DNA from: Haloplanus natans DSM 17983
GTDB taxonomy: Archaea > Halobacteriota > Halobacteria > Halobacteriales > Haloferacaceae
Length of the DNA: 64,000 nt
Assembly: GCF_000427685.1 (NCBI RefSeq)
Contig: NZ_ATYM01000003.1
Location: forward strand, 248,001-312,000
Direction: 5' to 3'
Positions within the stretch are counted from its first letter, which is position 1; the number at the start of each line of letters is the position of its first letter. Below are positions 1 through 64,000 of this stretch, in pieces. The position numbers and the translations under genes were made by a program. Under the pieces are notes generated by a model that made no database searches, was not told the origin of the DNA, and was given only the letters and a program-made list of their open reading frames with translations.

Positions 1-1846
1 CGTCAGCGCGGAAGGCTTCGACTTCTTCTTTGCTCGCTGCGAAGTCGGCATCTGTCCTCCCTTCAAGATCATCGACGGTCGTCCCGTACGCTTCCGCCGT
101 CGCCTCGTTCGCTAACACGAATCGTCCATCAGGATCTTTTACGAAGATCAGGTGGGGTACCTGGTCGATGATGTCACGTAGCTGTCTTCGTTCTGTATCG
201 ATTTGGGCTTGGGATTCCTCCAACGCTTGGCGGTTGGCGAGCAGTTGCAGCGCCGTCTCTGTGTGCATCGCCAGAATTCCGAGGAAGTCACGCTCTGTAG
301 CCGAGAAATCGTCCGCGACGGATGACCCGACCAACAACACTCCATGTGATCCTACAGGGACAATTACCTCCGATTGCAGCGCAGGTTCGGGGGCGTGCGT
401 GTCCGTCTCGTTGGCAAGGTTGGGGTAGTACCGCATCTCGCCAGCTTGGAAGGCCTGCCACGCGAGGCTTGAGTCATCGGGACCGAACGTCGGCGAGGGC
501 AGCGAAAGCTCGTCCGCCGCGTCAGAAACACACGCCTGAACGAGTTGGTTCGCCTCCGCGTCGTGTTTCCAGTAGCCTGCGATAGGCTGGTCGACGATGT
601 CCTTGACCGCCCGGAGCAGTTCATCGATCACCACCTCCGTATCAGCAGCAGTAACGAACGTTTCGACTCGCTCCCGAATCGCCCGTAAGCGGCTCTCTCG
701 CTGGTGTTCGTCACTTCGATCCCGGTTGACACAGATGAGACCGCCATCGGAGAGCTCTGTCAAATGTACGTGCTGTGGAATGGCTGAACCATCCGGTTGC
801 TGGCCTACGAGATCGCCCTCCCAGACGTCTCGGTCGCGAAGTTCAGGGAACACCTGCTGCTCGATGTATTTGATCCGCTCCTCGTCGTATATTGATCGCC
901 ATGTCTTACCTAAGAGGTCCCCAGGATCGTCATATCCAAGGATTGCCGCGTGGGCTTCGTTCATGTAGATGTACACGCCCTCGGGATCAAGGATCGAGAT
1001 CCCCGTCAACGATGCATCCATCGCCTTTGCCTGCCGTTCGATCGTCCGCAGTCGTTCGACCCGCTCCGTCGCGTCGCGGAACACGCCAACGATGTACGTC
1101 CGTCCATCGAGAGTAATCGTCTTCCCGGTGATATCGACCGGTACGCGTTCACCACCGGGGCGCTCGATCCAGATCTCATCACCAGGTTTGGAATGAACGG
1201 TATCGTACCCTTCCTGTACGGCTGCTGAGAAGGCTTTCCGGTACTCGTCGCGCTCCTCGAACGGATGCAGCTCCCACTGTTCAGAGCCAATCAGCGAGCC
1301 ACGCGACCGACAAAAGAGCTCGGTCGCCGCTTCGTTCGCCTCGACGATGATACTGGTCTCCGCGTCGGCGATAACGAGCGGTTCCCCTGCGTGCATCATC
1401 ACCTGTTCGCGGAACGTAGTCCGGGAGATGTCCTCGAGTTCGTCGCTGGGAGAGCGGCGAGGATCACGCGTGTCGAACACCCCGGACGACTCACTGCCCG
1501 AAGTCGACCCCCCCAGCAATCCCTCAAGCCCGCCCTGGACGGTAGTCAGGTCTACGGTATCGGTGGTCGACAGCGAATGCGGATCCCGAAATTGAATCAC
1601 CTCAGACGCAACGTCGACCGCGACAAGCGGGACTTCCGCAGGGAGTTCCTCCTCAACGTACGACTGCTGTGCTGTCTTTGCAGTGCAAAGAACGGCGTCG
1701 ACCTCGCTCCACTGTTCGATCTCTTCGAACGGTTTCCGGTCGATACGTTCTCTTTCGATGGCCACATGATCTACTAATGTCTCCCAACCCTGCGCCGCAT
1801 CGTCTCCCAACAGGGCAACGAGTCCACCCTCAATTGTCAATGTCAT
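1..1846 (-). CDS. PAS/GAF multi-domain sensory protein (C-terminus beyond window)
   Basis: The minus-strand frame is open from an ATG at 1846 to the window edge (615 codons), so the C-terminal output domain is not visible. A short N-terminal domain (about residues 1-120) is followed by a PAS near 145-250 (PLVIADAETSIIVEANEAA), a second PAS near 270-390 (GISILDPEGVYIYMNEAHA), a GAF-like domain near 395-545 and a third PAS from about 555 (LIFVKDPDGRFVLANEATA). This stacking is typical of haloarchaeal cytoplasmic sensor kinases or bacterio-opsin-activator-like regulators; which one depends on the missing end. No membrane segment is seen. Ligand unknown. Confidence 0.85.
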   Translation of the reverse strand, partial: MTLTIEGGLVALLGDDAAQGWETLVDHVAIERERIDRKPFEEIEQWSEVDAVLCTAKTAQQSYVEEELPAEVPLVAVDVASEVIQFRDPHSLSTTDTVDLTTVQGGLEGLLGGSTSGSESSGVFDTRDPRRSPSDELEDISRTTFREQVMMHAGEPLVIADAETSIIVEANEAATELFCRSRGSLIGSEQWELHPFEERDEYRKAFSAAVQEGYDTVHSKPGDEIWIERPGGERVPVDITGKTITLDGRTYIVGVFRDATERVERLRTIERQAKAMDASLTGISILDPEGVYIYMNEAHAAILGYDDPGDLLGKTWRSIYDEERIKYIEQQVFPELRDRDVWEGDLVGQQPDGSAIPQHVHLTELSDGGLICVNRDRSDEHQRESRLRAIRERVETFVTAADTEVVIDELLRAVKDIVDQPIAGYWKHDAEANQLVQACVSDAADELSLPSPTFGPDDSSLAWQAFQAGEMRYYPNLANETDTHAPEPALQSEVIVPVGSHGVLLVGSSVADDFSATERDFLGILAMHTETALQLLANRQALEESQAQIDTERRQLRDIIDQVPHLIFVKDPDGRFVLANEATAEAYGTTVDDLEGRTDADFAASKEEVEAFRAD

Positions 1847-2029
1847 TCCTATTTTCCACCCTGATGTTAGATATTAAACATTTACGAGTCCCGAGACAGA
1901 TGGCACGTTTGTGCCACAGCGTCTCTCAGTGGAGGATTCATATGTTGATGGTATCGTCATTTCTCTTCTGAGTCATAATAAATCTGTATCATAGGACCCC
2001 ATATTTCGGGTGGCTGCGTCAGCAACGAA

Positions 2030-2912
2030 GTTGTGGCCCTGACGGACACGACACCCCGCGAACTACCCCGCCCTACTCAGCCGCTGGCGCGGCTTCCTTG
2101 AGGGCAGGGCTTCCTGCTTCTACGACGCGACTTGCATCCACGATGATAGACGAGAAATCGCCACCATCAGTAGACACAGCAGTCGCAGTTTCCACAGGCG
2201 TTAACGAATCGCTCTGCGATTCGTTCGCACACCAGAAATCTTCGATTTCTGGGGACGTTGCTTCGGAGTGAACCACTCCTAGTTTCTTGAGTCCTCGTGA
2301 GAAGACGTTCAACGACGCGTTCCAATCCCTGTCGAGTTCGAACCCGCACGCCGGGCACGAGTGTTCTCGAATCCACAACGGCTTGTCCATCGAAACGCCG
2401 CACGACGCGCACTCTTTGGTCGTTCCACGTGGATTGACCTGCACAACGTGACACGCGTTTTTCTCCCCGTGATGTTCGAGGATGGTGATGAAGTCACGCC
2501 ACCCGACTTCGGCCTTGTTCCGCGCGTTCTCTGGGGATTCGAGCATCCCTTTCACGTTGAGGTCTTCGACGAACACGGCGTCGTACTCGGTGGTGTAGAA
2601 GTGCGCGGGCTTGTGCTTGAAGTCGTGCTTCTTGTTCGACATTCGCGAGTAAACCGCAGCGACTCGTCGTCGTTGTTTCTGCCAGTTGTTAGACTCGTAT
2701 GTTTTGCGGGAGAGCGAGCGTTGCTCACTTTTGAGTCGCTCTCGCTCGTCAGACAAGTCGAGTCTCCCGACGGAACGTCCATCCGAGTCGTGGATGAAGT
2801 TGAGAACGCCGAAGTCGAGCCCCACCGTATCCTCGGAGTCGATGTCTTCGACGACGGGTTTCTTCGGCGTCTCGGTTTCGATGCAGAACGAGACGTACCA
2901 CGCTCCCGTAGT
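2030..2912 (-). mobile_element. 5'-truncated IS200/IS605-group (IS1341-type) element with right end
   Basis: Contains the 3' two thirds of a tnpB gene and a right end (about 2050-2130) with the same layout as the full-length copy whose right end is at 14925-15020: a shared GAACTACCCC followed by a CTTGAGG-containing hairpin. The left end and the first ~166 codons of tnpB are missing. The left junction lies near 2912, inside a PIN-domain gene. The right end of such elements normally also encodes the 3' part of the TnpB guide RNA. Confidence 0.75.
2073..2912 (-). pseudogene. tnpB: TnpB RNA-guided nuclease, N-terminally truncated
   Basis: About 280 residues align with residues ~167-423 of the intact TnpB encoded at 14952-16223. 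RuvC pieces are retained (GLDFGVLNF, VFVEDLNV, LDRDWNASLN) together with the CASCG and CPACGF zinc knuckles. The N-terminal recognition half is absent, so the fragment should not act alone as a guided nuclease. It continues the reading direction of the interrupted PIN gene but in another frame, and an in-frame ATG at 2930 is fortuitous. Confidence 0.85.
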
Positions 2913-3421
2913 TCTAGGAGTTCGCCACACGCTTCACAGAACTCACGGCGCGAAATCAACTCGTTGTCATAGAGGATGTAGAACAGAACCGGTGGTGCCA
3001 CCACATGGATATCTTCGTCCTTGTCGTCGACGGCCCGACGAATCGAACGGCGGCCGGCCGCGTCCATCAAGATGACGTAGTCGACAGTCTCCGGATTCTG
3101 TATCACTTCCTGTCGGAGTGATTCCTCACCGGCGTCTGCTCCGTGGGGTCGGGGTATGCTCGTCACCTGCGTAAGCGGCGTCCCATCGTCCTCGAGGGCA
3201 TCGAGCGCGGCACGGCTTCCGTCATGAAGCCGGTACGGCCGGCTTCCCTCGGGCGCTGTCTCGCGCGTGTTCTTGACGTGCCGCTCGAGTTCTTGTTTAC
3301 AGACGTTTGTCGCCGTGAGACCAACATGTTCGATGATTTGGGGCCACAAGGAACTGTTCGCGACGGCGATCAGCGCGTCGGTATCGATCAAAAGTGGATA
3401 CCGTGTGGTGCCGCTGGCCAT
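2913..3421 (-). pseudogene. PIN-domain toxin (VapC-like), cut by TnpB remnant
   Basis: The first ~170 codons encode a PIN-type fold: LLIDTDALIAV at residues 10-20 carries the first acidic metal ligand, and DYVILMDAAGRRSIRRAV sits near 114-131. After CEACGELLELRERG the frame runs into the tnpB remnant and becomes Ser/Arg-rich, a frame-shifted reading of tnpB. The ATG follows directly on the TAA of the upstream gene, so the pair is translationally coupled like a type II toxin-antitoxin operon. Toxins of this class cleave RNA. Whether the shortened protein works is unknown; only the tail seems lost. Confidence 0.7.
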
Positions 3422-3733
3422 TTAGACGAGGTAGTCGCTGGTGTCGTCCTCGGCAGCCTCACGGAACGCGTCGATATCTTCCTGGAGCAGATCGAACTCG
3501 TCACCGATGAGTACGCGAGCGGCATCCCCCGAGAGGTCACCCGCCGAATAGCGTTCGTAAATCGCAATCTTATCTTCGTCCGTTATCGTTCGTCGAAGCA
3601 TCTGCGTGAGCCCTTCGCGTGCGAGTTCACTAATGTTGATGCCGCCCAGATGGACGGAATCGAGTTCGGTAGCTGCCTCTTTGAGCGGGCCAGCGCGGAA
3701 TTTGATCGTATCGTCGAGCGATTCCTGACTCAT
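3422..3733 (-). CDS. Probable antitoxin of the PIN pair
   Basis: A 103-residue protein starting MSQESLDDTIKFRAGPLKEA; the ATG at 3733 is preferred over a longer reading. The N-terminal beta-strand/helix pattern and the segment NISELAREGLTQML resemble ribbon-helix-helix antitoxins; the C-terminal acidic half (EEFDLLQ-like, EDIDAFREAAEDDTSDYLV) would be the toxin-binding tail. Its TAA abuts the toxin ATG with no gap. Function is inferred from context; direct family membership was not established. Confidence 0.65.
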   Translation of the reverse strand: MSQESLDDTIKFRAGPLKEAATELDSVHLGGINISELAREGLTQMLRRTITDEDKIAIYERYSAGDLSGDAARVLIGDEFDLLQEDIDAFREAAEDDTSDYLV

Positions 3734-3830
3734 ACCCAAAATACACAGGCCTGCTTGATAACTTGTTCCCCTTTGTGTGAACACATGGGAACAGTCGAGC
3801 GATGATGGCCCCATACGCCCGTATTCAGGA

Positions 3831-4223
3831 TTACGGCTCTTCTTGTTCGGTCTCCGACTCGATGGGGTCGACCGCGGTCTCCATCCACGCCTCGACGTCG
3901 CCGTCGGAGAACCTGCCGTCGATGTCGTCGGCCGTGGCAGCGCCGTGAAGCCCTGCCGACGCGACCGCGTGCTCGGCGTCGGCGATCGTCCAGAATCGGT
4001 CGCGGTGTTCGACGAGGCCGTGTCCTTCGAGGCGCTTCAGCGTGGGGCCGACGCTCCCTTCGGGCACGTCGACAGTGTCGACGATCTCCCGCTGGCGAAA
4101 CGCCTGGTCGGCGTGCTCGAGGAGGAAGCGATAGACCGCACCCTGCGTGGTGTCCGGCGCGAGATCGGGAAGCGGGGGCCCGTCCTCGTCGATAGAGCGG
4201 AACTCGTCTTTCGAGATGGGCAT
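3831..4223 (-). CDS. MarR-like winged-helix transcriptional regulator
   Basis: A 130-residue protein with one winged-helix domain: TTQGAVYRFLLEHADQAFRQ, then REIVDTVDVPEGSVGPTLKR as the helix-turn-helix, and LEGHGLVEHRDRFWTIADA as the wing. The C-terminus (about 90-130) is acidic and probably disordered. It stands alone, about 100 bp downstream of the PIN/antitoxin pair on the same strand. Small haloarchaeal proteins of this kind are often local regulators beside toxin genes; the target here is unknown. Confidence 0.75.
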   Translation of the reverse strand: MPISKDEFRSIDEDGPPLPDLAPDTTQGAVYRFLLEHADQAFRQREIVDTVDVPEGSVGPTLKRLEGHGLVEHRDRFWTIADAEHAVASAGLHGAATADDIDGRFSDGDVEAWMETAVDPIESETEQEEP

Positions 4224-4384
4224 CTTGAGTATTGGTTTGTATTAGAAGCTATTAGGTCTTATCGACAAAGCTCTTCACACGGACTGTAGGATGGCGGTGT
4301 TTGCCGGCTTTTCCCCGGGTTCGAGGTCTTCTTCGTGCGGTTCCACGTTTCGTGCTTCACCGACGGCGGCGGGTCACTTCAAAG

Positions 4385-4414
4385 TGGTCGTGATTACTTG
4401 CCTAATCACGACCA
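4385..4414. promoter_or_regulatory. 12-bp perfect inverted repeat, 6-nt loop
   Basis: Arms TGGTCGTGATTA and TAATCACGACCA are separated by CTTGCC. It lies in the otherwise empty 4224-4719 interval, about 160 bp upstream of the minus-strand regulator gene, so it could be an operator for it. There is no T-tract arguing for a terminator. The rest of the interval shows no coding frame; its right part (about 4490-4719) probably belongs to the end of the adjoining transposon, but terminal repeats could not be fixed. Confidence 0.5.
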
Positions 4415-4719
4415 ACAGAAATAGAAGTCTCATATCCATTATTTCTATGATAGAGAGGTTCTACCCTCCGAAATACGGATCTAGTTAACGTCATAAATCA
4501 TATGACGCTATACCAAAACCGCGGCCGTGGAAGTTGAGACTACAGTGGGTTTAGCGGGGCTGTGATGCGTGGTTTCGGGCGAATTTTCGAGGCGAAGCTG
4601 CTTCGGATCTACTCTCGATAGTCTTCTGCTGGCGTACTACCAACTAAACCGGTGAATTTCCAAGATCTCCGACAGTGTTGCCACTCAGGAACCCGGATTG
4701 CCCCGGACAGAGTATCTCT

Positions 4720-6135
4720 CTATCCGATTCCAGTTTCCTTCTTCAGCAGCGTCAGCGTATTGTCGGCTGTTACGATCGGCGAATGTTCATACTCACCCGT
4801 CAGCTCGACTTGGACGAGCAAATCGACCGCTCGCCAGATCGAGTACAAGAGACACGCGAACGCGAAATAGAAGAAGCGAAGCCCGAAATCCTTCGACGTC
4901 GTCGCCGCCATGAACCGCTTTATTGATCGGTAGCCGCTCTCGATCTCCCACCGATAGCCATACTCAGTGAGGTGGCCACTCCCCCGATTCGTCATGAACA
5001 CCGAGTACTGCCGGTGATCCTCGTGCTCAGTGTTCTCTTTCCGGCGGTAGATCAGCGTCGTCTCGTGCCATTCGTTCTTCCCGAGGTGGAGCTTCCGGTC
5101 GGTCTCGTATCGATCCCGATCTCGTTGGAGCAACCGGTTGGCCTGCGCTTTCTCGCTGGTCTGCATCCGCTTGGGAACGACGTACGACAGGCCACGCTGG
5201 CTGAGCATCTCTAAGACGTGCTGGCTATCGAACTCCCGGTCCATCAGTACGTTATCGACGTGAACGGCCGCTTCAGCAGAGTCCAAGAGATCCTCAACGA
5301 TCTCCTTCCGTGACTCACCCCGCCGCACAGGTCGCACATCGAGTACAATCGGGACAGCATTCCCGACTAACTGAACCGTCGCCCACTGGTACGCGTATTC
5401 GTTGGTCTTCTCTTTCGTGCCGATAATCTCGTTTTTGTGGCCCGTCCTATCGCCAGTAAACGGGTCAGCTTCGGTGATGTCTATGGCGACGATACCCGCC
5501 CGAAAGAACTCCTTAGTCTCCGCAGCCTCGTCGAGTAGCCGGTCAACTGCTCGTCGGTACATCTCGCGAATCTCCGGGATAGACAGATTTCGCAAGTGTT
5601 CCCGATGGGCGTGACCCAGCGGTGTCCTGTCCCGCGTCGACTCGTAGACGAAGCTGCGAGCGCCCTCGTTAGCAGCCAAATTTTCGCGAAGCCCCAGATA
5701 CGTTTGGAGGCCCCAGTACGCGTTCTCGGAAATCTCACAGCCCTCACCTCGATCCAGCGAGAACGCCGGAAAGACGACACGGCTGACGTGGTCGGTGATT
5801 CGACCCGCCTGTTCCAAGACAGTCCGATCATCGGGGAAATCCTGCTTTCCGCGATTGTTCTGCTGCTGGGTGTGTCTCTCAGGCTCGCGCGGGACTGAAA
5901 CACCCTCGTTATCCGCCTTGATGAGGATCGTCCGAGCGCCCGTCAAGACTGTCTCGCGTAACTCTGCAGTAAACCGGTCGTGCCAGCTTCGCCACAGTGT
6001 CGATTGATCCGGAATCGCCTCGAGTCCAAGTTGGTCAACGAGATCGGGTCGACATTCGAGGTACTCGACTAGCGTAGTCTCGTGATCGAAGCCGTGGATT
6101 TCCTTGAGCAAGAAGACGCGAGATAGGGCCTCCAT
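4720..6135 (-). CDS. IS4-superfamily DDE transposase, probably lacking its N-terminus
   Basis: 471 codons from the first ATG. DDE triad: D in AIDITEADPFTG, D in VLMDREFDSQHV, E in the YREK-like YRWEIESGYRSIKRF. The frame stays open upstream of the ATG to a stop at 6247-6249 and reads LVYSGFEVHDTYSGTPRYEM, which looks like genuine transposase sequence joined to unrelated residues. The 5' end therefore appears to have been lost at the junction with the IS1595-type element that starts near 6210-6250. The haloarchaeal subgroup is not settled (ISH3/ISH5-like by appearance only). Confidence 0.8.
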   Translation of the reverse strand: MEALSRVFLLKEIHGFDHETTLVEYLECRPDLVDQLGLEAIPDQSTLWRSWHDRFTAELRETVLTGARTILIKADNEGVSVPREPERHTQQQNNRGKQDFPDDRTVLEQAGRITDHVSRVVFPAFSLDRGEGCEISENAYWGLQTYLGLRENLAANEGARSFVYESTRDRTPLGHAHREHLRNLSIPEIREMYRRAVDRLLDEAAETKEFFRAGIVAIDITEADPFTGDRTGHKNEIIGTKEKTNEYAYQWATVQLVGNAVPIVLDVRPVRRGESRKEIVEDLLDSAEAAVHVDNVLMDREFDSQHVLEMLSQRGLSYVVPKRMQTSEKAQANRLLQRDRDRYETDRKLHLGKNEWHETTLIYRRKENTEHEDHRQYSVFMTNRGSGHLTEYGYRWEIESGYRSIKRFMAATTSKDFGLRFFYFAFACLLYSIWRAVDLLVQVELTGEYEHSPIVTADNTLTLLKKETGIG

Positions 6136-6276
6136 CTCGTATCGCGGAGTCCCTGAGTAGGTGTCGTGTACTTCAAACCCGGAATATACCAGGGGGAGAG
6201 AAGCGACGACGCTCTTTTGTAGCGTAGCGGAACCAGACCACGAAGATTAGTGCATCCCACCGAGGGAGGAACGAGC

Positions 6277-7245
6277 ATGTGCACTGACCGCCCCGCTCTC
6301 GGTGAGATGCTAGAGTATCTCGTCACGCTCGGTGCAATAGAGTTTCGCCCGGAGCCGCTCGACGCCATCGTCGAGCGGCGTCTCAAGGCGATCTGGGCAG
6401 CTCGCTCCTGTCCGAACTGTGGTGAGGACACGCTCCAGGCGCTTGATGGCTCCGACCGCATCTGGTGTGGTCGCTGTGACTGGAAAACCACGTACACGCG
6501 GGGAACCCCGTTCTACGATTCGGAACTCGCCCCCGGCGAGTTCCTCATCGCCTTCATCCTCTACGCCGATACGCTGCTCAGCATCAACCAGATCGCCTTC
6601 CTGCTGTCCCCGTCGTACAAGACGCTCTACGACCGGATCAAGGAGACAGAAACCGCGTTCGTGCGAGGGTTTCCGACCGTCTGGGAGCGGATCTCCCAGA
6701 CGGTCGGTGGCCCGACCCAGGTCGACGAAACCCAGCAGGTGTGCTCGGGGTTCAAAGGGAAAGAGCCGCCACGGGAGGGCCTCAACCGCGGCGGCTCGCC
6801 GGAGGGAGGGCGGACACGCTGGACGGGAGAGCAGGGCGACGAGGTGACGCTCGTCGCGGCGTGCCGCGACGTGCTTCGCGTGGTTTCCGCAGCGGAGGGC
6901 ACGGACTACGAGGACGATTTAGCGCCGGTGATCGAGCAGGCGGCTGACCTCTCCCAGCCGCTGGGAGAGGTCTGGACTGACGGCTTGCCGGCCTACCAAG
7001 GCATGGAACACGATCACCGGTACGTCGTCCACGACGATGGATACGTCTCTGACCAGGGCGTCCACACGAACCAGGCAGAGTGTCTTTGGTCGCTGTTGCA
7101 GCCGTGGTTGGCGAAGTTCCGCGGCCTGTCCAAGCAGGGCTTGGAACAGGCCGCTCGAACCTACGGGTTCCTCCGGTCGCTGAATCTTACTAGAGCACCG
7201 GTCCACGCTCTCATCGATTGCGTCGTCGTCAACGCATTCCGCTAG
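6277..7245 (+). CDS. IS1595-family transposase (ISH4-like)
   Basis: 322 residues from MCTDRPALGEML; a longer start at 6250 is possible. The N-terminal zinc ribbon CPNCGEDTLQ...CGRC (residues ~45-65) is followed by an ISXO2-type DDE/N domain: D in GPTQVDETQ, D in GEVWTDGLPAY, and the HTNQAECLWSLL motif that replaces the classical glutamate region. Length and domain order match the ISH4 group. Terminal inverted repeats were not identified with certainty; the 5' side abuts the broken IS4-type transposase. Confidence 0.85.
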   Translation: MCTDRPALGEMLEYLVTLGAIEFRPEPLDAIVERRLKAIWAARSCPNCGEDTLQALDGSDRIWCGRCDWKTTYTRGTPFYDSELAPGEFLIAFILYADTLLSINQIAFLLSPSYKTLYDRIKETETAFVRGFPTVWERISQTVGGPTQVDETQQVCSGFKGKEPPREGLNRGGSPEGGRTRWTGEQGDEVTLVAACRDVLRVVSAAEGTDYEDDLAPVIEQAADLSQPLGEVWTDGLPAYQGMEHDHRYVVHDDGYVSDQGVHTNQAECLWSLLQPWLAKFRGLSKQGLEQAARTYGFLRSLNLTRAPVHALIDCVVVNAFR

Positions 7246-7529
7246 ACTACAGAAGAGCGAGCGACGAACTCCTCGACAGAGTGGTGGGCGTCGTGTCCGA
7301 ACCACGTCTCTGCAACGGTACGGATGTCTGATTCCAGACCAGCGAGCGTGGATTGATCCCAGACCGGATCTTCTGCGTATGATGCCCAATCACGGTACTG
7401 TCGGCGCGCGATTTGTCGAAATACCGTCCGACGACTGTCGCGTGTCGAAGCCACACCGGAGCCTTGCACAGGCGAAGCCAAGAATTCGTCTTTCTGTATC
7501 GCGTTTCTACCCCCCTGTCCAGTAGAATT
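7242..7529 (-). pseudogene. C-terminal remnant of an unrecognised gene
   Basis: An open frame of about 95 codons without a convincing start (only TTG at 7481). It reads VFRQIARRQYRDWASYAED and VAETWFGHDAHHSVEEFVA, with protein-like composition, and ends by overlapping the stop of the IS1595 transposase on the other strand. It most likely is the 3' end of a gene removed when the element arrived. No family recognised. Confidence 0.4.
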
Positions 7530-7584
7530 TTACGAGGGAGAGACACAGTATCTACGACTAGATGGGACGCGATCCGAGAGAGTA

Positions 7585-8160
7585 CTACTGATCCCAACTA
7601 AGACTGGCGATTGTGGGGAATTGCTCTTTCGCAGTCGCAGGCGGATGGTAGTATCGTGATACAACCTCGTGGTAGCCGAACTCCGGCGGGATGATTGCAC
7701 AGGCTTTCGCCAGCAGTTCGTCGGCGGTATGGGTGATGACGCGAATCCGCTTGTTCCGCTCGAAGAGGTGGACTCCGAGAGCTACTATCGTTCCATCTCG
7801 CCGGTTGTTCGTCGTGGGATACTTGCTATGCTGGTTGAGGAAGTGGTTGGCCTCCTGCCACGCCTCCATAGTGGGACCGGACTCGGCGTCAGCCGAGTCA
7901 CTCTCTGGATCTGGTAGCGATACGACACGAATCCACCCGTCGTCGATTCCGTGATCCAGATACGGGTTCGTCGTGCCATCTGTGCCGTGGTCTGCCAGTT
8001 CCTCGTAGATGAGTTCTGGAACCCAAATCTCAGTTTGTGCTTGCTTGACGGCACCTTTGAGCCTGTCGAGATGTGAGTTCGGGTGTTTCCCGAGACTCCG
8101 AAAGACGACTGTATCGACGATGTTGGCCGTGTAAACCCGGCCGTGTTCGCCCGCGCTCAT
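7585..8160 (-). CDS. PIN-like toxin candidate
   Basis: 191 residues. The N-terminus VYTANIVDTVVFRSLGKHPN resembles the first strand of PIN domains with a conserved Asp. Further features are EIWVPELIYEELADHG (acidic second site), RRDGTIVALGVHLFE near 120 and RIRVITHTADELLAKACA near 137, the usual late PIN strand. Its ATG overlaps the TGA of the upstream HTH gene by four bases, so the two are translationally coupled. RNase activity is inferred from fold and operon. Confidence 0.7.
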   Translation of the reverse strand: MSAGEHGRVYTANIVDTVVFRSLGKHPNSHLDRLKGAVKQAQTEIWVPELIYEELADHGTDGTTNPYLDHGIDDGWIRVVSLPDPESDSADAESGPTMEAWQEANHFLNQHSKYPTTNNRRDGTIVALGVHLFERNKRIRVITHTADELLAKACAIIPPEFGYHEVVSRYYHPPATAKEQFPTIASLSWDQ

Positions 8161-8774
8161 TCCTCAGTCTCGTCGCCGTTGTGCTGCTTACTGTCGACGG
8201 TGGATGGAGTGTACGTCTCTGGGCTGGACGCACTCTCACCGAAGTCCCGAATCGCGTAGATGGCGTCGACGAGGTCGTAAGTCATCCCGGAGGAGAGGCC
8301 TGTGAGGTCCCCAATCTGGCGTATGGTGACTTCTCCTTCGTGATGATCCATCACGAGATCGTGTGCGAGAGCAAACGTCAACAGGCCGTGTTCTTCGAGG
8401 ACGCGGTCGATGACAGGATATTCGTCTTGATGGCTCAGTACCGCCACCAGCGACGGTGTAATCGACACTGCCACGTCTCGTACCGTCAGGGTCAGTTCGA
8501 AGTCCTCGGCGGCGTAGGTTGTCGCGCTGTTCTCTTCGCCGATGTCGGTAATAAGTCCTGCACTGGCGAGTGTACTGAGATAGTCGTAGACCGTTTTCTT
8601 CGAGACTGCCGCCTCGTCGACGAGTTCAGGACCGGTCGCAGTCCCTTTGCTGCGGATATTCGTATAGAGGGCGGCAAGGGCGACGTTATCTACGAGGTCC
8701 GTGAACGTATGGATACCCGTGATTCGCTCAGGAGTTCCACCCGCATTCTGGACGTGGTTCGTGTCGTAGGACAT
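8157..8774 (-). CDS. HTH regulator paired with the PIN-like protein
   Basis: 205 residues. A winged-helix segment spans about 30-95 (GPELVDEAAVSKKTVYDYLS, then LASAGLITDIG). The second half includes EVTIRQIGDLTGLSSGMTYD, a second helix-turn-helix-like segment. It probably represses the two-gene operon and may act as the antitoxin. The 280-bp region upstream has no gene but carries partition-type repeats at its far end. Confidence 0.7.
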   Translation of the reverse strand: MSYDTNHVQNAGGTPERITGIHTFTDLVDNVALAALYTNIRSKGTATGPELVDEAAVSKKTVYDYLSTLASAGLITDIGEENSATTYAAEDFELTLTVRDVAVSITPSLVAVLSHQDEYPVIDRVLEEHGLLTFALAHDLVMDHHEGEVTIRQIGDLTGLSSGMTYDLVDAIYAIRDFGESASSPETYTPSTVDSKQHNGDETEE

Positions 8775-8983
8775 TCTTGTATAGAGTTACGAAACTTGAA
8801 ACAGTAAATGTTGGGGTCTGTAGGCTACCTCCTATCGCAGGGAAACTACGACAACTCACCGAGCAAGATAGATGATTACGGCCGATCAAGCCATATGCAT
8901 TGAGACAACCAGCCTCAACTACTGCGCGGCCGCCGTTCGGGCCCAGTTCTGAGAATAATCGCGAGACTGCAAGCAGATGGCTT

Positions 8984-9027
8984 GCTACACAATCTACATA
9001 ATGTACAATGCGCACAAAATCTGAATG
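8984..9027. repeat. Partition-site repeats downstream of parAB
   Basis: Contains CTACACAATCTACATAATGT followed by ACAATGCGCACAAAATC, the same AT-rich vocabulary (CTACA, TACATT or its complement) as the larger array upstream of parA at 10432-10802. Repeats on both sides of a ParA locus suggest binding sites of the adaptor protein, a split centromere. The remainder of 8775-9054 shows nothing else. Confidence 0.6.
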
Positions 9028-9054
9028 GTGAGGGGAAATCGGCCAAATCCAATA

Positions 9055-9546
9055 TTAGTCGTTCGTAGCTTGCTCGCTCAGCATCTCCACAACTTCCTGT
9101 ACACGTTCCTCATCAGCTTCGATACCACGCTCCCGGAGGATCTGGAGGGCGACCTCATCACCGTGGTCCGCAATCACCTGGAGACACGCATCTTGAAACT
9201 CTCTTCCCTCAAATTCGGGAACATCAAACATAGAGCACGCCGCAGTTACCGAGGATCGCATCCGGGTAACGCCATTCCACGTCTCCTCCCGGACATAGAA
9301 GCCGTGCATATCAGTCTCGTCAAAGGAGAAGGCCGGTCCACCGGTAGATTCGTCCACATCCTCCCTATCCTCATCCTGCTCAGCAGTGAACTCAGTCTCC
9401 GACTCTGTGTCCTCAGTAGCTATCTCCGCATCCGGTTGCGGTTCATCCTGGGTGTCAGTACGCCCGTCGTCGTCCGATTCTACTCCTTCCTCCGTTTGTT
9501 TGAGCTGTTCAGCGACGTCCCCGAAACGGTCGTCCTCATTAGGCAT
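9055..9546 (-). CDS. ParA partner protein (ParB-like adaptor)
   Basis: 163 residues. The N-terminal ~80 are highly acidic and disordered (runs of E, D, T). The C-terminal part (about 85-160) is folded: FYVREETWNGVTRMRSSVTA, then a helical tail ending LQILRERGIEADEERVQE. The ATG lies inside the last codons of parA (8-nt overlap). A small protein directly after a ParA ATPase is usually the centromere-binding adaptor; it has no canonical ParB nuclease domain. The call rests on context. Confidence 0.65.
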   Translation of the reverse strand: MPNEDDRFGDVAEQLKQTEEGVESDDDGRTDTQDEPQPDAEIATEDTESETEFTAEQDEDREDVDESTGGPAFSFDETDMHGFYVREETWNGVTRMRSSVTAACSMFDVPEFEGREFQDACLQVIADHGDEVALQILRERGIEADEERVQEVVEMLSEQATND

Positions 9547-10411
9547 GGCTGTGTTCCTCCACGAGGTCCGCTAAGTGGTCGAAATTCGGGATCTGGTCGC
9601 AATCTTCGTCGAACTCCGAGACGGGCATTCCTTGCTTGAAGGCGCGGGAAATTGCGGTCCGTTCGCGAATCCCTGGCTTCGGGATACTATCGATGGTGCG
9701 TCCCGAATCATCGAGAGCATCGAAGATCTCCGGATCCACACGAGCGTACTCAGGGACGAACGAACCGAACTCTCGGTTGAGATTTTCAACGAGGATCCGA
9801 TGCTCGTTGTGTTGCCCCATCGTTTCGCGAATCATATTCGGAGTGACTGCGAGGATATCTAACCCGATATTCTCCCGGATTGGGGAGATCTGGCGTTCAA
9901 TCATCTTATTGAGGCCGTTGATCGAGCCAGCACGCGGAATCAGCGGGATAATGACGCGCTGAACGGCGATGAGGGCGTTATCGGAGAGTTTCCCACGGCC
10001 GCCGGCGGCATCAATTATCACGAAGTCGTATCCGTTTTGGATGAGTGGATCGACGACATTCCGCCGAAGCTTCACGTCTGCAAACCGCTCGTCCTTCAGC
10101 CTCGTCTCGACGTTCTCGAGTTCGTTACTCGACGGGAGGAGGTGAACGCCGAAGTCCGTCTCGATAAGTAGGTTCTCGGGGTCTTCACCATCGATAAGGG
10201 CGTCACCGAGGTTCGCATCGCGGTCGTACGCATCGTCGTACCCAAGCTGGGTGGTCATGTGTCCGTCCTTATCCAGATCCAGTAGTACCGTCTCGTGGCC
10301 GCGGTCAGCGAGTCGATCAGCGATGTTGAGCGCGATTGTGGATTTTCCCACACCCCCCTTGAGCAACGAGACAGCTGCTCCAGGAAGTCCTTCAAACTCG
10401 TCAGCACTCAT
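9539..10411 (-). CDS. parA: ParA-family partition ATPase
   Basis: 290 residues. The deviant Walker A KGGVGKST at 18-25 (SLLKGGVGKSTIALNIADRL) carries the signature lysine; Walker A' is TVLLDLDKDGHMT and Walker B is FVIIDAAGGRGK. Such ATPases segregate plasmids by cycling on the nucleoid. No N-terminal HTH is present, so autorepression, if any, relies on the partner. The gene is transcribed away from a repeat array at 10432-10802 and overlaps its partner gene. Strong evidence that this stretch is or was an autonomously segregating replicon. Confidence 0.92.
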   Translation of the reverse strand: MSADEFEGLPGAAVSLLKGGVGKSTIALNIADRLADRGHETVLLDLDKDGHMTTQLGYDDAYDRDANLGDALIDGEDPENLLIETDFGVHLLPSSNELENVETRLKDERFADVKLRRNVVDPLIQNGYDFVIIDAAGGRGKLSDNALIAVQRVIIPLIPRAGSINGLNKMIERQISPIRENIGLDILAVTPNMIRETMGQHNEHRILVENLNREFGSFVPEYARVDPEIFDALDDSGRTIDSIPKPGIRERTAISRAFKQGMPVSEFDEDCDQIPNFDHLADLVEEHSHA

Positions 10412-10431
10412 GGATCAGCCCCCCGCGATAG

Positions 10432-10802
10432 GTGGATTTTGTACATTTCGTAGGCAATCTACATTGTGTAGGTTTTGGAGGTTGTGCACGTTCCGTTAAT
10501 AATGTGAGTTTTGCCTTGCTCATACGCGGCTAATGAAGTTCACCCATCTTAATTCTGCGTCAGACAAATTGGGTGCGCTATCTACACAATCTGCATTTTG
10601 TACATTATTCTAATTATGAGCACAATCCCAATTTGCCCTGATCTCCACCAATCAAACGTAATCTACACAATTTGCATTATCTACATTTCGCACACGTCCA
10701 TCACGATTATCGCTACACCTCAAACGCCAATGACACAATGTACGGAACCTACATTATCCACATTATTTACATTATGCTAATGATGTGCGATATCGACATT
10801 GT
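10432..10802. repeat. Centromere-like iterons upstream of parA
   Basis: AT-rich, non-coding, with degenerate repeats of TACATT/ACAATG type: GTACATTTCGTAG (10440), CTACATTGTGTAG (10459), CTACACAATCTGCATTTTGT (10582), TACATTATT (10601), CTACACAATTTGCATTATCT (10663), CTACATTTCG (10681), then ACAATGTACG, CTACATTATCCACATTATT and TTACATTATG (10735-10776). Paired CTACACAAT/TGCATT units recur about 80 bp apart. It also holds the parA promoter. This is the probable partition site; origin iterons are an alternative. Confidence 0.7.
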
Positions 10803-11142
10803 CCAGCCACTCTGATATGAGAAACCGGGGTGGTGAACTGCCTCGGATTTCGCCAGACGAAGGCACGGTGGCTGTTCACCTATCTACACGACCCCAGACA
10901 GGAACAGGAGGTGGCCGGTGGGACAGTGACGACGACCGCCTGAGTAATCGATGGATCAGTACTCGTGATAGTGAAGCTCCAGGGCAGCCACGAGACGGAT
11001 TGCAGAGACGTTCTGATGGTTGTGGAAGTGATCAATCCGATTCAGCAAACCGTGTTTGTTGGTTGGCGATATGATGTGCTGAAACCCGGCAAAAGTTCCG
11101 ATGGACATTGGGAACGACACAGGCAGAGAACCCTACGAGAGC
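10803..11142. other. Non-coding or degenerate stretch
   Basis: 340 bases between the partition repeats and a regulator gene. Open frames here are short and mutually overlapping; one reads VVEVINPIQQTVFVGWRYDV but has no recognisable start context or family. I support no gene in it. Confidence 0.5.
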
Positions 11143-11535
11143 TTACGAATAGGCGTCGTTGAACTCCCGTTCACGGCGCATCAGCTCCTCGACACCGTGC
11201 TCAAGAATACCCCGCCCCATTGCCGTCGGCCGATAGTACGTATAGAAGCCTTGGCTGTCGGCGGTCCGTCGCTGGCGCTTGTCGACAAGCCCGACGTCGA
11301 CCAGTTCGTCGAGGTGGTAGTGGAAATTGTGGGATTCGACATCGACCGCGGCCTTGAGATCGGCAGCACTCAGTTCCTCGTTGGCGACGAGCGTGCGAAG
11401 GATCCGAAACCGCGTCGGGTGGCCGATCGCCTGTTGCATCGCGAGGTACTCCTCGAGCGTCAGCCCGCTCTCTTCGGGAAGCGGCGGATCCGGCTGACGA
11501 ACCTCCTCTGTTGGCTGGCGATCGGTTTCGGACAT
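11143..11535 (-). CDS. ArsR-type winged-helix regulator
   Basis: 130 residues. After an acidic 30-residue leader, a winged helix covers about 35-105: IGHPTRFRILRTLVANEEL, SAADLKAAVDVESHNFHYHL as recognition helix, and YRPTAMGRGILEHGVEELM at the end. No metal-binding cysteines are present, so it is not a classical metal sensor. Divergently oriented to the next gene with about 110 bp between starts; it may control that gene. Confidence 0.8.
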   Translation of the reverse strand: MSETDRQPTEEVRQPDPPLPEESGLTLEEYLAMQQAIGHPTRFRILRTLVANEELSAADLKAAVDVESHNFHYHLDELVDVGLVDKRQRRTADSQGFYTYYRPTAMGRGILEHGVEELMRREREFNDAYS

Positions 11536-11614
11536 TTGGGGATGCCTCGGGTCCTACGTTGGGACGCCACGTACTTAGTTGTTCTCGACTAGAATATTAC
11601 TGAAAAAACCGAGA

Positions 11615-11622
11615 TTTATATA
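11615..11622 (+). promoter_or_regulatory. TATA box of the downstream gene
   Basis: TTTATATA preceded by purine-rich CCGAGA (BRE-like). It lies 26-33 bp before the ATG at 11648, the distance expected when transcription starts at or next to the ATG. This predicts a leaderless transcript and decides in favour of the 11648 start over an upstream ATG at 11579. Confidence 0.65.
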
Positions 11623-11647
11623 CTACCGTTCCGAATCGACGAGTCGA

Positions 11648-12316
11648 ATGCGGCAACGGATTATCGACAATCTCCCCCGTGTCGCCGGTGATTCAGATGC
11701 GCTCGCTCCAGTCCGGCGGGAACAGTTTCTCGTCTATCTGATGGGCCCATATCGGACATTCGACGTCGACGCGCTGCTGCCGGCGGACGCCGATGTCGAA
11801 ACCGATGCCCCATCGTTTGCGACGTGGGACGATACAAGCGGCGAGTACGCCGAAGACGAGGTGTTGCGGCTCCTGCAGGAGACGCGGGACTGCCTCCGCG
11901 CCCGCGGGTTTAATGCCTTTCTCGCAATCGACGTCGGGATTCCGCTCGACGAGATGGATGCCGCCACACAGAGTATCGCCTTTGCGCAAGCGAGTAATGC
12001 AACCATCTTCGTCGCTCCACAGGTCGGCGACAACCTCGGTGTCGGGATCGAGATCGGGAGCGTCCTCGAGGATATTCTGTCGACAGCTGGAATGCAGGGG
12101 CCGGCGGCCGATGCAACGCCACCTAGGCGTGCGCGACGGGTTATGGTCGCGACCGAACCATCGGTTCGAAGTGCGATGCTTGGCGCCGTCCACGCGCGCT
12201 GGGACGCCAGTGTCCGGACGTTCACCGACGCCGCGGACTGCTGTCGGCTCTGCGCACAGTTCTGTACCCACATTCAGAACGGGGAGCTCTATGGCTCGCT
12301 CGACCGTCTGGACTGA
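11648..12316 (+). CDS. DUF7509-like haloarchaeal protein
   Basis: 222 residues from MRQRIIDNLPRV. The motif EQFLVYLMGPYRTFDVDALL opens a Rossmann-like fold, and AFLAIDVGIPLDEMDAATQ and NATIFVAPQVGDNLGVGIEI follow. The pattern (MGPY near the start, later acidic D/E and a GxG-E stretch) recalls the nucleoside 2-deoxyribosyltransferase/TIR-like fold, which suggests nucleotide binding. The DUF assignment is from memory and unchecked. The C-terminal 50 residues are Cys-rich (CCRLCAQFC). Confidence 0.55.
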   Translation: MRQRIIDNLPRVAGDSDALAPVRREQFLVYLMGPYRTFDVDALLPADADVETDAPSFATWDDTSGEYAEDEVLRLLQETRDCLRARGFNAFLAIDVGIPLDEMDAATQSIAFAQASNATIFVAPQVGDNLGVGIEIGSVLEDILSTAGMQGPAADATPPRRARRVMVATEPSVRSAMLGAVHARWDASVRTFTDAADCCRLCAQFCTHIQNGELYGSLDRLD

Positions 12317-12384
12317 TCGGACTCGCGGTCAGCCCGGGAAGACCTCTTCCCGGAGCTGCTGCGAGAGTCACCAGAGAGCGATAC

Positions 12385-13089
12385 TCATTGTACCTCGGAA
12401 CCTGTCCGAAAGCTCGTGAGTTCGTCGATGCGGTCTTCCAAGTCTTCGATCTCGCTGCGGAGGACATCTGCCTCCTCGCTTTCAGTGGCCGCGAGTCGGT
12501 CCTTCAATCCCTGCAATCGCGTCTCTTTCACGTCCTCGTTGACGTCGGCTTTCCTGACGTACGCCCGCTCGTCGATTTCGTAGACGTCCTGCTCGTGGAG
12601 GTCAGTCACGTCAAGTGCGTCATCGACCTTGTCCGGGTCGACGCCGAGGACACGATCCCGATCGATACCGGCGTCCTCCAACGCAGCGATGACCTCTGTG
12701 TCGTCCTTCAGTGACTTCGACCGGCGCGAAGTTCGTTGGACGGAACCGTACTGGGCATGAACTGGCTGGTCGTGATGGACTCGATCAAGGAGGGTATCGG
12801 CGATGTCTTTCCGAAGGTCGTTCGCGCCACGTTGCACGTCCGAGAGTAGCGTGTAAAGATCGATGAGTGTCTCCGTATCTAGGGTGTCCATGCTGGTCGG
12901 ATCGTGGCGTTCTAATTCATCGATCAACAGGAGTGCATCAGCATAGACGCCGACATCCGGCTCAGTTCTATCATCAGTCTCGGTAGAGCCCTCACCAATC
13001 ACCTGGGTGGCAGCCGGGGCGTCCGTTTCAACGAGGGTCCCAGCGTCTTCGTCAATCTCGAATTGCGGATGAAGCGTTAGCACGGCAGC
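12385..13089 (-). pseudogene. C-terminal part of a gene split by a TnpB element
   Basis: 234 codons continuing the protein that begins at 14922; the two flanks join as DAEPYL then AAVLTLHPQFEID when the 1572-bp element is removed. This half is acidic and helical, with TETLIDLYTLLSDVQRGAND, a basic patch QRTSRRSKSL and a coiled-coil end (KDRLAATESEEADVLRSEIE). In its present state the frame reads back into the element ([15 protein letters not shown]), which is not native. Function unknown; the joined protein would have about 321 residues. Confidence 0.7.
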
Positions 13090-14661
13090 ATGACATCCTC
13101 CGCGGCGTAAACGGCGCGGTTTCCTCCGTGGGAGTCTCAAACTGCCTGAGAGTCCCCGGAGGCAACATTCCCGTCACGGTCGACGGTACTCGGGTCTGTG
13201 CGCTGTTCTTTGGGACTTTCCCTCGTGGGAAAGCGTGGTGGCTCTGACCATTCGTGGTCGTCCCACTCGAACCGCACGGGCCGTGCCATCGGCCTGACCG
13301 CCTGCTCTGTGTGCCGTCTCAAGAACGTTTCTGACGCGGTAAGGTCAGCGTGGCCTTCGAACCCACACTGACAGGTGAGCGTGTCTTGATGCCGTGTTGT
13401 TCTGCCTGTCGAACCGCACTGAGGGCACTCTTGACTGGTCCATGCTTCCGATCGAACCTTGACCGAGATACCGTATTCCTCGGCGGTACACGCCAATCGT
13501 CCGGTGAATCGCTTGAATGCCCAGAAATTGTGGGTCTTAGCGTTGGTTTCGACCGACCAGTGCGTTTCGAGTACGTCGGTCAACCCGCCGATATACACTG
13601 TATCTACGCCCTCGGCGTACAGCTGTTCAAGCAGGTCACGACACAGTGCTTCTTGTGCATGGTCGCGGCGATGAGTTCGCTTCCGGTACAGTCGTCGGAT
13701 GCGCTCGCTACTGTATCGGCCTTCCGGTAGCTTGGACTGTAACCTGGCGATTTCCCGTGCCGTGTCACGGAACCGCTGGAACAACTCGCGGCCTTCGTAC
13801 AGGTATTGCTCGTCGGTCGTCGTGGTACAGGCAACGAGATTGTTTGCACCAATGTCCAGAGCGGCCTTCTCATCGGCCAGTGGAGTCTCCCGTGCATCTG
13901 TAACAGTCACGGGTTGCGAAGCTCGGAAGGTGCTGTCTGTCTCGTCATACCATAATTCTAACCGGCTCTGGTCTTCGTAGTCAGGCCAGTTCGGGGCGCC
14001 AACGATTTCCAGCCGGAGACGGCTTTTCGGACTGTTGTGAGTATCTCTCAGCTCTTCACCGACAACCATCTCAAGCCGGGACCGCTCGCCCCAGTCGGCA
14101 GTGTATGCGTCCTTTCGGACGACGCCTTTGAGGACACGTCCGTCGTCTTGGTTGCCACGGAATCCCGGCGGGTCCGGGTGTTGCGTAACCGACGTGTTCG
14201 AGTCGTCGTGATACGCATTTTTGTTCTCGAAGAACCCGCGCCACGCTTCGGTGTTTGCTCGCCGGACGGTTTGGGCGGTGGACGCGCCGAGAACATCTTT
14301 ATATTTGCCTTCGAGGCGGCCTGTATCGACGTCCCACACGTCGCCCTCAAAGCCGTCTTCGTCGTTGTACCGCATGAGGCGCTGGTAGTTGATCTCGTTC
14401 CAGAGAGCGGCGGAAGCGTCCAACAGGTCCCGTAGCACCTGCTCACCATCGTTAGAGAGTGGTCGCACGGCGAACGTGTTGGTACGCTTCATCAGCCATT
14501 TCAGTACACGTTCGCTCAGTACTTGAATTCCAGTCAACTACAGTGAAAGTAGAACTCAACCAGCCACGTTGGAGACTCGAAGCCAGTAGTAACACGGCGG
14601 TTTCTCATCGGAGTTTACGCGATTCACGCCCGCCGTGAACGGCGCGATTCTCTCGCTGTCA
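13090..14661 (-). mobile_element. IS1341-type (IS200/IS605 group) TnpB element, both ends defined
   Basis: The limits follow from the split host gene. The right end, read on the minus strand, finishes GGATGTCAT at 13090 and carries a hairpin built from CCGCGGCG and CGCCGCGG-like arms. The left end starts after CTATCTT at 14662. There is no tnpA, so movement would need a transposase in trans. The right end resembles the ends of the tnpB-less elements at 20811-21247 and 31877-32225 (shared TGACATCCTC and hairpin). Confidence 0.8.
13137..14492 (-). CDS. tnpB: TnpB-family protein with altered RuvC site
   Basis: 451 residues from [20 protein letters not shown] (an upstream ATG at 14537 is less likely). 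RuvC-I is [10 protein letters not shown] with D213; the zinc ribbon is ECPQCGSTG...CQCGF; RuvC-III is GHADLTASE with D383. At the RuvC-II position, where TnpB normally has FVEDL with a catalytic Glu, this protein reads VYIGGLTDV (Gly302-Gly303). DNA cleavage may be impaired, although RNA-guided binding could remain. The C-terminal 60 residues are charged and overlap the right end. Confidence 0.85.
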
Positions 14662-14922
14662 AAGATAGGGTTCGGCATCCGGGGGAAGCCGGTCAAGCTC
14701 AAAGCCGCCGCCCGCATCTTGGACTCGGCGATAGAGCGTTTCGAACTGGTCGCGCTGGAGCGGCTGAGAATCATCCGAGTCCAGAATTTCGATGATAACG
14801 CGGTATTCCTGTGTATCGGTAATACGAAACTGGGTGTGTGAAAGCGGTGTAATGAGAGTGGCCTCCGGCGAACGCTCCTCGGCCGCTTCAAGGAGCGTGT
14901 GCCAGTTCTCACTGAACGACAT
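14662..14922 (-). pseudogene. N-terminal part of the gene split by the TnpB element
   Basis: 87 codons from MSFSENWHTLLEAAEERSPE, with QFRITDTQEYRVIIEILDSD and a helical end DQFETLYRRVQDAGGGFEL. A TGA contributed by the element stops it immediately after DAEPYL. The continuation is at 12385-13089. The remaining fragment could still be made as a short protein. The start lies only 29 bases after the stop of another tnpB, so its own promoter may also have been altered by that insertion. Confidence 0.7.
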
Positions 14923-14951
14923 ATCTATACTCTCGCTGCTGAGAGCGTGAA

Positions 14952-16223
14952 CTACCCCTGCCTACTCGCCTGCTTCGCAGGTTCCTTGAGGCAGCGGCTT
15001 CCCGCTTCTACGACGCGCTTTGCAGGAACCGAATCGGTTCCCACAGGGAGCGCAGTCTCCACAGGCGTTCCTTCGGAGTGAACCACTCCTAGGTCCTCCA
15101 GCCCGCGAGAAAACACGTTCAACGCCGCGTTTCGATCCCGATCGGCCTCGAATCCGCACGACGGACAGTCGTGCGTCCGGACCCACAACGGCTTCGCTGT
15201 TTCGACACCGCACCGGGCGCACTCCTTGGTCGTCCCCACCGGTTCCACCTCGACGACGTGACAGCCGTTCTTTTTGCCGTGGTGTGTGAGGACGGTTATG
15301 AAGTCGCGCCATCCGACTTCGGCCTTGGTTCGCGCATTTCCATCAGCCTCGAGCATCCCACGCACGTCAAGATCCTCGACAAACACGGCATCATACTCCA
15401 GAGTGTAGAAGTGCGCGAGCTTGTGCTTGAAGTCGTCCTTGCGGTCGGTCATCCGTTGATGCACCTCGGCAACTCGACGGCGTTGCCGCTCCCAGTTCTT
15501 GGAACCGTGTTGCTTGCGGGAGAGCGACCGTTGCTCACGTTCCAACCGCTCGCGATCGTCGGAAAGGTCGAGGCGGTCAACCGCTCTGCCGTCGGAGTCG
15601 TGGACGAACGACCGGATGCCGAGGTCGATACCAACGCAGTCCTCGGGTTCAATGTCTTCGACGGCGGGTTTTTCCGGGTAGTCGGGATTGTAGTCAACGA
15701 CGATGCTGACCGTCCACGCCCCGGTCTTTTGTTTCTTCAGGTGGATTTGCTTGATGGTGCCGTCCTCGGGCAGCGGGCGGTGGTAGGTGAGATGGAAGCG
15801 ACCGATTTTCGAGAAATCCACAACGGCGTGGTCAAGCCGGCCCGTGTTACTATCCACGTCGAAGCCAGACTGGTTGTACGTGATGCTGCGGTACTCCCGA
15901 GGGTTCTTCCACTTCAACCGCCCGACATCGTAACCTTTTGCTTTGAGTTCCTTGAGGACGGTTTCGCCGTGTGTGATGCGGCGGACGGCCATTTGCAGGC
16001 ACTTCGAGTATACCTCACCCCACTGCTCCCAGTCTCGTTTCCAGTCGGGGAGTTTGTTCTGCATCGCGGTGTAGGATGGCTTGTCACCGTCGGGTGCGGG
16101 GTGATACTCTTGGGTGAGCGCGTGATTGTAGACCTCGCGGCAGGTCTGGATGTCGCTCCACGCACGCCGGGCTACTTCTTCCGAGGCGGGTTCGGCGTGG
16201 TACTGGAACGACACTTCGACCAT
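14952..16223 (-). CDS. tnpB: TnpB RNA-guided endonuclease, apparently intact
   Basis: 423 residues. RuvC-I D200 (VGIDLGIRSF), RuvC-II E283 (AVFVEDLDV), RuvC-III D363 (DRDRNAALN); zinc ribbon cysteines 335/338 (CARCG) and 353/356 (CPSCGF). The N-terminal half (MVEVSFQYHAEPASEEVARR) is the usual recognition domain. The last residues (RVVEAGSRCLKEPAKQ) overlap the right-end hairpin at about 14960-15010, where the guide RNA should be encoded. No tnpA lies beside it. Full-length relative of the truncated copy at 2073-2912. Confidence 0.93.
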   Translation of the reverse strand: MVEVSFQYHAEPASEEVARRAWSDIQTCREVYNHALTQEYHPAPDGDKPSYTAMQNKLPDWKRDWEQWGEVYSKCLQMAVRRITHGETVLKELKAKGYDVGRLKWKNPREYRSITYNQSGFDVDSNTGRLDHAVVDFSKIGRFHLTYHRPLPEDGTIKQIHLKKQKTGAWTVSIVVDYNPDYPEKPAVEDIEPEDCVGIDLGIRSFVHDSDGRAVDRLDLSDDRERLEREQRSLSRKQHGSKNWERQRRRVAEVHQRMTDRKDDFKHKLAHFYTLEYDAVFVEDLDVRGMLEADGNARTKAEVGWRDFITVLTHHGKKNGCHVVEVEPVGTTKECARCGVETAKPLWVRTHDCPSCGFEADRDRNAALNVFSRGLEDLGVVHSEGTPVETALPVGTDSVPAKRVVEAGSRCLKEPAKQASRQG

Positions 16224-16562
16224 ACGGGTAAATGAGGATGTTGATGGTACTTAGTGGATTGTGTCCGCTACATACGGCTGTCTCCCCGTCCTCCTGCGCT
16301 ACTCGCTCCCACTGGTCGCTGTGTTGCTACTTGAGGGCGGGGATTTAGCCTGCAAAAGTTAAAATCCCCAGTTCGTCCAGATTGCAGGGTAGACAGAGCT
16401 GTCGACAGAAGCTCGTCATACTGGCGTATATCCCGATAGTGTTCCACTCTCTCCGAACAACTCATCAATACTGTCGGTACGCATACCCGCATCAACAGCG
16501 AAGCGGACGAGCTGTCGCCGAAGCCACGCGCATACTTGTACGAACGGGTAGTAAAATCGGCT
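16224..16562. other. Left end of the TnpB element and intergenic DNA
   Basis: No gene seen. About 16285-16350 holds complementary GGGGAGACAG / CCCGCCCTCAAG-type arms typical of IS200/IS605-group ends, possibly a further decayed end. The rest is the upstream region of the plus-strand gene at 16563. Confidence 0.45.
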
Positions 16563-16868
16563 ATGACGGATGAGAATGAGCCGGTCCAGCATTGCACGGT
16601 GGGTGAGCCGGTGAATCTTCCGACAGCACTCGAGACAGCCGCAATCGAGTATCTCGACGTCGACGACCAGCGGACGATCGTGATCTATCAGCAGGCGATT
16701 CTGATGGTTATCGCCAGTAAGGGACAGGCAACGGCAGCGCGAGAATTTGCAGTCGAACTCTGGGAAGAGCCACCGGACGGCCTTCCTTGCGACCCCGATG
16801 ATCTCATCACAGCATTCCTCGATGAACTACTGGCACCAACCGATGCAGTTCGCACTGGGTTCGAATGA
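16563..16868 (+). CDS. Small unknown protein
   Basis: 101 residues from MTDENEPVQHCTVGEPVNLP. All-helical appearance (TALETAAIEYLDVDDQRTIV, IYQQAILMVIASKGQATAAR, DPDDLITAFLDELLAPTDAV). No family recognised. It is 19 bases before the pRiA4b-like gene and on the same strand, followed by the zinc-finger/TPR gene; the three probably form one operon. Confidence 0.6.
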   Translation: MTDENEPVQHCTVGEPVNLPTALETAAIEYLDVDDQRTIVIYQQAILMVIASKGQATAAREFAVELWEEPPDGLPCDPDDLITAFLDELLAPTDAVRTGFE

Positions 16869-16887
16869 CAACAGGATTCCGAAGACC

Positions 16888-17676
16888 ATGACTGAGACAG
16901 CCACCACAGACCGTTTCGTCATTGAGGTGAGCCGTGTCGGGACCGTCGATCATATCGTCGATCTGGAAGCCGACCCAGCAAGCGGGCCGTCGTATTCATT
17001 TCGACGGGAGTTACCGGGCGAGAAGCTGTGTAATCGAAGCACGCGCTCACCCGCAAGCGAGCACATCGACCTACAGGACTACGCCGACTGGAAAGCGTTC
17101 GATAAAACTGCCTTTGAGGGTGATGCACCCGACGAGGTGTGTTCGTATTGCTGGAACGAGGTAGTAGAGAGAATCGAGAGAGTAGAACAACACGCGAGCG
17201 GGGACATAGGTGAACGCCTCGGAACAGTCGGGTATCGCTTGCGATGGAAGCAGAAGGGCCGGGCCCGCGAAGAGTGGTACGACACCGTCGTCCGACCCAA
17301 GACGACGATGGCAGAACTCGACGCACTTGTCTGCCGGTTCACGACGCTCGATGATCTCCATCTTCGCATGTACGGACTCGAAGACGAGTACCTCGACTCA
17401 ACACTCAACGTTATCCCAGACCTCCAGTTCGCTGAAGTCGACGATCCCTCATACAGGAAGGCAAGCGAGATGACGATTGCCGATATCGCCGAACGCGCAG
17501 CACTCTGGAAGGGGGACCGGCTCAGCATGGTCTACGATTTTGGAACCCCCTCACACTACTACTGCATCGTCAAGGAGGTGTACGATCCACGGCAGATCGA
17601 GAAACTCCTCGAAGAACGTGACCCGACCGTAGCGACCGAGACAGCCGCGATTATCGACGAGAAACGACCCTTGTAA
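16888..17676 (+). CDS. pRiA4b ORF-3-like protein
   Basis: 262 residues from MTETATTDRFVIEVSRV. The C-terminal ~130 match the plasmid pRiA4b ORF-3 pattern: TMAELDALVCRFTTLDDLHL, RMYGLEDEYLD, then MTIADIAERAALWKGDRLSM and VYDFGTPSHYYCIVKEV. That family is common on plasmids and transposons and has no firm biochemical role. A Cys pair (CSYCW) lies near residue 90. The TAA overlaps the next gene's ATG by one base (TAATG), so translation is coupled. Confidence 0.65.
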   Translation: MTETATTDRFVIEVSRVGTVDHIVDLEADPASGPSYSFRRELPGEKLCNRSTRSPASEHIDLQDYADWKAFDKTAFEGDAPDEVCSYCWNEVVERIERVEQHASGDIGERLGTVGYRLRWKQKGRAREEWYDTVVRPKTTMAELDALVCRFTTLDDLHLRMYGLEDEYLDSTLNVIPDLQFAEVDDPSYRKASEMTIADIAERAALWKGDRLSMVYDFGTPSHYYCIVKEVYDPRQIEKLLEERDPTVATETAAIIDEKRPL

Positions 17677-18827
17677 TGGCCACGATCGAACAGTTGCCCC
17701 GCTCTTTTTCACCGGACTCCTCGAACACTCGACCAATGGCCGACTGCCCGTACTGCGAGCAATCCTTCGCGGACGAATCCGAGATCCGCAAGCATCTCTA
17801 TGAAGCCCACGAGTACGACGAACTGGGTCGGATCGACACCAAGCGGGTTGACCAGTACATCGACGATCACGACCTCGAAGAAAGCGACGACGATACCACC
17901 GGTGCGCAGCAAGACACAGACGAAGCGGTACATATGTCCCTGGGGTCCGACCGCAATGCGGGTGAGCGGTGGGAGTTACATGACGTACAAGCACTATCGA
18001 CGGAGGAAATTCGGGACAAGCTTGCCGAGCACGGTATCGATACGACTGAGGAGTCGTTCCGTGACCGTGCGGCCGAGGTTGACTCCGCGATGGCACTCGC
18101 CGACCAGTGGGAAACCGACCACGACGTCGACGCGTCGGGGTACGATCGGGATTTCATCTGGATGGCAGCTGAAGTCCTCTGGAGCCGGTGGGCACCCGAT
18201 CTCCCCTATCAGGAGCAGATCTACGACCTGGTACAGGAAGGTCGAGAACTCCGGGAGCAGGGGAACGACGCCGAAGCTTGCCAGCGGTGGCTGACTGCCT
18301 GGGAGACCATTATCGCCGTCACGCCCGACGACATCACGACACTCGAGGCCGCTGACGATCACCTCCCGAATGTGCTCTCGTTCGAACCATTCCTGCGGTC
18401 GGTCGACAACGACCTTGCCACCCTGGCAGCGGACGATCCGACCTATCACGAGCGACGTCTCGAATTCTGTCGGGAGGTCTGTACCCGGTTTCCGGATGCA
18501 CCTGCCGAGCTACTCCTTGATTTCCGCCACTTCATCGCTGATTCGCTGACAGAGCTGGGACGACTGGACGAAAGCAGAAACGAGTTCGAGACGCTCATTC
18601 GAGACTATCCCGAAGATCCCTGGGCGTACAAGAAACTCGCAGATAGCTACTGGCAGGATGACGCTGACGAGCCAACAGTCGAAGAGTTGGAACGCGCTGC
18701 CAAACTGTACCAGCAGGCTCTAGACGCCGAAGGTACCCTCGAACAGCCATCAGCCGTCTCTGACCGGATCGACGAACTCGAACGCCGATTGGCTAACATG
18801 GACACGTCCGAGGCACAAGAAGAATAG
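17676..18827 (+). CDS. C2H2 zinc-finger protein with TPR-like C-terminus
   Basis: 383 residues; an internal start at 17736 (MADCPYCEQSF) is a good alternative. A perfect C2H2 finger, CPYC with 12 residues to H-x4-H (KHLYEAH), sits near residues 24-45. An acidic linker follows, then from about 180 helical repeats of TPR/SEC-C-neighbour type (LREQGNDAEACQRWLTAWET, LGRLDESRNEFETLIRDYPE, AAKLYQQALDAEG). Probably a scaffold or nucleic-acid-binding protein; no enzyme motif is seen. Last gene of the operon beginning at 16563. Confidence 0.65.
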   Translation: MATIEQLPRSFSPDSSNTRPMADCPYCEQSFADESEIRKHLYEAHEYDELGRIDTKRVDQYIDDHDLEESDDDTTGAQQDTDEAVHMSLGSDRNAGERWELHDVQALSTEEIRDKLAEHGIDTTEESFRDRAAEVDSAMALADQWETDHDVDASGYDRDFIWMAAEVLWSRWAPDLPYQEQIYDLVQEGRELREQGNDAEACQRWLTAWETIIAVTPDDITTLEAADDHLPNVLSFEPFLRSVDNDLATLAADDPTYHERRLEFCREVCTRFPDAPAELLLDFRHFIADSLTELGRLDESRNEFETLIRDYPEDPWAYKKLADSYWQDDADEPTVEELERAAKLYQQALDAEGTLEQPSAVSDRIDELERRLANMDTSEAQEE

Positions 18828-18917
18828 AGGTCTCTATGGACTGATTCTGTTCCTCGCTGCTGGGCTGGAGTGGGCTGTTCTTGAGGAGGTCAAGGAATCG
18901 GCGATGAATGTGGATTC

Positions 18918-19562
18918 CTAACCGCTCTGGTTCGCCTGGTAGTAGTGGCAGGAATCGGTGAAGAAGCACTTGTCGCAGACCGGGACCTTCGGCTGGCAGA
19001 CCATGGCGGCGAAATCCAGGATCGCGAGATTGTACCTGCGAGCATCGTCCGCTGGAAGGACGGCGGCAGCGAATGACCAAGTATCTTCACCACGGTAATC
19101 GAACTCCTTGTCGAAGATCCGATTGTACACGCGGACCACGTTCGCGTCGACGATCGGTCGGGGCTCGTGATAAGCGAAGCACAGGGTAGCGTTCGCCGCA
19201 TACCGACCGACGTATGGAAGCTCCAAGAGGTCTTGGAAATCTTGGGGTACGCCAGAGTCCCGAAGTTCTTGGCCGATCTTGATCAGGGCGTTACTCCGCT
19301 GATTCTGGAATCCGAGCGAATAGATGATGTTCCCAAGACGGTCCCGGTCCGCTTCCGCGAGGTCGTTGAGAGAGGGATAGGTTGTGAGAAGTTCGATATA
19401 GATGGATTCAACCTTCTCAGCAGCTGTCTTCTGGAGAAGGATCTCTGCGACCAAGACCTCGTACGGGTCGGTCGTGTCCCGCCAAGGGAATGACCGCAGG
19501 TTGTCCTCCGCCCAGTTAAGCAGGTCTGCACGGAAGTGTTCGACCGTTTGTCTGTGCTTCAC
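18918..19562 (-). CDS. HhH-GPD DNA glycosylase, MutY/MIG type
   Basis: 214 residues from a GTG. E40 in VAEILLQKT corresponds to the MutY catalytic Glu. The HhH is LPYVGRYAANATLCF with Tyr121 where endonuclease III has Lys; D139 in PIVDANVVRV is the catalytic Asp. A 4Fe-4S motif C-x6-C-x2-C-x5-C occupies 189-205. The 8-oxoG-recognising C-terminal domain of bacterial MutY is absent. VDANVVRVYNR and ILLQKT resemble archaeal T/G mismatch glycosylase MIG, so substrate could be A or T opposite G. Convergent with the preceding gene. Confidence 0.85.
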   Translation of the reverse strand: MKHRQTVEHFRADLLNWAEDNLRSFPWRDTTDPYEVLVAEILLQKTAAEKVESIYIELLTTYPSLNDLAEADRDRLGNIIYSLGFQNQRSNALIKIGQELRDSGVPQDFQDLLELPYVGRYAANATLCFAYHEPRPIVDANVVRVYNRIFDKEFDYRGEDTWSFAAAVLPADDARRYNLAILDFAAMVCQPKVPVCDKCFFTDSCHYYQANQSG

Positions 19563-19662
19563 TGCTGTTTTATTGGTGGCTGGAGTAAATGAAAGTTCTC
19601 TATCAGGTGCCTCGGTACGTCAAATCCCGCATTCAATCGTTCAGATGTATTTCCGGAAGTAG

Positions 19663-20124
19663 GTATTTCCGAGAGGAGGAATTGAGGCCGTCCAGCAGGA
19701 CTTCCTCAACCGACTTGATACCACGCGGTCCGCGGTACTTAGATGTCTCGAACGAGCAATCGAGGAACGGCAGTCGGGTACTGTTGCAGTGGAGCGACTC
19801 GTCGAACGGAATCGCGTCTCCAAGCCATTGGAAGGCTATACGCAGAATACGCTGAACGTGGCGGTATTGAAACGGGCTTGCGATCAAGACCTCGCTGTCC
19901 ACCCCGGACAGGACATCAAGTACGTAGTGGTCGACGACGAGAAAACCTTGCGAGAACGGGTCGCGTTGACCCACGAAGAGATCAAGTCGTACGATCGCTC
20001 GTACTACGAGACACAACTGATCCGAACTGTCGAAAGCATACTCCCGCAATTTGTCTGGGATCGGAACGATATCCGACGAGAACTCAACGGAACACGTGTC
20101 GTCGGTATCATGGACTGGATCTGA
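19663..20124 (+). pseudogene. C-terminal fragment of a family-B DNA polymerase
   Basis: About 150 codons open from just after a TAG at 19660, without a native start: GGIEAVQQDFLNRLDTTRSA, RVSKPLEGYTQNTLNVAVLK and SYDRSYYETQLIRTVESILP are typical of the thumb and C-terminus of haloarchaeal PolB. The polymerase palm and exonuclease parts are missing. The minus-strand frame here is a shadow. It lies at the edge of the origin-like repeat cluster, so it may be the leftover of a replicon-encoded polymerase. Confidence 0.75.
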
Positions 20125-20134
20125 CGAACCCCCT

Positions 20135-20765
20135 CCCCCCTTTTTCGAGTTGTAAACTCGTGATGCCGGAGAGGGGGTGAACAGCAAGAGGGACTGCAAA
20201 ACAGCCGATTATGGCAGATATACGCGATAGAGAGGCTGAGTGTTTCATCTTCTAACTTGTAACTAGAAATGCGAAAGTTTATATTGTACATTACCTTACC
20301 AAAACTGCACTAGAGATAAAGAAAACAAATCGTCTAGCTGGAGCTAGACGATTGAGATATCTGGAGCAGATGACCTCTTCATCTCGTCCGTGATTCTGAT
20401 CCCGTGTAATATCACGTCTCATCGCCTCTACGCCAACTTCTGTTAACTCAACGCTCGTTATATGGCGTCTGGTGTGGCCTATTCCCATCGGCTTACAACT
20501 CGAAAAAGGGGGGAGAGGGTACAACATTCGAGATCACCAAATCAGCTTCATCAGCTACCATATCTGGAACCTGGTATTACTCTCATTCGTGAACGGGTCC
20601 TACGAGCGTCGTTCTTTCGCTACTATTCTGGTGCTTACTACTCGAAAACGGGGAGTGTGAGTAAGACCGTATCACCCAGAGCATCATTCACATAATTCAG
20701 ATTATGTGGATTTTGCTTCGAGACTCACTTCGACTCGCTCCTCCTTACAACACGAAAATGGGGTA
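20135..20765. repeat. Origin-recognition-box-like repeats, left group (4 copies)
   Basis: 21-bp units close to TTACAACTCGAAAACGGGGG plus G at 20135-20155 (minus), 20493-20513, 20635-20655 and 20745-20765 (plus). The core CGAAAA followed by a G-run matches the archaeal ORB pattern bound by Orc1/Cdc6. Between the first two copies is an AT-rich stretch (about 20220-20330) suited to be the unwinding element. No gene is convincing in 20125-20810. Confidence 0.75.
20328..20353. repeat. 12-bp perfect palindrome in the AT-rich origin segment
   Basis: AATCGTCTAGCT, GG, AGCTAGACGATT. It lies between ORB-like copies one and two, next to the AT-rich stretch. It could be a regulator site or a cruciform tied to initiation. 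Confidence 0.55.
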
Positions 20766-20810
20766 GGTGGGTGAGAGCATCGAATCAGGTGTGTTACGTG
20801 AGTGCGAGGA

Positions 20811-21247
20811 GAAAGCCCCGCCCTTCGGGGCGGGGATGAATCCGACACGCTCATGCCACTCGCTCTCGTACAGTGGCCTACCGGAGTTCCCTCGCCGGGA
20901 CACACCGGCTTCGCCGGTACAGACGCTTTGCGTCCACGTCCCACGGGGTAACAAATCCGACACCAGTCCACGGCGTAACACCTCAGGTGACGCGAACCGT
21001 GGTACCCAGTCGGCTGAATACCCGATCGTGGAGGGGCGAACGGTATTCGCCCCGTCGAAGCGTCCGGCACGTCCGGGTGGGAAGGCCGCTTTGACACGGC
21101 TAAACGCACTGCAAAGCACGCCCTTGGTAATAACTGGGCGGCGACCCCCGACGTGGGACGCGAAAGCGTACTTCGCCACCGAGGAAACGTGCAACCTCGA
21201 ACTCCCCTTCGGGGAATCCTCGCCCTTCAGGGCGGGGAGGATGTCAA
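20811..21247 (+). mobile_element. TnpB-less IS1341-type element or relic
   Basis: About 437 bp bounded by GC hairpins: CCCCGCCC/GGGCGGGG at 20818-20840 and CCCTTCAGGGCGGGG before GGATGTCA at 21246. The right end matches those at 13090 and 31877. The plus-strand reading near the right end (KAYFATEETCNLELPFGESS) looks like the tail of a haloarchaeal TnpB, but no nuclease domain remains. Its right edge joins directly to a decapitated orc1/cdc6. Confidence 0.65.
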
Positions 21248-21883
21248 GATGCGAACCAACTCCGTAGTATTCTCCACAACCGGCAGGACGCCTTCAAACC
21301 AGACTCACTTGCCGATGACGTCGTTCCGCTTGTTGCTGCGTTCGGATCCCAAACGCACGGGGATGCGCGGAAAGCGATTGACCTCCTCAGATGGGCTGGC
21401 GAATTAGCTGAGCGGCATGGAGCTGACACCGTCACCGAGTCTGATGTCCGTGAAGCTCAAGAGAAATACACCGAAAACCGCAAACTCCGCCATATCAGCG
21501 GTATTTCGACTCAAAAGAAACTCTCCATCTACGCCGTGGCGGCGACGGCCAACTACGCAAGAGAACATCCTGAGTGGATCCCTGCTGGACCTGCGTTCAA
21601 GACGTACCAATTTATTGCTGATACGATGGACGCAGACCAGTACAGTCGCGAGACGTTCGTAAATCACGTCACCGAGCAGAGTACATACGGTGTGTTGGAC
21701 TTCGAGCGTCGAGGCAAGGGGCGAGGCAGAGGAGTACATATGTATTTCTCTCTCTCCGAGGATCCGGAAACGATCATGGAGACGATCCGTGAGGATTCCC
21801 GGTTCGAAGATCTAGCTCACGAAGAGGCGACTATCAGCGCGGTTGTCCGCGAACGGCTGAAGCAGTTCCGGAGTAAGAACTAA
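21248..21883 (+). pseudogene. Orc1/Cdc6 replication initiator, AAA+ core missing
   Basis: 211 codons without a native start. The AAA+ lid region is DANQLRSILHNRQDAF ... GDARKAIDLLRWAGELAERH ... VTESDVREAQEK. The winged-helix DNA-binding domain follows from ISTQKKLSIYAVAATANYAR through QYSRETFVNHVTEQSTYGVL to the end. Walker A and B are absent, and they are not found elsewhere in the interval, so a deletion went with the insertion rather than simple interruption. An internal ATG at 21536 could still yield a DNA-binding-domain-only protein. Confidence 0.85.
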
Positions 21884-21906
21884 TCTCGCCCGTATTCTCC
21901 CCGCAC

Positions 21907-22097
21907 TTACTTCTCGAAAACGGGGGGTGTTCGTATCCCGCGCGATGCGTTACAACTCGAAAATGGGGGTGTCAGTCGTCGGGATTTCTCGTTACTACTC
22001 GAAAACGGGGGGTGGGTGAGCCAAGTGATTCGACGTGCCGGGCTATCTGCTGTCCTATCTCCTTTCCCTCTCCCATTTACAACTCGAAAACGGGGGG
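21907..22097 (+). repeat. Origin-recognition-box-like repeats, right group (4 copies)
   Basis: Copies at 21907-21927, 21950-21970, 21992-22012 and 22077-22097, all in plus orientation, spaced 43, 42 and 85 bp: the third gap is twice the others. Each reads TTAC(A/T)(A/T)CTCGAAAA(C/T)GGGGG. They begin 24 bases after the orc1 remnant stop. Confidence 0.75.
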
Positions 22098-22188
22098 GTT
22101 CCTACGAGTTCTTTGCCGTCGATATCATCGATCATGGGGAGACCGTGGGGGAAACGACGGTAACACGGGGAGGGGGGCTGAGTGGGGT

Positions 22189-22512
22189 TTACTCGTCCGG
22201 ACTGACCGGTCCTTTGTACTTTGACGTCACTTTATCCCCCTCCCTCCACTGCCAGTAGTAGTAGCGGTTGTCGTTGATCTCCTTGATCGTGATCGTTGCC
22301 TTCGACGGGACGTCGTCCGGGAGGTCGTCGGGCCGCTCGTCGATCTCGTCGTCCTCCGACTCCTCCTCGAGGCGGGCCTCGCGAGCTTTGTGCTCGGCCA
22401 GTTCCTCGGCGTAGCGGGCAACGTGCTGGAGCTGGTCTGGGGAGTATCCGTTGAGCGTATCGACAATGTCTGTCGGGAGTTCCGCCGGCGGCGTCGGTAG
22501 CTCGTAGGACAT
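22189..22512 (-). CDS. Small acidic conserved-looking protein
   Basis: 107 residues from MSYELPTPPAELPTDIVDTL. The N-terminal helix pair (NGYSPDQLQHVARYAEELAE) leads to an acidic linker of E and D, then a basic, aromatic C-terminus (KEINDNRYYYWQWREGDKVT). This last motif suggests nucleic-acid or protein binding of a small beta-sheet. No family named. The start is 17 bp from the first copy of the shared 41-bp dyad, so its expression is probably controlled there. Confidence 0.65.
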   Translation of the reverse strand: MSYELPTPPAELPTDIVDTLNGYSPDQLQHVARYAEELAEHKAREARLEEESEDDEIDERPDDLPDDVPSKATITIKEINDNRYYYWQWREGDKVTSKYKGPVSPDE

Positions 22513-22528
22513 CAGCGGTCGCCTCGTG

Positions 22529-22569
22529 TTAACCAACAAAGTGCGTATCGGCATAGATTTGTTGGTTAA
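22529..22569. promoter_or_regulatory. Shared 41-bp dyad, copy a
   Basis: TTAACCAACAAA and TTTGTTGGTTAA arms; counting 10-bp arms the spacer is 21 bp, as in copies b, c and e. It sits immediately upstream of the ATG at 22512. Confidence 0.75.
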
Positions 22570-22635
22570 TCAGGTATCGGCTCGTCACGGGCTGAAGAGT
22601 ATGAATAGCAAACTATTCGGGAATAGAACGTTCCA

Positions 22636-23049
22636 TTAGATGTGGTTGGGACGAAGCGCATTCTCGTATTTGACCATCTTCTCGGGTTTATCGCCGATGG
22701 TGTCGTAGATCTGCTGGAGCGACTCTTCAGCGGCGAGCAGGTTGTGGTCGTTGAGGAACTCCCGACCCTCTTCGGTGAGACCGTAGAACTTCCAGGGGTA
22801 GCCCTGTCGGCGCTGGTCGTCGTCTAGGGCGACCTCCTTCACGATGCCCTCGTCGATCAGCTTCTGGATGTGCTTGTAGACAGTGGCGTCACTCACGCTG
22901 GGGTTGAGCTCCTCGAGTTCGTACATCGAGGGGAGCTGCTCGGGGTGCTGGAGGATGTTGTTGATCAGCGCGAACCGCGTTTGCTGAGTGACGAAATGGA
23001 TGAGTTCCCGTGGTGCCGTGTTCTCACCGTTCCCAAGGCTATCGTCCAT
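22636..23049 (-). CDS. Winged-helix transcriptional regulator
   Basis: 137 residues from the ATG at 23049 (MDDSLGNGENTAPRELIHFV). The winged helix is RFALINNILQHPEQLPSMYE, LNPSVSDATVYKHIQKLIDE and GIVKEVALDDDQRRQGYPWK, followed by the effector-end helix FYGLTEEGREFLNDHN. A TTG farther upstream is not needed. A perfect 26-bp palindrome lies 28-53 bp upstream, a likely operator for autoregulation. A candidate for the regulator of the neighbouring accessory genes, though its own operator differs from the 41-bp dyad. Confidence 0.8.
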   Translation of the reverse strand: MDDSLGNGENTAPRELIHFVTQQTRFALINNILQHPEQLPSMYELEELNPSVSDATVYKHIQKLIDEGIVKEVALDDDQRRQGYPWKFYGLTEEGREFLNDHNLLAAEESLQQIYDTIGDKPEKMVKYENALRPNHI

Positions 23050-23076
23050 ATCCGGGTGTTCAACCGAGCACGTCAA

Positions 23077-23102
23077 AGTAGTTTACTCCAGAGTAAACTA
23101 CT
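23077..23102. promoter_or_regulatory. 26-bp palindrome upstream of the winged-helix gene
   Basis: AGTAGTTTACTC, CA, GAGTAAACTACT: 12-bp perfect arms. Position and symmetry fit a dimeric winged-helix repressor binding site covering the promoter. Confidence 0.7.
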
Positions 23103-23133
23103 GTGCAGAAGCGACTGAGGAGCAAGATAGGAC

Positions 23134-23952
23134 CTACGCCTGTGGTGGAAGCTGACCATCTGGACGTGGAACCTGCCCCTGTTTGATTTCGTGGTCGACG
23201 CGACGCATATGTTTACAGCCACCGTCTGGAGCGCGCTGCTGCCAATCGGGACAGGTACAGGATTGCCCGATGATATCGACTTCGTATCGATTTCCGGACG
23301 CCGCTTCGACTTCGTATCGACCACCCTTGGCGAGTAGGGAGACGGTCATCGCTTCCTCGACAGCGCGTTTCGTTCGTGGCTCGAGATCCTCAGCCGAGGT
23401 GGAGCCGTCCGATACGAGCATTCGGTCGCGAACGTCTCCCGCCTGTCCGCCGTCTGGAGCGACAGCGCCGCCCGTCTCCTGAATCCGGCTTTCCAAGAGT
23501 GCTTCCGCAAGGTTCCCCTCCGGCCAGAGAAAGTGGACTTCTCGTCGCTCTCGATGATCGTAGGAGCCACAGGCAGCGGCACTCCCTTCCCAGACTCGCC
23601 AGGCCCCCAGCGCGGCCATCACGGTGAGGATGACCCGGGGAACTGTTGTCCGTTCCTCAGGGTAGAACACTCGAAACCGCGTACAGTCGTCCTGTGGCGG
23701 TACTGTGTCCCACCACTCGACGTCGGACCCCCAGCTGTCGTACATCGCTTGATCCTGGCCGTATCCGACCGTCACGCTATCGACCTGCGGGACCTCCTCG
23801 GGGATCGAGTTGGCATCGCCTTCGAGGAGTCGGAGTACCGCGTACCGGAGATACTCGTGTGCAGGGGAGTTCGTGGTTTGGGCGACCTGGTCGTACTGCT
23901 CTGCGACTCGCTCCGCTTCCGTTAGAACGGCTCTGAGATGTCGCTCTGTCAT
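23134..23952 (-). CDS. SWIM zinc-finger protein
   Basis: 272 residues from MTERHLRAVLTEAERVAEQY. The C-terminal SWIM motif C-x-C-x(n)-C-x-H is seen as SCTCPDWQQRAPDGGCKHMR near residues 235-255, preceded by GRYEVEAASGNRYEVDIIG, the usual beta-hairpin. The N-terminal half is unrecognised and contains YGQDQAMYDSWGSDVEWWDT. SWIM domains bind DNA or proteins and occur in mobile-element and repair proteins. Preceded by a T-tract/hairpin leader and dyad copy b. Confidence 0.75.
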   Translation of the reverse strand: MTERHLRAVLTEAERVAEQYDQVAQTTNSPAHEYLRYAVLRLLEGDANSIPEEVPQVDSVTVGYGQDQAMYDSWGSDVEWWDTVPPQDDCTRFRVFYPEERTTVPRVILTVMAALGAWRVWEGSAAACGSYDHRERREVHFLWPEGNLAEALLESRIQETGGAVAPDGGQAGDVRDRMLVSDGSTSAEDLEPRTKRAVEEAMTVSLLAKGGRYEVEAASGNRYEVDIIGQSCTCPDWQQRAPDGGCKHMRRVDHEIKQGQVPRPDGQLPPQA

Positions 23953-23974
23953 GATTCGGTGAGGCTGGAATGCG

Positions 23975-24003
23975 CCTCCGCCCCTCGGCGGGCGCTCAAA
24001 AAC
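23975..24003 (-). promoter_or_regulatory. T-tract plus GC-hairpin leader (SWIM gene)
   Basis: Read on the minus strand: GTTTTTGAGCGCCC, GCCGAG, then GGGGCGGAGGCGC. The T5 tract lies 46-50 bp before the ATG, directly after the inner arm of dyad b. Confidence 0.6.
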
Positions 24004-24044
24004 GTAACCAACGCACCAGCCAGAGATCCCGAATTGTTGGTTAA
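24004..24044. promoter_or_regulatory. Shared 41-bp dyad, copy b
   Basis: GTAACCAACG, 21 bases, TGTTGGTTAA. One arm carries two mismatches. Between the AbiE toxin stop and the SWIM gene leader. Confidence 0.7.
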
Positions 24045-24101
24045 TCACCAGAGCTCCAGATGCGACTCCCATCGGGTATCAACACCGACATCGGCCGTTG
24101 T

Positions 24102-24905
24102 CTACGACGAACCCTGTTGGGCGATCGCCGTATCCAATCGATTCCAGACCATTTCGAACGCCGGCGGATCACCGGTCAGGTCCGGCAGCGTGGTCTCCCA
24201 CTGGTGGCGGATCGTCTCTTGTTGCTCGTCCGGGAGTCCGTCGTTCAGATCAACGGTGAGCCCATCGTGTTTGCACTTCGCGTCGAAGGCGGGCCCCACG
24301 TTGGCAAAGTTGATTGCGACCGAATCGGTCTCGAGCAGCTGATAGAGGTCGTAGTAGTCGCGAGCGGCCCCGCGCTGGTAGATCGCTCGGAGCTTTTCGG
24401 CGAAGATCTCCTCGACGCTGTACGCCTGGAGGTCGAATTCGGGCACGTCTTCGTACGCGTGCGTGTGCTGAACAGGGTCGAAGGCGACGTGCTCGTCGAC
24501 CATCACGTCGATGCTGGTCGTGTTGGGGTGGTTGAGGACGGCGCGGTACTGAATGCTGACGTCGACGTAGTGGGTCGGGTAGTGGTCCTGCTGGGATTCG
24601 TGATGCTCTCGAATCTCGAATTCGATGCCAGAGCGGTCGGCAATCGTATCGAGGACCGTTCGGAGCTCCTGTTTGGACCCCTGGTACTCCCCTTCGACGC
24701 CAAAATCGAGGTCCTCCGAGAATCGCCACGATTGCGGGAAATACAGCTTGGACAGCGCGGTCCCGCCTTTGAACAGGAGGTTGTCGCCGTAGCCGCTCGT
24801 GAAGATGCCCCAGAGGAGCCACGAATTGACGTAGTTCTTCTCGGCGTACCCTTGCCGAACGCCCAGTTCGCGAGCGAGAATACGGAGCCGGTCCTGACTG
24901 ATCAT
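24102..24905 (-). CDS. abiEii: AbiEii/AbiGii-type nucleotidyltransferase toxin
   Basis: 267 residues from the ATG at 24905. Nucleotidyltransferase motifs: GGTALSK at 47-53, SEDLDFG at 63-69, and EIFAEKLRAIYQRGAARDYYDLYQLL later, the family's C-terminal signature. Members add nucleotides to tRNA acceptor ends and arrest growth; in phage-infected cells this gives abortive infection. It starts five bases after the antitoxin stop, the normal AbiE operon order. Confidence 0.88.
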   Translation of the reverse strand: MISQDRLRILARELGVRQGYAEKNYVNSWLLWGIFTSGYGDNLLFKGGTALSKLYFPQSWRFSEDLDFGVEGEYQGSKQELRTVLDTIADRSGIEFEIREHHESQQDHYPTHYVDVSIQYRAVLNHPNTTSIDVMVDEHVAFDPVQHTHAYEDVPEFDLQAYSVEEIFAEKLRAIYQRGAARDYYDLYQLLETDSVAINFANVGPAFDAKCKHDGLTVDLNDGLPDEQQETIRHQWETTLPDLTGDPPAFEMVWNRLDTAIAQQGSS

Positions 24906-24910
24906 CGCGA

Positions 24911-25741
24911 TCAGGACTCCGTTGGCTCCAGCGTGGCTGGCTCGACGTTGATCCGGAGGCGATACGTGCTGTCGGTCGATCCGGTGTCGGGCCGCGTCGG
25001 GTCTAGTGGGGAATAGCCACTCGTGAACGACGCGACGAGTTCCTCGCGGGCGGGGAGGTCGATGCCGAGCTGGTCGGCGAGGTAGACGATTCGCTTGGTC
25101 GCAGCGCCGTTGTCGAGGCGTTCGAGGTACTCGCCGACCGTGTCCCAGTCGCAACCCCGTTCGTCGGCAGTACGCATCGCGGTTGCGAGTTCCCGAAGGC
25201 CACCGCTGAACTCGGGGTGGTCCGCACAGTCGACCAGCGTCTTCTCCAGGTCGCTGACCTGCACGGTCGTGCCCTCGATCGATGTCGGCTCAACGCCGAA
25301 GAATTTCCGCTCGGTGACCGTCGTGACGCGGTACGGGACGCCGTGGATCTCTCGGCTTTGCGCTCGGGTCGGCGTGACGACGTACACCGTCCGGGGGACC
25401 TGTTCGGTCAGTCCGTGGTGGCTGAGAGCGCTGTAGTAGCCGATGTACATCGGCTCGGCGACGTGGGCGGCGATGAGGTACTCGTGGGTCGTGTACATGC
25501 CTTCCTCGCCGGCAGTGAGTGGAACGATGAGATACGTGCCCGGGAAGAGCCGGTCGAGCCAGCCCTTCTCGGTGAGCCGGGAGGCAATCTCGCGGGCGGT
25601 GTTTGGGGAAACCTCCAGCGTCGTCTCGATGTCGTCGACGGAGATGATCTGGTGACCCGCGCCAGCGAGTCGTGCAAGGAGTCGACTTTCTCGAGTCGAG
25701 AGCCCCTGGCGTATATTTTCCGTTTGTTCTATGGTACTCAT
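24911..25741 (-). CDS. abiEi: AbiEi-type antitoxin/repressor
   Basis: 276 residues from MSTIEQTENIRQGL (ATG 25741). The N-terminal winged helix (SRLLARLAGAGHQIISVDDI, SPNTAREIASRLTEKGWLDR) is followed by the AbiEi core PGTYLIVPL, EYLIAAHVAEPMYIGYYSAL and HHGLTEQVPRTVYVV, with VQVSDLEKTLVDCADHPEFS near 180. Such proteins neutralise AbiEii and repress their own operon through inverted repeats. Dyad copy c lies 80 bp upstream, but it also occurs at other operons. Confidence 0.85.
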   Translation of the reverse strand: MSTIEQTENIRQGLSTRESRLLARLAGAGHQIISVDDIETTLEVSPNTAREIASRLTEKGWLDRLFPGTYLIVPLTAGEEGMYTTHEYLIAAHVAEPMYIGYYSALSHHGLTEQVPRTVYVVTPTRAQSREIHGVPYRVTTVTERKFFGVEPTSIEGTTVQVSDLEKTLVDCADHPEFSGGLRELATAMRTADERGCDWDTVGEYLERLDNGAATKRIVYLADQLGIDLPAREELVASFTSGYSPLDPTRPDTGSTDSTYRLRINVEPATLEPTES

Positions 25742-25820
25742 GCCTGCGTTTCTTACATGGAGTATAAACACGGGCTTGCTTTAGCCTTGTGACTGCCGCG
25801 GGCGGCGGAGACGAGTAGAC

Positions 25821-25861
25821 TTAACCAACAGAATCGGGGTGTGGAACCGTGCGTTGGTTAA
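25821..25861. promoter_or_regulatory. Shared 41-bp dyad, copy c
   Basis: TTAACCAACA, 21 bases, CGTTGGTTAA. In the abiE promoter region, ending five bases before the stop codon of the upstream gene. Confidence 0.75.
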
Positions 25862-25865
25862 GTAT

Positions 25866-26798
25866 TCAGACGCCGTCTTCGAGCACGTCGATGAGCGCTT
25901 CTGCTGTGGAACTGATCCGGTCGAGACGGTCGCGAACGATCTCGGGATCGTCCGACTCCCACGCGGCCAAGTAGAACGCCGACCCGCTGGTATCTAACCC
26001 ACAGTACCGCCCGACCACGTACGCGACCGCCTCGGCTTCGACTTCGCGTTTCGACCGCTCGGTGTCGTCGTCGACGTCGAAGTGAAGCAGGGCGTGAGCG
26101 TACTCGTGGATCAACGTCCGCGCAAGGTCGGCATCGTTCTCCCGATCACGCACCTCGACTCGCGGTTGCATATTGACGAGGCTTAGCTGCTCGCAGATGC
26201 CCTTTGCCTCGCCGTGGGTCCACTCCGCTTCCGGGACGATCCGAACCGTCACGCCAAGTTCGTTGGCGGCTCCAGTCAGCCGACCGACGAGGTCGCCGGC
26301 GTCGCCAGTGGCTTCCGTATCGAGATCAGGAAGTGGTTCGCCTTCGGTCTGAGAGACGTCGAACACCGGCGCAGGCTTGAACCCGACCAGCCCCTCGGAC
26401 CACTCTTCGGGCGGTGTCTCGTCGTACTCACAGTCGGTGTCCTCGTGGTAGCTTGGCGAGTTTTCGCACTCTGGACATTGCTTGGTGATGATCGGCGCCC
26501 AGATCCAGATGGCCGACTCCCCCTCCTGGACGTGCCGGTCGAACTCCTCCTGCCACGTCCGGTAGCCGGCGACCGTTGTCGCGTCGGGGTACTGCCGCTT
26601 GATCAGCAGCGTGTTCCGGTAGGAGTAGTCGTGGAAGCGGCTCTGAACGTCCAGCCACTCCTGGAACTCGGCGCTGGCCTGTGCGTCGTCGACGCCGGCG
26701 ACGAGGTCGTCGATCCACTGTTCGATGGTACTGTTCATCTCGTCGGATCGCGTGTCGGTCTGGTCGAAGGAGACCGACGAGTCTCTGGTCGTGGACAT
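25866..26798 (-). CDS. ArdC-like antirestriction protein with zinc protease motif
   Basis: 310 residues from MSTTRDSSVSF (ATG 26798). The N-terminal ArdC ssDNA-binding-like region is QEWLDVQSRFHDYSYRNTLL ... ATTVAGYRTWQEEF (residues 46-86). A cysteine-containing insert follows (CPEC at 108-111, C123). The C-terminal ImmA/IrrE-like metalloprotease has HEYAHALLHF at 231-240 and a downstream Glu in KREVEAEAVAYVVGRYCG. Related plasmid proteins protect incoming DNA against restriction. Preceded by a degenerate hairpin leader. Confidence 0.8.
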   Translation of the reverse strand: MSTTRDSSVSFDQTDTRSDEMNSTIEQWIDDLVAGVDDAQASAEFQEWLDVQSRFHDYSYRNTLLIKRQYPDATTVAGYRTWQEEFDRHVQEGESAIWIWAPIITKQCPECENSPSYHEDTDCEYDETPPEEWSEGLVGFKPAPVFDVSQTEGEPLPDLDTEATGDAGDLVGRLTGAANELGVTVRIVPEAEWTHGEAKGICEQLSLVNMQPRVEVRDRENDADLARTLIHEYAHALLHFDVDDDTERSKREVEAEAVAYVVGRYCGLDTSGSAFYLAAWESDDPEIVRDRLDRISSTAEALIDVLEDGV

Positions 26799-26845
26799 AG
26801 TGGTCACTGAATCGGTTGAACGCGATTTCGCCAGTTCAGAACGCG

Positions 26846-26872
26846 CCGCACCCCTCAGGGGGGATGAACAAC
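26846..26872 (-). promoter_or_regulatory. Hairpin leader (ArdC-like gene), T-tract degenerate
   Basis: Minus strand contains CCCCCCTGAGGGGTGCGG, very close to the hairpin before the DUF6166-like gene at 51592. The T-tract is reduced (GTTGTTCATC). Confidence 0.5.
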
Positions 26873-26884
26873 CCTCGAGGAACG

Positions 26885-27241
26885 CTATCGAAGCTCGGCT
26901 GTATCGTCCGCGAAGCCGACTGTGACGAGATATTCGAGGAACTCGTCGAACCGATCCACGTCGCTGGGCGTGTCGGTTTCGAGGTGGCGGGCCCACTCGA
27001 TCGCCCACTGAAACGCAGGATCAGCTCCGCCCTTCCCATGGATATACCACCAGCGCGCCGCTTTCAGCACGACGAGCGGGTTTGTCGGCGGCTCCGTACC
27101 TGCCAGCGCACGGGTCAGCGACTGGATCTCCTCGGGAACGTCGCTTGCGTGGACGTCGCCGGACTGCGTGTTCGCGATATCGACGGGAATCTCGTCGATC
27201 GAGACCTCTCTCGGTGACTGTTGTTGACTCACGGGAATCAC
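26885..27241 (-). CDS. Unknown protein of accessory cluster 1
   Basis: 118 residues from GTG at 27241; another GTG at 27232 is possible. Disordered first 30 residues (SQQQSPREVSIDEIPVDIAN), then helical, with NPLVVLKAARWWYIHGKGGA and FQWAIEWARHLETDTPSDVD. No family recognised. It ends just before the ArdC-like gene's leader and begins after its own T5/hairpin leader, so it is the first gene of the cluster. Confidence 0.6.
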   Translation of the reverse strand: MIPVSQQQSPREVSIDEIPVDIANTQSGDVHASDVPEEIQSLTRALAGTEPPTNPLVVLKAARWWYIHGKGGADPAFQWAIEWARHLETDTPSDVDRFDEFLEYLVTVGFADDTAELR

Positions 27242-27265
27242 CTGACTGCGAGGGCGTTCGCTGAA

Positions 27266-27294
27266 GCCCTCACCCTCTCAGGGGGCAGAAAAAC
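27266..27294 (-). promoter_or_regulatory. T-tract plus hairpin leader (118-residue protein gene)
   Basis: Minus strand: TTGTTTTTCTGCCCCCTGAG followed by AGGGTGAGGGC. T5 at 27289-27293, about 50 bp before the start. Confidence 0.6.
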
Positions 27295-27319
27295 AATCCA
27301 CAGCCGGTCCGCCGGTGTC

Positions 27320-28084
27320 TCAGCGGCCGATGGTGCCCTGGCGCGTGACCGGCGCGTCGGGATTGATGCTGAACGCGACGATGGTGGCGTCCTCGGTTGC
27401 CGTGACCGCCACATCGTCGTCGCCGGTCACGAGTGCGCTCTCGGTGTACTCGACTGACTCATCACCGACTTCGACGGCCCCGTCGAACACGTACAGGTAG
27501 GTGTGGCGGCCCGGTCGCGACGGGAGCGTGGTCGTTGCTCCGGCTGCGAGTCGACAGTCGTAGAAGTCGACGTCGTTCCGCACGTACAACGGGGCGTCGG
27601 TGCCCTCGGGGCCGACCAGGTGACGCCACTCGCCGGCGACCGGGTTGGGGATCGGCTCGTGCTGAATACCAGGGTCGAGGTCGAGGCTGTGCGGGCGGAC
27701 GAAGATCTGGAGCATTCGCAGCGGCGGGTCGTCGGCGAGCGTCTCCTCGGAGTGCCATAAGCCGCTGCCGGCGTTCATCACCATCAGATGGTCGGAATCG
27801 GTGACCAGTTGGTTGCCCTGGCGGTCGTCGTGGCGCATCACGCCCTTGGGCACCCACGAGATGATCTCCTCGTTTTTGTGCTGGTGCATCCGGATCAGGG
27901 TCCCGGGGTCCATGAACGACTCCACGACCGTCGCGAGCGGCCCGTAGCCGTGGTCGTCGTGATCGGGGACGGCACGGCCGGGGAAGTTGAAGTGGATCCG
28001 GAACTTGCCCTGGTTCTGCGAGACGTCCGTTCGTGGTGCCGTATAGATGCGAGAGTGGGTCTGTGCGGAAGGCGACTCGTCCAT
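27320..28084 (-). CDS. Pirin-family cupin protein
   Basis: 254 residues from MDESPSAQTHSRIYTAP (ATG 28084). The N-terminal cupin carries the pirin metal site (GTLIRMHQHKNEEIISWVPK; HxH and E, with a later H in SGLWHSEE) and PLRMLQIFVRPHSLDLDPGI. The C-terminal cupin covers about 160-250 (HTYLYVFDGAVEVGDESVEY). Related pirins bind iron and some are quercetinases; substrate here is unknown. It begins the metabolic island and is convergent with nothing nearby. Confidence 0.85.
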   Translation of the reverse strand: MDESPSAQTHSRIYTAPRTDVSQNQGKFRIHFNFPGRAVPDHDDHGYGPLATVVESFMDPGTLIRMHQHKNEEIISWVPKGVMRHDDRQGNQLVTDSDHLMVMNAGSGLWHSEETLADDPPLRMLQIFVRPHSLDLDPGIQHEPIPNPVAGEWRHLVGPEGTDAPLYVRNDVDFYDCRLAAGATTTLPSRPGRHTYLYVFDGAVEVGDESVEYTESALVTGDDDVAVTATEDATIVAFSINPDAPVTRQGTIGR

Positions 28085-28357
28085 TACCTTGTGTAGTCGC
28101 TCACCCGCTAAATGGGTTCTGCGCTCCTTCGTGGCTTCACGCTGAGTAGATGGGTCGCTACCCTCATGCCGGCGGGAAGTAGACACTCTGATCGCTGGGA
28201 ATACCTTTCTGACAGGTTGGTATTGTATTAAATTATTGATGGTTTCAGATGGATCTGTTGCATACAGGGACGGTATGTGGCAGGGCTATTCGAATAATAC
28301 CGAAATGACTGAACCAACCGGTAGATGTTACTGGCACGTCCAGCACCAGAAGTCCGA

Positions 28358-28981
28358 TCAGTTGCCGTCTAGTTCACCGAGTAGTTGTGGGAGAATGATC
28401 CTATCGAGGATTTCACGGCCTCTTTCGATTGCTTCGTCATCTCCGAGACATACTTTTCGCATTCGGGATGTGGAGATGACATCGTTGATGGCGGTCGCAA
28501 ACGTATCTGCATCGACATCTTGGAACTCTCCCTCCTCAATCCCTCTTTCGATGATCGCGACGAGAATCCCTTTGAGATGGAAGTAATTCTCCAGTAGTAA
28601 TTCTTGATGCCGGGGATAGTGTTGTGCCTGTGAGCGAAGTTCGATGAGTGCCGTGACGAACGCCCAATGGTCGAAGTTCTCGAGATCCGGTCCATAGAAA
28701 AATTGCTGAATGTAGCTGTCGAGTTGCTGTTCGGGGTCGACATCATCTCCGACCGCAATCCCACGCTCATATTCTTCAAGTAGATACTTGAGAACAGCCT
28801 CGATCAGATCGTCTTTGCCGTCGTAGTAGTGATTGATAAGTTGACGGCTTTTCCCGAAATACTCGTCAATGTCTCGTACCCGGAGGCGGCTGTACCCGTG
28901 TTCACACAGCGCACGAGCAGTCGCTTGCATCAGGTCTTCGTAGGTTTCTTCGGGAATCTCCGGTCGACTAGTCCTCGTCAT
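28358..28981 (-). CDS. TetR-family regulator
   Basis: 207 residues from MTRTSRPEIPEETYEDLMQA. The HTH is ARALCEHGYSRLRVRDIDEY, FGKSRQLINHYYDGKDDLIE (residues ~22-62). The C-terminal ligand domain is all-helical (WAFVTALIELRSQAQHYPRH). Ends LDRIILPQLLGELDGN. The nearest genes it might control are the SDR and MFS genes; a 16-bp palindrome at 31773 is a candidate site but the link is speculative. The 270-bp interval to the pirin gene has no gene. Confidence 0.85.
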   Translation of the reverse strand: MTRTSRPEIPEETYEDLMQATARALCEHGYSRLRVRDIDEYFGKSRQLINHYYDGKDDLIEAVLKYLLEEYERGIAVGDDVDPEQQLDSYIQQFFYGPDLENFDHWAFVTALIELRSQAQHYPRHQELLLENYFHLKGILVAIIERGIEEGEFQDVDADTFATAINDVISTSRMRKVCLGDDEAIERGREILDRIILPQLLGELDGN

Positions 28982-29068
28982 ATCCAATTACTACAGCCTG
29001 AGGAAGTTGCCCATGATAACGATGGGGGATAGTTTGGCCTGTCTCGGATAGATCTACACATCGGATGT

Positions 29069-29398
29069 CTACGCTTCACCAGCGATCTCGTCCCATAGCG
29101 GTGGGTACTTTTCGATTCGTTCCCAGCCTTCTGTCTCCCTTACATTCTCCTCAACCACTACGAGGTCGTCGAAATACTGGCCCAGAACTTCACGTTCCAT
29201 TGCGAGCGGTGGCGTATAGTAATCCTCCTCGACCCAGACAGCCTCTCCCGTATCTGGGTCGAAACGTGCATTGTTTAGAGACTTTGTCATTGCACGTCCG
29301 AAGGGATTCATCTGCTCGATTTCACCAGTATCAAGTCGTTCACGCAGCTCGGGGAATTCGTCGGGTTTCGGACACCCACGCACGAGTCGATATGCCAT
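29069..29398 (-). CDS. Unknown 109-residue protein
   Basis: Starts MAYRLVRGCPKPDEFPELRE (ATG 29398; a longer reading is not credible). Contains NPFGRAMTKSLNNARFDPDT and a mixed C-terminus DDLVVVEENVRETEGWERIE. Soluble, acidic, no motif. Located between the TetR and SDR genes and separate from both (about 90 and 230 bp). A small accessory role in the metabolic island is possible. Confidence 0.6.
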   Translation of the reverse strand: MAYRLVRGCPKPDEFPELRERLDTGEIEQMNPFGRAMTKSLNNARFDPDTGEAVWVEEDYYTPPLAMEREVLGQYFDDLVVVEENVRETEGWERIEKYPPLWDEIAGEA

Positions 29399-29628
29399 GA
29401 TACAAACTATGAGATTTGGGAATATAAGGCCATAGCTCGCCTTTTCAGGTCGATTCAAAGCAGACCAGCGATACCGGAGAGTGCCCTCGGGTCGAGGGTC
29501 GGTTTATTGCTACTCTGAAATCCACAGTTTGATTCTGCTACTTTATATTAGCTCAGATATATCCCTCTCAACACTGTAGAAATCGTCATACGACAGATTC
29601 TTGCCCGCCAACGGCAACAAATCGGACG

Positions 29629-30387
29629 ATGTCTGAGTCTGAGTTTGCTGACCGTGTGGCACTAGTGACAGGAAGTAGCCGCGGAATCGGAGCTGAGACG
29701 GTGAAACTGCTCGCCGACCGTGGCGCGAAGGTCGTCATCAACTATCGCTCTAGCGAGACGGAAGCGCACGCGGTGGCTGAGGAGATCAGTGACGCCGGCG
29801 GCGAGGCACTCGTCGCGCAAGCCGACGTTCGAGACGAGGACGCGGTCGAGCGAATGGTTGAGGGCGTCCTCGACCAGTGGGGGCGGATCGATGTGCTCGT
29901 CAACAACGCGAACATGCCGTTTGCGGTCGAGCCATTCGAGTCGATGAGTTGGGATGAGTTCTCGTCGAAACTCGACGCCGAACTCAAGGCTGCCTTCACC
30001 GTCTCGAAAGCGGTGTTACCACACATGGTCGAGCAGGAGTACGGCCGCGTGGTGTACGTCTCGAGCGGTGCCGGCGAGAGTCCGACACCGGGATTCATCG
30101 CCCACGGCACGGCCAAGGGCGGCCTTGACACGTTCGCCAAATACATCGCCCAAGAGTACGGTCCCCACGGCATCACCGCGAACGTCGTGGCGCCGGGACT
30201 GGTCGAAACTGACGCCACGGCTGATCGCATCGACGAGGTACGCGAGCACGTCGCGTCACAGACTCCGATGGATCGGGTGGCTCAACCCGAGGATGTCGCC
30301 CACGCGATTGCCGCACTCTCCGGTAAGGACGCCCAGTTCGTGACCGGGACCTATACGCCCGTCAACGGCGGGAGCGAGATGGAATAG
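29629..30387 (+). CDS. Short-chain dehydrogenase/reductase-like protein with His at the catalytic Tyr position
   Basis: 252 residues. NAD(P)-binding TGSSRGIG at 14-21, NNAN at 92-95, catalytic-region Ser145/146 (YVSSGAGE). The usual YxxxK appears as H159-G-T-A-K163 (FIAHGTAKGGL), so the proton-donating tyrosine is replaced by histidine while Lys is kept. Arg39 (INYRSS) suggests NADP preference. C-terminus FVTGTYTPVNGGSEME is of the usual FabG-like type. Either an altered mechanism or a non-dehydrogenase role. Confidence 0.85.
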   Translation: MSESEFADRVALVTGSSRGIGAETVKLLADRGAKVVINYRSSETEAHAVAEEISDAGGEALVAQADVRDEDAVERMVEGVLDQWGRIDVLVNNANMPFAVEPFESMSWDEFSSKLDAELKAAFTVSKAVLPHMVEQEYGRVVYVSSGAGESPTPGFIAHGTAKGGLDTFAKYIAQEYGPHGITANVVAPGLVETDATADRIDEVREHVASQTPMDRVAQPEDVAHAIAALSGKDAQFVTGTYTPVNGGSEME

Positions 30388-30436
30388 CGGCAGCCTCTGG
30401 CTGACGTCTTAACGCTCGAGAAGTATCGCATACTCA

Positions 30437-31698
30437 CTAGTCTGCTGGGCCAGTAGTCTGTACGCTGGATTCTGCAGTCGGTTCTTCAACTTGAGTCGAC
30501 ACGAGAACGAATCCAATCACTGCGAGCGCACCACCGAAGGCAAATGGAGTGATAAATCCGTATCTGATGAGAAAGCCGGATATAACTTGACCAAAAGAGA
30601 TTCCGAGTCCGAATGCAACCGTAAGAACGGAAAGCTGTGCACCGGATTGGCCCTTTTTTGCTAGGTCCCCGGCTAAGGCGAGTGCTGGTGCAAAGACCAT
30701 CGCCCCGCTCACTCCCTGAAGAATCCGAGCCACGATCATCTGCCACGGCTCGACAACTATACCTTGGACGAGAGTAGTTGGGACGAGGAAGGCGAGTCCT
30801 GCAATGATGAACAGGCGGCGTCCTATCCGGTCACTGGCCGTTCCAACAATCGGTTGTGTCACCGCTAGTGCGCCGATAAACGCTGCAAACTGAATCGAGA
30901 AGAGAATCGCCCCCTGACCGAGCCGGTCATTTACTGTCGGCTGTATCGGCGCTAATAGCGCGATGCATGTCGACATGGCAAGGGTGGCCAGCCCCAACGT
31001 GAAAATCGGATCCAACAGGTGACGACCGGTTTGATCGCGAACGGCTAGAGCAACGTCGTCGCTTGTCGGCATCGTCTCTTCCGGATCAGAGACCAGTACT
31101 TGGACTAATAGAATACTCGCTAGCGCGGCGAATGCCGCAGTTGCAAACGCAGCATCAAATCCGCTCACCTGAATATTGGTTCCGAACGACAGTTGATACG
31201 GTCCGCCTTCGACGATGACACCTGCAGCGAGTGGTCCAGCACCAAATCCCGTCAGTCGAAAGGCGTTGTAGACACCCATGTTTCCACCACGACTCTTCGA
31301 TGCACTCAGTTCGTTCACGAGCGCAATGCTGGCAGTGATCGTCAGGGCGGCGGCGATCCCCTGAATTACTCGGATGAGCATGAGACTTACGTAGCTCCCG
31401 GCAACCGAGAACGCAAGGTCGGTGAGCGCGAGTATGGCCAATCCGACGATGACGAACAGTTTTCGTTTTCCTGCCCTGTCCGATAGACGCCCAGCGATCG
31501 GCTGGACGACACTACTGACGAACCCAAAGAGAGCGAGGACGAGTCCTGAGACGAAGGCCTCGGTGAGGCCGAATGTCCCCCTGTAACCGCACCACTGGCC
31601 ACGTAGAGTGGAAGAACGACGATAAGAAATGAATTCCCGACCGCGTCGGCCATTCGGGCAATTCCAAGCACGACGACGCGGCGATCCGTATCAACCAT
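30437..31698 (-). pseudogene. MFS transporter with a frameshift near residue 38
   Basis: The first 38 residues (MVDTDRRVVVLGIARMADAV ... LPLYVASGAVTGG) are in one frame. The rest (TFGLTEAFVSGLVLALFGFV, then SDRAGKRKLFVIVGLAILAL with the MFS loop motif, to the end) is in another. The break is in a run of five G at about 31580; a sixth G restores one frame. Twelve membrane segments can be counted across the joined product. Without a frameshift only a 334-residue product from a later ATG would be made. Might also be a base-calling error. Confidence 0.8.
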
Positions 31699-31772
31699 TC
31701 CCTTCGTCACCTCGGAAACCAATTCGCTCGATCATCGTGTAGTAACGCCTCTAAGAAGGAGTCGGATAAATA

Positions 31773-31788
31773 TTTTCCACTTGGAAAA
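31773..31788. promoter_or_regulatory. 16-bp palindrome upstream of the MFS gene
   Basis: TTTTCCA, CT, TGGAAAA, 75 bp before the MFS start at 31698, embedded in AT-rich promoter-like DNA. A likely operator. Confidence 0.5.
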
Positions 31789-31876
31789 CAATATTTCGGA
31801 AAGTAAGCAATGGGCGAGAGTTGACTTGCCCACGCGACTCGCTACAGCAATATTACGCAGGGAGTAACAGGCCAGT

Positions 31877-32225
31877 GTGACATCCTCGCCGGCCTAAAGG
31901 GCGACGCTTCCCGAGGTTCCGATGTTGCTCCGGTCACTTCCGATGGTTGGGAATCTAAGGTTTGTGACCGACGGCACTGGCAGTGCCACGCTACCGATAC
32001 TCGTCCCCGGCGTGGGGTAGCGAGTTATCTGGTTGGTTTGTGTCGGTCGGCGCGGTCGGCTCACTGTTTTGATTTTGGCTCTCGCCGTGGCAAACACCGA
32101 GTCGACTGCCAGTTTTCCGCGCACATCCCCGAATATGACGCGATGGGATCTGAACCTTCGCCATGCACAGTGAAAGTAACCGAAGACGGGCGCTGTATCC
32201 CCGCGCTGAAGCGCGAGGTTTTAGC
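31877..32225 (-). mobile_element. TnpB-less IS1341-type element or relic, second copy
   Basis: Begins TGACATCCTCGCCGGCC followed by AAAGGGCGACGCTTCCCGAG, matching the right ends at 13090 and (complement) 21247. The other end holds CCCCGCGCTGAAGCGCG, comparable with the left hairpin at 20818. About 350 bp, opposite orientation to the copy at 20811. No nuclease domain is encoded. The outer left limit is approximate. Confidence 0.6.
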
Positions 32226-32672
32226 GCCCTTCACCGCAGTAGATAAAGAATCGGAGAGGCGTCCAGTGGTGATGCCAACCACGGTTGCCCCTCAATTGCG
32301 AAGTACTTCGACCGCCGGGGTTCGGGGGCCATGCATCCACTCCGAGGATGCAGTTTACCATATGGCAAACAGAGATATAAGTTCATCGCCGTTTGATGTC
32401 TCGAAAACCCGCTTTCGACCGTCACCAGGCGCAAGAGTGGCAGATCAGGGAATCGGCTTCCGCCTGAACGTGCAGAGGCTCTTAGTGCCGGCCACCTCTA
32501 CGTCTCACCTCTCCTGCTAATCGTCCGAGATGGTCTCTCTGTCCACGTTTCGGCACCGGGTGTCCATAACAATTAAACAGTAAACATATATCGTCGAGTG
32601 TCGCTGCCTGTTATCGTCCGTCGTTCGACTTCGTGATAATGACTATCACTCTACCATTGTTCGAGGTGGGTG
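32226..32672 (+). promoter_or_regulatory. Upstream region of the acetone carboxylase operon
   Basis: No gene. Near the right end is an archaeal promoter-like segment, AAACAGTAAACATATATC at 32573-32590, about 85 bp before the ATG, and GAGGTGGGTG just upstream of the ATG at 32673 as a ribosome-binding site. Short direct and inverted AT motifs occur at 32345-32380 without clear symmetry. Confidence 0.45.
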
Positions 32673-34844
32673 ATGGCAAGTTCAGAAGACGATCCGTCCG
32701 AGCACCACAACGCGGAGATCCTGTCCATCGACGCTGGAGGGACGATGACGGATACGTTCCTCATGGACTCGAATGGCGAGTTCACCGTCGGGAAAGCCAA
32801 AACGACTCCCGACGACGAGTCCCGTGGATTTCTCAAATCATCGCAGGATGCTCTTGAAGACTGGAACCTCAGTGTTGCCGAGGGGTTCCCGAACCTCGTG
32901 TCCACGGTGTACTCCGGGACAGCGATGCTTAACCGACTCGTCGAACGGGAGAGCGAAGTCGATGTGGGGATCCTCATCACCGGCGGGATGGAGGACACGC
33001 TCCGAATGGGACGTGGCCGACAGTCGTACACCGGCTACTCCTACTCCGACCGGCTCCACGTCAACACGCACAAACACCCCGATCCCCTGATCCCGCGCAA
33101 CCGAATCCGCGGCGTTCGGGAGCGTATCGACGTTAAGGGGAACACGCTGGTTCCGCTTTACGAGGACGACGTTCGAGAGGGTGTCAACGACCTCCTGGAC
33201 CAAGGGGTTGACCACATCGTCGTCATGTACCTCCACTCGTACAAGAACGGGGAGCACGAACATCGAACCGAGGAGATTGCGATCGAGATCATCGAAGAAC
33301 GAGGGGCGGAAACGTCGGTCATGCTCTCCAGCGAGTACTACCCGACGCTGAAGGAGTCGGAACGGCTGAACACGGTCACAGCGGAGGCGTTCGCTGCCGA
33401 ACCGTCGCGTGACCAATTGTCGAACATTCAGGAGGCTGTCGACGATCAAGGAGGGGAAGTCGGCGTTCGCGTCATGGCGAGTCACGGCGGGACCATCGAC
33501 ATCAACGCCAACGAACTGGCTCGAACGCTGATCTCCGGGCCCATCGGTGGGATGATCGGTGCCAACTACTTCGGGCAGAAACTCGGATACGAGAATCTGG
33601 TCTGTACCGACATCGGTGGCACCAGTTTCGACATGGGCATCATCATCGATAACGACTGGCAGATCGACTACAGCCCAGAGATGGCGCGTCTGCTTCTGTC
33701 GCTGCCGATGGTGAACATGGAGAGCGTCGGGGCAGGGACGGGCAGTTACGTCCGAGTGAATCCCACGTTCGATAAAATCGAACTCGGCCCGGAGAGCGCG
33801 GGCGATCAGGTCGGCGTCAGCGCGGTCGAAACCGATGTCGAGACGGTGACGGTGACGGACTGCCATGTGGCGATGGGCTGGATCAACCCGGACAACTTCC
33901 TCGGCGGCGATATGCCCATCGACCGCGACGTGGCCGAACGCGAGATCAAAGAACAGATCGCCGACCCGCTCAACATGGGCATCTACGAGGCCGCACAGGG
34001 AGTCATCGACATCCTCGAGAGCAAACTCCGGAACGACCTCGAAGCCGTCGTGACCGGCGAGGGGTACGCCCCGTCGAATTTCAAGTGCCTCTCGTACGGC
34101 GGTGGCGGCCCGGTCCACACCGCCGGCTACACCAAGGATCTAGGATTCGACGAGGTACTCATCCCCGAGTGGGCGGCCGGCTTCTCGGCGTTCGGCTGTG
34201 GTGCTGCGGACTACGAGTACCGCTACGACCAGACCACAAGCATCGACATCGACGCCGACCTCACGATGGAGGAGGCCGCGGAAACCGCCGGCGCGAAGCT
34301 GACAGAAGTCTGGAAGAACCTCGAACAGAAGGTCGAAAACGAGTTCGAGAACAGCAACATCGGGCGGAGCGAAATCGAGTTCCAGTACAACATCCTCGGT
34401 CAGTACCAGGGCCAACTCAACAGCATCGACATCGAGTCGCCGGTGTCCCGCGCCGACTCGCCGCAGAAACTCGAACGACTTCTCGACACTTTCGAGGAGG
34501 GGTACCGCCGTCAGTACTCCGAGGAGGCTCGCTCGCCGGAACTCGGTCACACGATCACGCAGGCGTCCGTTCGCGGCGTCCGAGACGTGGTGAAACCGGA
34601 GATTCCGACGGAACGGCCGGTCGGATCCGAGCCGCCTGAAGAGGCGTACAAACACTCCCGAGAAGCCTACTGGGACGGCGAGTGGCTGGAGACCGATATC
34701 TACGACCTCCACGCGCTCCAGCCCGGCAACGAGTTGCAGGGTCCGGCGATCATGGAGGGGGCCGCCACGACGTACGCCCTCCCGCCGGACTGTGAAACCT
34801 GGCTCGACGAGCACCGCGTCCACCACCTGACCCGGACGGAGTGA
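32673..34844 (+). CDS. acxA: Acetone carboxylase beta subunit (HyuA-type ATPase)
   Basis: 723 residues from MASSEDDPSEHHNAEIL. ASKHA-type ATP-binding motifs: phosphate-1 LSIDAGGTMTDTF near residue 18, phosphate-2 VCTDIGGTSFDMGI near 312, adenosine region LSYGGGGPVHTAGY near 471. Length matches the ~717-residue AcxA subunit better than general hydantoinase A. It activates acetone and bicarbonate by phosphorylation with ATP in the alpha2beta2gamma2 carboxylase. First gene of the plus-strand operon; acetophenone carboxylase is the main alternative but normally has more subunits. Confidence 0.85.
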   Translation: MASSEDDPSEHHNAEILSIDAGGTMTDTFLMDSNGEFTVGKAKTTPDDESRGFLKSSQDALEDWNLSVAEGFPNLVSTVYSGTAMLNRLVERESEVDVGILITGGMEDTLRMGRGRQSYTGYSYSDRLHVNTHKHPDPLIPRNRIRGVRERIDVKGNTLVPLYEDDVREGVNDLLDQGVDHIVVMYLHSYKNGEHEHRTEEIAIEIIEERGAETSVMLSSEYYPTLKESERLNTVTAEAFAAEPSRDQLSNIQEAVDDQGGEVGVRVMASHGGTIDINANELARTLISGPIGGMIGANYFGQKLGYENLVCTDIGGTSFDMGIIIDNDWQIDYSPEMARLLLSLPMVNMESVGAGTGSYVRVNPTFDKIELGPESAGDQVGVSAVETDVETVTVTDCHVAMGWINPDNFLGGDMPIDRDVAEREIKEQIADPLNMGIYEAAQGVIDILESKLRNDLEAVVTGEGYAPSNFKCLSYGGGGPVHTAGYTKDLGFDEVLIPEWAAGFSAFGCGAADYEYRYDQTTSIDIDADLTMEEAAETAGAKLTEVWKNLEQKVENEFENSNIGRSEIEFQYNILGQYQGQLNSIDIESPVSRADSPQKLERLLDTFEEGYRRQYSEEARSPELGHTITQASVRGVRDVVKPEIPTERPVGSEPPEEAYKHSREAYWDGEWLETDIYDLHALQPGNELQGPAIMEGAATTYALPPDCETWLDEHRVHHLTRTE

Positions 34845-34984
34845 GAGCGGGCGACCGCTCTCGTGCAGAGATGCATCTGTCCCGCTCGTCGTTCCCAGCG
34901 AGCGACTCGGGGGGCAGGTGCACTGTACGAGCCCGTATCTGGCTCAGAACAGATGCCAACGTAACCGACGCAACTAAGCACACA

Positions 34985-37504
34985 ATGAGTTCGACACAAC
35001 ATGGGGAAGAGAACTTCCCCCGGATGCGACGCGAGAAAGAAAAGGTCCACGAGAAGCAGGCGAACGGCAAAGGGATCGGCTGGGGTGGCCAGTCGCTCCG
35101 CGAGCAGTTCGAGGACCTCGAAGAACGAACGGAGGAGACGGGCCACTACGCCGGCTTCGAGAAGCTCGAAATGAAACGCGAGCGGCCGATAGAGTACGAA
35201 CAGATGTTCGCCCAGCTCCGGGGTGACCTCGTGACCGCGCGCGAGACGTCGAAGGAGGTGGCCGCGACGCCCATCGTCGAGCAGGAGGGTGAACTCTGTT
35301 ACGGCCTGTTCACGCCGGAGGGCGATTCCATCGCCGTCTCGACGGGGATCATCGTGCACATCCACACGATGAGCGAGGCGATCAAGTACATGATCAACCA
35401 CGACTACGAGGAGAGTCCCGGGATCGAACCCGGCGATGTCTTCGTCAACAACGATCCACACGTCGGCGACGTTCACCCGTGTGACATCATGACGATGATT
35501 CCCATCTTCCACGAGGGAGAGCTCGTCGCGTGGGCAGGTGGCGTCAACCACGTCATCGACACCGGGGCCATCGGTCCTGGGAGCATGAACGTCTCGCAGG
35601 CGTCCCGCTTCGGCGACGGCGCCCACTACACCGCCCGCAAAATCGGCGAGGATCTGGAGCTGTACAACTCGTGGAAGAAGGACTATCCCGACAAGACGCG
35701 GACGCCGGACTTCCTGAAACTCGACGAGCGGACTCGCATGACCGGCTGTCTGATGATTCGGAACGCAGTCAACGACATCATCGACGAGTACGGCGTCGAG
35801 ACGTTCAAACAGCTCTCTCGCGAGGCCATTGAGGACGGCCGCCGTGGCTTCAGGAACCGCATCCGGAAGACGATGCTCCCCGGCACGTACCGGGGCGCGT
35901 CCTTCGTCGACGCCCTCTACGAGGGGCAGAGTAACCTGACACGCGCCTACGCGAACGAGAACCACCTGATGCACGCACCCTCGGAACTGCACGTCCGGGA
36001 GGACGGCTCGTTCCAAGTGTCGTTTGAGGGGGCGAACAAGTGGGGGTGGCATCCGTACAACTGCACGCCTGCGGCCATTCAGGGCGGTATCTGGGTGATG
36101 CTCACCCAGACCGTCATCCCGAACTCGAACGTCAACGACGGCGCGTACTACAGCTGTGACTTTCACCTCCCGGTGGGGTCGTGGGCGAATACCCAGAACA
36201 CGGAGACGGCTCACGCCTACGCGTGGCACTTCCTCGTCTCGGCGTGGGCACCCTTGTGGCAACACCTGTCACGCGGCTACTTCGCACGCGGCTTCTGGGA
36301 GGAGATCAACGCCGGCAACGCCAACACCTCGAACTGGCTGCAGGGCGGCGGCATCGACCAGTTCGACAAACTCCACGCCGTCAACTCCTTCGAGTCGGCG
36401 TGTGAGGGTGTCGGCGCACGCTACGTCGAGGACGGCGAACCGCACGCCGCGGCCATCTGGAACCCGGAGGGTGACATGGGCGACGCCGAGGTCTGGGAGA
36501 TGACCGAACCGCTCCCGTTCCTCGGTCGGTCGGTGAAGCCGAACACCGGCGGCGCGGGGCGGCGGGCCGGCGGGTCCGGCTTCGAGTCGATGCGGACGGT
36601 CAAGGACGTGAGCCGCTGGTTGCTCTACGAGATGGGCAACGGGTACATGACCAGCGACGGTGGCCTCTTCGGCGGCTATCCGGCCGCCTCGGGGTACATC
36701 CTCAATGCCCAGAACACGGATCTGCAGGAGCGCTTCGAGAATCAGGAGGACTACCCCCAGCACGACCTCGACCCGGAGAGCGGCGAGTTCGAGTCGAAAA
36801 TCGACGGGGAGATCACCCGTCGACCGGAGGGCATCAGCACGCCCAAGGAGTTCGACGACTACGACCTGTACCTGAACTACCTGCGTGGTGGCTCGGGACT
36901 AGGTGACCCGCTCGAACGCGACCCCGAAGACGTAGTCGACGACATCCACGACGGGTACGTCCTGCCGCGGCACGCGAAAGACGCGTACGCGGTGGTCGTG
37001 GAGAGAGTCGACGACGAAGCCCGACACAACTCCGCGGTCCACGGCGAGTACGAACTCGACCGCGAGGCGACCGAGGAACTCCGGGCCGAACGGATGACCG
37101 AACGGGCCGAGAAGGCCCAGCCCGTCTCCGAGTGGTACGACGAGGAGCGCGAGCGAATTCGCGAGCAGGACCTCATCGACGACGTGAAAAAGACCTACGA
37201 GAGCAGTATGCGCATGAGCAAGCAGTTCACCGACTTCTACCACGAGTTCTGGGAACTGCCCGACGACTTCGAGTGGGACCTGAGCGAGAAAGCCCAGCGC
37301 TCCCTCGAGGGTCGATTCAAGAGCGGCACGAAGATGAAGTGGGACAACCCGACCCACGGTCACGAAACGTGGCTGGACATCGGCCGCGACGACGAGCCGC
37401 GAGTGCCGTACACATGGAACGCCGACCGGTCGATTCAGGAGCTCTCGAGCCCGACTGCATCGTTCGGTGGAGTCACCACCGGAACAGCGACTGACGACGA
37501 CTGA
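34985..37504 (+). CDS. acxB: Acetone carboxylase alpha subunit (HyuB-type)
   Basis: 839 residues from MSSTQHGEENFPRMRREKEK. The HyuB core begins near 65 (ERPIEYEQMFAQLRGDLVTA) with TPIVEQEGELCYGLFTPEGD and the metal-site stretch FVNNDPHVGDVHPCDI near 153-168, which in characterised acetone carboxylases holds manganese ligands. GGWHPYNCTPAAIQGG-like and NTGGAGRRAGGSGFESMRTV segments follow. The C-terminal ~130 residues are charged. 140 bp after acxA, 11 bp before acxC. A near-copy lies at 41579-44077. Confidence 0.88.
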   Translation: MSSTQHGEENFPRMRREKEKVHEKQANGKGIGWGGQSLREQFEDLEERTEETGHYAGFEKLEMKRERPIEYEQMFAQLRGDLVTARETSKEVAATPIVEQEGELCYGLFTPEGDSIAVSTGIIVHIHTMSEAIKYMINHDYEESPGIEPGDVFVNNDPHVGDVHPCDIMTMIPIFHEGELVAWAGGVNHVIDTGAIGPGSMNVSQASRFGDGAHYTARKIGEDLELYNSWKKDYPDKTRTPDFLKLDERTRMTGCLMIRNAVNDIIDEYGVETFKQLSREAIEDGRRGFRNRIRKTMLPGTYRGASFVDALYEGQSNLTRAYANENHLMHAPSELHVREDGSFQVSFEGANKWGWHPYNCTPAAIQGGIWVMLTQTVIPNSNVNDGAYYSCDFHLPVGSWANTQNTETAHAYAWHFLVSAWAPLWQHLSRGYFARGFWEEINAGNANTSNWLQGGGIDQFDKLHAVNSFESACEGVGARYVEDGEPHAAAIWNPEGDMGDAEVWEMTEPLPFLGRSVKPNTGGAGRRAGGSGFESMRTVKDVSRWLLYEMGNGYMTSDGGLFGGYPAASGYILNAQNTDLQERFENQEDYPQHDLDPESGEFESKIDGEITRRPEGISTPKEFDDYDLYLNYLRGGSGLGDPLERDPEDVVDDIHDGYVLPRHAKDAYAVVVERVDDEARHNSAVHGEYELDREATEELRAERMTERAEKAQPVSEWYDEERERIREQDLIDDVKKTYESSMRMSKQFTDFYHEFWELPDDFEWDLSEKAQRSLEGRFKSGTKMKWDNPTHGHETWLDIGRDDEPRVPYTWNADRSIQELSSPTASFGGVTTGTATDDD

Positions 37505-37515
37505 GGTGAGAGACA

Positions 37516-38025
37516 ATGCCAGAATCATACCCACGCGAACACATCGAGGATCTCGTCGACGACAATCTGGAGTGGAATCAGCTCCACGACATGATGAGCG
37601 ATTTCAAGGACGCCGACCGGTTCCAGAAGGTCCGGGACGTCCTGCAGGAGCGGGTCGACTGGGATGACCCGATCATCATCCCGTACGCCGACCATCTGTA
37701 CGTCGTCGCGAAGTCGGCGGACCGCTGGGTCATCAAGTGCGACTGCGGCCACGAGTTCTGCGAACACGACCAGAACTGGAAGGCGGACGCGCTGATCAAC
37801 GTCCGGGACACGGAGGAACAGTACCTCGAAATCTACCCCGAGCAGATGCATCCGCATCCGGATTACATGGAACTGCGGGAGTTCTTTTGTCCCGGCTGTA
37901 ACACGCTGCTCGAAGTGACGAACGTCATGCCGGGCTACCCGCTCATCCACGAGTTCGAGCCCGACATCGAGACGTTCTACGAGGAGTGGATCGGGGAACC
38001 GATTCCGACGCCCGAGTCGGCGTAA
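37516..38025 (+). CDS. acxC: Acetone carboxylase gamma subunit
   Basis: 169 residues, the usual AcxC length. Zinc ligands are visible as C75/C77/C82 (IKCDCGHEFC) and C125/C128 (FFCPGCNTLLEV). The C-terminal ALINVRDTEEQYLEIYPEQM and PGYPLIHEFEPDIETFYEEW are typical of the subunit. It bridges the alpha and beta subunits in the hexamer. Eleven bases after acxB. Its presence is the best discriminator in favour of acetone carboxylase over generic hydantoinase. Confidence 0.88.
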   Translation: MPESYPREHIEDLVDDNLEWNQLHDMMSDFKDADRFQKVRDVLQERVDWDDPIIIPYADHLYVVAKSADRWVIKCDCGHEFCEHDQNWKADALINVRDTEEQYLEIYPEQMHPHPDYMELREFFCPGCNTLLEVTNVMPGYPLIHEFEPDIETFYEEWIGEPIPTPESA

Positions 38026-38084
38026 CCGAGCCCCAGCCGCCTTTCCTCAGATGCCTCTCACCGACACCACCACCGGAGCCAACG

Positions 38085-39662
38085 ATGTCTGAACACCGTC
38101 CCCCGACGCTGAAGGGCCTCTACGAGTCCACGCTCCGTCGGCACGCAACTGCGCCCGCCATCACGTTCGACGGCGAGACGCTGACCTACGCCGAACTCGA
38201 CTCACGGTCGGCCCGCGCTGCTGCTGCACTCCGCGAATGCGGCCTCGAAACGCCGGATCGCGTGGGCGTTCTCATGTCGAACCGGCTGGAGTACCCCATC
38301 ACTGATATCGGACTTACACGCGCCGGCCTCGTGAAAGTCCCGCTGAACGACATGCTCTCGGCAGGCGACATCGAGTATATGCTGGCAAACAGCGACGCGA
38401 GCGCCGTCGTCGTCGGTCCGAACTTCGTCGAGACCATCGCGACAGTCGCGCCGAACGTACCGACGCTGGAACACGTGATCACCGTCGACGCCTACGCTCC
38501 GGCCTCGATTGCGGAGCAGTATCGGACCGTTCGATTCGACCGGCTTCTCGACGAGGTAACTCCCGAACCACCGGCGGTGTCGGTCGGTCGGGAGACGCTC
38601 GCGGGCATCTTCCACACCGGCGGCACGACCGGCGATCCGAAGGGGGTGAAACACACACAGGAGAACCTCGCGTTGAACGCGTTCGCCCACGCCGTCGAAC
38701 TCGACATCTGCCCGCGCGAGACGCTGTTGTTGATGACGCCCCTGCCGCACTCGGCCGGACTCATCATGGCCGGTGGACTCACGCAGGGGTGTCGCCACGT
38801 TGTCACGCAAGGGTTCGACGCCCGGCGTGCGCTCGAAACCATCGAGCACGAGGGGGTGTCGTGGACGTTCATGGTGCCGACGATGATCTATCGCGTCCTC
38901 GACCTGCTCGGCGAGGAGTCGTACGACACCACGACGCTGGAGACGCTCGCCTACGGCGCCGCCCCGATGAAGCCGGCTCGACTGCGGGAGGGACTCGACC
39001 GACTGGGGCGCGTCTTCGTCCAGTTCTACGGCCAGTACGAAACGCCGGACCTTATCACGGTGCTGCCGAAACACGCCCACGACCCGGACGACGAGAAACG
39101 GCTCTCGTCCTGTGGTCTCCCCACGTCGATGTGTGAGGTGACCGTCGTTGACGACGACGGTGATCCGGTTCCGACCGGGGAGCCGGGTGAAATCCTCGCC
39201 CGTGGCGCCTACTCTATGGCGGGGTACTACGAGATGCCCGAGCGAACCGAGGAGACGATAGTCGACGGCTGGATCCACACCGGCGATATCGGCCGGATGG
39301 ACGAGGACGGCTACGTCTACATCCTCGACCGCGACTCCGACGTCATCATCACCGGCGGGATGAACGTGTACTCGGTTACCGTCGAAGACGTGATCCAGCA
39401 ACACGAACAGGTCGCGAACGTCGCCGTCATCGGCGTACCGGACGACGACTGGGGTGAGGCGGTCAAGGCCGTCGTCGTCCCGGAGGACGACACCGTGGAC
39501 CGAGCGGCACTCCTCGCGTTCTGTGCCGACCGGCTGGCCGACTACGAGACGCCGAAGTCCGTCGACATCGTCGAGTCGCTCCCGACGACGCCGTACGGAA
39601 AACTCGACAAGAAGCGGCTCCGCGAACCCTACTGGGCCGCCGAGGAGCGCGAAATCACCTGA
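38085..39662 (+). CDS. Acyl-CoA ligase (AMP-binding), possibly acetoacetyl-CoA forming
   Basis: 525 residues from MSEHRPPTLKGLYESTLRRH (ATG 38085, after about 60 bp). Adenylation motifs: HTGGTTGDPKGVKHT (A3) near 183, YGQYETPD (A5) near 321, HTGDIGRMDEDGYVYILDR (A7/A8) near 402, and PTTPYGKLDKKRL with the catalytic Lys near 509. In this operon the likely substrate is acetoacetate made by the carboxylase, giving acetoacetyl-CoA for thiolysis. Medium-chain or aryl acids cannot be excluded from sequence. Confidence 0.85.
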   Translation: MSEHRPPTLKGLYESTLRRHATAPAITFDGETLTYAELDSRSARAAAALRECGLETPDRVGVLMSNRLEYPITDIGLTRAGLVKVPLNDMLSAGDIEYMLANSDASAVVVGPNFVETIATVAPNVPTLEHVITVDAYAPASIAEQYRTVRFDRLLDEVTPEPPAVSVGRETLAGIFHTGGTTGDPKGVKHTQENLALNAFAHAVELDICPRETLLLMTPLPHSAGLIMAGGLTQGCRHVVTQGFDARRALETIEHEGVSWTFMVPTMIYRVLDLLGEESYDTTTLETLAYGAAPMKPARLREGLDRLGRVFVQFYGQYETPDLITVLPKHAHDPDDEKRLSSCGLPTSMCEVTVVDDDGDPVPTGEPGEILARGAYSMAGYYEMPERTEETIVDGWIHTGDIGRMDEDGYVYILDRDSDVIITGGMNVYSVTVEDVIQQHEQVANVAVIGVPDDDWGEAVKAVVVPEDDTVDRAALLAFCADRLADYETPKSVDIVESLPTTPYGKLDKKRLREPYWAAEEREIT

Positions 39663-39667
39663 CTGCG

Positions 39668-40090
39668 ATGATCACCAAAATCGACCACTTGGGGGTGCTC
39701 GTTTCGGATATCGACGCCAACGAGGCGCTGTTCGAACTGCTTGGGCTCGATGTCGGCGCCGTCGAACACGTCCCGGCTTTCGGCGTCGATATCGCGTTCA
39801 TCCGGGTCGGCGAGAGTCTCGTCGAACTGGTCGAACCGGTCGACCACGATAGCGACATTGCGGCCGACCTCCGCGCGGCGGACGACGACGCGCTTCTCCA
39901 CCACGTCGCCTACCGCGTCGAGGATATCGAGGCCGAGTTGGAGACGTTGCGCGCGGCGGGCGTCCCACTCGCCGACGAGACGCCCAGACGCGGGGCGGGC
40001 GATGCGCGGGTCGCCTTCCTCGATCCGGCGGCTGCGAACGGCGTCCGTGTCGAACTCGTGGAGCGACCGTCCGACGTGGCGCTCGACTGA
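39668..40090 (+). CDS. VOC-family protein, methylmalonyl-CoA epimerase-like
   Basis: 140 residues. Two beta-alpha-beta-beta-beta units with metal-ligand pattern: His7 (KIDHLGVLV), Glu in SLVELVEPV, His in LLHHVAYRV, Glu in VRVELVERP. This four-ligand set fits methylmalonyl-CoA epimerase and related lyases. Five bases after the ligase gene, so co-transcribed. It could handle a CoA thioester or remove toxic aldehydes formed from acetone metabolism; not decided. Confidence 0.75.
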   Translation: MITKIDHLGVLVSDIDANEALFELLGLDVGAVEHVPAFGVDIAFIRVGESLVELVEPVDHDSDIAADLRAADDDALLHHVAYRVEDIEAELETLRAAGVPLADETPRRGAGDARVAFLDPAAANGVRVELVERPSDVALD

Positions 40091-40439
40091 GCGGGGTCGC
40101 CGTCGCCGTCTCCAGGTGTGCCGGCGTCCGCCGACTGCACCCCGGTGGCGACTGTCACCCTCTCGTCGTGGCTCGCGTCGCGATTCGCTGTGAGCGACCG
40201 AAGGCAGTATCTGTTGATAAGATGAATACATATATCGTGTCGATTCGTGGTAACCATTAGGTCTACTGGTCGGGGTAAAACATACGCCTCGACTATCAGG
40301 GTTGCGCACCGGGAAGACGATGTGGTTGTCCCCCGTGTTTCACCGCACTGTACCGCATCGTCCCGCATCGAATGGGCCCACAATGAGAGACCGGACATGA
40401 TGAGCCGACACCTCGATCACACGGTAGTCGCCTGACACC
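40091..40439. other. Intergenic region upstream of the Bat-type regulator
   Basis: 349 bases without a supported gene. It includes an AT-rich promoter-like stretch GATGAATACATATATCG at 40219-40237 that could drive the regulator gene. Confidence 0.5.
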
Positions 40440-41120
40440 ATGCTTAGATTCGAATTTCAGATTCGTCTGGCCGGAATCCTTTCGCACATCCTCGATGTCT
40501 CCGAACAGGTCGAGAGTATCGAGATCGACAATGCGCTTCCGGTCACCGACGGCGGTGTCTTCCTTTTTCTGACGGTCAAGTTCGACGAGACCGTCTCGGA
40601 GACGGACATCGCGGGCCAGTTGCCCGACATGGACATCGTCAACATGAGTCAGGCGACGGTCAACTCGCAGATGTACTATCTCTGTGTCGTGACCGAGCTC
40701 GCGAACGTCTCCGTGCTGTCGCTACTGACTGAACAGCAGGCGATTCCGCACCGTATCGTCGGCGAGAACTCCCAGCTGTCGGTCGTGGCGTCGGTTCGCG
40801 ACTGGAATCATCTGAAGAAAGTTGCCAACACCATCGAAGACGAGCACGGGTCGCTCGAACTCATCGGGACAACCCAGACCGAGAGCGTCGGCTTCCCACT
40901 CGGGGGCGACAAAATAAAGCAGAGTATGTCGGGGAAGCTCTCCGACGCCCAGCTTGAGGTACTGGAGATGGCCTACCAGATGGGGTATTTCAAAGTTCCA
41001 CAGGAGGTGACGGCCGAAGAGATCGCCAACGAGCTGGACATCAGCAGGTCGACGCTGAGCGAACGGCTCCGTCGCGTTGAACACAACTTCTGTGCACTCC
41101 TTTTCGGCCCCCGCCAATGA
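40440..41120 (+). CDS. Bacterio-opsin-activator-type HTH regulator
   Basis: 226 residues. The C-terminal HTH_10 domain is clear: LSDAQLEVLEMAYQMGYFKV, PQEVTAEEIANELDISRSTL, SERLRRVEHN (residues ~165-215). The N-terminal ~150 residues (MLRFEFQIRLAGILSHILDV) resemble the ligand-sensing part of Bat-like proteins without PAS/GAF. Between two carboxylase gene groups and coupled (ATGA) to a Usp-like gene, it is the best candidate for the acetone-responsive regulator. Confidence 0.85.
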   Translation: MLRFEFQIRLAGILSHILDVSEQVESIEIDNALPVTDGGVFLFLTVKFDETVSETDIAGQLPDMDIVNMSQATVNSQMYYLCVVTELANVSVLSLLTEQQAIPHRIVGENSQLSVVASVRDWNHLKKVANTIEDEHGSLELIGTTQTESVGFPLGGDKIKQSMSGKLSDAQLEVLEMAYQMGYFKVPQEVTAEEIANELDISRSTLSERLRRVEHNFCALLFGPRQ

Positions 41121-41515
41121 CCACCATCATCATCATCAAGTCGGTCGACCAGGAACCGGCCGTCAGGGAGGTCCTCGAATCTGTCGTAGATGGGGACGAC
41201 ACCGTCTGTTTCCTTCGACTGCCAACCGTGCGGTGTCTCGGAGCCCTCATACAGGCCGTCAACCCCATGATCAACTACGGCATCGACTACAGTATCAACT
41301 GCCTTCCAGAGGGCTATGACACTGCTGATCTCGTTGAGTTCGCAATCGATGTCGACGCAAATCGGATCTGTATCGGTATTTCCGAAAAGACGCTGACCGG
41401 CAAGGCACGAATTGACGACCTGACACAGTCGATACTCCTCCACGATGACATCTCGGGCGATGTCATCGTCGGGGATAACGCCATCATTTTGGAGGAACTC
41501 GACTATGACGGGTAG
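41117..41515 (+). CDS. UspA-like single-domain protein
   Basis: 132 residues, ATG overlapping the regulator's TGA. MTTIIIIKSVDQEPAVREVL opens the fold, and LVEFAIDVDANRICIGISEK followed by TLTGKARIDDLTQSILLHDD corresponds to the Usp alpha/beta segment, though the ATP-binding G-x2-G-x9-G is not fully conserved. Possibly a small partner or sensor for the Bat-type regulator. Confidence 0.6.
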   Translation: MTTIIIIKSVDQEPAVREVLESVVDGDDTVCFLRLPTVRCLGALIQAVNPMINYGIDYSINCLPEGYDTADLVEFAIDVDANRICIGISEKTLTGKARIDDLTQSILLHDDISGDVIVGDNAIILEELDYDG

Positions 41516-41578
41516 TCCCGCTCGGCTCCCAAACGGGGACGCCGAAACCACCGCGATCTCACCCCACAGCCACTACTC

Positions 41579-44077
41579 ATGAGTTCGACTGATCAGACCA
41601 AGACGGAAGAACGACGTGCGGACGCACGACGCGAACTGACCAAAGTTCGAGAGAAACGCCAACGAGGCGAGGGAATCGGCTGGAACGGCAAGACGCTCCG
41701 CGAGCAACTCGCCAAACTTGAGGATAAGACCGAGGCGACGGATCACTACAATGGGCTGTCGACGCTCACGCTGAAGCAGGACGACCCGATTCGGTACGAG
41801 CAGCTGTACGCCCGACTCCGGGGTGATCTGGTGACCGCGCGCGAGATATCGAAAGAAGTCTCGGCGACGCCCATCGTCGAGCAGGAAGGCGAGCTGTGCT
41901 ATGGCCTATTCACGCCGGAGGGTGACTCGATCGCCGTCTCGACGGGGATCATCGTGCACATCCACACGATGAGCGAGGCGATCAAATTCATTATCAACCA
42001 CGATTACGAGGAAAATCCGAAGATCGAGCCAGGTGATATCTTCGTCAACAACGACCCCCACGTCGGAGACGTCCATCCTTGTGATCTAATGACACTCATC
42101 CCCATCTTCCACGAGGGAGAACTCGTCGCGTGGGCAGGCGGCGTCAACCACGTCATCGACACCGGAGCCATCGGCCCCGGAAGCATGAACGTCTCGCAGG
42201 CGTCCCGTTTCGGCGACGGCGCCTACTACACGGCCCGTAAAGTCGGTGAGGAGTTCGAACTGTACAATTCGTGGAAGAAAGAGTATCCCGCCAAAACACG
42301 GACACCGGACTTCCTGAAACTCGACGAGCGGACTCGCATGACCGGCTGTCTGATGATTCGGGATGCGGTCAAAGAGCTGATCGGCTCCATCGGGGTCGAT
42401 ACCTTCAAACAACTGTCTCGTGAGGCAGTTGAGGACGGTCGCAGAGGCTTCCGAAAGCGGATCAAGAAGACGATGTTACCCGGCACCTACCGGGGCGCGT
42501 CCTTCGTCGACGCCCTCTACGAGGGACAGGCGAATGTGACTCGCGAATACGCGAACGAGAATCACCTGATGCATGCGCCCTCGGAACTGCACATCCGAGA
42601 GGATGGTTCGTTCCAAGTGTCGTTTGAGGGGGCGAACAAGTGGGGGTGGCATCCGTACAACTGCACGCCAGCAGCTATTCAAGGCGGCGTCTGGGTGATG
42701 CTCACCCAGACCGTCATCCCCAACGAGCGGGTCAATGACGGCGCGTACTACGCCTGTGATTTTCATTTGCCGGTGGGTTCGTGGGCGAACACGCAGAACA
42801 CGGAGACGGCCCACGCCTACGCGTGGCACTTCCTCGTCTCGGCGTGGGCACCCTTGTGGCAACACCTCTCGCGAGGATACTACGCTCGGGGCTTCTGGGA
42901 GGAGATCAACGCGGGCAACGCCAACACGTCGAACTGGTTGCAGGGCGGCGGCATCGACCAGTTCGACAAACTCCACGCCGTCAACTCCTTCGAGGCTGCA
43001 TGTGAAGGTGTCGGCGCGCGCTACGTCGAGGACGGTGAACCCCACGCGTCGGCCGTCTGGAACCCCGAGGGCGACATGGGCGACGCGGAAGCGTGGGAAC
43101 GGGTCGAGCCACTACCGTTCCTTGGGCGGGCAGTGAAGCCAAATACGGGCGGCGCGGGTCGTCGGGCCGGTGGCTCGGGCTTCGAGTCGATGCGGACGGT
43201 CAAAGACGTGAGCCGCTGGCTGCTCTACGAGATGGGCAACGGGTACATGACCAGCGACGGCGGCCTGTTCGGCGGCTACCCGGCCGCCTCGGGCTACATC
43301 CTCAACGCCACAGATACCGACCTGCAAGAGCGCTTCGAGAATCAGGACGACTACCCCCAGCACGACCTCGACCCGGAGAGCGGCGAGTTCGAATCCAAGG
43401 TTGACGGGGAGATCACCCGTCGACCGGAGGGCATCAGCACGCCCAAGGAGTTCGACGACTACGACCTGTACCTGAACTACCTGCGTGGTGGCTCGGGACT
43501 GGGTGATCCGCTCGAACGCGACCCCGAAAACGTAGTCGACGACATCCACGACGGGTACGTCCTCCCACGACACGCGAAGGACGCGTACGCGGTGGTCGTG
43601 GAGAAAGTTGACGACGAAGCCCGACACAACTCCGCGGTTCACGGCGAGTATGAACTCGACCGCGAGGCGACCGAAAAGCTGCGGGCAGAACGGCTCGCAG
43701 AGCGGGCGGAGAAGGCCAAGCCCGTCTCGGAGTGGTACGAAGAGGAGCGCGAACGGATCCGTGAACAGAATCTCATCGATGACGTGAAAAAGACCTACGA
43801 GAGCAGTATGCGAATGAGTACCCCATTCGCGGACTTCTACCGCGAGTTCTGGGAGTTGTCCGAGGACTTCGAGTGGGATCTGAGCGAGAAGGCCCAGCGC
43901 TCTCTCGACAACCGGTTCGACACTGGCCTCCGCCCCATGTGGGACAATTACACACGACGACACAAAATTTGGCTCAACGTCGACGATGAACCGTACGTTC
44001 CATACACATGGCACGCGGACCGGTCGATCCAAGACCTCTCGGACATCGAATCGACATTCGGCGACGACGGTCGGTGA
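41579..44077 (+). CDS. acxB: Second acetone carboxylase alpha subunit (orphan paralogue)
   Basis: 832 residues. Matches the alpha subunit at 34985-37504 nearly throughout; the metal-site stretch FVNNDPHVGDVHPCDL is kept. Divergence is concentrated in the first ~75 residues and last ~60. At DNA level, blocks identical over dozens of bases alternate with blocks that differ at many third positions, suggesting gene conversion after duplication. No second beta or gamma gene follows, so it must share those subunits or be for a different substrate. Starts 64 bases after the Usp-like gene. Confidence 0.88.
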   Translation: MSSTDQTKTEERRADARRELTKVREKRQRGEGIGWNGKTLREQLAKLEDKTEATDHYNGLSTLTLKQDDPIRYEQLYARLRGDLVTAREISKEVSATPIVEQEGELCYGLFTPEGDSIAVSTGIIVHIHTMSEAIKFIINHDYEENPKIEPGDIFVNNDPHVGDVHPCDLMTLIPIFHEGELVAWAGGVNHVIDTGAIGPGSMNVSQASRFGDGAYYTARKVGEEFELYNSWKKEYPAKTRTPDFLKLDERTRMTGCLMIRDAVKELIGSIGVDTFKQLSREAVEDGRRGFRKRIKKTMLPGTYRGASFVDALYEGQANVTREYANENHLMHAPSELHIREDGSFQVSFEGANKWGWHPYNCTPAAIQGGVWVMLTQTVIPNERVNDGAYYACDFHLPVGSWANTQNTETAHAYAWHFLVSAWAPLWQHLSRGYYARGFWEEINAGNANTSNWLQGGGIDQFDKLHAVNSFEAACEGVGARYVEDGEPHASAVWNPEGDMGDAEAWERVEPLPFLGRAVKPNTGGAGRRAGGSGFESMRTVKDVSRWLLYEMGNGYMTSDGGLFGGYPAASGYILNATDTDLQERFENQDDYPQHDLDPESGEFESKVDGEITRRPEGISTPKEFDDYDLYLNYLRGGSGLGDPLERDPENVVDDIHDGYVLPRHAKDAYAVVVEKVDDEARHNSAVHGEYELDREATEKLRAERLAERAEKAKPVSEWYEEERERIREQNLIDDVKKTYESSMRMSTPFADFYREFWELSEDFEWDLSEKAQRSLDNRFDTGLRPMWDNYTRRHKIWLNVDDEPYVPYTWHADRSIQDLSDIESTFGDDGR

Positions 44078-44217
44078 CCAATTCGCCGCTCTGGGACTCA
44101 ACGACCGCTCCTGCGACTTTGGACACCTCTCCCGTCATACCGATTGTTGTAAGCTAGTACTGGCTGTCGCTACCTCCGTAGTTGGTGACTTTCGGTAAAC
44201 AGTAACGACAGTTCATA

Positions 44218-44349
44218 TCAGCCACTCCCGAGCGACAACGAGATTACATCTCCACCCACAACGCCTCGAATACGTTTCCGCTGGCTGTCGGCAGTCATGT
44301 AGTAACCACAGTTGGCGCACTCGCATGTGTATGGCAGGGTGATGTCCAT
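44218..44349 (-). CDS. Possible 43-residue zinc-finger microprotein
   Basis: ATG at 44349 to TGA at 44218: MDITLPYTCECANCGYYM with C-x-C-x2-C, then a basic stretch (DSQRKRIRGVVGG). Haloarchaea encode many such tiny zinc proteins. Only one Cys cluster is present, so zinc binding would need a partner or dimer. Coding status uncertain. Confidence 0.4.
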   Translation of the reverse strand: MDITLPYTCECANCGYYMTADSQRKRIRGVVGGDVISLSLGSG

Positions 44350-44477
44350 TATCACAGGGGCCTCGACGATTGTATACCTGTATCTTAACAGTCATGTTGG
44401 TGGTCGTCTATTGGTTATCCCCAGTAGCCAACGGTATCTTCCGGATTTAGCTCGTGACGACAAATTCGCCAAAATAA

Positions 44478-44549
44478 ATTACAGAAAATCTTCATATCCC
44501 TCTCCTTGCTTGATACTATTAGTCATACGAATGACTGGCTACGAACTGC
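44478..44549 (+). pseudogene. Relic of a sod promoter and first codons
   Basis: ACAGAAAAT ... TCATAT ... ATACGAATGACTG-CTACGAAC appears here and again at the real sod gene (44964-45036) with identical 44-bp spacing from ACAGAAAAT to the ATACGAATGAC block. The relic would read MTGYELPPL (true sod: MTDYELDPLPYDYD) and then loses similarity. It points to a former second sod copy or a duplicated promoter. Confidence 0.55.
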
Positions 44550-44707
44550 CGCCGCTATCGCAGCATCCGATATCCAGCGAGAGAGATCATGCCCGATTAG
44601 TGCTCACTGCGATTGCGGGGACCACAAGTTCGCGGCGAACGCCCGAACGAGCCACGGAACAACGGAGATCCACTAAGCAGTAATAGAGAATCCCGAGGGG
44701 ACAGTTA

Positions 44708-44854
44708 ATGCCAACCTGTAAAAACTGTGGCAACCACGTCTCGAAATGCTTCGCGCGGGTATTCGGTGATGAAGCCGGTCGTGTGTATGCCTGTCCCAAT
44801 TGCTCCGCAACTGCTGGGATTGGGGAGGTCACACGAGAACGACGGCCGCGCTAG
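44708..44854 (+). CDS. 48-residue CPxCG-type zinc protein (DUF7563-like)
   Basis: MPTCKNCGNHVSKCFARVFG ... VYACPNCSATAG: two CxxC knuckles (C4/C7 and C29/C32), the fold of one zinc ribbon. Very similar to a widespread haloarchaeal microprotein family beginning MPxCxNCGxHV. Role unknown; some members affect biofilm or stress traits. Follows an apparently gene-free region; promoter not resolved. Confidence 0.75.
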   Translation: MPTCKNCGNHVSKCFARVFGDEAGRVYACPNCSATAGIGEVTRERRPR

Positions 44855-45016
44855 GGAAACCAGTCGGAAGCCGGACAAGCTGTCGACGGCGTAGATCAAT
44901 ATTGGAGATGCAGAGAGGATGTCTTTTGGCTGCAAACTTATGATAGCACAATTACCATAATGGGCTACAGAAAATGCTCATATTCCTCTCGTTCGTAGAG
45001 AACACCGGCGATACGA

Positions 45017-45619
45017 ATGACTGACTACGAACTTGACCCCCTGCCGTATGACTACGACGCGCTCGAACCGCACATCAGCGAGCAGGTACTGACCTGGCAT
45101 CACGACACCCACCATCAGGGGTACGTGAACGGCTGGAACAGCGCCGAGGAGACGCTCGAAGCGAACCGTGACGACGGCGACTTCGGCTCCTCGGCGGGTG
45201 CGATTCGGAACGTCACGCACAACGGCTCCGGGCACATCCTCCACGACCTCTTCTGGAACTGCATGTCTCCGGAGGGTGGCGACGAGCCAAGCGGTGACCT
45301 CGCCGATCGCATCGAGGAGGACTTCGGCTCCTACGAGGCCTGGAAGGGTGAATTCGAGGCCGCTGCCGGCGCCGCCGGTGGCTGGGCACTCCTGGTGTAC
45401 GACAGCTTCTCGAACCAGCTTCGCAACGTCGTGGTCGACAAGCACGACCAGGGCGCGCTCTGGGGCTCGCACCCCATCCTCGCGCTGGACGTCTGGGAGC
45501 ACTCGTACTACCACGACTACGGTCCCGCCCGTGGCGACTTCATCGACAACTTCTTCGAGGTCGTCGACTGGGACGAACCGAGCGCCCGCTACGACGAAGC
45601 GGTTCAGCTGTTCGAATAG
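45017..45619 (+). CDS. sod: Superoxide dismutase (Fe/Mn family)
   Basis: 200 residues. Metal ligands: H28 (TWHHDTHHQGYVNG), H76 (HILHDLFWNC), D158 and H162 (LDVWEHSYYHDY). AGGWALLVYDSF corresponds to the GSGW segment. Converts superoxide to H2O2 and O2 in the cytoplasm; haloarchaeal enzymes are usually Mn-dependent. A relic of its promoter and start lies ~480 bp upstream. Confidence 0.95.
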   Translation: MTDYELDPLPYDYDALEPHISEQVLTWHHDTHHQGYVNGWNSAEETLEANRDDGDFGSSAGAIRNVTHNGSGHILHDLFWNCMSPEGGDEPSGDLADRIEEDFGSYEAWKGEFEAAAGAAGGWALLVYDSFSNQLRNVVVDKHDQGALWGSHPILALDVWEHSYYHDYGPARGDFIDNFFEVVDWDEPSARYDEAVQLFE

Positions 45620-45735
45620 TCGGGGTACCGACGAATCGCTCTCCCAAGCTCCATTCGCGCGAATTTCTTGTCCATGGAGTCCAACACGTGCAGAGATAAC
45701 AACCACCGAAGTGTTAAGTAAAGAACTCCAACGCA

Positions 45736-46614
45736 ATGATAGAAAATATCCTCGTCGCGACTGATGGAAGTGATGCAGCGAAGCAGGCAACGAAGCACGC
45801 AGTGCGCATCGCAGCTGTCTCCGAAGCGACGATCCACGCTTTGCACGTCGTGTCGCCGCGGCTGCTCAGATTCCTCGAAGACAGCGCCGACCAAACGATC
45901 GAAACCGAGTCGTTCGGGGGAGAAGCCGTTCGGACAGCAGAGCAGATTGCCGACGAGGCGGGCGTGGGGATCCGGGCCTCTGTCGAACGCGGTAATCCGG
46001 CTGAGACGATTCTGTCATATGCGGAGTCGAACGACATTGATCTCATCACGATGGGGACACACGGACGGGCGGGCTTACCGCGATACGTCTTCGGAAGCGT
46101 CGCCGAGACCGTGCTTCGAACCGCGACCTGTCCTGTGTTGGCGGCACATGCTAGCGAGCAGTTGATGTCCTACGACGATATCCTCGTTCCGATCGCCGGT
46201 GAAAGGGAGGGCCGGAATGTTCCACAAATGGCAATCGACTTTGCAGAGCAGTTCGACGCTACGCTACATTTGGTACACGTCGTCGACCGTCGGCTGCTTG
46301 CGTCGTCATACGACCTATGTCCCGCGCGGCCCGATGTCGAGTCAGAGCTGAGTGAACGCGGTGAAGCGCTCCTCAGATCGGCGAAGGCACCGCTGGAGGC
46401 TGCGGGTATCGATTTCGGGACGCACTTGAAGAGTGGACTCCCCATCTCGCAGCTCCGCGAGTTCGTGACGACCGCTAATATCGACCTGGTGGTTATGTGG
46501 TCACACCGCCGACGCGGTCCTGATCGAGTCCTACAGGGCAGCGTTGCCGAGAGTCTACTGCGATCGGTGACGACGCCGATGCTGATGGTCAGCGACGAGA
46601 CCCAGACCGATTGA
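45736..46614 (+). CDS. Tandem universal stress protein
   Basis: 292 residues with two Usp domains: 1-140 (MIENILVATDGSDAAKQATK; ATP motif GTHGRAGLPRYVFGSVAE) and 145-290 (MSYDDILVPIAGEREGRNVP; altered motif MWSHRRRGPDRVLQGSVAES). The first domain has the full G-x2-G-x9-G-S signature, the second lacks the first Gly. Directly after sod (about 115 bp), possibly a stress-response pair. Confidence 0.88.
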   Translation: MIENILVATDGSDAAKQATKHAVRIAAVSEATIHALHVVSPRLLRFLEDSADQTIETESFGGEAVRTAEQIADEAGVGIRASVERGNPAETILSYAESNDIDLITMGTHGRAGLPRYVFGSVAETVLRTATCPVLAAHASEQLMSYDDILVPIAGEREGRNVPQMAIDFAEQFDATLHLVHVVDRRLLASSYDLCPARPDVESELSERGEALLRSAKAPLEAAGIDFGTHLKSGLPISQLREFVTTANIDLVVMWSHRRRGPDRVLQGSVAESLLRSVTTPMLMVSDETQTD

Positions 46615-47072
46615 ATTCGGCCGTCAGAAGTAGGGCGGGGAGTCATACGCTTTCGCGGAAGGCAGTCAACGGTCGCCATCCGGTTACTGTGGTCCGCTCG
46701 TGTTCGTAGAGTGAATCCGCTCGTTTTCGTTGCCTTCGAAGTATTCGTGGCCGAACTCACGTAAACATCGCTCTTGCCACCGAACACACCTGCCTCGGCA
46801 ATACTCCTGATAAGGAGATCGAAGCCGTCTGGATACGATCCAGTAATTGCCGCTTCAATGGTGAGTGACCCCGATCAGAAGCCGATATGGGAGGCAGAAC
46901 TCGGACCATCATCCTCCTCGACACGGCGGCAGAGCGACTTCCCTCGCTTCGACGGCGGTCACGTGACGATGACGCGTCGGCGGGGTAGTCGTATTTGGAT
47001 TGCTGAGTCGGTGAGGCGGCATGAAACCATAGCAGTTTCACCGGTCCCCGAAAAAACGGGATACTCTCAATG
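46615..47072. other. Boundary region with no supported gene
   Basis: 458 bases separating the metabolic island from accessory cluster 2. Short frames on both strands overlap each other and show no family. On the minus strand, directly after dyad copy d, a T6 tract and CCCG/CGGG hairpin (47048-47064) imitate the leaders of other cluster genes, but no gene follows; a deletion is likely. Confidence 0.5.
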
Positions 47073-47114
47073 TTAACCAACACCAGGTGTTGGCTAACTC
47101 CGATTGTTGGTTAA
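47073..47114. promoter_or_regulatory. Shared dyad, copy d (42 bp, orphan)
   Basis: TTAACCAACA, 22 bases, TGTTGGTTAA, with a further imperfect half-site TGTTGGCTAA inside (47088-47097). Ten bases beyond the stop codon of the 47124-47336 gene; the gene it would have driven is missing. Confidence 0.75.
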
Positions 47115-47123
47115 TATCGATCG

Positions 47124-47336
47124 CTACTTCTCGTCCTCACGCAACTCTTCAGCCTTCCACTGGAGCCGACGCAGAATCTGCGTCCGATTCTGGTGTGCGT
47201 TCTCGTAGGCAACACACTCCTGGAGTGTCTCCATATCGGGGATCGTTGCGATCCCGGCCTTGATCAGTCGATGATTGGGCGCTTCGAGGCGTTTCTCAGG
47301 CGGGAACTCGTCGTTGGTATCCGTAGACTGAGCCAT
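47124..47336 (-). CDS. 70-residue helical protein, paralogue A
   Basis: MAQSTDTNDEFPPEKRLEAP (ATG 47336), then NHRLIKAGIATIPDMETLQE and CVAYENAHQNRTQILRRLQW. The protein at 50618-50839 is a clear paralogue with the same layout. Helical, charged, possibly a DNA- or protein-binding accessory factor. Leader with a short T-tract precedes it. Confidence 0.7.
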   Translation of the reverse strand: MAQSTDTNDEFPPEKRLEAPNHRLIKAGIATIPDMETLQECVAYENAHQNRTQILRRLQWKAEELREDEK

Positions 47337-47342
47337 CTCTGT

Positions 47343-47372
47343 TGGCCTCCACCCCACGAGGGCGAGAGAAAC
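47343..47372 (-). promoter_or_regulatory. Hairpin leader (paralogue A gene)
   Basis: Minus strand: CTGTTTCTCTCGCCCTCG followed by TGGGGTGGAGGC. T-tract partly degenerate; hairpin weaker than in the others. Confidence 0.5.
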
Positions 47373-47401
47373 AGACCGCCGACTACAGCATCGTCGCGAC
47401 G

Positions 47402-48562
47402 TCAGCTCATCGCGTCCTGGAACCGCTCACGAAGCGCATCCTCCCGCTCCTCGAACTGATCGACCTTCTCCTGTAGATCGTCGCTGACACGCTCGATACT
47501 CGCGAGTGCCCGCTCACCGGCGAGCGATGCCTGCGACCCGTCGTCGCCGTCCGCCTCCAGCTGCTCCTCGTAGGCTCGCTCGACGCGTTCGATGGTACCT
47601 TCTGGGTTGAACAGGATGTCGTTGGCCGTGCGGACGTAGCCGTCCAACGACGCACCCTCCTTGCCCTGGAAGAAGTGAGTGAGCGCGTACGTCGCCCCGG
47701 AATGCAGCGTCCACATATCGATCTCGAACGGCGACACAGCGTTCGCCTCGGCATCCTCGGCAGCACGCTCTGCGAGATAGTCCGGGAAGCCCAGCAGGCC
47801 GTAAAACTCGGTGATGGTGAACGGGAGCTCGGAGAACTCGAGATCGATGTCCTGGGCGTCACGGATGAACTCGAAGAGGTCGTCGGCGACGAGTTCGACC
47901 TGGGCGAGGATCTCCTCCCACCAGGTCCGGAAGTCTCGAACGTCCCCGACGTGCTTGATGACCTCCTTGTCGGTGAGCGAGCGCATCGAATTCGAGCAGT
48001 ACCCGTCCTGAGCGAAACCCTCCACGTAGACGGCGTGCTCACCGAAGAAGTCGTAGCCGGAGGTCACGCCTATCGTGATCGGGTCCGACCGCCTAGGAAG
48101 GCGCACCTCGAGGCCGTCGAACATGATGTCCATGTGAACCTCGCCGCCGCCCCGGTAGCGCCGAACCTCGCCGAACATCACGTTCCCGAGCGGCGACCCG
48201 TCGATGGTCTCCTCGCGAAGGACCTCCTCCAGTGGCCTGTACACGTCGACCGGATTGATGATCGCGTAACTGTCCGTAGGGACGTGAAATAGTGGGTCTG
48301 CGTCGGGCTCGCCGTCTGTCGCGTGGTCGCGCGCTCTTGTCGGCTCGACTAAGGCGTTGAAGCGATCCGTTTCGACCCACTCGTCGGAGTAGGGATTCCG
48401 GTATGCGACTGTCGTCTCGACGGCCTGCGGGAGGTCACGAATCGTCTCGGCGAAGGACTTCGGTTCGTCGACCGTTTTCTTCCGGCGGTACCAGTCGGGT
48501 AGTTCTGTATCGGTTCGTCCGTCGACGCCAGCGAACACGGTTCTGGATTCTGGGTCTTTCAT
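47402..48562 (-). CDS. DUF932-like plasmid protein
   Basis: 386 residues. The pattern ADPLFHVPTDSYAIINPVDV, LEVRLPRRSDPITIGVTSGY, SLTDKEVIKHVGDVRDF and MWTLHSGATYALTHFFQGKE is that of DUF932/YfjQ-like proteins carried by plasmids and prophages. C-terminal ~60 residues form a coiled coil (IERVSDDLQEKVDQFEERED). Biochemical role unknown. Preceded by both a T5/hairpin leader and dyad copy e, the cleanest example of the shared module. Confidence 0.7.
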   Translation of the reverse strand: MKDPESRTVFAGVDGRTDTELPDWYRRKKTVDEPKSFAETIRDLPQAVETTVAYRNPYSDEWVETDRFNALVEPTRARDHATDGEPDADPLFHVPTDSYAIINPVDVYRPLEEVLREETIDGSPLGNVMFGEVRRYRGGGEVHMDIMFDGLEVRLPRRSDPITIGVTSGYDFFGEHAVYVEGFAQDGYCSNSMRSLTDKEVIKHVGDVRDFRTWWEEILAQVELVADDLFEFIRDAQDIDLEFSELPFTITEFYGLLGFPDYLAERAAEDAEANAVSPFEIDMWTLHSGATYALTHFFQGKEGASLDGYVRTANDILFNPEGTIERVERAYEEQLEADGDDGSQASLAGERALASIERVSDDLQEKVDQFEEREDALRERFQDAMS

Positions 48563-48617
48563 TTTGTCTCCTCGAAATTGAATTCGTCACCCGCGACGGC
48601 GCTCTCATCACGCGCCC

Positions 48618-48645
48618 TGCGCCCCTCTCACGGGCGCAAAAACAA
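48618..48645 (-). promoter_or_regulatory. T-tract plus hairpin leader (DUF932-like gene)
   Basis: Minus strand: GTTGTTTTTGCGCCCGTGAG followed by AGGGGCGCAGGGCGC. T5 at 48638-48642, 76 bp before the start and 10 bp after dyad e. Confidence 0.65.
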
Positions 48646-48651
48646 CCACTC

Positions 48652-48692
48652 TTAACCAACATCCCGCCCAAGAATCCAGTACTGTTGGTTAA
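48652..48692. promoter_or_regulatory. Shared 41-bp dyad, copy e
   Basis: TTAACCAACA, 21 bases, TGTTGGTTAA, perfect arms. Between the stop of the upstream C2H2 gene and the DUF932-like leader. Confidence 0.78.
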
Positions 48693-48732
48693 TCATCTGG
48701 ACGGTCCCGACACCTGGCTTCGGCTCTTCAAT

Positions 48733-49269
48733 TCACTCGTCGGCGTGGCGTCGACGGCGCACCTGTTCAGGATTCGGCACCCACGGATGTGCGTCCCAGC
48801 AGTGCAGGGCGTGCCCTCGTGGCGTATCGAACAGCGCCTCACACGACCCACACTCGTAGGCGGTGTCGGACCACGGTTCCGTGACGAACATCGCCGTCAC
48901 CGTCGACCTGACTGGATCTGGTGCGGCCGACCGCTGAACGTAATCATAGCCGATCTCTGTTCGTCGACGAAGCGCCGACTGTGCCAGCCGTTCGGGCCGG
49001 TCTGCTGGGAGATACACCCAGCGGACGAACGCTGCTTCTGAGTCCTTCGCCGAGGGTTGAAGGATGAACCACCGGTCGTGATCGTCGCGGAACAGATACC
49101 GCTCAGTGCCCCGGTTCTGGAGATAGAGCGGATCCTCGCGACCGGGAATCACCCGCAGACCGATGGACGGGGAGATCGGGGTGAGGAGTCGCTCTTCCAG
49201 TGTGAGCGAGCTGGACTCTCCTGATGATGTCTCGCCCTTGAAGTCGTCAAGCGTCGCTTCGCCAGTCAT
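48733..49269 (-). CDS. Protein with C-terminal C2H2 finger
   Basis: 178 residues. The finger is CGSC, 12 residues, H-x4-H (ECGSCEALFDTPRGHALHCW then DAH) near 139-160. The body includes LYLQNRGTERYLFRDDHDRW and RWVYLPADRPERLAQSALRR. ATG overlaps the stop of a 52-codon frame upstream (ATGA). No family known; zinc and DNA binding are plausible. Confidence 0.65.
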   Translation of the reverse strand: MTGEATLDDFKGETSSGESSSLTLEERLLTPISPSIGLRVIPGREDPLYLQNRGTERYLFRDDHDRWFILQPSAKDSEAAFVRWVYLPADRPERLAQSALRRRTEIGYDYVQRSAAPDPVRSTVTAMFVTEPWSDTAYECGSCEALFDTPRGHALHCWDAHPWVPNPEQVRRRRHADE

Positions 49270-49424
49270 GATTCGCCGGGATTCGTCTCGTCGGTGTCTT
49301 CCCCGCCTGTTCGCTCATGCCGGTCGTTGTATCGCTCGAGTTCTCGGCCGATGCACTCCAGCGCCGTGACGGCGCGTTCGATGAGCTGGTACGTGGCCCG
49401 CGAGAGTCGGATGTTCTCAATCAG
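49266..49424 (-). CDS. Candidate 52-residue gene with CTG start
   Basis: Frame from CTG at 49424 to TGA at 49266: LIENIRLSRATYQLIERAVT, ALECIGRELERYNDRH. The CTG overlaps the TGA of the upstream gene (CTGA), a GGAGG lies nine bases before it, and the TGA overlaps the next ATG (ATGA). Chain-coupled overlap at both sides and helical amphipathic content favour a real gene; a non-ATG CTG start is unusual. Confidence 0.5.
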   Translation of the reverse strand: MIENIRLSRATYQLIERAVTALECIGRELERYNDRHERTGGEDTDETNPGES

Positions 49425-50107
49425 ATGTCCTCCTCTGGCTCGACGAGGTCGTTACTCTCAGCGACGAGTGCCTGAACGGCTGAAGCAGGATCGTTCTCGA
49501 CCGGAAGTGTTCGATGGTCAAGCGGGGCGGGATACGCCCGGTCCCCCTGCGCACAAAGTATGATCAACCACTCTTCGCTCCCTTCGGCGAGGACGACGTA
49601 GTGGTCGATATCCCGACGTTGGAAGACTGTCCGATCTGTCCGGCTCACCGCACTCCAGTTCGCCGGCAGTGACGATGACGGCGTCCCACCATCTGGCGTG
49701 AGTGCTCGGTACTCTTCGAATTCAGCGAGTGCCGCCTCGATATCCTCCCCGGTGAGGTGCCAGCAGTCGGCCGGCCCATCACACACCAACTGACTGACCA
49801 CATCGTCGCGGAACTGGATATAGTGTTTCTCGGCGACGGTTTCGTCGTCGGTGTAATCGAGGAGGAGTGCACAGGCGAGTTGTGCCGGTCCGCTTCCCGT
49901 ATAGCCCCAGTCGAATCCCGCCGGGCTATGCCGCACGAGACCGAAACTTCGATCAGGGGAGAGGCGTTCGTGTGTGATAAGGTTCAGTACTACCGGCGTT
50001 CCGTCGACACGCATCCCGACGTACTCAACGCGGTCTGTACTCGCCTGCCATCGCTCACTCGCATCCTGTACGACTGTTCGTGGGTCGGTAGTCGAATTAG
50101 TCTCCAT
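49421..50107 (-). CDS. DUF6166-like protein, long form
   Basis: 228 residues from METNSTTDPRTVVQDASERW (an ATG three codons earlier is also possible). The DUF6166 core is YVGMRVDGTPVVLNLITHER, LSPDRSFGLVRHSPAGFDWG, YTGSGPAQLACALLLDYTDD and YIQFRDDVVSQL (residues ~28-120). A C-terminal extension (DDIDHYVVLAEGSEEWLIIL) is absent in the short form at 51263-51592. Function unknown; typical of plasmid accessory clusters. Confidence 0.7.
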   Translation of the reverse strand: METNSTTDPRTVVQDASERWQASTDRVEYVGMRVDGTPVVLNLITHERLSPDRSFGLVRHSPAGFDWGYTGSGPAQLACALLLDYTDDETVAEKHYIQFRDDVVSQLVCDGPADCWHLTGEDIEAALAEFEEYRALTPDGGTPSSSLPANWSAVSRTDRTVFQRRDIDHYVVLAEGSEEWLIILCAQGDRAYPAPLDHRTLPVENDPASAVQALVAESNDLVEPEEDI

Positions 50108-50135
50108 CTGTTGCATGCGGGCGTTCGGATTCCCC

Positions 50136-50160
50136 GCACCCCTGCTGGGGGTCGAAAAAC
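50136..50160 (-). promoter_or_regulatory. T-tract plus hairpin leader (long DUF6166-like gene)
   Basis: Minus strand: GTAGTTTTTCGACCCCCAGC followed by AGGGGTGCGG. T5 at 50155-50159, 40-50 bp before the start. Confidence 0.65.
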
Positions 50161-50200
50161 TACTACCGGCTATTAGCCCCTCAGCGTCGCTTCAAAGTTA

Positions 50201-50227
50201 GAATTCAGACTATTATAATTCAGACTA
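50201..50227. repeat. Tandem 12-bp direct repeat in AT-rich DNA
   Basis: AATTCAGACTAT at 50201-50212 and 50216-50227. It lies in an AT-rich gap between two cluster genes; a promoter or activator site for the gene starting at 50107 is plausible. Confidence 0.5.
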
Positions 50228-50264
50228 TAACAATTCATCAGACAACCAACTGATAGAGGCAAGC

Positions 50265-50564
50265 CTATTCTTCGAAGAGACAGCGAGCGGCTGCATCGTC
50301 GCCAGCGAGGGTCTGCTGATCCCCGTCCGTATCAGCGAAGAGTGTTGACTGATCTCCCTCGGATGTTTGCTCAACTTCGGGTCGATCGTCGACGCCGAAC
50401 TCACTCGCCTCGGGCTGATCAAGACGCGAATCCCGGTCGCGATGATCCACGTCAGCGCCGAAGTCTTCGAGTGAGGTCTCGACGCTTGTTTCGGTTACTT
50501 CGAGTTGGCCATCGTCACCGAACGCGGTCTGTCGTTGAATATCGATCTCTGGTCGATCGCTCAT
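50265..50564 (-). CDS. Acidic disordered protein
   Basis: 99 residues from MSDRPEIDIQRQTAFGDDGQ. Rich in D, E, S, T; no hydrophobic core seen except QTAFGDDGQLEVTETSVETS. It ends DAAARCLFEE. It could be a substrate or adapter, for instance for the ArdC-like system, but nothing in the sequence shows it. Confidence 0.55.
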   Translation of the reverse strand: MSDRPEIDIQRQTAFGDDGQLEVTETSVETSLEDFGADVDHRDRDSRLDQPEASEFGVDDRPEVEQTSEGDQSTLFADTDGDQQTLAGDDAAARCLFEE

Positions 50565-50570
50565 CTCATT

Positions 50571-50605
50571 CAAGCCTCCACCCACCGAGGCTCCGACAGA
50601 CAGCC
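50571..50605 (-). promoter_or_regulatory. Hairpin leader (acidic protein gene)
   Basis: Minus strand: CTGTCTGTCGGAGCCTCGG followed by TGGGTGGAGGCT. Stem AGCCTC/GAGGCT; the T-tract is replaced by CTGTCTGTC. Confidence 0.5.
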
Positions 50606-50617
50606 CCGAGTGCTGCG

Positions 50618-50839
50618 TCAATCGTCTTCTGCGCGAATTTCGCTGGCCCGCTGTTCAAGCCGGCGGAGGATCTGGACCCGTTGCTGATTCGCGTTCTCGT
50701 AGGCGACGCAGGCTCGCAGCGTCTCCATATCGTTGATCGTCACGATACCGGCGTTGATCAGTCGCGTATTCGGGGGTTCGAGCCGTTGTTCTGGTGAAAG
50801 CTCGCTCACGTCCGTCGATTGACCGTCAGGATTGCTCAC
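50618..50839 (-). CDS. 73-residue helical protein, paralogue B
   Basis: Starts with GTG: SNPDGQSTDVSELSPEQRLE, then PPNTRLINAGIVTINDMETL and ACVAYENANQQRVQILRRLE. Paralogue of the protein at 47124-47336. Same position in both sub-clusters, next to a DUF-type gene, so duplicated along with its leader. Confidence 0.7.
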   Translation of the reverse strand: MSNPDGQSTDVSELSPEQRLEPPNTRLINAGIVTINDMETLRACVAYENANQQRVQILRRLEQRASEIRAEDD

Positions 50840-50846
50840 TGATGAT

Positions 50847-50878
50847 CGCCTCCGTCACTGCTGAGGCGACAAAAAACA
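50847..50878 (-). promoter_or_regulatory. T-tract plus hairpin leader (paralogue B gene)
   Basis: Minus strand: CTGTTTTTTGTCGCCTCAG then CAGTGACGGAGGCG. T6 at 50871-50876, 13 bases after the preceding stop; stem CGCCTC/GAGGCG. Confidence 0.65.
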
Positions 50879-50888
50879 GCCCTCGCTG

Positions 50889-51167
50889 TTACCCGTCTTC
50901 TTCCCCAGGTTGGATCTGGCGGGCGTCCTCAGCGAGATCATGGATGTACTCCCGAAGAATCTCCATGTCCTCGCGAGCGTCTTCGAGGGTCTTGCCTTTC
51001 GCTTTGGCCACGATTTTGTCCTGATCGCGGGTGCCAGTCCCGCGAGTAAGCTTCACGGTGAGGGAGACGCCGACGTCACTACGTTCGACGTATTCCGTTC
51101 GTGTCGCCTGTTCACTGGTTTCGGCCGATTCGCCATCCGCACGAGATGGTTGGGTCTGTTCTGACAT
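50889..51167 (-). CDS. DUF7389-like protein
   Basis: 92 residues. Disordered start, then DVGVSLTVKLTRGTGTRDQD, KIVAKAKGKTLEDAREDMEI and LREYIHDLAEDARQIQPG. Family name is from memory. Beta-hairpin plus long helix; a structural or DNA-associated role is possible. Confidence 0.65.
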   Translation of the reverse strand: MSEQTQPSRADGESAETSEQATRTEYVERSDVGVSLTVKLTRGTGTRDQDKIVAKAKGKTLEDAREDMEILREYIHDLAEDARQIQPGEEDG

Positions 51168-51262
51168 GGATTTCTTTCGGTGATTGGTATTTAGATGGAC
51201 GGTGCGGCCGGCTCGCCGGGTGTTTCGTGAAGGACTGCGTCGATCTCGGGCCCGGTGAGTCG

Positions 51263-51592
51263 TCAGCTTCCAGCAGACCCAGCACAGTCCAGCTGGCTCA
51301 CGACCTCGGTTTTGAACGCCTGGTAGTGGTCGAGGGCGAACGCTTCGTCACCTGTGTAGTCGAGGAGGAGTGCGAGCGCGAGTTGTGCCGGACCACTACC
51401 ACCATATCCCCATTCGAATCCCGAGGGACTGTGGTTCACCAGCGCGAGACTCCGCTCTGGCGTGAGCCGTTCTTGGCCGGGACGTTTCTCAACGATAGCC
51501 TGCCCGCTCTGCCGATACCCGACGTAGGCGATGTCGCAGTCGTTTGGTGGGCGTGACTGTTCGATCGAATCTGTGTCGCTAGGTCTACTCAT
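51263..51592 (-). CDS. DUF6166-like protein, short form
   Basis: 109 residues from MSRPSDTDSIEQSRPPNDCD. Core YVGYRQSGQAIVEKRPGQER, LALVNHSPSGFEWGYGGSGP, AQLALALLLDYTGDEAFALD and HYQAFKTEVVSQL. Paralogue of the protein at 49421. It stops shortly after the core. Confidence 0.72.
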   Translation of the reverse strand: MSRPSDTDSIEQSRPPNDCDIAYVGYRQSGQAIVEKRPGQERLTPERSLALVNHSPSGFEWGYGGSGPAQLALALLLDYTGDEAFALDHYQAFKTEVVSQLDCAGSAGS

Positions 51593-51626
51593 CGGTCTGT
51601 TCGGGAGCGACTCGTTCGAGCACCCC

Positions 51627-51652
51627 CGCACCCCTCAGGGGGTGAAAAACAG
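51627..51652 (-). promoter_or_regulatory. T-tract plus hairpin leader (short DUF6166-like gene)
   Basis: Minus strand: CTGTTTTTCACCCCCTGAGG followed by GGTGCGG. T5 at 51645-51649, 22 bases after the preceding stop and 53 bp before the next ATG. Confidence 0.68.
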
Positions 51653-51670
51653 TCACAGGGACTGCTTGCC

Positions 51671-52066
51671 CTACGCGAGATGGGAGATATCGGCTGGTTC
51701 GTCGACCTCATCGAATTCACCACGCTCGACCGGCTGCCAGTCATCGCCGGGTGCCGGACTCCACCAGTCGACCTCGTAGGCACCCGGTGCGCCGAGGATC
51801 TTCACCCGCGCCGACCCATCGGGTAGGTCGCGACGGAGCTTCTCGTCGACGTGGAGGTTCCACGTCGAGTGGGTGTCAAAGCAGGCGAGGACGGCCTCCT
51901 CGTATCCGCGCGTCTCTCGGGATTCCTGGAGTTCGACCTGCGTGTTGCAGTTCTTGCAGAACACTCCTTCGAAGGGAATGTGACTGAATACCTCGTGCCC
52001 GCAGACCGGACACCAGAGAAACTCGAACAGTGCTTCGCTGTGGCGGTCGATGACTTCCAGACTCAT
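51671..52066 (-). CDS. Zinc-ribbon protein (DUF7567-like)
   Basis: 131 residues from MSLEVIDRHSEALFEFLWCP (ATG 52066). Ribbon: CPVCGHEVFSHIPFEGVFCK with CxxC ... CKNC. The rest (ACFDTHSTWNLHVDEKLRRD, GAPGAYEVDWWSPAPGDDWQ) is conserved-looking. Family name from memory. Overlaps the end of nothing; the next upstream gene stops at 52144. Confidence 0.65.
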   Translation of the reverse strand: MSLEVIDRHSEALFEFLWCPVCGHEVFSHIPFEGVFCKNCNTQVELQESRETRGYEEAVLACFDTHSTWNLHVDEKLRRDLPDGSARVKILGAPGAYEVDWWSPAPGDDWQPVERGEFDEVDEPADISHLA

Positions 52067-52143
52067 CTGTGGATCTGGCCCGATTGAGACGGGCCACCCA
52101 TCCCGGCCCAAAATAAACGTCACCGCAGATACGTTCCCTTCAA

Positions 52144-52509
52144 TCAGCGCTCGGCGCCGTACACGATCCTCGAGGATGCTTCGTACCCACATCTCCGACA
52201 CTCGAACCAACGCTGAGCCTTCGCGCCGTCAGCCGTTTTTCCGCCGATTGCCACATCGCTGTTCGAACACTCGGGACAACTCAGTTCGGGCGCTGATCGT
52301 TTCCGGAGCTCGTCACGGAACGATTTCGCGTCTTTTGTCTCGTACCCCCGCGACCACACCGGGTAGCCGTCGACGAGGATTGCGCCACGCCACTTGTAGC
52401 GGTACGAGCCCGGTGCTCGGTGTAAGACAGCCCGAGCTCCGGTCTCGGTATTCCGGTATGCGAGTGTGGGCGTGCGGCTCTCGCGTTTCCAATTTGTGAT
52501 CCGGGACAT
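52144..52509 (-). CDS. Zinc-ribbon protein (DUF7568-like)
   Basis: 121 residues. SRITNWKRESRTPTLAYRNT, YRYKWRGAILVDGYPVWSRG, then a ribbon with CPECSNSD and CRRCGY. Same operon order (this gene then the DUF7567-like gene) suggests a functional pair. Preceded by a 9-bp-stem hairpin that may belong to the neighbouring transposon. Confidence 0.65.
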   Translation of the reverse strand: MSRITNWKRESRTPTLAYRNTETGARAVLHRAPGSYRYKWRGAILVDGYPVWSRGYETKDAKSFRDELRKRSAPELSCPECSNSDVAIGGKTADGAKAQRWFECRRCGYEASSRIVYGAER

Positions 52510-52556
52510 CTGGTAAACAGCCTCGGGCGCGGTAGCCCGAGGCGTTTGTAATTCCC

Positions 52557-53888
52557 TCAGCTGTGCGCTAGCACTCCCTGCTCGGCAAGCGAGCGGGATG
52601 AGGTTGGGCGGCTTACACGCCCCGACCCGGACAGACGCACCAACCGAACCTGTGGCTGGGTTTTGTGAGTCCGGTAATTCGTATCCTTACCGTCGAGTTT
52701 CGCCGTCTCGCGCCACGCGATGTTCACAGAGGCATTCCTGTCGGCGTGGTCTTGCACCACGTTACACTCGGTGTTCGTACAGTGGAACCGCCGTCCCTGC
52801 CGACTGCCCCGCTCACCACAGCACGAACACGTCTTCGAGTTGTAGTAGGCATCCACCGTATCTGTCGGAATCTCTCGCCACGTCGCCTTGTACGACACGA
52901 ACGTCTCGAACTTGTGGAACGGCAGTTTGTGCAACCGGCGGTTCATATATGTTCCGTACTGCATTTCTTCGCGGATGCCCTCCATGTCTTCGAACACGAT
53001 GAGCGGATTCAAGAACTGCTCTGCGAACTCCACGACAGCACTGGAAAGACGATGCAACACCCACTCGGTGAACTGTTCTTCCTTGTCACCGAGTTTTCGG
53101 TGGATACTCGTCTTGCCGTGTTCTTGACAGCGAGTGGTGATAGTGTGGTAGCGTTGGCGTTCCTGCTTGACCCGACCGTAGTCGAGGACGAGTGTGCCCT
53201 TCGTCCGCATCGTCTCGCGGTCGAGGGCGGTGAGAGCGACGTTGCGCTCGTTGATGTCCACACCAACCAGCGTGTCGCTGGTGTCGGGGTCGGGCACGTC
53301 GAACTCGCGTGTGACCGTGACGTGTAGGTAGTACACGCCATCGCGGTACAGGAGTTCGGCCTGCCCCACATCCACCTCATCCGACGTGAGAGCGTCTCGA
53401 AGTTCGTCCATCGCGGCCGGCTCACCGCGCAGGTGTCCGTTTACCTTCTTGTAGGGTTGCGGGCTGATACGGAACTGGACGCGGTTCGTGTCATCGTCAA
53501 CGGTGAGGCGGTAGCCTTCCGTATGCGCCATCACGAGCGGATACGCACCAGATTTGTCTGTACTCGGCGGCGTCGGCTTGTCACCATCAGGGTCATTTTG
53601 TTCGCGCCACCAGTCGAGAAGTGACTGGTAGGAGCCCCACGTGTGGAGGGCTTTGCCGACGACCGCGCACTTGTTGTTCCGCAAGAAGTCGTCGCGGTCA
53701 ACCTCCCGTTGTATCTCGGTGCGCGTGTACCCTTGTCGTTTGAGGCGGATGGTGTCGTTGAATATTTCGCGTGAGGCGAGGCGGGCGTCGTGAAGCCACG
53801 ACCGTTCACCAGACGCTATGTGAAGGCGCGTCTGAATCGTCTTCGTGGCTTCTTCACCCATACTTTGATAATCATTCCAGACTGTCAT
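52557..53888 (-). CDS. tnpB: TnpB RNA-guided endonuclease
   Basis: 443 residues; a start at MGEEATKTIQTRL (ten codons in) is a reasonable alternative. RuvC-I LVGVDINERNVAL, RuvC-II LIVFEDMEGIREE, zinc ribbon CSCCGERGS...CTNTEC, RuvC-III DHADRNASVNIA: all catalytic acids present. Longer N-terminal domain than the 14952 copy and from a different branch (YLHVTVTREFDVPDPD). The guide RNA would be at the 3' end toward 52515. Confidence 0.92.
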   Translation of the reverse strand: MTVWNDYQSMGEEATKTIQTRLHIASGERSWLHDARLASREIFNDTIRLKRQGYTRTEIQREVDRDDFLRNNKCAVVGKALHTWGSYQSLLDWWREQNDPDGDKPTPPSTDKSGAYPLVMAHTEGYRLTVDDDTNRVQFRISPQPYKKVNGHLRGEPAAMDELRDALTSDEVDVGQAELLYRDGVYYLHVTVTREFDVPDPDTSDTLVGVDINERNVALTALDRETMRTKGTLVLDYGRVKQERQRYHTITTRCQEHGKTSIHRKLGDKEEQFTEWVLHRLSSAVVEFAEQFLNPLIVFEDMEGIREEMQYGTYMNRRLHKLPFHKFETFVSYKATWREIPTDTVDAYYNSKTCSCCGERGSRQGRRFHCTNTECNVVQDHADRNASVNIAWRETAKLDGKDTNYRTHKTQPQVRLVRLSGSGRVSRPTSSRSLAEQGVLAHS

Positions 53889-53909
53889 AAATGTGGGTAT
53901 TCAGGATGG

Positions 53910-54313
53910 ATGAGTACCGCAGTCATTCACATTCGGTTAGTTCCTAAAAGTATCACTTCGTCTGGTGTCTCAAGTACCGCCACCCGGTTCTCAACGTAGT
54001 TGAAGAAGATGTGCGGGAGTTGTTCAGTGAGACTGCTAACCACTTTGGGCACGAGATTCTGGCGTTGGAGATTGCGGACGACCACGTCCACATATTCGTC
54101 CAGTGTAACCCGAAGCACAGTCCGGCGGACATTGCTCAGCAATTCAAATCGTACTCGGGTAAGCACTTGCTGGAGCAGTATCCCGAGATTCGGGAGTCGT
54201 ATTTCTGGGGAGGTGGGTTCTGGAAGGTTGGGTACTATATGGGAACGACAGGAGCGGTATCGGAAGAAGTCGTTGAACGGTATATCGAAGAGACGGAACA
54301 CGCGCCGGAGTGA
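53910..54313 (+). pseudogene. tnpA: TnpA (Y1/HUH transposase) with a -1 frame break near its start
   Basis: The main frame from a TAA at 53945 reads KYHFVWCLKYRHPVLNVVEE, HUH motif DDHVHIFVQC, and catalytic-Tyr region FWGGGFWKVGYYMGTTG. The N-terminal MSTAVIHIRLVPK lies in the adjacent frame from ATG 53910; a -1 shift at CCTAAAAG (53943-53950) joins them. Without it, initiation at GTG 54011 gives a truncated protein lacking the first strand. Decay is more likely than programmed shifting, which this family does not usually use. Confidence 0.75.
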
Positions 54314-54360
54314 TGCGCTTCACCCCGCCCACGGTGGGGTGGGGAACTCGCGCTGTTTTT

Positions 54361-54613
54361 TGTTTAGAACTCAGCTTTGTACGTTTATAAGTGGCTTCTG
54401 AACGTGTAGTAGACTACGTGAGAGTGCCGGTTTCGCTCCGTGACGGATCGTAGATCGGTTATCATCCAGTCGGTGATCATTAGATCTGGCCCGATCTGAC
54501 CCAAGCTCTCCCCCACAACAGACCCACCAAGTCACAGACTAGCGAAGAAATCCTGATGTGTAGAGGCTGAAGAGGCAGAATCCGGGACAATTTATAAACG
54601 TGCAAGGTCGTGT
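54361..54613. promoter_or_regulatory. Intergenic DNA with TATA-like sites
   Basis: No gene. TTTATAAG at 54382 and TTTATAAA at 54591 resemble archaeal TATA boxes; the latter is symmetrical and near the end of the downstream minus-strand gene. Several tGAT..ATC short inverted motifs (54460-54500) without clear meaning. Confidence 0.4.
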
Positions 54614-55105
54614 TTAGAAGTGGACGTCGGCAGGCACGATCCAGAGTTCCTCGCTCTCCTCCAGCACTCGATCCAGCTGCTCACGGTGACGAATACCGTT
54701 CGCGTATTCGTTGTACAGGAAGATCGTTGGCCCGTCGTAGGCGCCGACCTGATGGAAGGCGTGCCGAGCGAGATCTTCGTCGCGCATAATCTCCTCGTCA
54801 GAGAGTTCCTCGATGGCCTCTTTCACACGTTCGAGATTCCGCTCGAACTCCTCTTTCGTCGCCTCCCAGCCACGCTCAAGCAGGTCTTGGCCGTCATCGG
54901 AGTCGACGGAGGCTGCAGTCGGTAACTCACCCCATCGCGCCTTCCCCGCAACGGACGTGTCCTCCTCATCAAAACAGACGTAGTAGTCGAAGACGGCGCT
55001 GGCATGTGGGTCCGCGCCGACCAGGCGGTCGAACACCGTCTTTCCGGTGGCCAGTGCGTCGTCGTGGGTCGATTCTTCTATCAGAGCGTAAATCACCATG
55101 TGCAT
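54614..55105 (-). CDS. Unknown protein of accessory cluster 2
   Basis: 163 residues from MHMVIYALIEESTHDDALAT (ATG 55105). Contains FDYYVCFDEEDTSVAGKARW, RNLERVKEAIEELSDEEIMR and YDGPTIFLYNEYANGIRHRE. A ferredoxin-like or small alpha/beta fold is likely. No family recognised. Stop to start order and leader follow the cluster pattern. Confidence 0.65.
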   Translation of the reverse strand: MHMVIYALIEESTHDDALATGKTVFDRLVGADPHASAVFDYYVCFDEEDTSVAGKARWGELPTAASVDSDDGQDLLERGWEATKEEFERNLERVKEAIEELSDEEIMRDEDLARHAFHQVGAYDGPTIFLYNEYANGIRHREQLDRVLEESEELWIVPADVHF

Positions 55106-55160
55106 CTCGAACACCTCGAAGCGCCGACGCACCGGGAGTCGTTGCTTGCTCGCTCCTGCT

Positions 55161-55193
55161 GCGCCGGCACCCATCGCCGGCGCTCGAAAAACC
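55161..55193 (-). promoter_or_regulatory. T-tract plus hairpin leader (163-residue protein gene)
   Basis: Minus strand: GGTTTTTCGAGCGCCGGCGA followed by TGGGTGCCGGCGC. T5 at 55187-55191, 20 bases after the preceding stop; perfect GCGCCGGC/GCCGGCGC stem. Confidence 0.65.
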
Positions 55194-55211
55194 TGATCTA
55201 GCGGTCGATTC

Positions 55212-55628
55212 TTAGGACTCATTCGCTCGGTCGACTGTGATGGTCAGATTCCCGGACTCGTAGTCAGCTTCGAAGTCGACGGTGAACGCGTCCGCCTCGT
55301 AAGCGGCATGGTAAGCACGGTGGCGTTCGAGCGAGCCAGTCGTCTTGAAGTGGAAGAATGCGGCCGCCGTGTAGGGCTTGCTCTGTGTTTCGATCTGCGA
55401 CTCGACGGATGCGGGGAGAGCGATCTGGGGCGTTTTCGTGTCGATACTCGCAGCGAACTCTTTCGCTTCCTCGACGGTTGCTTGCGAATGTGCTGGTGTC
55501 TCGCCGGTGAGTACGTTCACCGGAGTTTCCGTCTCGTCGGTGAACAGGACGGCTTTGAAGATGTGTGTCCCGAGGATCGCCTCGGGATCCAACTCACAGT
55601 CGTGAAACGGGTCATCGTCTGAGGTCAT
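55212..55628 (-). CDS. Unknown protein, first gene of accessory cluster 2
   Basis: 138 residues. IFKAVLFTDETETPVNVLTG, ASIDTKTPQIALPASVESQI, then AAAFFHFKTTGSLERHRAYH and FEADYESGNLTITVDRA. Mixed alpha/beta, acidic. No family recognised. Its own leader is intact but the dyad expected upstream is replaced by an insertion-sequence end at 55683. Confidence 0.62.
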   Translation of the reverse strand: MTSDDDPFHDCELDPEAILGTHIFKAVLFTDETETPVNVLTGETPAHSQATVEEAKEFAASIDTKTPQIALPASVESQIETQSKPYTAAAFFHFKTTGSLERHRAYHAAYEADAFTVDFEADYESGNLTITVDRANES

Positions 55629-55646
55629 CGAATCACGAGCCTACGG

Positions 55647-55679
55647 CGGGGCTCACCCATTCTGGACCCTGAAAAACAG
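55647..55679 (-). promoter_or_regulatory. T-tract leader (138-residue protein gene)
   Basis: Minus strand: CTGTTTTTCAGGGTCCAGAA followed by TGGGTGAGCCCCG. T5 at 55672-55676, 44 bp before the ATG; stem less regular than in others. Confidence 0.55.
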
Positions 55680-55682
55680 CAA

Positions 55683-55755
55683 CGGCTTGTTGAAATCCTG
55701 AGTAGGTGATACGTTTCAACAGGCCTGCTGAATACACAGCGCGAATCTACCACAG
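55683..55755 (+). repeat. Solo insertion-sequence end, copy 1
   Basis: GGCTTGTTGAAATCCTGAGT ... GTTTCAACAGGCCTGCTGAA ... GCGCGAATC matches 62849-62920 at roughly 70 percent over ~70 bp. Style is that of IS5-like haloarchaeal element ends (GGCxTTGTTGAA). No transposase adjoins either copy. Confidence 0.55.
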
Positions 55756-55792
55756 GGTAACTATTTTACCGAATAAAATGGAGTGTACTGGT

Positions 55793-56275
55793 ATGTCAAG
55801 ACCTCTCCCAAATGATTGGCCTAAGCGACGCAGGGAGGTTCTTCGCAGAGATGACTTTATGTGTCGCCATTGTGAGAGGCACGAGGATATGAGAGGAGTC
55901 TCGCTTGAAGTACATCATATAGTTCCGCGACACCGAGGGGGAGATCACGAAAAATACAACCTTATCACAATGTGCAGGCACTGCCACGACCGTGCACATA
56001 ACGGTAATGTGGAAGCACCTGACGATCCTTTGGGCTACATAGGTCGGTTGAAACAAGAAGTGAAGAGTTTCCGATGGCGTCAAGCAAATATCACAGATAT
56101 CGATCCGCAATCTATTGCCAGAACTGTCGCTGGGTCATTCCCAGACCCTACCGCTATTAAGAATCATACATCACTTAGAAATACGATTGATCATCCTCCC
56201 CAGCGTACACTTCCCAACTTCATCATTGATGTCGGGCGACACGTATCTGAAAGAGAAGTTGCGTGTGCTGAGTAA
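55793..56275 (+). CDS. HNH endonuclease
   Basis: 160 residues from MSRPLPNDWPKRRREVLRRD; an ATG at 55778 is also possible. The ββα-metal motif: MCRHCERHEDMRG, LEVHHIVPRHRGGDHEKYNL, ITMCRHCHDRAHNG with four zinc cysteines and the catalytic His. The gene is AT-richer than its neighbours, with A/T third positions, a sign of transfer from outside haloarchaea or from a virus. Ends one base before the TnpB element. Confidence 0.88.
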   Translation: MSRPLPNDWPKRRREVLRRDDFMCRHCERHEDMRGVSLEVHHIVPRHRGGDHEKYNLITMCRHCHDRAHNGNVEAPDDPLGYIGRLKQEVKSFRWRQANITDIDPQSIARTVAGSFPDPTAIKNHTSLRNTIDHPPQRTLPNFIIDVGRHVSEREVACAE

Positions 56276-57700
56276 GCTACCACGCCCTGAAGGGCGTGGC
56301 ATTCAGCGTGGACTCCCGTTCTAACCGCTGAGAGCGGTAGGCGAATACTCGCCGTTCACATTCAACATCCCGCTGTTCAAGCGCACGCCTACGGGTGCGC
56401 CTCCACGTCCAGACTTTTGCTGGTCGCGGAGATACTTCAGCCCGATATTCTTCGCCGCGTTGTAATCCGCGTGGACGTCGTACCCGCACTTCAGGCACTC
56501 GAATTCGTCCTGCCCGTTGGTGTGTGGGCGGTTATCCTCGTGAGTGAACCCGCACTTCGAGCAACGCTGACTCGTGTACGCCGGATTAATCTGCTTCACC
56601 ACAAGCCCCTCAGATTCGGCTTTGTACGTGATGTATTCGAACAAGCGATGAAACGCCCACTTGTGAACCGCCTTCGCGTGCGGCAGGCGTTCTCGGATGC
56701 CTTTGAGTTGCTCGAACACGATATGCGTACAGTCGTTCTCAAGAGCTTCCTCGACGAGTTCGTTCGAGATGGTGTGAAGCATCTGCTCGAAACGCCCTGT
56801 TTGCTTGCGACCGACTCGCTGGACGTTCTCGTGTGCCCATCGAGTCCCGGCCTGTTGAAGCGAGCCACGACGCTTCTCGTATTCTCGATGCCAGTGGTTG
56901 AGTTCACCACCGCTCCAGAATCGTCCGGTCGAGGTGACTGCAATGTTTGTGATACCGAGGTCAACACCAAGGACGGAAACGTGCTTGGCATCGCCTTGTT
57001 CGGCAGCATCGTTCTCCACGGCGGGCTGTGTCCGCATGTGAAGGTAGAAACAGTCCTCAACTGTGTCGTAGTGGAGCGTGGCTCCATTCACGTCGTAGTC
57101 GTCGTTGAACAGGTACGCCGAGTGGGGCGTGTCTCGCTGTTCGTCTGGGAGCACGAACTCGGCGGTCACTCGCCCGTCGATTGTAGCGAGTGTCGCGTGG
57201 TCGTCGTTGACGGTGACAGTTCGGGCGTCGTAGCTGGCGAACCGTGACGTGAAGTGTGGTTTCGAGGCGTTCTTGCCTTCTTTCCAGCGTTCGATAACGC
57301 CTTTGACGGCTTCTGCTGCTCGGTTTCGTGCGGCCTGCACGAGATTGGCTGGAAGCGGTGAGTCGTCTCGAACGTCGTAGTAGGTGAGGTCGTTAAGTTT
57401 TTGTTTGCTGGTGATTTTCCAGTCTGGTTCCCACGCCACGTTGACGACGTAGTTGGCGGCGTCGAGGAAATGGTCGGTTGTCTGGTGGAGAAGACCAGCG
57501 GCACTCTCGTCCACATCGAGTTTGACAGGGACTGTTCGAGTGCGTGAGTCGTCCACCATCTGTATTTTATATATAGTTGTGCGTATTTATAAGTATTCGG
57601 ATTGGCGTGGGGGAGTCGGCCTGCTATCGAGGAGGGTTTGTGTATCGGGTTGTCGGCTTCCTCCCGCGCCTGAAGGCGCGGGTTTCCGCCTTGCGGTCAT
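56276..57700 (-). mobile_element. IS1341-type TnpB element
   Basis: Right end at 56278-56320 with hairpin CCACGCCC/GGGCGTGG; left end at 57652-57690 with CCCGCGCC/GGCGCGGG. tnpB only, no tnpA. The left limit is approximate. Confidence 0.75.
56321..57559 (-). CDS. tnpB: TnpB RNA-guided endonuclease
   Basis: 412 residues. RuvC-I VLGVDLGITNIAV, RuvC-II HIVFEQLKGIRER, zinc ribbon RCSKCGFTHED...CLKCGY, RuvC-III VHADYNAAKNIG; all acids present. The C-terminal GRGGAPVGVRLNSGMLNVNG is typical for this haloarchaeal branch and overlaps the right end, where the guide RNA should be. Third phylogenetic type of TnpB in the window. Confidence 0.92.
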   Translation of the reverse strand: MVDDSRTRTVPVKLDVDESAAGLLHQTTDHFLDAANYVVNVAWEPDWKITSKQKLNDLTYYDVRDDSPLPANLVQAARNRAAEAVKGVIERWKEGKNASKPHFTSRFASYDARTVTVNDDHATLATIDGRVTAEFVLPDEQRDTPHSAYLFNDDYDVNGATLHYDTVEDCFYLHMRTQPAVENDAAEQGDAKHVSVLGVDLGITNIAVTSTGRFWSGGELNHWHREYEKRRGSLQQAGTRWAHENVQRVGRKQTGRFEQMLHTISNELVEEALENDCTHIVFEQLKGIRERLPHAKAVHKWAFHRLFEYITYKAESEGLVVKQINPAYTSQRCSKCGFTHEDNRPHTNGQDEFECLKCGYDVHADYNAAKNIGLKYLRDQQKSGRGGAPVGVRLNSGMLNVNGEYSPTALSG

Positions 57701-58005
57701 TATGATAGAAAACGGTCCGGTGCTCCAAGGGCGAATTGAATCGTCGTCTAAATGATGTGTACAGAACGAACTGAGATTTACATTAGGGAATGGACAATAC
57801 GCGAACCGATAGTCTCCGACATCGAAGAAACAGGTCACTCGGCCAACGGATACGTACTCCTCACAGCGCACATCACGGAGCTGGATCGAGACCTCCTGAC
57901 TGCCGTCGAGACGGTCGATGTATACGGGGGTCGCGTGCTCGTCGCCGGGAACGATGGTGAGATGCTTGAGCGAGAGTGGGCTTCCTCCACTTTGACGGCG
58001 GAGAT
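57701..58005. other. Unassigned stretch
   Basis: A plus-strand frame from 57755 (MCTERTEIYIREWTIREPIV) and an opposing minus-strand frame both look half protein-like; neither has a family or start context. The plus frame runs into the antisense of the next gene. I do not choose between them. Confidence 0.35.
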
Positions 58006-58371
58006 TCAGTGCCACTGGACTGCCACCCGGGTCGCACCGCCGTCGGTCTCCTCAACGCGGACAGTCGGCAGCGACGCGACGAGCCGGGCCGGGACGAGCG
58101 CTGCGAGACGGCGACGCAGTGCCGGCAGCCGCTTCCGAGCGAGCACGTAGGCTCCAGCCACGACGGCCAGCCACAGGAGCGCGGCGTCGGCCATCGGACC
58201 GGTCGCGGGCGCCAGCAGCGCGACTGCGGTGAAGCCGATCGCGATCAGGCCGTCCTCCGGCGCACCGGAGTAGCGGACCAGCCGTCGGGGTCGGTGCCAC
58301 CCGCCGAGCGCGTGGTTGTAGACCGCCCGCTCGGTGGTCGGATCCCACGGTTCCGGCTCGACGCTGCCGGC
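58006..58371 (-). pseudogene. Membrane metal-dependent hydrolase (DUF457/YdjM-like), C-terminal part
   Basis: Continues the protein begun at 59716: SVEPEPWDPTTERAVYNHAL, RRLVRYSGAPEDGLIAIGFT, then two membrane segments (AVALLAPATG..., LLWLAVVAGAYVLARK). Joined across the IS630 element it reads HAWSDVL then AGSVEPEPWDP. Inactivated by the insertion. Confidence 0.8.
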
Positions 58372-58373
58372 TA

Positions 58374-59428
58374 TAGTAGTCGTTAGATATATTTGCAAAA
58401 AGCCTCTTTCAGTAGCTAGTGGAGCACCTCGACGAGATCTCCGTCGGAGAGCTGCAAGATGCCCTCGACAACGTGGAGGGAAAGAAGCCAACAGAGCGGT
58501 TGTTAGCAGCGATCGCGTACAAGAACGGTGTCACGCAAGACGAGCTAGCCGAGTGGTACGACGTTCACCGGAAAACGATCTACAACTGGCTCAAGCGACT
58601 CGACACCGACGAGTCGCTTGAGCACGCCGTCGCTAATATTCATCGTTCTGGAAGAAACCGAAAGCTCTCAGATACACAGCAACAAGAGTTCGAAGAAACT
58701 GTCCACGATCCACCCGAAGAAGTCGGGATCGACGCGCCGGCGTGGACGCCGGCGCTCGTCCAGCAGTTTCTCGACGAAACGTACGGCGTTGAGTACTCAC
58801 TCCCGAGTTGCCGGCGGTTGCTGAAAGAAGCGGGGTTAAGCTATCAGAAACCACGCCGTTCAGCCGCTGAAGCTGATGAAGATGAACAAGAGAAGTTTCA
58901 CGAGGAACTCAAAAAAAGCGGCGGGAGATGGACGCCACCGTAGTCTGCATCGACCAAACCAAGAAATCCGTGCAAGTTGAGCCGCGTGCCGCGTGGTTTC
59001 CGCGCGGCACGCGGCCCTCTGTCGAACTCTCGGGCCAGCGCGACTGGACGTGTTTACTCGGCGCGATCACCGAAGACGGTGATCGCTTTTTCTCCCGATT
59101 CGAGGAGTACGTGACCGCCGAGCACGCAAAACATTTTATTTTAGCGTTATGCAAAGAGTTCGAAGATGACTTGCTCGTTGTGCTTGACGGCGCACCGTAT
59201 TTTCAGGCGTCGGCCGTCACGGACCTAGCGGCCCGTGACGACCTCGCCTTCGTGACGTTACCGGCGTATTCGCCGGAGCTCAATCCGGTCGAAGAGTGCT
59301 GGAGACAGCTGCAAGCGGCTCTGAGCAACCGGTTCTTCGACTCACTTAACGAACTAACAACAGCGATCGACACCGCTCTCAACCAACTCTCTGTCCCAAA
59401 AATAAGCAATTACTTCTGAAGTCTACTA
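58374..59428 (+). mobile_element. IS630-type element with TA target duplication
   Basis: 1055 bp, ends TAGTAGTCG ... GTCTACTA (inverted TAGTAG/CTACTA), flanked by TA at 58372-58373 and 59429-59430. Removing one TA and the element restores the reading frame of the split membrane protein gene. Carries one transposase in two overlapping frames. Confidence 0.88.
58419..59419 (+). CDS. IS630 transposase in two frames (probable -1 frameshift)
   Basis: Frame 1 (58419-58943) has the HTH part GVTQDELAEWYDVHRKTIYN and WTPALVQQFLDETYGVEYSL. Frame 2 (58928-59419) has the DDE part: D in VVCIDQTKK, D in LLVVLDGAPYF, E in SPELNPVEECW. They join by a -1 shift on the A7 run at 58914-58920, giving LKKKRREMDATVVCIDQ. 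IS630 members often use such slippage, so the element may be active. Confidence 0.8.
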
Positions 59429-59430
59429 TA

Positions 59431-59716
59431 GCACGTCCGACCAGGCGTGCAGGGCTGCGGCGCCGACGGCCGTGATGGCCAGCAGGACCCCCTCGCTCGG
59501 GGCGAGGGCGAACCAGGCGCCGATGGCGCCAGCTAGGAGGGTGTAGCCGACCGGGAAGTGCAGCGACTTCCGATGTTCGGCGACCACGTCGAGGTCCGGC
59601 ACCACCCCGCCGAGGAACGCCGCTACGAGCAGCGGCGGGCTGGCGTACCCCGAAAGGGCGGGGCTAGCGAGGGCCGCGAGCGCGAGGCTCGCGAGGCCGT
59701 GGGTCAGGGCCATCAT
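59431..59716 (-). pseudogene. Membrane metal-dependent hydrolase (DUF457/YdjM-like), N-terminal part
   Basis: From MMALTHGLASLALAALASPA (ATG 59716). The family's metal motif region FLGGVVPDLDVVAEHRKSLH is present, followed by membrane segments up to AALHAWSDVL. Interrupted by the IS630 element at the conserved HAWSD; the rest is at 58006-58371. Confidence 0.8.
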
Positions 59717-59828
59717 ACCACTATTGAGTGCTATGTCCGTCTCCGCAGTCATAAGCGGGATGGTCGGGTAACGGTCTCCCGCGGGTGTTGGAGGGTGCGC
59801 TGCTCGATCGGGTCGCCTTTGCCGCCAC

Positions 59829-60620
59829 TCAGCTACTGCGGTTCAGGCGGCCGACGATATGGTGGCGGGCGGCGTAGACGGCAACCGAGGCGACGGTCAG
59901 CGCCGCAACCACGGTCGCGAAGTCGACGAGATTGCCGTCGGCCAGTCGGGTGCCCGCGTAGGCCGCCGCGACGAACGTCGGCGTGCGGCCGACGAGGACG
60001 AGCGCAAGGAAGGTTCGGAGTCGGACGTCGGTGAGGCCGGCGACGAAACAGAGCACGTCGTCCGGGAACGTCGGGAACAAGAAGAGCACGAACAGGCCCA
60101 GCACCCCGGTACGGTCGACGGAGTCGTCCCAGCGGGCCAGTGCGGCGGGGTCGACGACCCGCTCGACGTAGGGGCGGCCGAACCGCTGGCTTCCGACGAA
60201 GACTGCGGCGCTGCCCACGACGACGCCGACCATACTGTAGGCGGTCCCCCACAGCGTCCCGAAGAGGTACCCGCCGACGCCGGCCAGCGTCTGGCCCGGG
60301 ATCGGGGCGAGAATCACCTGGAGGGTCTGGAGGACCACGAACGCCAGCGGAGCGAGCGAACCGAACTGCGCGATCCAAGTCCGGACCACGGCAGGATCGG
60401 TCACGCTGGGCGCGAGCAGTCGGAGAGCGGCGGTGGCCGCCAGCAGAAGGCCGACGACGGCCACGGTCCGGACGGCGGCGTCCCGGCGGGCAGCGGCCGA
60501 GGCGAAAACGCGGCCGCCGTCGGTGTGGTCGGGCTCACCGGCCGCGATCCCCGTTTCCGCCTCCTCCGTCAGGACCGTCTCGCTGCCGGCATCAGTCCCA
60601 CTGTCGTCGCTGGCCTCCAT
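59829..60620 (-). CDS. TVP38/TMEM64 (DedA-like) membrane protein
   Basis: 263 residues from MEASDDSGTDAGSETVL. Hydrophilic first 50 residues, then membrane segments. Family region PIPGQTLAGVGGYLFGTLWG and GSAAVFVGSQRFGRPYVERV, with FPTFPDDVLCFVAGLTDVRL (the reentrant-loop motif). Relatives are lipid scramblase-like. Three bases after the PHP gene in a three-gene operon. Confidence 0.85.
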   Translation of the reverse strand: MEASDDSGTDAGSETVLTEEAETGIAAGEPDHTDGGRVFASAAARRDAAVRTVAVVGLLLAATAALRLLAPSVTDPAVVRTWIAQFGSLAPLAFVVLQTLQVILAPIPGQTLAGVGGYLFGTLWGTAYSMVGVVVGSAAVFVGSQRFGRPYVERVVDPAALARWDDSVDRTGVLGLFVLFLFPTFPDDVLCFVAGLTDVRLRTFLALVLVGRTPTFVAAAYAGTRLADGNLVDFATVVAALTVASVAVYAARHHIVGRLNRSS

Positions 60621-60622
60621 CG

Positions 60623-61312
60623 TTACAGCAGCGACGGCGCGTTGTACCGCGCGGTGGCGACGAGTTTCGTCACGTACTGCCACATCGAGGTGCGGCGGCC
60701 GACCGCTGCGGTCCGGCCGTCGCGCATCGCCGCGAGGATGGTCGCCGGGCTCGGCGGCTGTCCGGGCGCAAGCGTCACCGCCGTCGCCGCGAGCCCGAGA
60801 CCGCCGGCGCGGTGAGCGTCGCTGCCGCCGAACGCGGGGTAGCCCCGCTCGCGGGCGAAGCGCTCGGCCTGGTCGTTGCGCAGGCCGACCATCGTGTGGG
60901 CGTTGTACACCTCGACGCCGTCGACGCCCTCGATGGCGGCGGCGCTCGCGCCGTGTCGCGAGCGCTGGAACGGGTGAGGAACGACCGCCAGCCCGCCCGC
61001 ATCGCGGATCCGCTGGACCGTCGCCGACAGCGGTTCGTCCGGTTTCGGTGCCTCGTCGACGCCGATGGCGAGCAAGTGACCGTCGGCCGTCGACACCTCA
61101 CAGCCGACGAGGACCGTCACGTTGTAGTCGACCGCGAGGTCGGCCGCGACGTGCGCTCCGTGGACCGTGTCGTGGTCGGTGACGACGACGGCGTCCAGCC
61201 CGACCGCGTCGGCGCGGGCGAGCAGCCGCTCGGGGAGCAGCTGGCTGTCGTAGGAGGCGACGGTGTGACAGTGGACGTCGACGCGGACCGTCCGACCCTC
61301 GGCCTCGCTCAC
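60623..61312 (-). CDS. PHP-domain phosphoesterase
   Basis: 229 residues from a GTG overlapping the upstream TGA (GTGA). PHP motifs: VDVHCHTVASYDSQL (HxH), VVVTDHDTVHGA, GCEVSTADGHLLAIGVDE, VVPHPFQRSRHG and GGSDAHRAGGLG. Family members hydrolyse phosphate esters or oligonucleotides with three metals. With its phosphatidyltransferase and TVP38 neighbours, a lipid-head-group phosphatase is conceivable. Confidence 0.88.
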   Translation of the reverse strand: MSEAEGRTVRVDVHCHTVASYDSQLLPERLLARADAVGLDAVVVTDHDTVHGAHVAADLAVDYNVTVLVGCEVSTADGHLLAIGVDEAPKPDEPLSATVQRIRDAGGLAVVPHPFQRSRHGASAAAIEGVDGVEVYNAHTMVGLRNDQAERFARERGYPAFGGSDAHRAGGLGLAATAVTLAPGQPPSPATILAAMRDGRTAAVGRRTSMWQYVTKLVATARYNAPSLL

Positions 61313-62007
61313 AAGTACCCCCACTCGAGGGCCAGCGCCAGCGCGGCGGCGGCAACCGCCCCGAGGCCCGCCAGCGCGTGGCTCACGTCCGTCTTGTAGG
61401 CCTTGTAGTCCGAGATCATCAGCGGGCAGGCGGCGGCGACCAGCAGGCTGGCGAGCCAGCCGTTCCACGGCCCGACCAGAACGACGAGGAAGTAGTTGGC
61501 GACGACGACGAGGTTCGTGTGGACGACGGTCGTCCCGTGGTAGTAGCTCGTCTCACCGTCGGCACCGAATCCCTCGTCGCTGTGGCGGATGAGCCGGAGT
61601 CCGCCGAACGAGAGGACGAGAAAGCCGACGACGAGACTGGCGAGGTCGTTGGGCGCGACTGCGACGTGGTACAGCAACGCGCCCGGGACGAGGTACGCGA
61701 AGATGTCGATGAAGGAGTCGACCCGGCGGCCGAACGGCGAAGAGACCCCCGCTCGACGGGCGTACCAGCCGTCGAGCTTGTCCAGCAGGAATGCGCCGAA
61801 CATCACCAGCAGCGCCCAGTTCGGCTCGCCGCGCAGGAACAGCAGCGCGCTCCCCCAGCCGACGAACAGCGCCGCCAGGCTGATGTAGTCCGCGCCGGTA
61901 AGCTGTGCCACGACGTTGGTCCGCTCGCCGCGCTCGGCCACGACCCGGTCCGTGGCCTCGACTCGTTTTTGCACGCCTTTGATCGCCTCGCGCAGTTCCC
62001 CGGTCAT
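61309..62007 (-). CDS. CDP-alcohol phosphatidyltransferase
   Basis: 232 residues. Full signature D-G-x2-A-R-x8-G-x3-D-x3-D in LDGWYARRAGVSSPFGRRVD then SFIDI. Several membrane segments (ALFVGWGSALLFL, LVVGFLVLSFGG). Makes a phospholipid by joining CDP-archaeol or CDP-alcohol with an alcohol; substrate not readable. First gene of the operon. Confidence 0.9.
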   Translation of the reverse strand: MTGELREAIKGVQKRVEATDRVVAERGERTNVVAQLTGADYISLAALFVGWGSALLFLRGEPNWALLVMFGAFLLDKLDGWYARRAGVSSPFGRRVDSFIDIFAYLVPGALLYHVAVAPNDLASLVVGFLVLSFGGLRLIRHSDEGFGADGETSYYHGTTVVHTNLVVVANYFLVVLVGPWNGWLASLLVAAACPLMISDYKAYKTDVSHALAGLGAVAAAALALALEWGYL

Positions 62008-62084
62008 ACAGTGCGTGTAGAGGACGCTCCCACCGCAGTATGAATCTACTCCGAGAATTATTTACTTACGAGATATATATGTAT

Positions 62085-62660
62085 CTACTGTTGGCTCGGT
62101 TCCCGCTCCCTAACGCTATAGTGTGTGAGCGGCCCGACCCGTGCGTAAAAATGGCGCCGACGGACGCCGAACCCCCGGGACTCGAACAGCGCACGCGAGG
62201 GGATGTTGTCCCGTGCGACCAGCGCCGTGGCGCGTTCCGCGCCATCGCCGCTGGCGTCAGCCAGCGCCCAGTCCAGCAGCGCGCCGGCAACCCCTCGTTC
62301 CCGGTGGTCGAGCGCGACGAACACCCGGCGGACGTACGCACCGTCGAACGACAGCGTCCGCTCCAGCGGGTGGATTGGCAGCGTCGCATCCACCGAGCAG
62401 AACAGGTACCCCAGCGGCGTCCCGTCGGCGAACGCACCCACGACGGTCTCGCCGTCGACGAGTTCGTCCGTCGGCGCGGCAAGCGCACGCACCGCAGCCG
62501 GTTCACAACGCTTAACGCGGAACGCGTCCGGGTCGGGTGCGTCGTTGACGGGAAGCGACCGCCCATACTCCGACATCATCGTCGCGGTGACGCCGGCCGC
62601 CTGGAGTCGGTCGTAGAAGGCGCGCCCGTAGGGGTTGCGAACGAGCCGGTGCAGCTGCAT
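62085..62660 (-). CDS. GNAT-family N-acetyltransferase
   Basis: 191 residues. Acetyl-CoA motif A VRRVFVALDHRERGVAGALL (R-x2-G-x-A variant), motif B DNIPSRALFESRGFGVRRRH. The N-terminal ~60 residues are unique (RAFYDRLQAAGVTATMMSEY). Separate from the phospholipid operon by 78 bp of AT-rich DNA. Substrate unknown. Confidence 0.82.
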   Translation of the reverse strand: MQLHRLVRNPYGRAFYDRLQAAGVTATMMSEYGRSLPVNDAPDPDAFRVKRCEPAAVRALAAPTDELVDGETVVGAFADGTPLGYLFCSVDATLPIHPLERTLSFDGAYVRRVFVALDHRERGVAGALLDWALADASGDGAERATALVARDNIPSRALFESRGFGVRRRHFYARVGPLTHYSVREREPSQQ

Positions 62661-62848
62661 CTACCCCGCCGTTCTCGGGTCCCGAACATAAGCGCTACGT
62701 CGTCAAACAGCAACTCAGAGCGTGGCCTCCTCGTGCACTCACACCGTTTACCTCAACTACTGTTCGCGGTGGGTGGCTTGAGAACATCACGGAATGAGAC
62801 GTACGCACTCATAGCGTATGTGCAGCCTAAGGACTGAACCCACTGGAC

Positions 62849-62920
62849 TCGGCCTTGTTGAATCCCTCAAGCGGTGATGGGTTTCAACCGCCGTGCTGCA
62901 TACAAGACGCGAATGGGCCA
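62849..62920 (+). repeat. Solo insertion-sequence end, copy 2
   Basis: GGCCTTGTTGAATCCCTCAA ... GTTTCAACCGCCGTGCTGCA ... GACGCGAATG; related to 55683-55755. Sits in the gap between the GNAT and CHAD genes with no transposase. The rest of 62661-62931 is empty. Confidence 0.55.
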
Positions 62921-62931
62921 GCACCGACTGG

Positions 62932-63840
62932 TCACGGAGCAGGGTCGTATTCGTGTGTCGCCGTCCAGTAGGCACCGAGACGGTCGACCAGCCGGTCAGG
63001 GGCTTCCGCAAAGAGCCGCTCGCCAAGGGGCCGGCCTCGGCGGTGGAATTCGGACCGCTTCGCAGTGAGTATCTCGTTCAGTATCGCTCTGGTCGCTGGG
63101 GCGAACAGTTCCTCGTCGTGCATCACCATTTCGAACTCCGCGAGGTCGTTCTCGTAGCCGATGATATCGGACAGCTCTTTGAGTTCTGCACGCCGGCGCT
63201 TCATCGGGCCGACCCACACACGCCGGAGGAGCCGGGTGTGGTAGCGGTGGTACTTGATCCGTTTGCGCCACTCGTGAAAGCGCTCGAACTCCGGCTCCTC
63301 GTACGCCTCGGCCATGCGATTCCGGGCCCGCTTGTAGGACTTGCGCAAGCCGCCAGCCACCGCGTCGTACCCCTCCGTCGCGATCGGGAGATCCGGGACG
63401 CGGTCTCGTCCTTCGACCAGATCCGCCCGGACCTGCGCCAGTCGTCGCTCGAGGTCCTGTTCAGCAGCCATCGTCTCGCGTCGATCGATCAGTGTTGCCC
63501 GAATATCGGCGAGCGTCGAGTCGTCCAATGCGCCGCGCGCCTCGACCGCAGGCCGGAGATGGTCGTCGAACGTCTCGACAGCCGCGTGAGCGTCGCGAAC
63601 GTCCGAGATTCGCCGGGCTGCATCCCGGTAGTGGACGTTCTCGCGTTTGTACGTGGGCAAGACCGGACGGACGAGTCGAACGGCTGCTCGGATTTCTTTA
63701 CACCGCTTGCGAACCTCGTGGATCGTCTCGTGTACGTCGTCGCCCTCGTCGATGTGGTCGATCCCTCGTTCGATCTTGCCGTCGACGATTCGCTTGATGC
63801 CGTCCGAGACGTGTTCGTCGGGTTGGAGGGTGTATTCCAT
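62932..63840 (-). CDS. CHAD-domain protein
   Basis: 302 residues, all-helical. IHEVRKRCKEIRAAVRLVRP and FHEWRKRIKYHRYHTRLLRR are the paired HxxRKxxK-type helices that bind polyphosphate; RDAARRISDVRDAHAAVETF lies between. CHAD proteins localise to polyphosphate granules. The gene follows by 12 bases a partial gene at the window edge and may share its operon. Confidence 0.9.
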   Translation of the reverse strand: MEYTLQPDEHVSDGIKRIVDGKIERGIDHIDEGDDVHETIHEVRKRCKEIRAAVRLVRPVLPTYKRENVHYRDAARRISDVRDAHAAVETFDDHLRPAVEARGALDDSTLADIRATLIDRRETMAAEQDLERRLAQVRADLVEGRDRVPDLPIATEGYDAVAGGLRKSYKRARNRMAEAYEEPEFERFHEWRKRIKYHRYHTRLLRRVWVGPMKRRRAELKELSDIIGYENDLAEFEMVMHDEELFAPATRAILNEILTAKRSEFHRRGRPLGERLFAEAPDRLVDRLGAYWTATHEYDPAP

Positions 63841-63852
63841 GGGTGACTTTGG

Positions 63853-64000
63853 CTACGAACCGTTATCCTCGGCAATCTCTCTGAGGGCTGTCGCGACAGC
63901 TTCGAATTCGAGTGTCGACTCGAAGGCTTCGAACCGGTCAAGCGCCTCGTCGGACCAGTTCGACGTTCGTTGCTGCCTTTCAATGAACCCCTCGAAATAG
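63853..64000 (-). CDS. C-terminal end of a gene entering from the right edge
   Basis: The last 48 codons: YFEGFIERQQRTSNWSDEAL, DRFEAFESTLEFEAVATALR, ending EDNGS. No domain recognisable in this piece. Position directly before the CHAD gene suggests a polyphosphate-related partner, unproven. Confidence 0.55.
   Translation of the reverse strand, partial: YFEGFIERQQRTSNWSDEALDRFEAFESTLEFEAVATALREIAEDNGS

Follow-up and report, generated by a model that had tools for sequence, protein, structure and literature searches.

A haloarchaeal acetone carboxylase locus with two alpha subunit genes: gene conversion in the core and distinct ends

Introduction

The acetone carboxylases AcxABC of Xanthobacter autotrophicus and Aromatoleum (5m45, 5svb, 5svc) consist of a HyuA-type beta subunit, a HyuB-type alpha subunit and a gamma subunit, encoded in the order beta-alpha-gamma. 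One alpha gene per operon is usual, although not strictly defining. The solved structure has a dimer core made of two alpha subunits, with the beta interface anchored by helix-2 of alpha and gamma located mainly on alpha; H150, D153 and H175 of the X. autotrophicus alpha subunit are metal ligands and the switch residue E89 also binds the metal (PMC5543143). Acetophenone carboxylase (Apc) is likewise a ketone carboxylase, in which one subunit is present as two related paralogues, the HyuA-type subunits alpha and alpha', together with ApcE, and its operon contains a CoA ligase for the product. The C-terminal arm of the Apc subunit that is homologous to the acetone carboxylase alpha embraces gamma (PMC5214803).

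In the open literature that we searched, no paper on a haloarchaeal acetone carboxylase was found. The polyploid haloarchaeon Haloferax volcanii is known for efficient gene conversion, which equalises its genome copies (PMC11276520). Here we describe an acetone carboxylase locus with two alpha genes from Haloplanus natans DSM 17983, located in a window of 64,000 nucleotides (contig NZ_ATYM01000003.1, positions 248,001 to 312,000), and follow it through the haloarchaea. Coordinates refer to this window unless stated otherwise.

Results

An acetone carboxylase locus with a second alpha gene

All genes of the locus are encoded on the plus strand, in the order beta-alpha1-gamma-CoA ligase-VOC-bat-small Rossmann protein-alpha2:

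32670-34844, + strand: acetone carboxylase beta subunit (nucleotide-binding, HyuA-type); Pfam Hydantoinase_A and N/C domains, 5svb_B with E 6.6e-235
34985-37504, + strand: alpha1 subunit (Mn-site, HyuB-type); Pfam, alignment to 5m45
37516-38025, + strand: gamma subunit; Pfam Acetone_carb_G, 5svb_C with E 2.4e-51
38085-39662 (ORF opens at 37986), + strand: AMP-dependent CoA ligase; Pfam AMP-binding, nearest solved structure a FadD8-type ligase
39668-40090, + strand: VOC protein near methylmalonyl-CoA epimerase; Pfam Glyoxalase_4, TIGR03081 at 102.6 bits, slightly below the cut-off
40440-41120, + strand: Bat-type regulator; Pfam HTH_10 9.5e-18, BAT 1.3e-6
41117-41515, + strand: small Rossmann-like protein, conserved partner of bat, "Usp-like" at best; AF2 model with pLDDT 91.5
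41579-44077, + strand: alpha2 subunit; intact ORF, Pfam, alignment to 5m45

The alpha1 ORF spans 34841-37504, and 34985 is the likely start. The CoA ligase between gamma and the VOC gene is a correction to the original prediction; it probably activates the beta-keto acid product. The Bat-type regulator that had been proposed ahead of alpha2 is indeed encoded there, with both HTH_10 and BAT domains. Its small partner has no significant match in Pfam (best orthologue E 0.1), and the best Usp match of its model, Rv1636, reaches a TM score of 0.52, a weak structural similarity.

Alpha, beta and gamma each match the X. autotrophicus acetone carboxylase best, far above acetophenone carboxylase or hydantoinases; for alpha2 the E value is 1e-243 with 5m45 versus 4e-39 with Apc delta. 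The HyuA-type beta, HyuB-type alpha and Acetone_carb_G gamma in the order beta-alpha-gamma are the subunit set of Acx, here with two alpha genes in place of the usual one. There is one HyuA-type gene of this kind, and not the two that together with ApcE make up Apc. In the alignment to 5m45, residues E103, H164, D167 and H189 of alpha1 correspond to E89, H150, D153 and H175 of X. autotrophicus, and the equivalent positions in alpha2 are E105, H166, D169 and H191. Since all four metal-binding residues are kept, the active site of alpha2 is not degenerate. The locus is a variant among acetone carboxylase loci and not a new kind of system; it is real, conserved and unusual. Orthologous beta, alpha and gamma subunits, their gene order and the metal ligands are shared with AcxABC, whereas the second alpha, N- and C-terminal extensions, bat and the small Rossmann protein are additions of the haloarchaeal loci. 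Compared to Apc, the duplication concerns the other subunit: Apc has duplicated the ATP-binding HyuA subunit (30% identity), the haloarchaeal locus the metal-binding HyuB subunit (85% identity). Each of the 47 bacterial loci examined has one acx-type alpha and none has two; the second HyuB in one of them (L099) is a distant one.

A search of the whole genome agreed with the expectation of only one beta and one gamma of the acx type. A distant HyuA/HyuB-like pair on another contig (G000, contig C7, 2166437-2169813; 31% and 26% identity to beta and alpha, respectively) is probably a hydantoinase/oxoprolinase.

Gene conversion is confined to the core of the alpha pair

The two alpha genes are intact and co-oriented, and their cores are offset by 6600 bp, as the original prediction had stated (about 6.6 kb). 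They are 85.1% identical in amino acids and 83.3% in nucleotides over 830 codons. The divergence was checked for even distribution and is uneven: in 30-codon windows the nucleotide identity rises from 0.51 at the N-terminal end up to 0.98 around 36824, and it drops to 0.4-0.7 in the last approximately 70 codons. Exact matches extend over up to 98 nt (36803/43403), followed by runs of 62, 57 and three times 56 nt. The mosaic with strongly diverged ends that had been noticed in the sequence is therefore present.

Gene conversion was examined with the identity of silent codons between alpha1 of one genome and alpha2 of the same or a different genome, comparing matched and unmatched pairs by permutation. 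Silent identity in the core was 0.683 within genomes versus 0.598 across genomes (p=5e-5), while the ends, serving as negative control, had 0.513 and 0.506, respectively (p=0.27). Because the ends show no excess within the same genome, shared codon usage is an unlikely cause. The dS of the core was 0.69 within genomes and 1.00 across. In a tree of amino acids 541-700, the window (100/100), G145, G190, H. carboxidivorans and QS_4 each have their own alpha1 and alpha2 as sister sequences, with bootstrap support of 99-100. For the core tree (amino acids 101-760), a single alpha2 clade was compatible with the AU test (p 0.545), thus conversion of the core is patchy and not complete. Taken together, the alpha pair has undergone recurrent gene conversion that is confined to its core. 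As in Haloferax volcanii an efficient machinery is at work in this class, but in the alpha pair its targets are paralogues, and the ends are spared (PMC11276520).

The conversion tracts vary by genome. In the window they cover amino acids 176-250, 276-350, about 376-425 and 601-700, the latter being the strongest:

36785-37084, + strand: main conversion tract in alpha1 (amino acids 601-700); silent identity to the own paralogue 0.81-0.90, higher than in any other comparison
36803-36900, + strand: exact run of 98 nt within the main tract, from the run comparison with alpha2
43385-43684, + strand: partner of the main tract in alpha2; exact runs, tree and silent sites
35510-36034, + strand: further conversion tracts in alpha1 (about amino acids 176-250 and 276-350); silent-site test
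42110-42634, + strand: partners of the further tracts in alpha2; silent-site test

Identical DNA blocks had been pointed out both around the metal site and in the middle-to-late part. Conversion accounts for the tracts listed above; the block at the metal site (amino acids 101-175) reflects amino-acid constraint, its silent sites being no closer to the own paralogue than to the copies of other genomes. A run-length permutation test of the GENECONV type was dropped in favour of the comparison of matched and unmatched pairs, being weak and with unclean controls (12 of 65 cross pairs with p<=0.05); it was significant in only some genomes, and in some controls as well. The alpha1 of Natronomonas LN261 was excluded from the core trees, and its apparent diverged block is an artefact of masked bases.

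Distribution and age of the two-alpha cassette

Combining an even draw, family scans and named records, we counted 17 two-alpha loci in haloarchaea from at least four families: Haloferacaceae (the window), the groups f4 and f7 (f7 being Natrialbaceae according to its named members) and Halococcaceae. Among the 391 genomes from the class in the even draw, 15 have a relative with at least about 79% identity and 11 of these have two alphas; the locus was found in none of the 11 same-genus genomes searched. The genes are usually arranged as beta-alpha1-gamma-ligase-VOC-bat-usp-alpha2. Natronolimnohabitans, QS_4 and H. dombrowskii have neither ligase nor VOC at that place, and the cassette of N. 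gelatinilyticum has no ligase and a VOC remnant; alpha2 is kept in all of these. Genome G145 has the order bat-usp-alpha2-beta-alpha1-gamma, and Haloquadratum and the LUM.70 genome carry bat-usp-beta-alpha-gamma with a single alpha. The second alpha had been called an orphan, which does not hold for a member of a conserved cassette in 17 loci. Loci with a single alpha, in Haloquadratum and others, are evidence that some lineages can do without alpha2.

Four of the named records are plasmids, with two alphas in N. gelatinilyticum, N. aibiense and H. dombrowskii and a chimeric alpha in N. bangense, and transposases or TnpB genes are located near some of them. The sporadic occurrence suggests horizontal spread and loss.

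In a tree of the ends (amino acids 1-80 plus 771-end), all 15 alpha2 form one clade (100/100) and single-alpha genes group with alpha1. Since alpha2 is one clade by its ends, the duplication is old. Diagnostic columns are found at 25 of 162 positions in the ends and 13 of 703 in the core, and the outgroup residues at these columns are split about evenly between the alpha1 and alpha2 states; thus the duplication probably precedes both alpha groups. A recent local tandem duplication was rejected with the conservation of the pair across families and the single alpha2 clade of the ends, as was a nesting of alpha2 in alpha1 or the reverse: with outgroup states about even, the root was taken between them. 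Haloterrigena sp. H1 and Natronomonas LN261 combine a usual alpha2 with a beta and alpha1 of the Haloquadratum-like lineage. The beta-alpha1 block appears to have been swapped independently of alpha2 in these two, and therefore alpha2 may be tolerant of its beta.

The median dN/dS between alpha2 orthologues is 0.049 in the core and 0.128 in the ends, similar to alpha1 (0.058 and 0.170). Purifying selection of this strength in the core argues that alpha2 is expressed and used. The alpha2 of Halorientalis regularis (locus L051, 16281-18754) has a frameshift near amino acid 575 and is either a pseudogene or affected by a sequencing error.

Crossover chimeras without gamma

Natribaculum breve and Natronorubrum bangense each have a single chimeric alpha with an alpha1 front and an alpha2 back. 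According to 38 diagnostic residues in each, the Natribaculum chimera is alpha1 up to amino acid 135 and alpha2 from 158, the Natronorubrum chimera alpha1 up to 390 and alpha2 from 489. The interior from gamma to usp has been lost entirely, and no gamma was found anywhere in either genome. The breakpoints differ, as do the positions in the beta tree, which indicates that recombination between the alpha copies caused the deletion twice, independently. Beta is intact in both genomes (dN/dS 0.02-0.05), and the chimeras are under constraint, with a dN/dS of 0.06-0.11 in the 3' part. It is possible that gamma-free enzymes work in these organisms. Directly after the chimeric alpha of Natronorubrum bangense, an IS607-like recombinase and a TnpB-like gene appear to be present by eye (L048, 12880-15226).

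A shared promoter element

Upstream of beta and of bat a common element, CATATnnC ... TTCGTGRYAA, was detected, with spacers of 37 and 7 nt in the window:

32585-32639, + strand: promoter element of the beta operon, CATATATC - 37 nt - TTCGTGATAA; aligned and conserved ahead of beta in the majority of 18 loci
40229-40253, + strand: promoter element of bat-usp-alpha2, CATATATC - 7 nt - TTCGTGGTAA; no mismatches, conserved ahead of bat in the majority of two-alpha loci

The 3.8-Mb genome contains each of these two spacing forms a single time. Because bat overlaps the small Rossmann gene and alpha2 begins 63 nt after the latter, bat-usp-alpha2 is probably one transcript. The two-part element shared by both promoters points to a common regulator of both units; in the simplest reading one regulator, plausibly Bat, would act on both. 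Alpha2 had been proposed to be separately induced, but with the same element in front of bat-usp-alpha2 and beta-alpha1-gamma, co-regulation would fit better. The distance from the element to the bat start (40254-40439, approximately 190 nt) is unusually long for haloarchaea and not conserved, and an Rfam search with this leader gave no match.

Discussion

The locus represents a natural experiment in archaea, in which conversion homogenises the catalytic core of two paralogues and selection keeps their ends distinct, and in which crossovers between the copies have twice generated chimeras without gamma. Copying of the core with differing ends suggests two interchangeable parts for one enzyme. 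The reading that we favour, with a probability of roughly 0.6, is that the two alphas are old duplicates that would serve as alternative or mixed-holoenzyme subunits sharing one beta. Both would be active HyuB-type subunits with an Mn site, would be produced under a single regulator and would assemble with the same beta into alternative (alpha2-beta-gamma)2 or mixed alpha1-alpha2 holoenzymes. Conversion would keep the conserved core with the metal site and the internal channel interchangeable, and the diverged ends, which would lie at the beta-contacting helix-2 and the gamma-embracing C-terminal arm, could tune partner binding, substrate range or stability. By comparison with the solved enzymes, the alpha-specific ends appear to fall at the partner-binding places (PMC5543143, PMC5214803); an AF2 model of alpha2 (pLDDT 56.6) was dropped for mapping the interfaces. 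The alternative alpha subunit of the original prediction is supported, with the addition that it must share the single beta, and gamma as well if alpha2 uses one. We infer this biochemical role of alpha2, and any use of gamma by it, from sequence comparisons. A bolder version, which we regard as possible but doubtful, is a carboxylase that is obligately alpha1-alpha2 or runs with alpha2 without gamma, in a genome that keeps the cores alike and the partner-binding ends different.

The chimeras could also be taken to mean that the C-terminal arm of alpha2 replaces or bypasses gamma, alpha2-beta being a two-subunit carboxylase or an assembly or storage form. In the two chimeric genomes an alpha2-type C-terminus and an intact beta are retained with no gamma anywhere, purifying selection acts on beta and on the 3' part of the chimeras, the C-terminal region ranks among the parts most specific to alpha2, and it is this arm that embraces gamma in Apc. 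However, a single crossover from alpha1 to alpha2 inevitably removes gamma and leaves an alpha2 C-terminus, so that the association has a mechanical origin; the divergence that was measured may for the most part be older than the deletions, and gamma is kept in every two-alpha locus mapped through that position, which makes this explanation unlikely. We give somewhat less credit to alpha2 as a redundant copy, kept merely for dosage or by hitch-hiking with the cassette. It would agree with the existence of single-alpha loci, with the mobile context (three plasmid-borne two-alpha copies, nearby transposases and TnpB genes) and with the absence from all same-genus genomes searched, but at least four families still have alpha2-specific ends though conversion could have erased them, the dN/dS of alpha2 is 0.05-0.13, and alpha2 was retained where ligase and VOC were lost.

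These two genes could also point to a separate specificity, in which alpha1 would carboxylate acetone and alpha2 another ketone, e.g. butanone, giving a chiral 2-methyl-3-keto acid that needs the VOC epimerase. Most two-alpha loci have a CoA ligase and a VOC protein like methylmalonyl-CoA epimerase encoded in the interval from alpha1 to alpha2, and neither was seen after gamma in the single-alpha operons that were mapped. Yet alpha2 persists without them or with a VOC remnant, and the homogenisation of the core, which contains the metal site and the greater part of alpha, works against separate specificities; we thus rate this as less probable still. That the likeness of the core results from protein constraint and shared codon usage without any conversion is hardly tenable: the core is the most conserved part across all genomes and the run-length test reached significance in only some genomes and in some controls too, but the excess at silent sites is specific to same-genome pairs and absent in the ends, which refutes it, and sister pairs within genomes have a support of 99-100.

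The locus makes the roles of gamma and of the alpha termini in a biotin-free carboxylase testable.

AtoE-type short-chain fatty acid transporter-like genes were seen by eye near acx in two loci (L048, 4443-5918; L056, 13460-14887), and in H. dombrowskii an alcohol dehydrogenase gene is located immediately upstream. In the window, genes for an Fe/Mn superoxide dismutase (45017-45619) and a two-domain Usp protein (45736-46614) follow 3' of alpha2, outside the conserved cassette.
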